Positions 1-20,082 of a stretch of DNA of 20,082 nucleotides are shown in pieces; the stretch's first letter is position 1; every line of letters begins with the position of its first letter. The position numbers were made by a program, and so were the translations under genes. The notes beneath the pieces were generated by a model. It was given only the letters and a program-made list of their open reading frames with translations, ran no database searches and had not been told where the DNA came from. This DNA is from a virus, in the IMG/VR virus record IMGVR_UViG_3300043775_003321, positions 1 to 20,082 of that record; one strand, given 5' to 3'.

Positions 1-2
1 AG

Positions 3-476
3 GTGTCGTCCGAGATCCGGGTCATCGGCTACCTGGAGGACTCGCACCGTACGTATGACTGGTACGTACAGGAACTGAAGAAGCACCCGTATACGTGGGG
101 CAAGGACTTCCTGCCGCACGACGCGCGGGCGAAGTCGCCTGAGAGTGGGCGCAGCGCCGAGCAGATACTGGCGGCGCTGGGGTGTGACGTCGAGATCGTG
201 CCGGACATCGGGCTAGAGCAGGGCATTGCCGCCGCTCGCCTGATGTTCCCGCGCGTGTACTTCGACAAAGAGCAAGCCGGGCACCTGTTTAACAGGCTCG
301 GGCGTTACCGCCGACGCATCAATCAGGCGACGAACGAACCGGGCGCACCGGAACACGACGAGAACAGTCACGGGGCGGATGCGTTCCGCTACTTGGCCGT
401 CGCGGAGACCGAGTTGCGCAACGATAAGAAACTGAGCGGCGATCCTTACGCGGCATTCCGACGAGCATATGGCTAA
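3..476 (+). CDS. Terminase large subunit, C-terminal nuclease part (5' end outside window)
   Basis: This is the end of the DNA-packaging motor protein, which cuts concatemeric phage DNA and drives it into the prohead by ATP hydrolysis. Only the C-terminal RNase H-like nuclease region is present. The segment FLPHDARAK (D40 of the visible part) matches the strand that carries a metal-binding acid, and SHGADAFRYLA (D126) matches the last catalytic acid of TerL nucleases. The first acidic residue and the whole ATPase domain lie upstream of base 1. The GTG at base 3 is probably internal rather than a real start, because 157 residues is about a third of a normal TerL. The stop TAA overlaps the portal ATG by 8 bases. 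The position directly before a P22-type portal supports the call. Confidence 0.9.
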   Translation: MSSEIRVIGYLEDSHRTYDWYVQELKKHPYTWGKDFLPHDARAKSPESGRSAEQILAALGCDVEIVPDIGLEQGIAAARLMFPRVYFDKEQAGHLFNRLGRYRRRINQATNEPGAPEHDENSHGADAFRYLAVAETELRNDKKLSGDPYAAFRRAYG

Positions 477-2700
477 AGCGAAGAAGTCAAAAAAGGATCT
501 GCTGACGCGCATCCGCGAACGCTATAAAGCGATGTCGGAAGCGGACCAGGAGAACCGTCGCCACGCGATGGAGGATCTGAAGTTTGCACTCGTCCCCGGT
601 GAACAGTGGGACGACAAGCAGAAGACGGACCGCGGCCTTCGCCCGTGCTACGAGTTCAACAAGATTCGCGTCACCGGCAAGCGCATCGTGAACGACATGC
701 GCGCCAACCGCCCGCAGGGCAAGGTGCGCGCCGTGGAGGATGGCGACAAGGCGTCGTCCGAGGCGCTCGCGGGCTTGGCGCGCAACATCTGGCACGTCTC
801 GGATGGCGATACCGTCATCGACTACGCCGGCGAATATCAGGTATTCGCCGGAATGGGTGCCTGGCGCGTCGTCCTCGACTACGCGAACGATGACGTATTC
901 GAGCAGGACATCCGCGTCGAACCGCTGCGCAACCCGTTCTGCCTGTACTCCGATAACACGGCGTCGGACCCGATCAAGCGCGACGCAATGGACTGGATCG
1001 TCACCGATCGCATCCCGCGCGCCAGCTACGAACGCAAGTACCCGAAGGCGGAAGTGATCGAGTGGGAGTCGTCCGAGTTTGACGATGACGCCGACTGGGT
1101 GTCCGAGGATAGCGTCCGCATCTGCGAGTATTGGTACAAGGAACCCGTAGAGCGCACGCTGTTGCTGCTTTCCGATGGCAAGACCGTGCGCGAGGATGAG
1201 TTAACCCCGGAGCGCGTCGCGGCACTGACGGCGGCGGGCATCACGGTCGTCAAGTCGCGCGTCTCGCAGGCGCACGAAATCTATATGTGCATCGCCTCGG
1301 GCGAAGACATCCTCGAGGGGCCGACCAAGTACGTTGGCAAGGAATTCCCGTTCGTTGTCGTGTACGGCGAATGGGTCGTGATCGACGGCAAGCCGAAGTG
1401 GTGCGGCATCACCCGGTTCGCGAAGGACGCGCAGCGGTCCTATAACGTCTCGCGCACGGCGATCACGGAGACGATCGCGGCGGCCCCGCAGGCTAAGTAC
1501 CTTGCGACGCCCGACCAGTTGGCGGGCCTTGAGACGACGTGGGCGACGGCACACAAAGAAAATATGCCGTTCCTGCTGTACAACGCCGACCCCAAGGCAC
1601 CGGGTCCGCCGATGCGCATGGGCGGCGCGGAAGTGCCGGTTGCGCTGATTCAGGAATCGCAGCTTGCGTCCGAGGAAATCAAGTCGGTTACCGGCATCTT
1701 CGACGCCTCGCTCGGCAACAAGAGCAACGAGCAGAGCGGCATCGCGATCCGTTCGCGCCAGGCGCAGGGCGAGATTGCGACGTTCAACTACGCCGACAAC
1801 ATGGCGAAGGGCATCCGCCGGACGTGGGAAATCCTGATTGACCTGATCCCCAAGGTCTACGACACGCAGCGCACGGTGCGCGTGCTGGGCGTTGATGGTG
1901 CTGAAAAGTACCTGATGATCAACGGCCCCGACCCGCAGACGCAGGAGATCCGCGACATCACGCGCGGTAAGTACGACGTCGCGGTGACGACCGGCCCCGG
2001 CTTCTCGACGCAGCGCGAGATGGCCGCCGAGATTTATACCCAGATGATGCAGGCCAACCCGGCGCTGTTCCCGATTGCGGGCGACCTGATATTCAAGTCG
2101 ATGGATCTTCCGTACAGCGACAAGATGGCCGAGCGCATGCAGGCCATGTTACCGCCGCAGATCCAGCAGATGGAGAGCGAGGGAAAGGCGATTTCGCCCG
2201 AAGCGCAGGCCGTGATGATGCAGGCGCAGCAGGCGCTGCAGATGGCCGAGCAGCAGTCGCAGCTTGTGCAGCAGGCCGCCGCCGAAGTGCAGACCGATCA
2301 GCAGGCGTCGGAGAAGGCCAAGGCGGAAGTAGCCGTGGCTGCGGCGAACCTCAAGGTTCAAGAGGCGATGTTGCAGAAGCAGGTGGCCGAGTTCAAGACG
2401 CTGGTCGCGGAGACGCAAGCGCAGATGGTCGAGCAGCGTCAGGCGGAAGTGGCCGACGACCACGAAAAAGCCAAGGCCGACCGCGAAACGCTGTCGAAGG
2501 CGGTGCCAGAGGCCATCGAGTTGCTGCAGGCGCAGGCGAACGCCGTCATGGAAGCGTCGGCGCAGGTTCTGCAGCAGGTGCAGGCCGTCGCGCAGATGCA
2601 GGCGCAGACGATCGCGCAACCCAAGCCGCGCATCGTCGGCATCAAGAAGCAAGGCCCCGGAATGATGGTCCCAATCTATGAAGATCAGGTGGTTCAGTAA
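469..2700 (+). CDS. Portal protein, P22 type
   Basis: The portal forms the dodecameric ring at one capsid vertex through which DNA enters and leaves and to which the tail factors attach. At 743 residues it is close to the P22 portal (725). The N-terminal part (about residues 10-60) has the basic start and EQWDDKQKTDRGLRPCYEFN stretch usual for the family. The core contains typical portal phrases such as SGIAIRSRQAQGE and MAKGIRRTWEILIDLIP (about residues 420-465). From about residue 560 to 715 the chain becomes a long Gln/Ala/Glu-rich helical coiled coil, matching the alpha-helical barrel of P22-like portals. It follows terminase with an 8-base overlap. No strong ribosome binding site is seen, so coupling to terminase translation is likely. 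Confidence 0.95.
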   Translation: MAKAKKSKKDLLTRIRERYKAMSEADQENRRHAMEDLKFALVPGEQWDDKQKTDRGLRPCYEFNKIRVTGKRIVNDMRANRPQGKVRAVEDGDKASSEALAGLARNIWHVSDGDTVIDYAGEYQVFAGMGAWRVVLDYANDDVFEQDIRVEPLRNPFCLYSDNTASDPIKRDAMDWIVTDRIPRASYERKYPKAEVIEWESSEFDDDADWVSEDSVRICEYWYKEPVERTLLLLSDGKTVREDELTPERVAALTAAGITVVKSRVSQAHEIYMCIASGEDILEGPTKYVGKEFPFVVVYGEWVVIDGKPKWCGITRFAKDAQRSYNVSRTAITETIAAAPQAKYLATPDQLAGLETTWATAHKENMPFLLYNADPKAPGPPMRMGGAEVPVALIQESQLASEEIKSVTGIFDASLGNKSNEQSGIAIRSRQAQGEIATFNYADNMAKGIRRTWEILIDLIPKVYDTQRTVRVLGVDGAEKYLMINGPDPQTQEIRDITRGKYDVAVTTGPGFSTQREMAAEIYTQMMQANPALFPIAGDLIFKSMDLPYSDKMAERMQAMLPPQIQQMESEGKAISPEAQAVMMQAQQALQMAEQQSQLVQQAAAEVQTDQQASEKAKAEVAVAAANLKVQEAMLQKQVAEFKTLVAETQAQMVEQRQAEVADDHEKAKADRETLSKAVPEAIELLQAQANAVMEASAQVLQQVQAVAQMQAQTIAQPKPRIVGIKKQGPGMMVPIYEDQVVQ

Positions 2701-3107
2701 TGGCTATTCAGTTCTCGGTTGCAGTGCGTAACGCGCGACTTGACACCATCGAGTCAACCATCGGCGTCTCAGCGGTGCTGAAGATCCGAACCGGCGCAGC
2801 CCCCGTAAGCGTTGCGACCGCTGACAGCGGCACGGTCCTTGCGACGATGAACCTGCCGTCCGACTGGATGGCGGCGGCATCAGGCGGCGCGAAGGGGTAC
2901 ACCGCAACGTGGCAGGACGCGAGCGCGGATAACCCCGGCACTGCGGAGCATTTCCGTATCTACGCGAGCGACGGCACCACGCAGCACATGCAGGGCACCG
3001 TTACCGCGACGGGCGGCGGCGGCGACTTGCAGCTCGACAGCACGTCGATCACGGCCGGCCAGACCGTGACCATCACCGCGTTCACTCTCACAGACGGTAA
3101 CGCCTAA
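2700..3107 (+). CDS. Small beta-rich putative virion protein
   Basis: The 135-residue product is not assigned to a named family. It begins MAIQFSVAVRNARLDTIES, continues with short alternating hydrophilic and hydrophobic stretches (KIRTGAAPVSVA, GYTATWQDA, FRIYASDGTT) and ends with a Thr/Ile-rich beta segment (STSITAGQTVTITAF). There is no signal peptide, membrane segment or catalytic motif, which suggests a small beta-sandwich structural protein. Its ATG overlaps the portal TAA by one base, and AGGTGG about ten bases upstream can serve as ribosome binding site. It is the first of four genes between portal and scaffold, where P22 has none. A decoration or fibre-attachment role is inference from position only. 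Confidence 0.75.
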   Translation: MAIQFSVAVRNARLDTIESTIGVSAVLKIRTGAAPVSVATADSGTVLATMNLPSDWMAAASGGAKGYTATWQDASADNPGTAEHFRIYASDGTTQHMQGTVTATGGGGDLQLDSTSITAGQTVTITAFTLTDGNA

Positions 3108-3542
3108 GTGGCCGACAACGTAGGGTATACGCCAGGAATCGGCGCGTCCGTCGCCGCTGACGAGATCGGCGGTGTACTTCATCAGCGCGTCAAGCTCAGT
3201 ATCGGCGCAGATGGTTCGGCGGTAGACGCCTCTGCCGACAACCCGCTGCCGACCGCAGCGTCGCGCGTCGAAGATGTCCTCGCGATGCTGAGTCGCGTCG
3301 TCAAGTTGCTGGAGTCAAACGCCGTCGTCGACCAGCAGCAGCGCCAGCGCATCTCGCTTGATGCAATTGCTGCCGGCCTTACGCTTGGCACCGTCACCAC
3401 GGTCGGCACCGTGACCGCCGTGACCACCGTTAGCACGGTAGCCGCGCAGACTGCGATGGCCGGCATGGATCGCGAAATGTACATCAACACCGCGAAGCAG
3501 ACGTATGCCAACAGCATCCGGCTGCAACTGCAATTCACCTGA
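3108..3542 (+). CDS. Hypothetical phage structural protein with Val/Thr repeat
   Basis: The 144-residue protein starts at GTG, immediately after the preceding stop. The start is supported because the following residues, MADNVGYTPG then DEIGGVLHQRVKLS, resemble the N-terminus shared by many phage proteins of this size. Three parts can be seen: a beta-like N-terminus, a helical middle (VEDVLAMLSRVVKLLESNA, about residues 60-80, then a Gln-rich QQQRQR), and a Val/Thr tract (TVTTVGTVTAVTTVSTV, about residues 97-113), followed by a conserved-looking end (MYINTAKQTYANSIR). Such Val/Thr tracts recur in phage virion proteins, but their function is not known to me. It belongs to the portal-scaffold insertion and is probably a virion component. 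Confidence 0.75.
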   Translation: MADNVGYTPGIGASVAADEIGGVLHQRVKLSIGADGSAVDASADNPLPTAASRVEDVLAMLSRVVKLLESNAVVDQQQRQRISLDAIAAGLTLGTVTTVGTVTAVTTVSTVAAQTAMAGMDREMYINTAKQTYANSIRLQLQFT

Positions 3543-3551
3543 GCCTAAATA

Positions 3552-6392
3552 ATGCCCGCACTAAACAAAAACACTCTGACGCAGGCCGTAGACCTCCCGA
3601 CGTGGGAGTGGACGCGATTCGCGCCTGCGGTGTCGTCTGCGGTGTCGTCTGCATGCTCTGCGGATAACAGCGACTTTCTGCAGTCCGAGCATGGGCGGTA
3701 CATCTATTACCTGATCTCGTCGACGCAGTTCGTCCGCTACGACACTTGGACGGACATGTATCAGCAGCTTGCGTCGCCTGCGGTGGCTCTGGCGTCGTTC
3801 TCGTCGATGAAGTTCTCCGGTGCATACGGGCCAGAGGGCAACGTCCTCGCGGCGACCTCGACCACGCTGACGGTGCCTGCGGTCACGCAGCAATCGCTGA
3901 AGGGCTACGACGTCAGCATCGTGTCGGGCACGGGCGCGGGCCAGCGTCGCACGATCACGGGCGTGGCCGAGCCGGTTGTCGCTGATCTCGGCGTCGTCAC
4001 TGCAGTGAACAACGTAATCGGCGCTCTCACGCTGACGGACAGCACAAAGACTTGGGTCGTCAACCAGTTCGCCGGATTCACGGTGCGAATCTCGGGTAAC
4101 GCCGGTGTCGGCCAAGTTCGCCGCATTCTGTCGAACAGCGCGACTGTTCTGACGCTTGGCGACACCACGCAGATGAACAAGTTCTATCACAACCCGGCGA
4201 TCTTCGCGCCTGCGGTCGTGTCCACTGCGGGTTCGCAGAGCGCGTATCAGATCGAGTCGCAGGTACTCACGGTCGATACGGCTTGGGGCACGACGCCGGA
4301 TTCCACGTCGGTGTTCCGCATCGCTTCGGGCATCGTGATGCTTGCGTCGGGCAACGCCGCTGCGCCGTTCTACACGCAGCAGGCGTATGACATTATCACC
4401 GATACTTGGTACATCCTCGGCTCGCAGTCGGGCTTGCTGGTGTCCGCCGCGACGGACCTCAGCATTGAGCGCACGACCGAGAATGCGTCGATCTGGGCGC
4501 GCGGCACCGCAACGGCAGGCACCGCGACGACGCTCGTCGATGGTTCGCGCGGAGTCGATTCCGCCGTATGGCGCACGAACCAGTGGGCGGGATACTGGGT
4601 CTACGTGTTCAGCGGCACGGCGGCGGGCCAGATGCGCCAGATCGCCAGCAATACCGGGACCACGCTAACGTGGGTCGCCTCTGGCACCGCGCCTGACACG
4701 ACCAGCCGATACATGATCATCGGTTTCGATGCGGGTACTGCCACCTCGGGCGCGTCGACTACGCTGACCGACTCGGGGAAAACGTGGACGGTCAACCGCT
4801 GGGCAAACTACGCGGTGCGTATCCTGTTCGGCACAGGCGCGGGTCAACTGCGGCCCATTGCGAGCAACACCGCGACTGCGCTGACGGTTGTCTCCGCGTG
4901 GACCACCACGCCGGATTCGACCAGTGTCTATGCCATTCAGGGCGACCCCGACAAGCTCTACATTTTTGCAGCCGGTCACGGATCGATTCCGATCCAGAAT
5001 ATCGAGTCCGGCGTTGCAACATTCGGGCGGCAGGTCGACTTTGGCATCGCCCGCATCGCGTCCGCGACGGTAGCGGGGCATCTGCCGGTGGCCATCGCGT
5101 CGGTTGCGAACGCCTCGACGACCGCGACCGTGACCACGGCACACCCGCACCAGTTCAAAATTGGCGATCTGGTGACGGTGCGCGGCGCGACGGATGCGAA
5201 CTTCAACGTCAGCGCCGTCGCAATTGCCACGGTGCCGTCGACGACGACGTTTACCTACACGATGGCCGGCACGCCTGCGTCAACCACGATTGTCAGCGCG
5301 CAGACCACCAGCATCCTGGTCGACGCTTCCAAGAACTGGACGGTCAACGAACACGCGGGCCGCACGGTTCACATGTACACCGGTGCCATCACCACCGCGT
5401 CGGGTGCTGCAACGGGGCAGGCTGTCCGCATCGCGTCGAATACCGCGACGACCCTGACCTTTGTGGTCGCTGCAACCGCGCCGACCAACGGCGTCTCGCG
5501 CTACTCGATTGCAACCTCGACCGCTATCGGAGCGTTTGATCAGGGCATCGCTACCGGCACGCAGAGCGCGACGACGCTGCAGGATACGACCAAGGTAGGC
5601 TCGTTCACTGTCGCGAACACCAGCGGCAGCGCCTTGATCACGGTCAACGCGGTCGGTTCGGGACAGCTTTACGTCGGTCACGCCGTCTCTGGCACTGGCA
5701 TCCCGGCGGGCGCAGTCATCGCCGCTTTCGGCACTGGCACGGGCGGCATCGGCACCTACACCCTGTCGATGAACTGCACGTCGACCAATGCCAGCATCAC
5801 GATGGCGTCGGGCTGGGTAGTCAACGCCTACGCCGGCAAGCGAGTTCGCTTTCTCGGCACCAGCGGCCCCATTGAAATCGCCATCGCGAGCAACACGAAT
5901 AACACGCTGACGTTCGCCTCTACGACCGCGCCTGTCACCCTGCAGACGGGCTACGCGATCGTTGAAGGCACGGTGCGCGGTGCTGGGACGGTGGCCAATT
6001 GGGCATTTGGCACCAGCGATGCGGCGCTGCGGGGGCGGTACATCTACGTCACGCGCGGCGGAGGAATCAACGGTTTCGACCGGGTTGATCTTGTGGCCGA
6101 CCGCGTGAGCCTGATGATGACCTCGCCGCTGACCGAAACGCTCACCACGGGCACGATGGCAGCCTATGACGGCGGCGACCGGATCTACTTCCACAAGGAC
6201 GCGACGCAGCGCGTCTATTCGCTCGATGTCGTCACCGGCAAGATCAACGGCGCGAGCATGTACCCCTATGCCGCGCCGACGGCCATCCTCGGCAACCGCA
6301 TGGAAATCTTCGTCACCAAAGACGGCCTGAAGTACCTGTGGCTGAACCGGGCGAGCTTTGCAGAGTGTTTCCGCTGCCTCGCGTTCTGGTAG
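3552..6392 (+). CDS. Large repetitive beta-rich virion protein (propeller-like with repeat modules)
   Basis: This 946-residue protein has no named homologue that I can assign. Its most obvious feature is a module of about 70-80 residues with the pattern TTLxDxxKxWxVNxxAGxxVRxxxGxGAGQxRxIASNTxTxLT, ending in TxPDxTSxYxI. Copies of varying quality lie near residues 100-150, 150-240, 318-393, 394-463, 584-660 and 669-806. Two other beta modules interrupt the series, at about 512-580 (TTAHPHQFKIGDLVTV) and 685-753 (GTGIPAGAVIAAFGTGTGG). Between the arrays are short blade-like segments with Tyr/Asp/Trp patterns, near residues 49-77 (RYIYYLIS), 278-297 (YDIITDTWYILG), 468-495, 829-860 and 877-905 (RIYFHKDATQRVYSLD), suggesting a beta-propeller core. 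It is very likely a virion or fibre-like protein. The promoter region and ribosome binding site are unremarkable. Confidence 0.8.
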   Translation: MPALNKNTLTQAVDLPTWEWTRFAPAVSSAVSSACSADNSDFLQSEHGRYIYYLISSTQFVRYDTWTDMYQQLASPAVALASFSSMKFSGAYGPEGNVLAATSTTLTVPAVTQQSLKGYDVSIVSGTGAGQRRTITGVAEPVVADLGVVTAVNNVIGALTLTDSTKTWVVNQFAGFTVRISGNAGVGQVRRILSNSATVLTLGDTTQMNKFYHNPAIFAPAVVSTAGSQSAYQIESQVLTVDTAWGTTPDSTSVFRIASGIVMLASGNAAAPFYTQQAYDIITDTWYILGSQSGLLVSAATDLSIERTTENASIWARGTATAGTATTLVDGSRGVDSAVWRTNQWAGYWVYVFSGTAAGQMRQIASNTGTTLTWVASGTAPDTTSRYMIIGFDAGTATSGASTTLTDSGKTWTVNRWANYAVRILFGTGAGQLRPIASNTATALTVVSAWTTTPDSTSVYAIQGDPDKLYIFAAGHGSIPIQNIESGVATFGRQVDFGIARIASATVAGHLPVAIASVANASTTATVTTAHPHQFKIGDLVTVRGATDANFNVSAVAIATVPSTTTFTYTMAGTPASTTIVSAQTTSILVDASKNWTVNEHAGRTVHMYTGAITTASGAATGQAVRIASNTATTLTFVVAATAPTNGVSRYSIATSTAIGAFDQGIATGTQSATTLQDTTKVGSFTVANTSGSALITVNAVGSGQLYVGHAVSGTGIPAGAVIAAFGTGTGGIGTYTLSMNCTSTNASITMASGWVVNAYAGKRVRFLGTSGPIEIAIASNTNNTLTFASTTAPVTLQTGYAIVEGTVRGAGTVANWAFGTSDAALRGRYIYVTRGGGINGFDRVDLVADRVSLMMTSPLTETLTTGTMAAYDGGDRIYFHKDATQRVYSLDVVTGKINGASMYPYAAPTAILGNRMEIFVTKDGLKYLWLNRASFAECFRCLAFW

Positions 6393-6411
6393 CAGATTCA
6401 TCGTTGTTCGC

Positions 6412-6431
6412 CTGACCCTCGGTTGGGTCGG
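6412..6431 (+). other. Hairpin before the 6444 gene, touching its ribosome binding site
   Basis: In the 51-base gap after the large repetitive gene, CTGACCC (6412-6418) pairs with GGGTCGG (6425-6431) across a six-base loop, with one G-U pair. No T tract follows, so it is not an intrinsic terminator. The last two paired bases are the first two bases of the GGAGGT ribosome binding site, so the hairpin could modestly reduce or time translation of the next gene. That effect is inference. Confidence 0.4.
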
Positions 6432-6435
6432 AGGT
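6430..6435 (+). promoter_or_regulatory. Strong ribosome binding site for the 6444 gene
   Basis: GGAGGT lies eight bases before the ATG at 6444. It is one of the few strong Shine-Dalgarno sequences in the window and fixes the start of the downstream gene, which does not overlap its neighbour and so cannot rely on translational coupling. Confidence 0.7.
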
Positions 6436-6443
6436 AAGGCGCG

Positions 6444-7208
6444 ATGACCCTGCTGACCCTTTTATCGGACGCCCAAAATGTAAGCGGCACGCTTGGCACG
6501 CTTGCCAAGACGCTCGACGATGCCACGACGCGCACGGGCGTCGCGCTGCCGCTGCTGTTCACGTCCGGTGCGTACAGCAACGCCACCGGCACAGTCGCGG
6601 CAGGCAGCGGGGCGGTTACCGGGTCGCTCTCGGTCACGCTCGATGGCGTAACGAGTGCCGGCACCGGCACCGTGCGCGTCTCTGGCAGCCTCAGCGCCAC
6701 GCTAGGCGCAGTGGCGCTCTCAGGCACAGGCGCCGTCTCAAGCGGCCCCAATGGCTCGCTAGCGGCCACGCTGGGCAATGTCACGGCAGCGGCGACCGGC
6801 ACCGTCACGGGCGTCGGCACGGCTCCCAAGCCCGAGCAGCCGTCGGGCGGCTACGGTGCGCAGAACGAATACAACGCCGCACGGCAGCGCAGGAAGCGCC
6901 GTAAGCGTGATGAAGACGAGTCAAAGCCGCCCGATTCCCTCTCCATCGTGGCGCAGGCAGGGCCGGGGTCGTCTGATGCTACCCAGACGGCCCCGGCTGC
7001 TGACCTGGAGTTGGTGCGCCAGTTGGTGGCGTACTGGTCCGGCGAGGGCGACCGCGAGCGACTGAACCGACGCGCGCAACGCGCACTGGACTACGCCCTG
7101 CGGGCGCAGTCGGTGTTGGCGATGCAGCTCTTTGAACGTGAACTGGCCCGGCAGATGGAGGAAGACGCCGACATGCAGGCGCTCCTGCTGATCCTGGCCG
7201 ACGACTAA
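6444..7208 (+). CDS. Hypothetical protein: three beta repeats fused to a charged helical tail
   Basis: The 254-residue product has a clear two-part build. Residues about 60-125 hold three copies of a repeat of roughly 21-23 residues beginning GSLSVTLDGV (60), GSLSATLGAV (81) and GSLAATLGNV (104), each ending in a TGTV/TGAV strand. After a Pro/Gly linker and a very basic cluster (RQRRKRRKRDEDE, about 145-160), the C-terminal 80 residues form a charged helix (RLNRRAQRALDYALRAQSVL, QLFERELARQMEEDADMQ). No enzyme motif is present. The repeat resembles the short Ser/Leu/Thr beta repeats found in phage fibre-type proteins. The gene sits just before the scaffold gene, so a role in head assembly or decoration is plausible but unproven. 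Confidence 0.75.
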   Translation: MTLLTLLSDAQNVSGTLGTLAKTLDDATTRTGVALPLLFTSGAYSNATGTVAAGSGAVTGSLSVTLDGVTSAGTGTVRVSGSLSATLGAVALSGTGAVSSGPNGSLAATLGNVTAAATGTVTGVGTAPKPEQPSGGYGAQNEYNAARQRRKRRKRDEDESKPPDSLSIVAQAGPGSSDATQTAPAADLELVRQLVAYWSGEGDRERLNRRAQRALDYALRAQSVLAMQLFERELARQMEEDADMQALLLILADD

Positions 7209-7216
7209 ACCCGACT

Positions 7217-7231
7217 TGGGGCGGTTCCCCA
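7217..7231 (+). other. Short hairpin in the gap before the scaffold gene
   Basis: TGGGG (7217-7221) and CCCCA (7227-7231) can pair across a CGGTT loop in the 57-base gap 7209-7265. There is no T tract, so termination is unlikely. The rest of this gap shows no recognisable promoter and no good ribosome binding site for the scaffold start. Confidence 0.3.
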
Positions 7232-7265
7232 TGCCAAAGACGCCTTAATCGGCGCTGTTCCAACT

Positions 7266-8099
7266 ATGACTGATGACAACCTTCAGGACGCAAGTCCTGC
7301 CGAGGGCGCTCCCGCTTTGCCTGTCGAAGCGGAACAGGTCGCAACGCCCACGACCACCGACGAGGCGACGGAAGCATCGCCCGCTGACGATGCCAGCACA
7401 CCAGCGCCGAAAGGCGTCGGAAAGCGCATCGATGAACTGACACGGAATTGGAGAGAAGCCGAAAGGCGTGAAGCCGCGTTGCTTGAGATGCTACGTGCGC
7501 GGGAGACCCCAGAGGTCGCCCCCGCCGCGCCAGCCGCTCCGGTGAAGCTGCCCACGCTCGCGGACTTCGAGTACGACGAAGGCAAGTATCAGACCGCGTT
7601 GATTGACTTCACGCGCGCTGAAGCAAGGCGAGAAGCTGAGAGCGTTCTGAAGGCAGACCGCGACCGGCAGAGCGCCGAGGCTGCAGCGCGGACGTGGCAA
7701 GAACGCGCGGCCGACTTTGCCAAGAGCAAGCCTGACTACGAGGAACGGGTCACCGACCCGTCACTGCCGATTTCAAAGGCAATGGCGAAGGAGATCCAGA
7801 CCAGCGAGATCGGGCCGCAGATTGCGTATCACCTGGCGGAAAACCGGGCGCTGGCGAAGGAAATCGCTGCGTTGCCGGAGTCCGCTGCGGCACGCGCAAT
7901 CGGTCGCATCGAAGGCGCTCTGCTCGCTCAACAGTCGGTGGCGAAAGCCCCGGCCCCAAGACCCGCTGTCAGTCAAGCACCGCCCCCTCCGCCGCGTATC
8001 GAGGCAGTCGAGCCCGAGGTCAGCAAAGACCCGGACCAGATGCCCGTCAACGAGTGGCTGAAGTGGCGCAACAAACAACTTTCAAGAAAAAAGGCTTAA
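7266..8099 (+). CDS. Scaffolding protein
   Basis: Scaffold guides coat subunits into a correctly sized prohead and then leaves. The 277-residue protein lies immediately before the P22-type coat gene, the expected place. Its composition fits: an acidic, disordered Ala/Pro/Glu/Thr-rich N-terminus (residues 1-45), long charged helices in the middle (DELTRNWREAERREAALLEM, about 57-76, and EARREAESVLKADRDRQSAE), a Pro-rich linker, and a short basic C-terminal helix (EWLKWRNKQLSRKKA). The last feature matches the positively charged C-terminal coat-binding element known for P22 scaffold (303 residues). No convincing Shine-Dalgarno precedes the ATG, which is unusual for a protein needed in quantity. 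The family is highly divergent, so the call rests on synteny and architecture. Confidence 0.85.
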   Translation: MTDDNLQDASPAEGAPALPVEAEQVATPTTTDEATEASPADDASTPAPKGVGKRIDELTRNWREAERREAALLEMLRARETPEVAPAAPAAPVKLPTLADFEYDEGKYQTALIDFTRAEARREAESVLKADRDRQSAEAAARTWQERAADFAKSKPDYEERVTDPSLPISKAMAKEIQTSEIGPQIAYHLAENRALAKEIAALPESAAARAIGRIEGALLAQQSVAKAPAPRPAVSQAPPPPPRIEAVEPEVSKDPDQMPVNEWLKWRNKQLSRKKA

Positions 8100-8105
8100 A
8101 GCACC

Positions 8106-9359
8106 ATGCCCAATAACATTCTCACCCCGACCATGATCACGCGCGAGGCTCTGCGCGTCCTTCATGGCAAGCTGTCGTTCATCGGCAGCGTTAATCGCCA
8201 GTACGACGACCAGTTCGCCAAGACTGGCGCGAAGATCGGCAGTTCGCTGAATATTCGGATGCCGTCCAAGTACACCGTCCGCACCAACGCGACGCTGACC
8301 GCGCAGGATCACGTCGAGCGTTCGACCCCGCTGACGGTCTCCAGCCAGTACGGCGTCGACGTGTCGTTCACGACCGCCGAATTGACGATGAACCTCGATG
8401 ACTTCAGCAAGCGCATCATCACCCCGGCGATGGCGCAGCTTGCCGCGAAGATCGAGGCCGACGCGCTGACCGTCGCAAAGAACAGTGTCGCCAACTTCGT
8501 CGGCACGACCTCGACCAGCATGACCTACCTGCAGTTCCAGCAGGCGGGCGGCGTGCTGACCGACAACCTGTCACCGTATGGCGACCGCACGACCCTGCTG
8601 CGAACTCTGGATCGCATCAGCTTCAGCGATGCGGTGAAGGGCCTGTTCCAGTCGTCCGAGAACATCTCGCAGCAGTACCGCGAGGGTGTTGTGGGCTACA
8701 CGGGCGGCATGGAAGTGGCGGAGTCCACGTTCCTCCCGCGTCACACGCGCGGCTCGTTCGCGGGTTCGGCGCTCACCACGGGCGCGGCCATCGGCACCTC
8801 GACCACGGCGAATGTCTGGGCCTCGCAGACGGCGCTGACCATCGACACGGCGACGTCGACCACCGCGCTCGCGGCTGGCGACATTATCACCGTGTCAGGC
8901 GTGTTCGATGTCCACCCGGAGACGAAGGTCAACACCGGCGTCCTCAAGCGGTTTGTCGTGCAGTCGGCGGTGACCTTCACCACGTCGGCGAACACCTACA
9001 CGGCGACCGTCGTGCCCGCGATGATCTACGGTTCGGGCAACGCCTTCCAGAACTGCGTGCTGTCGGGTGTCTCTGACACTGACAACAACACGGTGACGGT
9101 GTTCGGCGTGGCGTCCACCAGCTACGGCCAGTCGCTTGCGTATCACAAGGATGCCTTCGTCTTCGCGACGGCCGACCTCGTGGACGTGTCCGAATATGGC
9201 GCGTGGGGCGCTCGGCAGAGCATGGATGGCATCTCCATGCGCATCGCCAAGCAGTACGCGATTAGCACGGACACGGTGCCTTGCCGCATCGACGTCCTGT
9301 GGGGCTTCGCGCCGCTCTATCCGGAACTGGCGGTCCGGCACTTCACGGCTCTGACGTGA
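8106..9359 (+). CDS. Major coat (capsid) protein, P22 gp5 family
   Basis: The 417-residue product builds the icosahedral head with an HK97-type fold, and is close in length to P22 coat (430). The N-terminus LTPTMITREALRVLHGKLSF and the following QYDDQFAKTGAKIGSSLNIR and VSSQYGVDVSFTTAELTMNL segments are characteristic of the P22 coat family. Residues about 245-345 (GDIITVSGVFDVHPETK onward, Thr/Val-rich) occupy the place of the inserted I-domain of P22 coat. The C-terminus (RIDVLWGFAPLYPELAVRH) also fits. It follows the scaffold gene by six bases and is closed by a strong intrinsic terminator, which would help set a high coat level relative to the downstream tail genes. Confidence 0.95.
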   Translation: MPNNILTPTMITREALRVLHGKLSFIGSVNRQYDDQFAKTGAKIGSSLNIRMPSKYTVRTNATLTAQDHVERSTPLTVSSQYGVDVSFTTAELTMNLDDFSKRIITPAMAQLAAKIEADALTVAKNSVANFVGTTSTSMTYLQFQQAGGVLTDNLSPYGDRTTLLRTLDRISFSDAVKGLFQSSENISQQYREGVVGYTGGMEVAESTFLPRHTRGSFAGSALTTGAAIGTSTTANVWASQTALTIDTATSTTALAAGDIITVSGVFDVHPETKVNTGVLKRFVVQSAVTFTTSANTYTATVVPAMIYGSGNAFQNCVLSGVSDTDNNTVTVFGVASTSYGQSLAYHKDAFVFATADLVDVSEYGAWGARQSMDGISMRIAKQYAISTDTVPCRIDVLWGFAPLYPELAVRHFTALT

Positions 9360-9365
9360 TCTAAC

Positions 9366-9398
9366 GGGGGCGGGCCATCCGGCTCGCCCCCTCTTTTT
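9366..9398 (+). terminator. Rho-independent terminator after the coat gene
   Basis: GGGGGCGGGCC (9366-9376) pairs with GGCTCGCCCCC (9381-9391), an 11-base stem with a single G-U pair and a four-base loop ATCC, followed by TCTTTTT (9392-9398). This is a textbook intrinsic terminator seven bases after the coat stop codon. Because no promoter is visible before the next gene, it probably acts as a partial terminator, lowering transcription of the tail genes relative to coat, or it is overridden by a late antiterminator. Confidence 0.9.
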
Positions 9399-9404
9399 GG
9401 AGGT
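9399..9404 (+). promoter_or_regulatory. Ribosome binding site for the glycosyltransferase gene
   Basis: GGAGGT directly follows the terminator T tract and lies three bases before the ATG at 9408. The core is strong but the spacing is short. It allows independent translation initiation on read-through transcripts. Confidence 0.6.
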
Positions 9405-9407
9405 AGC

Positions 9408-10187
9408 ATGGCTTTTAAGAAACGGGAACCTGACGGAAAGAAGAATCGACTTTGGGCCTACATCGCGACGCCTGCCTATGACGGCAAGGTCAACAGCGAA
9501 TATGCCCTGTCGATCGCACAAGGGATGCAGGCACTGACCCTATACGGGATCAACGCCACCGTGGCCGTAATGGGCAATGGAGCCTTCATCGACCTTGCGC
9601 GCAATGCTTTCGTGCGCATGTTCCTGAAAACGGAATGCACGCATCTCTTTTTTATCGACTCGGATTTGGAGTTTGAGCCGCACGCGATGGCCGCGCTGAT
9701 TGGTGCAGGCAAGCCGATCTGCGCCGGGCTGTACCGGCGTCGCCAGGAACCGGAAGACTATCCGGTGCGCTGGGTGAATCATCCCGAGCAGGGCGGCCTT
9801 TGGGTGGAGGAAGACCGCTGGCTGATGTGCGACCGGGTGCCGACCGGGTTCCTCTGCATCGAGCGCAAGGTCATTGAGGAAATGGCGGCGGACTCGCTGA
9901 AGCTGAACCTGCCCGGCAAGAACGAGCAGGGCACGCCACGGCTGTTCTATACGTTCGTGAACGAGGACAACGCCTACGTGGGCGAAGACTTCGCGTTCTG
10001 CGAGGACTACAAGAAGAAGTATGCCAAGCCGATCCCGGTGCTGATGGACCTGAACTTCAAGCACGGCGGTTACCAGTGCAACTTCTACCACTACCTCGAG
10101 CGTGAGGTAGACAAGGAAAAGCTGCGGCTCGCGAATGAGGAAGCGAACCCGTCCGGCATGGTCGAAGCCCTGACGAGTGCCGCATGA
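9408..10187 (+). CDS. Putative glycosyltransferase (GT-A fold)
   Basis: The 259-residue protein has the layout of a nucleotide-sugar-dependent GT-A glycosyltransferase. An N-terminal strand (YIATPAYDGKV, 18-28) is followed by IDLARNAFVRMFL (61-73) and THLFFIDSDLEFEP (78-91), whose D84-S85-D86 is the DxD metal/nucleotide-sugar motif. GEDFAFC (192-198) carries acidic residues suitable for the catalytic base or acceptor site. No signal peptide or membrane segment is seen, so it should be cytoplasmic and soluble. Its sugar and acceptor are unknown. It is followed by an overlapping methyltransferase gene, and both sit between coat and the gp4-like gene, where P22 has nothing. Modification of a virion protein or of host surface sugar is possible. 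Confidence 0.8.
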   Translation: MAFKKREPDGKKNRLWAYIATPAYDGKVNSEYALSIAQGMQALTLYGINATVAVMGNGAFIDLARNAFVRMFLKTECTHLFFIDSDLEFEPHAMAALIGAGKPICAGLYRRRQEPEDYPVRWVNHPEQGGLWVEEDRWLMCDRVPTGFLCIERKVIEEMAADSLKLNLPGKNEQGTPRLFYTFVNEDNAYVGEDFAFCEDYKKKYAKPIPVLMDLNFKHGGYQCNFYHYLEREVDKEKLRLANEEANPSGMVEALTSAA

Positions 10188-10711
10188 GCTACGCAGAACT
10201 GTTGCTCGGTTGCGGTAACGCACGGGACAAGCGTATCAAGTTCAACCTCGTTAGTGACGAGTGGCAGAACCTGACGACGCACGACATCGACCCCGATTCC
10301 GGCGCGGACGTCATCCACGACCTCGACGTGCTGCCTTATCCGTGGGCGGATAACTCGTTCGATGAGATCCACGCCTACGAGGTCATGGAGCATTGCGGCT
10401 CGCAGGGCGATGCCAAGTTCTTTTTCGCCCAGTGGGCCGAGCTGCATCGCATCCTGAAGCCGGGCGGTTTCTTTGTCTGCACCGTGCCGGCGTGGGATTC
10501 GCAGGTTGCCTGGTGCATGCCGGACCACAGGCGGGTGATTGCCGAGGGCAGCATCGCGATACTCGATCATCGGTACTACGACAACCTCGGCACGCCCGAG
10601 GGCAAGGGCAAGGCCGACTATCGCAAGGTGCTGGGTGCTACGCACTTCCAGTGCATGGCGCACACGCTGACGGCTGAAAACTTCGGCTTCGTACTACAGG
10701 CAGTGAAATGA
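10184..10711 (+). CDS. Putative SAM-dependent methyltransferase (class I)
   Basis: The 175-residue product resembles a small class I methyltransferase of the SAM-binding Rossmann type. Motif I is present as LLLGCGNARDK (6-16). An acidic THDIDPDSGADVIHDLDVLP segment (32-51) supplies the strand-2 acid and the next binding loop. FDEIHAYEVMEHCG (59-72) matches the usual post-motif helix, and LHRILKPGGFFVCTVP fits the strand-5 region with its KPGG turn. The substrate is unknown. Its ATG overlaps the glycosyltransferase TGA by four bases (ATGA) and its own stop overlaps the gp4-like gene in the same way. This implies that it is made together with the glycosyltransferase and may methylate the same glycan. 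That pairing is inference. Confidence 0.85.
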   Translation: MSYAELLLGCGNARDKRIKFNLVSDEWQNLTTHDIDPDSGADVIHDLDVLPYPWADNSFDEIHAYEVMEHCGSQGDAKFFFAQWAELHRILKPGGFFVCTVPAWDSQVAWCMPDHRRVIAEGSIAILDHRYYDNLGTPEGKGKADYRKVLGATHFQCMAHTLTAENFGFVLQAVK

Positions 10712-11112
10712 GCATCAGCAACAGTCAGTTAATCAGCGACTCGCTCGGCCTCTTGGGCGTACTGCAGGAGACCGAGGTCATGACGGCCGAGCATGGCCTG
10801 CGCACGCTGAACGACCTGATGGCCGATTGGGAACAGGACGGCATCGATCTTCAGTACTTCGAGCAGTCGTCGCTCCCCGAGGACGCGCCAATCCCGAATC
10901 ATGCCGTGATGGCGGTCAAGTATTACCTCGCGATGGCGCTCGCGCCGTTCTACGCGAAGCCGGTGCCGCCCGAGTTCCTGAGCATCGGCGCGGAGAAGTA
11001 CGCCCGCCTGCGGCGCGATGCGGTCAAGCAGTACGTGCGCCCGACGGACCTGTCGCACTTGCCGGATGGTTCTGGCTGGGGCGCTCGATACGACATCATG
11101 TCGGATAGATGA
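10708..11112 (+). CDS. Tail accessory factor, P22 gp4-like (head completion)
   Basis: gp4-type proteins bind the portal after packaging, as the first ring that closes the filled head, and make the platform for gp10. The 134-residue product shows the family's N-terminal helices (QLISDSLGLLGVLQETEVMT, then HGLRTLNDLMADWEQDGIDL) and the central NHAVMAVKYYLAMALAPFY and LRRDAVKQYV helices. It is shorter than P22 gp4 (166), and no peptidoglycan hydrolase motif can be claimed. It overlaps the methyltransferase and the gp10-like gene by four bases each, consistent with coordinated low-level production. Confidence 0.88.
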   Translation: MSISNSQLISDSLGLLGVLQETEVMTAEHGLRTLNDLMADWEQDGIDLQYFEQSSLPEDAPIPNHAVMAVKYYLAMALAPFYAKPVPPEFLSIGAEKYARLRRDAVKQYVRPTDLSHLPDGSGWGARYDIMSDR

Positions 11113-12479
11113 TGCTGCCTCTCCCCGTTCACTCTTACGGCCTCAACGCGAGGTCGGCGGCTTCTGCGCGCCTGGTGAATGTGTACGCCGAGGCTGGCCC
11201 GCAGGGCGGCAAGTCGCCCGTGATCCTGCGCACGGTGCCAGGCATCCGCGCGCATGCCACGCTGAACGGCGGCGCTCGCGGGATACACGCCTGCAAGCTG
11301 GGCCTGTTCGCGGTCGCCGGGAACAAGCTGTATCGGCTGGACGCGGGCGGTCCGGCTGAAGTCGGCACCGTGCCCGGCCTCGGTCGCGTGTCCTTTGCCG
11401 ACAACGGCACTCAACTGGTGCTGTCAACGGGTGGGACTGCCTATGTGTACACAGCGGCTCTTTCACCGATGGCCGACGCGGACATCGTCACTCGTAATCC
11501 CGGCGTCTGCGCGTTTCTCGACAGTTACATCGTGTTCGTCGATGAAGGCTCGGGCCGCTTCTTCTCGAGCGACCTGTCCGACGCGACGGCTTACGACGCG
11601 CTTGACTTTGCCACAGCCGAAGCCGCCCCAGACAACCTTATCACTCTGGCAGTAGACCACCGGCAACTTGTGCTGGTCGGCGCGCAGACGGTCGAGCTTT
11701 GGTATAACGCGGGCGCGACGGGCTTCCCGTTCGAGCGCGTCCCCGGCGGCGTGATCGAGATCGGCGGGGCGGCCAAGTACGGTATCGCCAAGCAGGACAA
11801 TTCTGTGTTCTGGCTGGCGTCGGACCGCACGTTCCGCCGGTTGAACGGTTCGACCCCGGTTCGCGTCAGCACGCACGGCGTCGAAGAAAAGTGGCGCGAC
11901 TATGCCCGCGTGGACGACGCGCAGTGCTTCCCGTTCAATACGATGGGGCACCTGTGCATCGCGGTTCGCTTCCCGTCCGAGGGCGCGTGCTGGGTCTACG
12001 ACGCCAGCACCAACGAATGGCACGAGCGGGAGTCCTACCTCGACTTGCCGTGGCGCGTGTCGGCGTCGGTCGAGTGGCAGGGCCTGACCTACGTTCAGGA
12101 CGACGCTAGCGGCTCTGTGGGCGTCCTCGACGGGGAGACATTCACGGAGTGGGGCGAGACGCTGCGGGCTGAGTGGACCTATACGGGCGTCTGGGACGGC
12201 GGCCGGCGCGTGTTCCATCAGGAGATGGAGCTGGGCGTAGAGACGGGCGTCGGCCTGCCCACCGGCCAGGGTAGCGACCCGATGGTGTCGCTCCATATCT
12301 CGGACGACGGCGGGCGTACCTATCGGTCGATCACGGTCAAGAGCATCGGCCGGATGGGCGAGTACAAGCGTCGCGTGCGCTGGCACCGCCTCGGCTCCGC
12401 GTCGCATCGCGTCTACAAGGCGTCGTTCTCTGACCCTGTGCCGCTGACGGTATGGGATACGCAGTTGCGGGCGTCATGA
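11109..12479 (+). CDS. Packaged DNA stabilization protein, P22 gp10-like tail accessory factor
   Basis: gp10 assembles below gp4 and keeps the packaged DNA from leaking, while forming the docking site for needle and tailspikes. The 456-residue length is close to P22 gp10 (472). Family-typical segments include SARLVNVYAEAGPQGGKSPV near the N-terminus, the TVPGIRAHA strand, LDSYIVFVDEGSGRFFSSDL, VELWYNAGATGFPFERVPGG in the middle, and SLHISDDGGRTY plus the C-terminal GSASHRVYKASFSDPV. Repeated short beta segments fit a propeller-like body. Translation may start at ATG 11109 or at the adjacent ATG 11112. The first gives a four-base ATGA overlap with the gp4-like gene. Confidence 0.92.
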   Translation: MMLPLPVHSYGLNARSAASARLVNVYAEAGPQGGKSPVILRTVPGIRAHATLNGGARGIHACKLGLFAVAGNKLYRLDAGGPAEVGTVPGLGRVSFADNGTQLVLSTGGTAYVYTAALSPMADADIVTRNPGVCAFLDSYIVFVDEGSGRFFSSDLSDATAYDALDFATAEAAPDNLITLAVDHRQLVLVGAQTVELWYNAGATGFPFERVPGGVIEIGGAAKYGIAKQDNSVFWLASDRTFRRLNGSTPVRVSTHGVEEKWRDYARVDDAQCFPFNTMGHLCIAVRFPSEGACWVYDASTNEWHERESYLDLPWRVSASVEWQGLTYVQDDASGSVGVLDGETFTEWGETLRAEWTYTGVWDGGRRVFHQEMELGVETGVGLPTGQGSDPMVSLHISDDGGRTYRSITVKSIGRMGEYKRRVRWHRLGSASHRVYKASFSDPVPLTVWDTQLRAS

Positions 12480-13570
12480 GCGGCATCGAGCGCGTACCGC
12501 TTCCGCCGATCCCTGACGGCCCGATCACGGGCGCGATGCTGCGAGACATCTTGTCGATCATGCAGCGCGACATGCTGCGATTCGCCGACGTGCGCAACGC
12601 GACGACCGACGAAGGCATCGTCGTCAGCGGCGGGGCGAACGGCTTTGCGCAGTTGTCCTACGCCGCTGGCGTACAGGACCGGGCGTTTCAGCCTCGCTAC
12701 CAGCCGCCGGTTGCCACCAACCCTGGCGGCGCGACCACGCAGGTTCAGTTCAACGACGCGGGCGCATTCGGTGGCGACGCTGGTCTAGCGTTCAACAAGA
12801 CGACCAACGTGCTGCAGCTCGGCGAGTCGGGCACGGCGGGCAAGTTTGAAGCCCCGAGCCTGTCGGGCGCATCCGGCCTCGCGCTGACCGTGGAGGCGGG
12901 CGATACGTCGTTCAGCGGTGGCACTGGCGGCGCGCTGACGCTGCGAGCCGGGACACCCACGGCGGGGCCGGGCGGCCTCGTGCTGTTAGAGGCTACGGCC
13001 GGAGTCGGGTCTAATCGCGCGGGCGGTGGCCTGACGATCAACGGCGGGGCTGCAACGGGTTCGGCGAACGGTGGTGCCGTTACCATCACCTCAGGCGCAT
13101 CGCCTGGCGGATCAGCAGGGACGCTGTTCCTTATTGCCGGAACTTCCGCGACCGGAACTTCGGCTGGCGTCGTCATGAACGGCGGTGCCGGGACTGACAC
13201 TGCCAGCGGTGGAGGATTTGCGGCGCAAGCGGGCGACGGCGGCCCCAATGGCGGCGCTGGCGGCCTCTGCAGCTTCGTGAGTGGCAACGCATTTGGCACC
13301 GGCGACAACGCAGGCGCTATCACGTTCACAGCAGGCTATTCGATTGACGCTGACGGTGGCAGCATTTCGTTCACAACGGGCGATGCGCTGGTAGGCCAGA
13401 TCGGAAATATCAATTTCACCATCGCGAACGGGTCTGGCGGCAGCGGCGGCACCGTGGGCACGCTGGTCTTTACGGGAGTTCCCACAACTGGGTCGGCCGG
13501 CGCGATTGCGGGGTATCTGGTCGTGACCATCGACGGCACTAGCCGAAAAATCCCGTATTACGCCACATGA
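12476..13570 (+). CDS. Glycine-rich fibre-like protein in the tail-needle position
   Basis: The open frame extends back to an ATG at 12452, but I choose ATG 12476 (MSGIERVPLPPIPDGPITGA) because it gives the four-base ATGA overlap used elsewhere in this operon. The product is then 364 residues. After a short helical start (MLRDILSIMQRDMLRFADVR, about 23-42) comes TTQVQFNDAGAFGGDAGLAF, a phrase common in phage fibre proteins. A long Gly/Ala/Ser/Thr-rich region of about 220 residues follows, with GGA/GGG turns every 8-15 residues that look like short beta repeats. The end, YLVVTIDGTSRKIPYYAT, is typical of phage and viral fibre C-termini. P22 encodes its tail needle gp26 here, but the sequence shows no gp26-like coiled coil. 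A functional substitute is inference. Confidence 0.7.
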   Translation: MSGIERVPLPPIPDGPITGAMLRDILSIMQRDMLRFADVRNATTDEGIVVSGGANGFAQLSYAAGVQDRAFQPRYQPPVATNPGGATTQVQFNDAGAFGGDAGLAFNKTTNVLQLGESGTAGKFEAPSLSGASGLALTVEAGDTSFSGGTGGALTLRAGTPTAGPGGLVLLEATAGVGSNRAGGGLTINGGAATGSANGGAVTITSGASPGGSAGTLFLIAGTSATGTSAGVVMNGGAGTDTASGGGFAAQAGDGGPNGGAGGLCSFVSGNAFGTGDNAGAITFTAGYSIDADGGSISFTTGDALVGQIGNINFTIANGSGGSGGTVGTLVFTGVPTTGSAGAIAGYLVVTIDGTSRKIPYYAT

Positions 13571-13875
13571 AGACGCGCGTTATCGAAATCAGCGCCAAAG
13601 TGTGCGCCCTCCAGGCGTTCCTCGGCGACCGTTGGAGTACGTTGGAGCGCGGAACGCTGGACGCCATGACGAAGCGAGCGGACGCCCTTAGCGCGCCGCC
13701 GGTCCCTGAGGTTGGCAAAGTCCCGCCCGAGCCGGTTGCTGAGGTTGTCCTCGAGTACAACCGCGAAGGCGTAAAGCTCGTGGACAAGATAGAACTTGTT
13801 TTCGGCGACAACCCGGACACCAAGGAAATAGAAACCCAGTGGCGCAAGAAGCGCGCCGGGAAGCGTGATGGCTAG
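13567..13875 (+). CDS. Hypothetical small helical protein
   Basis: This 102-residue protein is not recognised. It appears mostly helical, with an N-terminal helix (VIEISAKVCALQAFLGDRWS), a Pro-rich linker (SAPPVPEVGKVPPEPV, about 42-58) and a charged C-terminus ending in basic residues (QWRKKRAGKRDG). There is no signal peptide or membrane segment. Its ATG overlaps the previous stop (ATGA), and its end overlaps the next gene by 8 bases, so it is a true member of the late operon. Minor virion protein or assembly chaperone are equally open. Confidence 0.65.
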   Translation: MKTRVIEISAKVCALQAFLGDRWSTLERGTLDAMTKRADALSAPPVPEVGKVPPEPVAEVVLEYNREGVKLVDKIELVFGDNPDTKEIETQWRKKRAGKRDG

Positions 13876-14227
13876 ATATTCGCGCACTCACCTGACCGGC
13901 AGCACGTCGGGCCGGCCGATCCCAGTTGCCGCCACGGCGACGCCTGGCACGCTGATCCACACGGCGACCGCAACGGCGGCCGACTACGACGAACTGTGGC
14001 TGTGGGTGTCGAACGTCACCGGCACGGCGGCGACGCTCACCCTTGAGTGGGGCGGCGTCACGGACCCAGGTCAATTGCTTGTCAAGGCTTACAGCGTGTC
14101 GGCCAACAACGCGCCGATTCTGGTCTCTAACGGCCTCACGCTTAACGGTGGCGTCGTCGTTCGTGCCTTCAGCGGCACGGGTGCGGCGCTGAACATCACC
14201 GGATATATCAACAGGATCACAGCATGA
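13868..14227 (+). CDS. Small beta-sandwich virion protein
   Basis: The 119-residue product starts MARYSRTHLTGSTSGRP and then forms a run of beta strands: TLIHTATATAADYDELWLWV, LTLEWGGVTDPG, APILVSNGLTLNGGVVVRAF and LNITGYINRIT. This pattern, ending in GYINRIT, resembles a small family I have seen in many tailed phages near structural genes, probably a fibre or decoration subunit. I cannot name a proven function. The in-frame GTG at 13865 is directly before the ATG. I prefer the ATG at 13868, with GGGAAG about seven bases upstream. Its stop overlaps the next ATG by four bases. Confidence 0.7.
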   Translation: MARYSRTHLTGSTSGRPIPVAATATPGTLIHTATATAADYDELWLWVSNVTGTAATLTLEWGGVTDPGQLLVKAYSVSANNAPILVSNGLTLNGGVVVRAFSGTGAALNITGYINRITA

Positions 14228-14802
14228 TCGGTGCATTAATTGCGGGCGCTTCCGTCGTCAGCGGCCTCCTTGGTTCCAGTTCCTCGCGCAGTGCCGCGCG
14301 TGCGCAGCAGCAGTCGGCGGACGCCGCGACGGCCGAGCAGCGTCGTCATTTCGACATCACGCAGCAGAACCAAGCCCCGTGGCTCGAAGCGGGCCGCAAC
14401 GCGCTCGGCCGGCTGCAAGACCCCAATGCATTCCAGGCCGACCCCGGCTATCAGTTCGCGCGTCAGCAGGGCATGCAGGGCATTGAGCGCAGCGCGGCGG
14501 CTCGCGGTGGCGCGGCCTCTGGCAACGCGCTCAAGGCGCTGGCGCAGTTCCAGACGGGGCTGGCCGACCAGACCTACGGCAACTGGTGGAACCGCCAGGC
14601 CGGGCTTGCCGGCGTCGGCCAGCAGTCGGCAAACATGCTCGGGCAGTTCGGCCAGCAGTCGGCGAACAACATCGGCCAACTGCAGATGGCGGGCGGCGAG
14701 GCTCGAGCGAGCGGCATTCTCGGGCAGGCGAACAGCCTGTCGAACTCGCTCAATAGCGGGCTGAACAACTATCTGCTGTATCGCGGCGGAGCATTCGGCT
14801 AA
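14224..14802 (+). CDS. Ejection (DNA transfer) protein 1, P22 gp7/p32-like
   Basis: This 192-residue protein resembles the DNA transfer proteins that are packed in the head and injected to form a conduit across the cell envelope. It begins with a hydrophobic small-residue helix (IGALIAGASVVSGLLGSS, 2-19), then an Ala/Gln-rich helix. It carries the phrases QNQAPWLEAGRNAL, PGYQFARQQGMQGIERSAAA, RGGAASGNALKAL and FQTGLADQTYGNWWNRQ, which recur in proteins usually annotated as DNA transfer protein p32. The C-terminal part repeats GQQSAN twice (about 138-156). The gene opens a three-gene block that matches P22 genes 7, 20 and 16 in position. Confidence 0.8.
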   Translation: MIGALIAGASVVSGLLGSSSSRSAARAQQQSADAATAEQRRHFDITQQNQAPWLEAGRNALGRLQDPNAFQADPGYQFARQQGMQGIERSAAARGGAASGNALKALAQFQTGLADQTYGNWWNRQAGLAGVGQQSANMLGQFGQQSANNIGQLQMAGGEARASGILGQANSLSNSLNSGLNNYLLYRGGAFG

Positions 14803-15830
14803 TGGCTGTCAACCAACTCATCGCACAGGGCTTGCGTCCCATTGGCGCGGATGCGCCGCAGATCGCCAACATGCTGCAGCAGATGCAGCAGCAGAAGCAG
14901 CAGAACGCGCTGGCGCGGCAGGAACTTGGTATCCGTTCTCAGAACGCAGGTGCCGTGCAGATGAATGCGCAGACCGCGGCGACGAATGCGCAGCGTGAGG
15001 CGACCAAAGAGCAATACGCCTACCTCGCCAACGTCGGCACCGCGCTCGCCAATGCCAAGACGCCAGAGGAATTCGCGATGCTCGCCGATCGCGTCACCGC
15101 GTCGCCGCAGTACCAGTCGATCCCCGATGCGCTGCCTCGCGAGCAACTGACGCCCGAAGTCGTGCGCGCGACGCTGCCTGAGGTGTTCGCGCGAGCTGGG
15201 ATGCAGATGCCGCAGGCCCCAGTTCCGTTTGAGCAGACCGCCGACTACGCAAAACTGAAGATGCAGGGCGAGCAGGCGGCTGCGCTTGAGCGGCAGCGGG
15301 CAGGCAGCGCAATGCAGCTCGAGCGGACCCGGCAGGCCGGTGCAAAAACGACCGCCCCCGCCGCCCCTGCTGGCTATCGATACAAGGATGACGGAAGCAT
15401 GGAGGCGGTCCCTGGCGGGCCTGCTGACGTTAAACTGAATCCGCCCAAGAAACTGAGCGACGCAAAAGATGTCCTCGGGATCATTGCCATCGCGGAACCG
15501 CTGCTCAACAAGGCAACGGGAAGTTACATCGGAACCGGCGTGGATAAGGCTGCGCAGGCTTTTGGCAAGTCCACGGGCGGCAGTGTGGCTATCTCTCAGC
15601 TCAAGGCGCTGCAGGCGGCGCTAATGCTCAAGATGCCGCGCATGGAAGGGCCGCAGTCGAACCTTGACGTTCAGCTTTACCGAGAAGCCGCCGGCACCAT
15701 TGGCGACCCGACTGTCCCCGTCGAAAACAAGCGGGCGGCGCTTGGCGTCGTCAAGCAGATGAACGAGAAGTACACGGGAGGACGCACTTCTGGCGCGACT
15801 GGCGTCTGGTCCGTAGAGGAAGTGAAGTAA
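14802..15830 (+). CDS. Putative ejection protein 2 (coiled-coil internal virion protein)
   Basis: The 342-residue product overlaps the previous gene by one base (TAATG) and is the middle gene of the ejection block, equivalent in place to P22 gene 20. Residues about 25-75 are a Gln/Ala-rich helix (NMLQQMQQQKQQNALARQ), followed by a helical region to about 110. A second charged helix spans about 145-175 (KMQGEQAAALERQRAGSAMQ). After a Pro/Ala linker, the C-terminal 140 residues form a more compact helical domain (KKLSDAKDVLGIIAIAEPLL, ISQLKALQAALMLKMPRMEG). No enzymatic motif is seen. The assignment rests on position and composition rather than a recognised family signature. Confidence 0.7.
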   Translation: MAVNQLIAQGLRPIGADAPQIANMLQQMQQQKQQNALARQELGIRSQNAGAVQMNAQTAATNAQREATKEQYAYLANVGTALANAKTPEEFAMLADRVTASPQYQSIPDALPREQLTPEVVRATLPEVFARAGMQMPQAPVPFEQTADYAKLKMQGEQAAALERQRAGSAMQLERTRQAGAKTTAPAAPAGYRYKDDGSMEAVPGGPADVKLNPPKKLSDAKDVLGIIAIAEPLLNKATGSYIGTGVDKAAQAFGKSTGGSVAISQLKALQAALMLKMPRMEGPQSNLDVQLYREAAGTIGDPTVPVENKRAALGVVKQMNEKYTGGRTSGATGVWSVEEVK

Positions 15831-17422
15831 TGCCCGTATTCCAGATCACGGCACCGGATGGGCGCAAGTTTCGCGTCACCGGGCCGGAAGGATCAACCAA
15901 GGAACAGGCGCTGGCGCAAGTTCAGCAGCAGGCGGAACGGCCGCAATCGGCAGAGGCTCCTGCAAGCCCGACTGACGGGGCAACTTTTGGCGAGAACTTT
16001 AGTGCGGGCGTCGGCAAGTCGTTTGTTGATACCGGGCGCGGAATCGGCCAACTGATTGCCGGCATCGGCGCGAAGGTAATGCCGTCGGTGTACCAGCCGA
16101 TTGCCGACAACATACAGGCCGGGGTCGATGAAGCCACGCGCCTTGACGCTCCGCTGATGGCGACCGGCGGCGGTATTACAGGAAACATTGCCGGGCAGGC
16201 TGCGCAGTTTGCTATTCCTGGCAGTGCCGTTGCCGGCGGCGGCCTCAAGTTGCTTCCCCGTCTCGCGCGAGGCGCGGCGGCTGGCGCTGCCATTGCGAAT
16301 ACGCAGCCCGTGACCGGCGAGCAGACTCGCTTGGGCAACACAGCATTCGGCGCAGCCGGCGGTGCGGCGGGCGAGGGCATCGCGGCAGGGATTGGCCGGC
16401 TGGCGGCTGGCTCGTCTAACAAGATTTCGCCGGAAGTTCGCGCGCTTGCCAAACGGGCAAAGGATCTCGGCATCCCGCTTCGCGCAGAACAGGTCTCTGG
16501 AAGTCGGCCGCTGGCTGGTGTATCCGCCGCGCTTGATGCCGTCCCGTTCTCGGGCCGCGATGCGTCGCGCGACACGCAACGCCTTGCCTTCAATCGGGCT
16601 GTATCGCGCACGTTCGGCCAGAACACGGCAAATCTTAAGACGGCCGTGGATCAGGCTGAAAATGTGCTCGGTGCCAAGTATGACGCTGTACTGAAGAACC
16701 ACGGCGTCAATGTTGACAACCAGATGCTGACCGACCTTCAGTCGGTAGCCAGCGCCGCGCGGAACGAAATGACGGATGCGCAGTTTTCCGTCATCCAACG
16801 GAACATCGACAACATCATCGGCAAGGTTGGCCCGAACAATCAGATAGACGCAGAGGCGGCTTACAACATCAAAAAGCTGCTGGATCGGATCGGGAAGTCG
16901 AGTGATTCCTCACTGGCAAATCACGCCCGCGATCTTCGGTCGGTCGTTATCCAGGCGCTAGACCGTTCGCTGCCTCCCGATGTCGCTCGGGGTTTCACCG
17001 AAACTCGCGCGCAGTACAAGAACCTTATTGACGTCCGCAAGCTGGTGAAGGCTGGCGCTGAAGGCAATGTCAGCCCCGCTGTATTGGGGAACAAGTCCGG
17101 CCTGTCGCCCAAGCTTAAGGAAATCGCCGACATCGGCGCACAGTTCCTGAAAGAGCCTTTCGGAAACAGCGGCACGCAGAACAGAACTGTCGGCCTTGGC
17201 ATCCTTGGCGGGCTTGGCGCTGGCGCGATGTTTAACCCAGCACTGGCGATTCAAACTGCGGCGGGTGGCGCGACCATTGGCCGTGGGGCAAATGCGCTGC
17301 TGCAGTCGCCGGGCTTCGTGAACTACCAACTTGCCGGATCGAACACGCTCAGACGTTCGCTCCCCTACGCAAACGCGCTGTTACCCGCGTTTGGCGCGAC
17401 TGGCGCGGTCGCGAGCCAGTAA
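15830..17422 (+). CDS. Putative ejection protein 3 (P22 gp16 position)
   Basis: The 530-residue protein starts with a short domain, FQITAPDGRKFRVTGPEGST and the helix KEQALAQVQQQ (3-36), widely seen at the N-terminus of phage ejection and internal virion proteins. Then follow long Gly/Ala-rich amphipathic and hydrophobic stretches (about 60-195, such as IGQLIAGIGAKVMPSVYQPI and AAGAAIAN). A helical middle (about 200-430) and another hydrophobic Gly/Ala stretch (GLGILGGLGAGAMFNPALAI, about 453-475) complete it. Such membrane-seeking regions suit a protein that inserts into the host envelope at injection. I see no lytic transglycosylase motif. It is read by one-base TAATG coupling, with GAGGAAG as a ribosome binding site. 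Confidence 0.78.
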   Translation: MPVFQITAPDGRKFRVTGPEGSTKEQALAQVQQQAERPQSAEAPASPTDGATFGENFSAGVGKSFVDTGRGIGQLIAGIGAKVMPSVYQPIADNIQAGVDEATRLDAPLMATGGGITGNIAGQAAQFAIPGSAVAGGGLKLLPRLARGAAAGAAIANTQPVTGEQTRLGNTAFGAAGGAAGEGIAAGIGRLAAGSSNKISPEVRALAKRAKDLGIPLRAEQVSGSRPLAGVSAALDAVPFSGRDASRDTQRLAFNRAVSRTFGQNTANLKTAVDQAENVLGAKYDAVLKNHGVNVDNQMLTDLQSVASAARNEMTDAQFSVIQRNIDNIIGKVGPNNQIDAEAAYNIKKLLDRIGKSSDSSLANHARDLRSVVIQALDRSLPPDVARGFTETRAQYKNLIDVRKLVKAGAEGNVSPAVLGNKSGLSPKLKEIADIGAQFLKEPFGNSGTQNRTVGLGILGGLGAGAMFNPALAIQTAAGGATIGRGANALLQSPGFVNYQLAGSNTLRRSLPYANALLPAFGATGAVASQ

Positions 17423-17551
17423 CTGCTTGAACCAGCCGGGCGGCGCAGCCCGGTACGCGATCTCGACCAGGGATCGCGACACAAACCGAAAGAGAAACAC
17501 CACGAGCGGCGTTAGCGCCAGCGCGATGAACGTGGCTGTTCGCTGTTCCAT
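17381..17551 (-). CDS. Small single-span membrane protein, opposite strand
   Basis: This 56-residue ORF is the only plausible minus-strand gene. The product begins MEQRTATFIALALTPLVVFL, giving a transmembrane helix at about residues 7-23. A positively charged amphipathic tail follows (RFVSRSLVEIAYRAAPPGWF, then KQLLARDRASRAKRG), so the positive-inside rule places the C-terminus in the cytoplasm. It fills the 147-base gap between the ejection and tailspike genes, and its last 42 bases overlap the end of the ejection gene antisense. No clear Shine-Dalgarno precedes the ATG, and no convincing promoter is seen. P22 carries its opposite-strand superinfection-exclusion gene sieA in the same interval, so a similar moron role is attractive but unproven. 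Confidence 0.55.
   Translation of the reverse strand: MEQRTATFIALALTPLVVFLFRFVSRSLVEIAYRAAPPGWFKQLLARDRASRAKRG
17436..17453. other. Hairpin 1 in the ejection-tailspike gap
   Basis: CCGGGC (17436-17441) and GCCCGG (17448-17453) form a perfect six-base stem with loop GGCGCA, 13 bases after the ejection gene stop. No T tract follows on either strand, so it is not an intrinsic terminator. It lies inside the minus-strand ORF. Confidence 0.4.
17456..17478. other. Hairpin 2 in the ejection-tailspike gap
   Basis: CGCGATCTC (17456-17464) pairs with GGGATCGCG (17470-17478), nine pairs including one G-U, with a five-base loop. It starts two bases after hairpin 1, so the two make a tandem structure between the ejection and tailspike genes. 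It may separate the two genes at the RNA level or mark a processing site. Both roles are inference. Confidence 0.4.
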
Positions 17552-17554
17552 TTT

Positions 17555-17559
17555 AGGAG
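17555..17559 (+). promoter_or_regulatory. Ribosome binding site that decides the tailspike GTG start
   Basis: AGGAG lies ten bases before GTG 17570. No ATG is available at a suitable place, and the residues following the GTG match the N-terminal domain of many phage spikes, so this site supports the GTG start. Confidence 0.65.
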
Positions 17560-17569
17560 CGTACCACAA

Positions 17570-19255
17570 GTGCTGTTTAGCGATCCTGTTACCACGCCAG
17601 TAGACGCCCAAGGCGACCCGTACCCCGGCGCAAAGGCGCACTTCTACCTCGCCGGCACCCTCACCCCGGCGACCGTCTACGCCGACGCGGGGCTGACCAC
17701 GGCGCTCAGTAACCCCGTGGTGGCGAACGCCAGCGGCCAGTTCGTGCCGATCTACCTCGACCCCACGGTAACCTATCGGCGCATCCTGCGCGACGCTAGT
17801 GACGTGCTGTTGCGTGACAACGACAACATCAACACCGCGAGTCTGACGCAAGCATCGGTGGGACTGGTGCTGTTCCCGCGCTCGGCTAACGAGATCGCGA
17901 CCAGCGTCACGCCGTCGAACTACGCTTATCCGGTGGGCGACATCCGCCGATATGGCGCGGTGAGCGGCGACGGCAACTGCGCGACGGCGTTCACCAATGC
18001 GCTGCTCGCGACCAACCATGTCACGGTGCCGGTCGGCGACTGGCGCGTGGATACCACGGTCGAGATCACCGAGAACCGCACCGTACGGCTTGAGGCGGGC
18101 GCAGTCGTCACCCGCTACAGCGCCTTCAGCGTGGCTACCACGCCCGTGTTCTGGCTCTCGTGGAGCCAGGGCGCGTTGATCGGCAGCGGCATCGGCTCAC
18201 AGGTCAAGTCGCAGAACCGCGCCCCGGATGGCGTCGTGCTGATCGGCTTCACGTCGATGACCACGAGCTTCGGCCGGGACGTGCTGTATTGCACCGTCCG
18301 CGACGTACTGCTGCGCGGTTCGACCAACTACGGCCAGACGACGGGCAACCCGGATGCCTGCCTGAAGATCATCAACGCGCAGCTAGACGGAAAGGCCAGC
18401 TACTTCCACATCATCAGTAACGTGGTGTTCAACGCCGCAAACTACGGGCTGTGGCTGCAGGGCTGGGCGAACGGGTTGCAGATGAGCAACCTGCACTTTT
18501 ACTGGATCGGGAACGACACGCTGGCGAGCAAGGCGGCGATCTTTTCGCAGGGCGCGCTTGATAACGCCTGCGCGGGCGTGTTCCACCACTTCAGCCCGAA
18601 TACCCCGACGATCCGTATCGAGGACTACGACAACACCGCGACCTCTGGCGGGTCGCTTCACGTCACGAGTTACAGCAGCTACAGCAACATCGTCTGCGAA
18701 CAGGACGGCGCGAGCGCCTACGCGCTGGTTGCAAATGCCACCTGCACCGCGTTCAAGAACTACATCCAGATCGTGGATAACGTGGCGCTGGCCTACAGCA
18801 TCAGCAACAATTTCCGCGACGGCAACAATCTGATTTTCACGTCCACGGGCGCGCGGTTTGAGGATGTCCAGATCAGCGACGACCTGAGCGTCGGCGACGA
18901 CGCCTCAGTGGCCGGCACGCTGACCGTGGCGCAGGTGAAAGACACCACCACCGCGCCGACCTACGGGGCATCGGTCGCGATCAACGCGGCGCTGGGTAAT
19001 CACTTCGTGATCGTGGTCACGGATACCAGCGCCTTCACCATCGCGAACCCGACCAACCCGACAGCGGGCCAGATGATCAGCCTGAACATCCGCAACGGCT
19101 CGGGCGGGTCGATGGGCGCGATCACCTGGGGCGGCGACTTCCGCCTGTCAGCGTGGACGAACCCGGCGAACGGCTATAGCCGCAGCATTCAATTCCGCTA
19201 TTACGGTACGACGTGGGTCGAGGAATCCCGTACCGCTGCCGACGTGCTGAACTGA
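17570..19255 (+). CDS. Tailspike / receptor-binding protein
   Basis: The 561-residue protein has three parts. Residues 1-90 (FSDPVTTPVDAQGDPYPGAK, ASGQFVPIYLDPTVTYRRIL) form the adaptor found at the N-terminus of many phage fibres and spikes, which attaches the spike to the tail. From about residue 120 (YPVGDIRRYGAVSGDGN) to 440, the chain has the spacing of a pectate-lyase-like right-handed beta-helix, the usual body for binding or cleaving surface polysaccharide. Residues about 464-561 (GASVAINAALGNHFVIVVTD, FRLSAWTNPANGYSRSIQFR, WVEESRTAADV) are a C-terminal beta domain shared among spikes, probably for trimerisation. Catalytic residues cannot be named with certainty. It starts at GTG with its own ribosome binding site. 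Confidence 0.88.
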   Translation: MLFSDPVTTPVDAQGDPYPGAKAHFYLAGTLTPATVYADAGLTTALSNPVVANASGQFVPIYLDPTVTYRRILRDASDVLLRDNDNINTASLTQASVGLVLFPRSANEIATSVTPSNYAYPVGDIRRYGAVSGDGNCATAFTNALLATNHVTVPVGDWRVDTTVEITENRTVRLEAGAVVTRYSAFSVATTPVFWLSWSQGALIGSGIGSQVKSQNRAPDGVVLIGFTSMTTSFGRDVLYCTVRDVLLRGSTNYGQTTGNPDACLKIINAQLDGKASYFHIISNVVFNAANYGLWLQGWANGLQMSNLHFYWIGNDTLASKAAIFSQGALDNACAGVFHHFSPNTPTIRIEDYDNTATSGGSLHVTSYSSYSNIVCEQDGASAYALVANATCTAFKNYIQIVDNVALAYSISNNFRDGNNLIFTSTGARFEDVQISDDLSVGDDASVAGTLTVAQVKDTTTAPTYGASVAINAALGNHFVIVVTDTSAFTIANPTNPTAGQMISLNIRNGSGGSMGAITWGGDFRLSAWTNPANGYSRSIQFRYYGTTWVEESRTAADVLN

Positions 19256-19515
19256 TGAGCGAGGAACGCATCACGTCCCTCGAGGACGAAGTTAAAGACC
19301 TGCGCATTTCGAACACCGATTTGCGCATTGCCAACGCCAAGCTGGCCTCGTCCATCGAGCATCTGGTGAAAGCCGTGGACGCGCTGACGCTCGTCGTGCA
19401 GTCGCAGCGTGACACGATGAACCAGGGGCGCGGCATTCTCGTTACGCTGATGTTTGTCAGCGGCTCCATCGGGGCGATCGTCGCGACGCTCATCAAGAAA
19501 CTGTTTGGCGGCTGA
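19255..19515 (+). CDS. Holin-like membrane protein 1 with N-terminal coiled coil
   Basis: The frame is open from 19213, but the ATG at 19255 is chosen because it overlaps the tailspike TGA (TGATG). The product is 86 residues. The N-terminal half is a heptad-patterned coiled coil (ITSLEDEVKDLRISNTDLRI, continuing to about residue 50), and residues 61-80 (ILVTLMFVSGSIGAIVATLI) form one transmembrane helix followed by KKLFGG. This coiled-coil-plus-one-helix design resembles XhlA-type and other small phage lysis accessory proteins. It is the first gene of the lysis cassette and is joined to the endolysin by another TGATG overlap. Holin versus holin partner is undecided. Confidence 0.75.
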   Translation: MSEERITSLEDEVKDLRISNTDLRIANAKLASSIEHLVKAVDALTLVVQSQRDTMNQGRGILVTLMFVSGSIGAIVATLIKKLFGG

Positions 19516-19853
19516 TGGAGACGCTACGCCAGAAGCAGAGCCGATTCGCGCGCCTTGTGCCTCGGCTAATCGACAAGGCGTATCTACTCGGATACGAGGT
19601 AACGCTAGGCGATGCATACCGTGACCCGCGCGTGCATGGCCCCATCGGCGTCAAGTTGGGATACGGGCACCGCAGCAGCGCGCACAAACAGCGCCTCGCG
19701 ATTGACCTCAATCTGTTCAAGGCCGGCGCGTTCATGGAAGGCACCGAGGCGCATCGCGAGCTTGGCGAATACTGGGAAACCCTCGGCGGCTCATGGGGCG
19801 GTCGGTGGGGAGACGGAAACCACTACAGCATCGAGGTCGATGGCATCCGATGA
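19515..19853 (+). CDS. Endolysin, M15-type peptidase
   Basis: The 112-residue protein matches the small M15 (VanY/D-Ala-D-Ala carboxypeptidase and L-alanyl-D-glutamate endopeptidase) phage lysins that cut peptidoglycan peptides. The zinc ligands are visible as H57 and D64 in SSAHKQRLAIDLNLF, with the H-x6-D spacing, and H103 in WGDGNHYSIE, with D100 just before it. The N-terminal part GYEVTLGDAYRDP (26-38) supplies the conserved arginine region, and GEYWETLGGSWGGRW (84-98) is typical of this group. There is no signal sequence, so release through a holin lesion is expected. Overlaps with its neighbours (1 and 4 bases) confirm the lysis cassette. Confidence 0.92.
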   Translation: METLRQKQSRFARLVPRLIDKAYLLGYEVTLGDAYRDPRVHGPIGVKLGYGHRSSAHKQRLAIDLNLFKAGAFMEGTEAHRELGEYWETLGGSWGGRWGDGNHYSIEVDGIR

Positions 19854-20035
19854 AAGCACTGATTGACCTTTACCATTTGCACGGCACCAAGATCCTCGGT
19901 TTTGCACAGGTGACGGTCGCCGTGCTGGCGACGTCCACGGGGCTGTTCCCCGACATTGCGCTCAAGTGGCTGATGCTGACATCCGGTCTCCTGACTGCGT
20001 GGCGCGGCTATGTCAACAGCGCCGCTCAAAAGTAG
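19850..20035 (+). CDS. Holin-like small membrane protein 2
   Basis: The frame is open from 19793, but the ATG at 19850 overlaps the endolysin TGA by four bases (ATGA) and gives a compact 61-residue protein. Two hydrophobic segments are seen, about residues 14-30 (KILGFAQVTVAVLATST) and 37-51 (IALKWLMLTSGLLTAWR), separated by GLFPD. The end WRGYVNSAAQK is hydrophilic and basic. This two-helix, roughly 60-residue design next to an endolysin is usual for phage holins or antiholins. Which of the two membrane proteins around the endolysin makes the hole cannot be told from sequence. Confidence 0.75.
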   Translation: MKALIDLYHLHGTKILGFAQVTVAVLATSTGLFPDIALKWLMLTSGLLTAWRGYVNSAAQK

Positions 20036-20082
20036 ACAGCGCACGGACGGGATTCCCAAGAGCTTCAAGCTGCTGGGCCACA
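20010..20082 (+). CDS. Start of the next gene (3' end outside window), possible phage metalloprotease-like protein
   Basis: ATG at 20010 opens a frame with no stop to the window end, reading MSTAPLKSRQRTDG and then IPKSFKLLGH. It overlaps the previous gene by 26 bases. The IPKSFKL-G phrase recalls the N-terminus of small phage proteins with a zinc-protease-like motif further on, but the diagnostic part is not in the window. The visible 24 residues cannot prove the family. Confidence 0.45.
   Translation, partial: MSTAPLKSRQRTDGIPKSFKLLGH

Follow-up and report, generated by a model that had tools for sequence, protein, structure and literature searches.

The window analysed here comprises the 20,082 bases of an IMG/VR virus record. 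Its gene order is P22-like, with portal, scaffold, coat, and head-closure proteins followed by ejection genes, a tail gene, and lysis-type genes. A 946-aa ORF between the portal and scaffold genes (3552-6392) had no PHROG or Pfam family match, and the head-tail morphogenesis block contains a small methyltransferase-like gene (10184-10711; PF08241, E 1.6e-6). The lysis-type genes (19515-20035) are located on the late strand, 3' of the tail gene; they comprise an M15-type peptidase, a putative endolysin (19515-19853), and a small hydrophobic ORF after it (19850-20035) that may be a holin. The features at and around the junction between the ejection and tail genes are the following:

14224..14802, plus strand, gp7-like ejection protein (phrog_598, DNA ejection)
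14802..15830, plus strand, putative gp20-like ejection protein, assigned by position (phrog_33352, unknown function)
15830..17422, plus strand, gene for a gp16-like DNA ejection protein of 530 aa (phrog_26400, E 4.8e-47)
17381..17422, stretch shared tail to tail by the gp16-like gene (its 3' end) and the antisense gene (its last 13 codons plus stop), the two sets of codons being in register
17381..17551, minus strand, 56-codon antisense gene with a predicted N-terminal membrane helix, Pro-Gly turn, and basic second helix (translation, homologues, AlphaFold2)
17570..19255, plus strand, tail fibre/spike gene of 561 aa, starting with GTG and divergent from the adjacent antisense gene

The antisense ORF runs from ATG to stop on the minus strand and encodes the product MEQRTATFIALALTPLVVFLFRFVSRSLVEIAYRAAPPGWFKQLLARDRASRAKRG. 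Its 3' end shares 42 nt with the end of the gp16-like gene, and its start lies 18 nt from that of the tail gene (17570, GTG). The original prediction of a single-span, basic-tailed 56-residue ORF between the ejection gene and the tail gene was borne out by translation, hydropathy, and charge: one hydrophobic span was found, with a best 19-residue Kyte-Doolittle mean of 2.18 from residue 6, and the C-terminal part is basic, with a net charge of +6 from residue 25. Since this GC-rich window contains 132 ORFs of at least 50 aa, and the 56 codons are nested in a longer open frame (212 codons, ATG at 18019), the size and hydrophobicity of the ORF alone are not beyond chance. It is raised above chance level by its conservation at the same junction in L011, L002, and many more relatives. 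The L011 homologue has a stop codon immediately upstream of its start, which supports the choice of ATG in the window and rules out the 212-codon version.

The earlier proposal to search phage genomes with the 56 residues gave nothing, as the single sequence had no match in phages, IMG/VR, or GTDB genomes. Relatives were reached only via the neighbouring gp16 gene and the reading of junctions. The gp16 search retrieved two diverged IMG/VR phages, L002 (39% identity) and L011 (58% over the C-terminal part). At the same place, L002 has a minus-strand small membrane ORF (6514-6714, 66 aa; BLASTP E 1e-6 in a single comparison) and L011 a minus-strand homologue (877-1047, 56 aa; profile E 1.9e-13); their identity to the window protein is about 35% and 57–59%, respectively. 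The corresponding junction of Rhodoferax phage P26218 (KP792623) carries an unannotated 53-aa ORF, sequence MSMLLAIFLKPFIAV..., which led by tblastn to MW202557 (58.5%). The alignment of these two, used as a query, retrieved 14 further IMG/VR contigs, in all of which the ORF lies antisense to a tail gene and, in contigs that extend far enough, also to the gp16 end. The two groups recognise each other: the window-group profile detected P26218-group members absent from its build (L030, E 5.5e-7; L035, E 6e-5), and the P26218-group profile detected L011 (E 3e-5), in both directions among 7661 ORFs. At this junction, Xanthomonas phage PBR31 carries a longer ORF that resembles the others in place and pattern; its membership is tentative because the independent profile score was non-significant (E 0.07–0.09).

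Family members are 53–66 aa long, and the window gene shows the full set of family features, namely an antisense position at the gp16/tail junction, overlap with the gp16 3' end, an N-terminal span, a P-x-G/S turn, a basic C-terminus, and a profile match. No PHROG, Pfam, NCBIfam, or PADLOC model matched the family. By sequence comparison, these proteins constitute a previously unrecognised family, missing from the annotation of both catalogued phages, P26218 and MW202557; the P26218 genome paper reported no ORF with a transmembrane helix (PMC4657236). The distribution is patchy. Homologues were not found in L006, L008, L009, L010, and L016-L018, which have related structural modules, or in L043-L045. 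L003, a relative by its tail gene, has a different gene upstream of the tail gene and no homologue. Acidovorax phage AP1, whose gp16 is related to that of PBR31, has an annotated minus-strand block downstream, yet no family member.

Selection was estimated on the codons outside the gp16 overlap. Ten relatives, which represent related sequences and not independent events, gave a pN/pS of 0.26 with no stops, and changes by antisense codon position of 304/136/658, fewest at position 2. The window-L011 pair had a dN/dS of about 0.32 outside the overlap. Ratios in the other frames were at least 1, except for the mirror frame (0.36), which shares third positions. These patterns indicate purifying selection on the antisense reading of the non-overlapping codons. 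The mirror frame is represented in databases: in MW202557 (L014), the same DNA interval (5985-6119) is annotated with a 44-aa hypothetical protein, UOF78610.1, on the opposite strand to the antisense gene. Were this gene on gp16's strand the real one, the antisense ORF would merely be its mirror image, and the frame is indeed open across the non-overlapping part in ten relatives, with common third codon positions. However, it has no start codon in L011, its ATG is lost in most relatives, L035 contains a stop, and its ends vary; moreover, the minimum of changes at antisense position 2 corresponds to position 1 of the mirror frame. Owing to the lost starts, the L035 stop, and the inconsistent ends, the same-strand gene was dropped as exceedingly improbable. 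The comparative evidence favours the antisense frame, and UOF78610.1 is probably a wrong-strand call of its mirror. Hardly more credible is the explanation that an antisense RNA is the functional product and the ORF is incidental. The tail-to-tail overlap with the gp16 3' end is retained, and the overlapped gp16 codons show low synonymous variation in relatives, which would fit an antisense RNA, but outside the overlap selection acts on amino acids, and the protein is recognisable in L002 although DNA and overlap phase differ. Because the amino acid selection is seen in the part not overlapping gp16, regulation of the ejection gene by the antisense overlap, which had been suggested for this locus, is unlikely as the main function. 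We regard the antisense ORF as an almost certainly genuine, unannotated protein-coding gene. The view that it encodes a small single-span membrane protein on the minus strand was upheld: sequence and place are kept across relatives, and the antisense frame, free of stops and frameshifts, is intact in every relative found.

The family consensus comprises a hydrophobic segment in which a proline is conserved (often as LLKPF), followed by a helix, the P-x-G/S turn, and a basic end. AlphaFold2 with the family alignment gave a helix at residues 2–35 and another at 40–55 (mean pLDDT 83.7); in this model a long N-terminal helix, predicted to lie in the membrane, is joined through a Pro-Gly turn to a second, basic helix. 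Under the positive-inside rule, the charge distribution predicts an N-out/C-in topology with the basic part in the cytoplasm; L002 departs from the charge pattern, its net charge after residue 25 being -1. Fold comparison with the two-helix model yielded no match below E 0.001, as expected, and a PDB profile search gave a single non-significant match to a designed protein.

Expression signals were variable. No convincing promoter was recognised upstream of the antisense gene, where only a promoter-like match ending at the start codon was seen. A Shine-Dalgarno sequence was not seen in the window, P26218, or MW202557; L034, L035, and PBR31 have a similar sequence ahead of the start codon, and L011 and L002 a weak one. 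Synonymous sites at the tail gene start showed no extra constraint that would mark a promoter, a result blurred by a codon insertion in one row. Late-strand terminator-like hairpins with T-runs were observed in the interval between the antisense and tail genes in L011 (1049-1077) and L019 (16637-16690), and none was evident in the window.

Among 91 non-independent pairs, identity of the small protein correlated more strongly with that of the gp16 C-terminus (Spearman 0.94) than with that of the tail gene (0.63–0.67). For example, L007 and L030 share 93% identity in gp16 and 83% in the small protein, but only 30% in the tail protein. The small protein therefore appears to travel with the ejection module. 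The L003 tail protein (2163-3860) is 63% identical to that of the window beyond residue ~100, while its N-terminus and upstream genes differ, which suggests an exchange of tail tips. Regarding lifestyle, an integrase is present in some relatives and was not found in others, including three IMG/VR relatives of about 37 kb; the window is a fragment. Rhodoferax phage P26218 was reported to be lytic (PMC4657236). The occurrence of the gene in this phage and in the three relatives without a detected integrase weakens a purely prophage-based role, and exclusion during lytic infection would be compatible with both.

Considering where the gene lies, its strand, the predicted membrane location, and its link with gp16, the likeliest role of this family of small, putatively inner-membrane proteins linked to ejection proteins would be in blocking or modulating how related phages get their DNA into the cell (probability about 0.4). 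The protein would be made outside the late operon, either early in infection or from a prophage, and would insert into the inner membrane, as predicted. It may act there at the site of DNA delivery by gp16 and its partners, blocking or modulating the DNA-entry conduit of related incoming phages, as SieA does from the same genomic position. A more specific version is somewhat less probable: a minimal single-span exclusion family that co-evolves with the ejection gene, is equivalent but not detectably related to SieA, and is spread in environmental P22-like podoviruses, including reported-lytic phages. Such a family would have been overlooked because it is very short and lies on the wrong strand.

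Other roles fit parts of the same evidence. The protein might aid the phage's own infection or assembly, for instance as a partner or chaperone, bound to the membrane, for gp16 or the incoming DNA. Its divergence co-varies with gp16, it occurs in the reported-lytic P26218 (PMC4657236) and in relatives without a detected integrase, and the modelled cytoplasmic basic helix could bind DNA or gp16. We nevertheless consider this unlikely, as all virion genes of the window are encoded on the other strand and the seven phages with related structural modules named above lack the gene. Still more doubtful is a membrane-active peptide, a single-span protein of the antiholin or type I toxin-like kind under the control of late antisense transcription. 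The length, the one span, and the basic tail would suit such a peptide, and the late gp16 and tail transcript would be antisense to the small-gene mRNA; on the other hand, the second helix and P-x-G/S turn are conserved, and the divergence follows gp16 and not a lysis gene, the lysis-type genes being separate on the late strand.

Whichever role applies, the annotation of sequenced podoviruses has overlooked a conserved protein gene or placed it on the wrong strand. The gp16-tracking divergence provides a concrete hypothesis for the target of the small protein, and, if the DNA-entry action is true, a version of about 53 residues would be easy to test.

HK97 gp15 and other small phage exclusion proteins are membrane proteins that block DNA entry. 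The present family resembles them in its small size, predicted membrane location, and proposed action on DNA entry; it matches none of the models searched. A second comparison concerns P22 SieA (PHROG 7745). P22 sieA is located on the minus strand (13336-13830), 22 bp after gene 16, and the window gene likewise lies between homologues of P22 genes 16 and 9 (the tail gene), with its coding strand opposite to the late genes. Both products are membrane proteins, by prediction here and by demonstration in the inner membrane for SieA (PMC10883804). SieA blocks DNA entry, and escape mutations occur in gp16 and gp20 (PMC10883804). The window protein differs in its 56 residues versus 162–164 for SieA (about 160–210 among its types), in one span versus three or more (PMC10883804), and in the absence of the SieA motif FxRYPxEAxxFNK from both the window translation and the family alignment. 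In P22, mnt, arc, and ant lie between sieA and the tailspike, whereas in the window the antisense gene alone fills the gap. Comparison of the family with SieA types A or B using hhalign gave a probability of 0.2% and E 0.3, and 71 of 200 column-shuffled controls scored at least as high. Membership of the SieA family was rejected on these controls, size, span number, and the missing motif. The P22 sieA analogy that had been drawn for this locus thus stood for position, strand, and membrane prediction, and failed for homology, the three spans, and the SieA motif. A recognisable relative of SieA does occur at such a junction in the E. coli HS prophage, on the opposite strand: a 212-aa gene, whose product shares 28% identity and the motif RYPGEA..FNK with SieA and which is a candidate for the type B sieA of PMC10883804. 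Within SieA itself, identity between types A, B, and C is also only about 25%. If the small protein does act at the DNA-entry step, the site that sieA takes in P22 would be a general home for ejection-policing genes, with different phage groups filling it with unrelated proteins.
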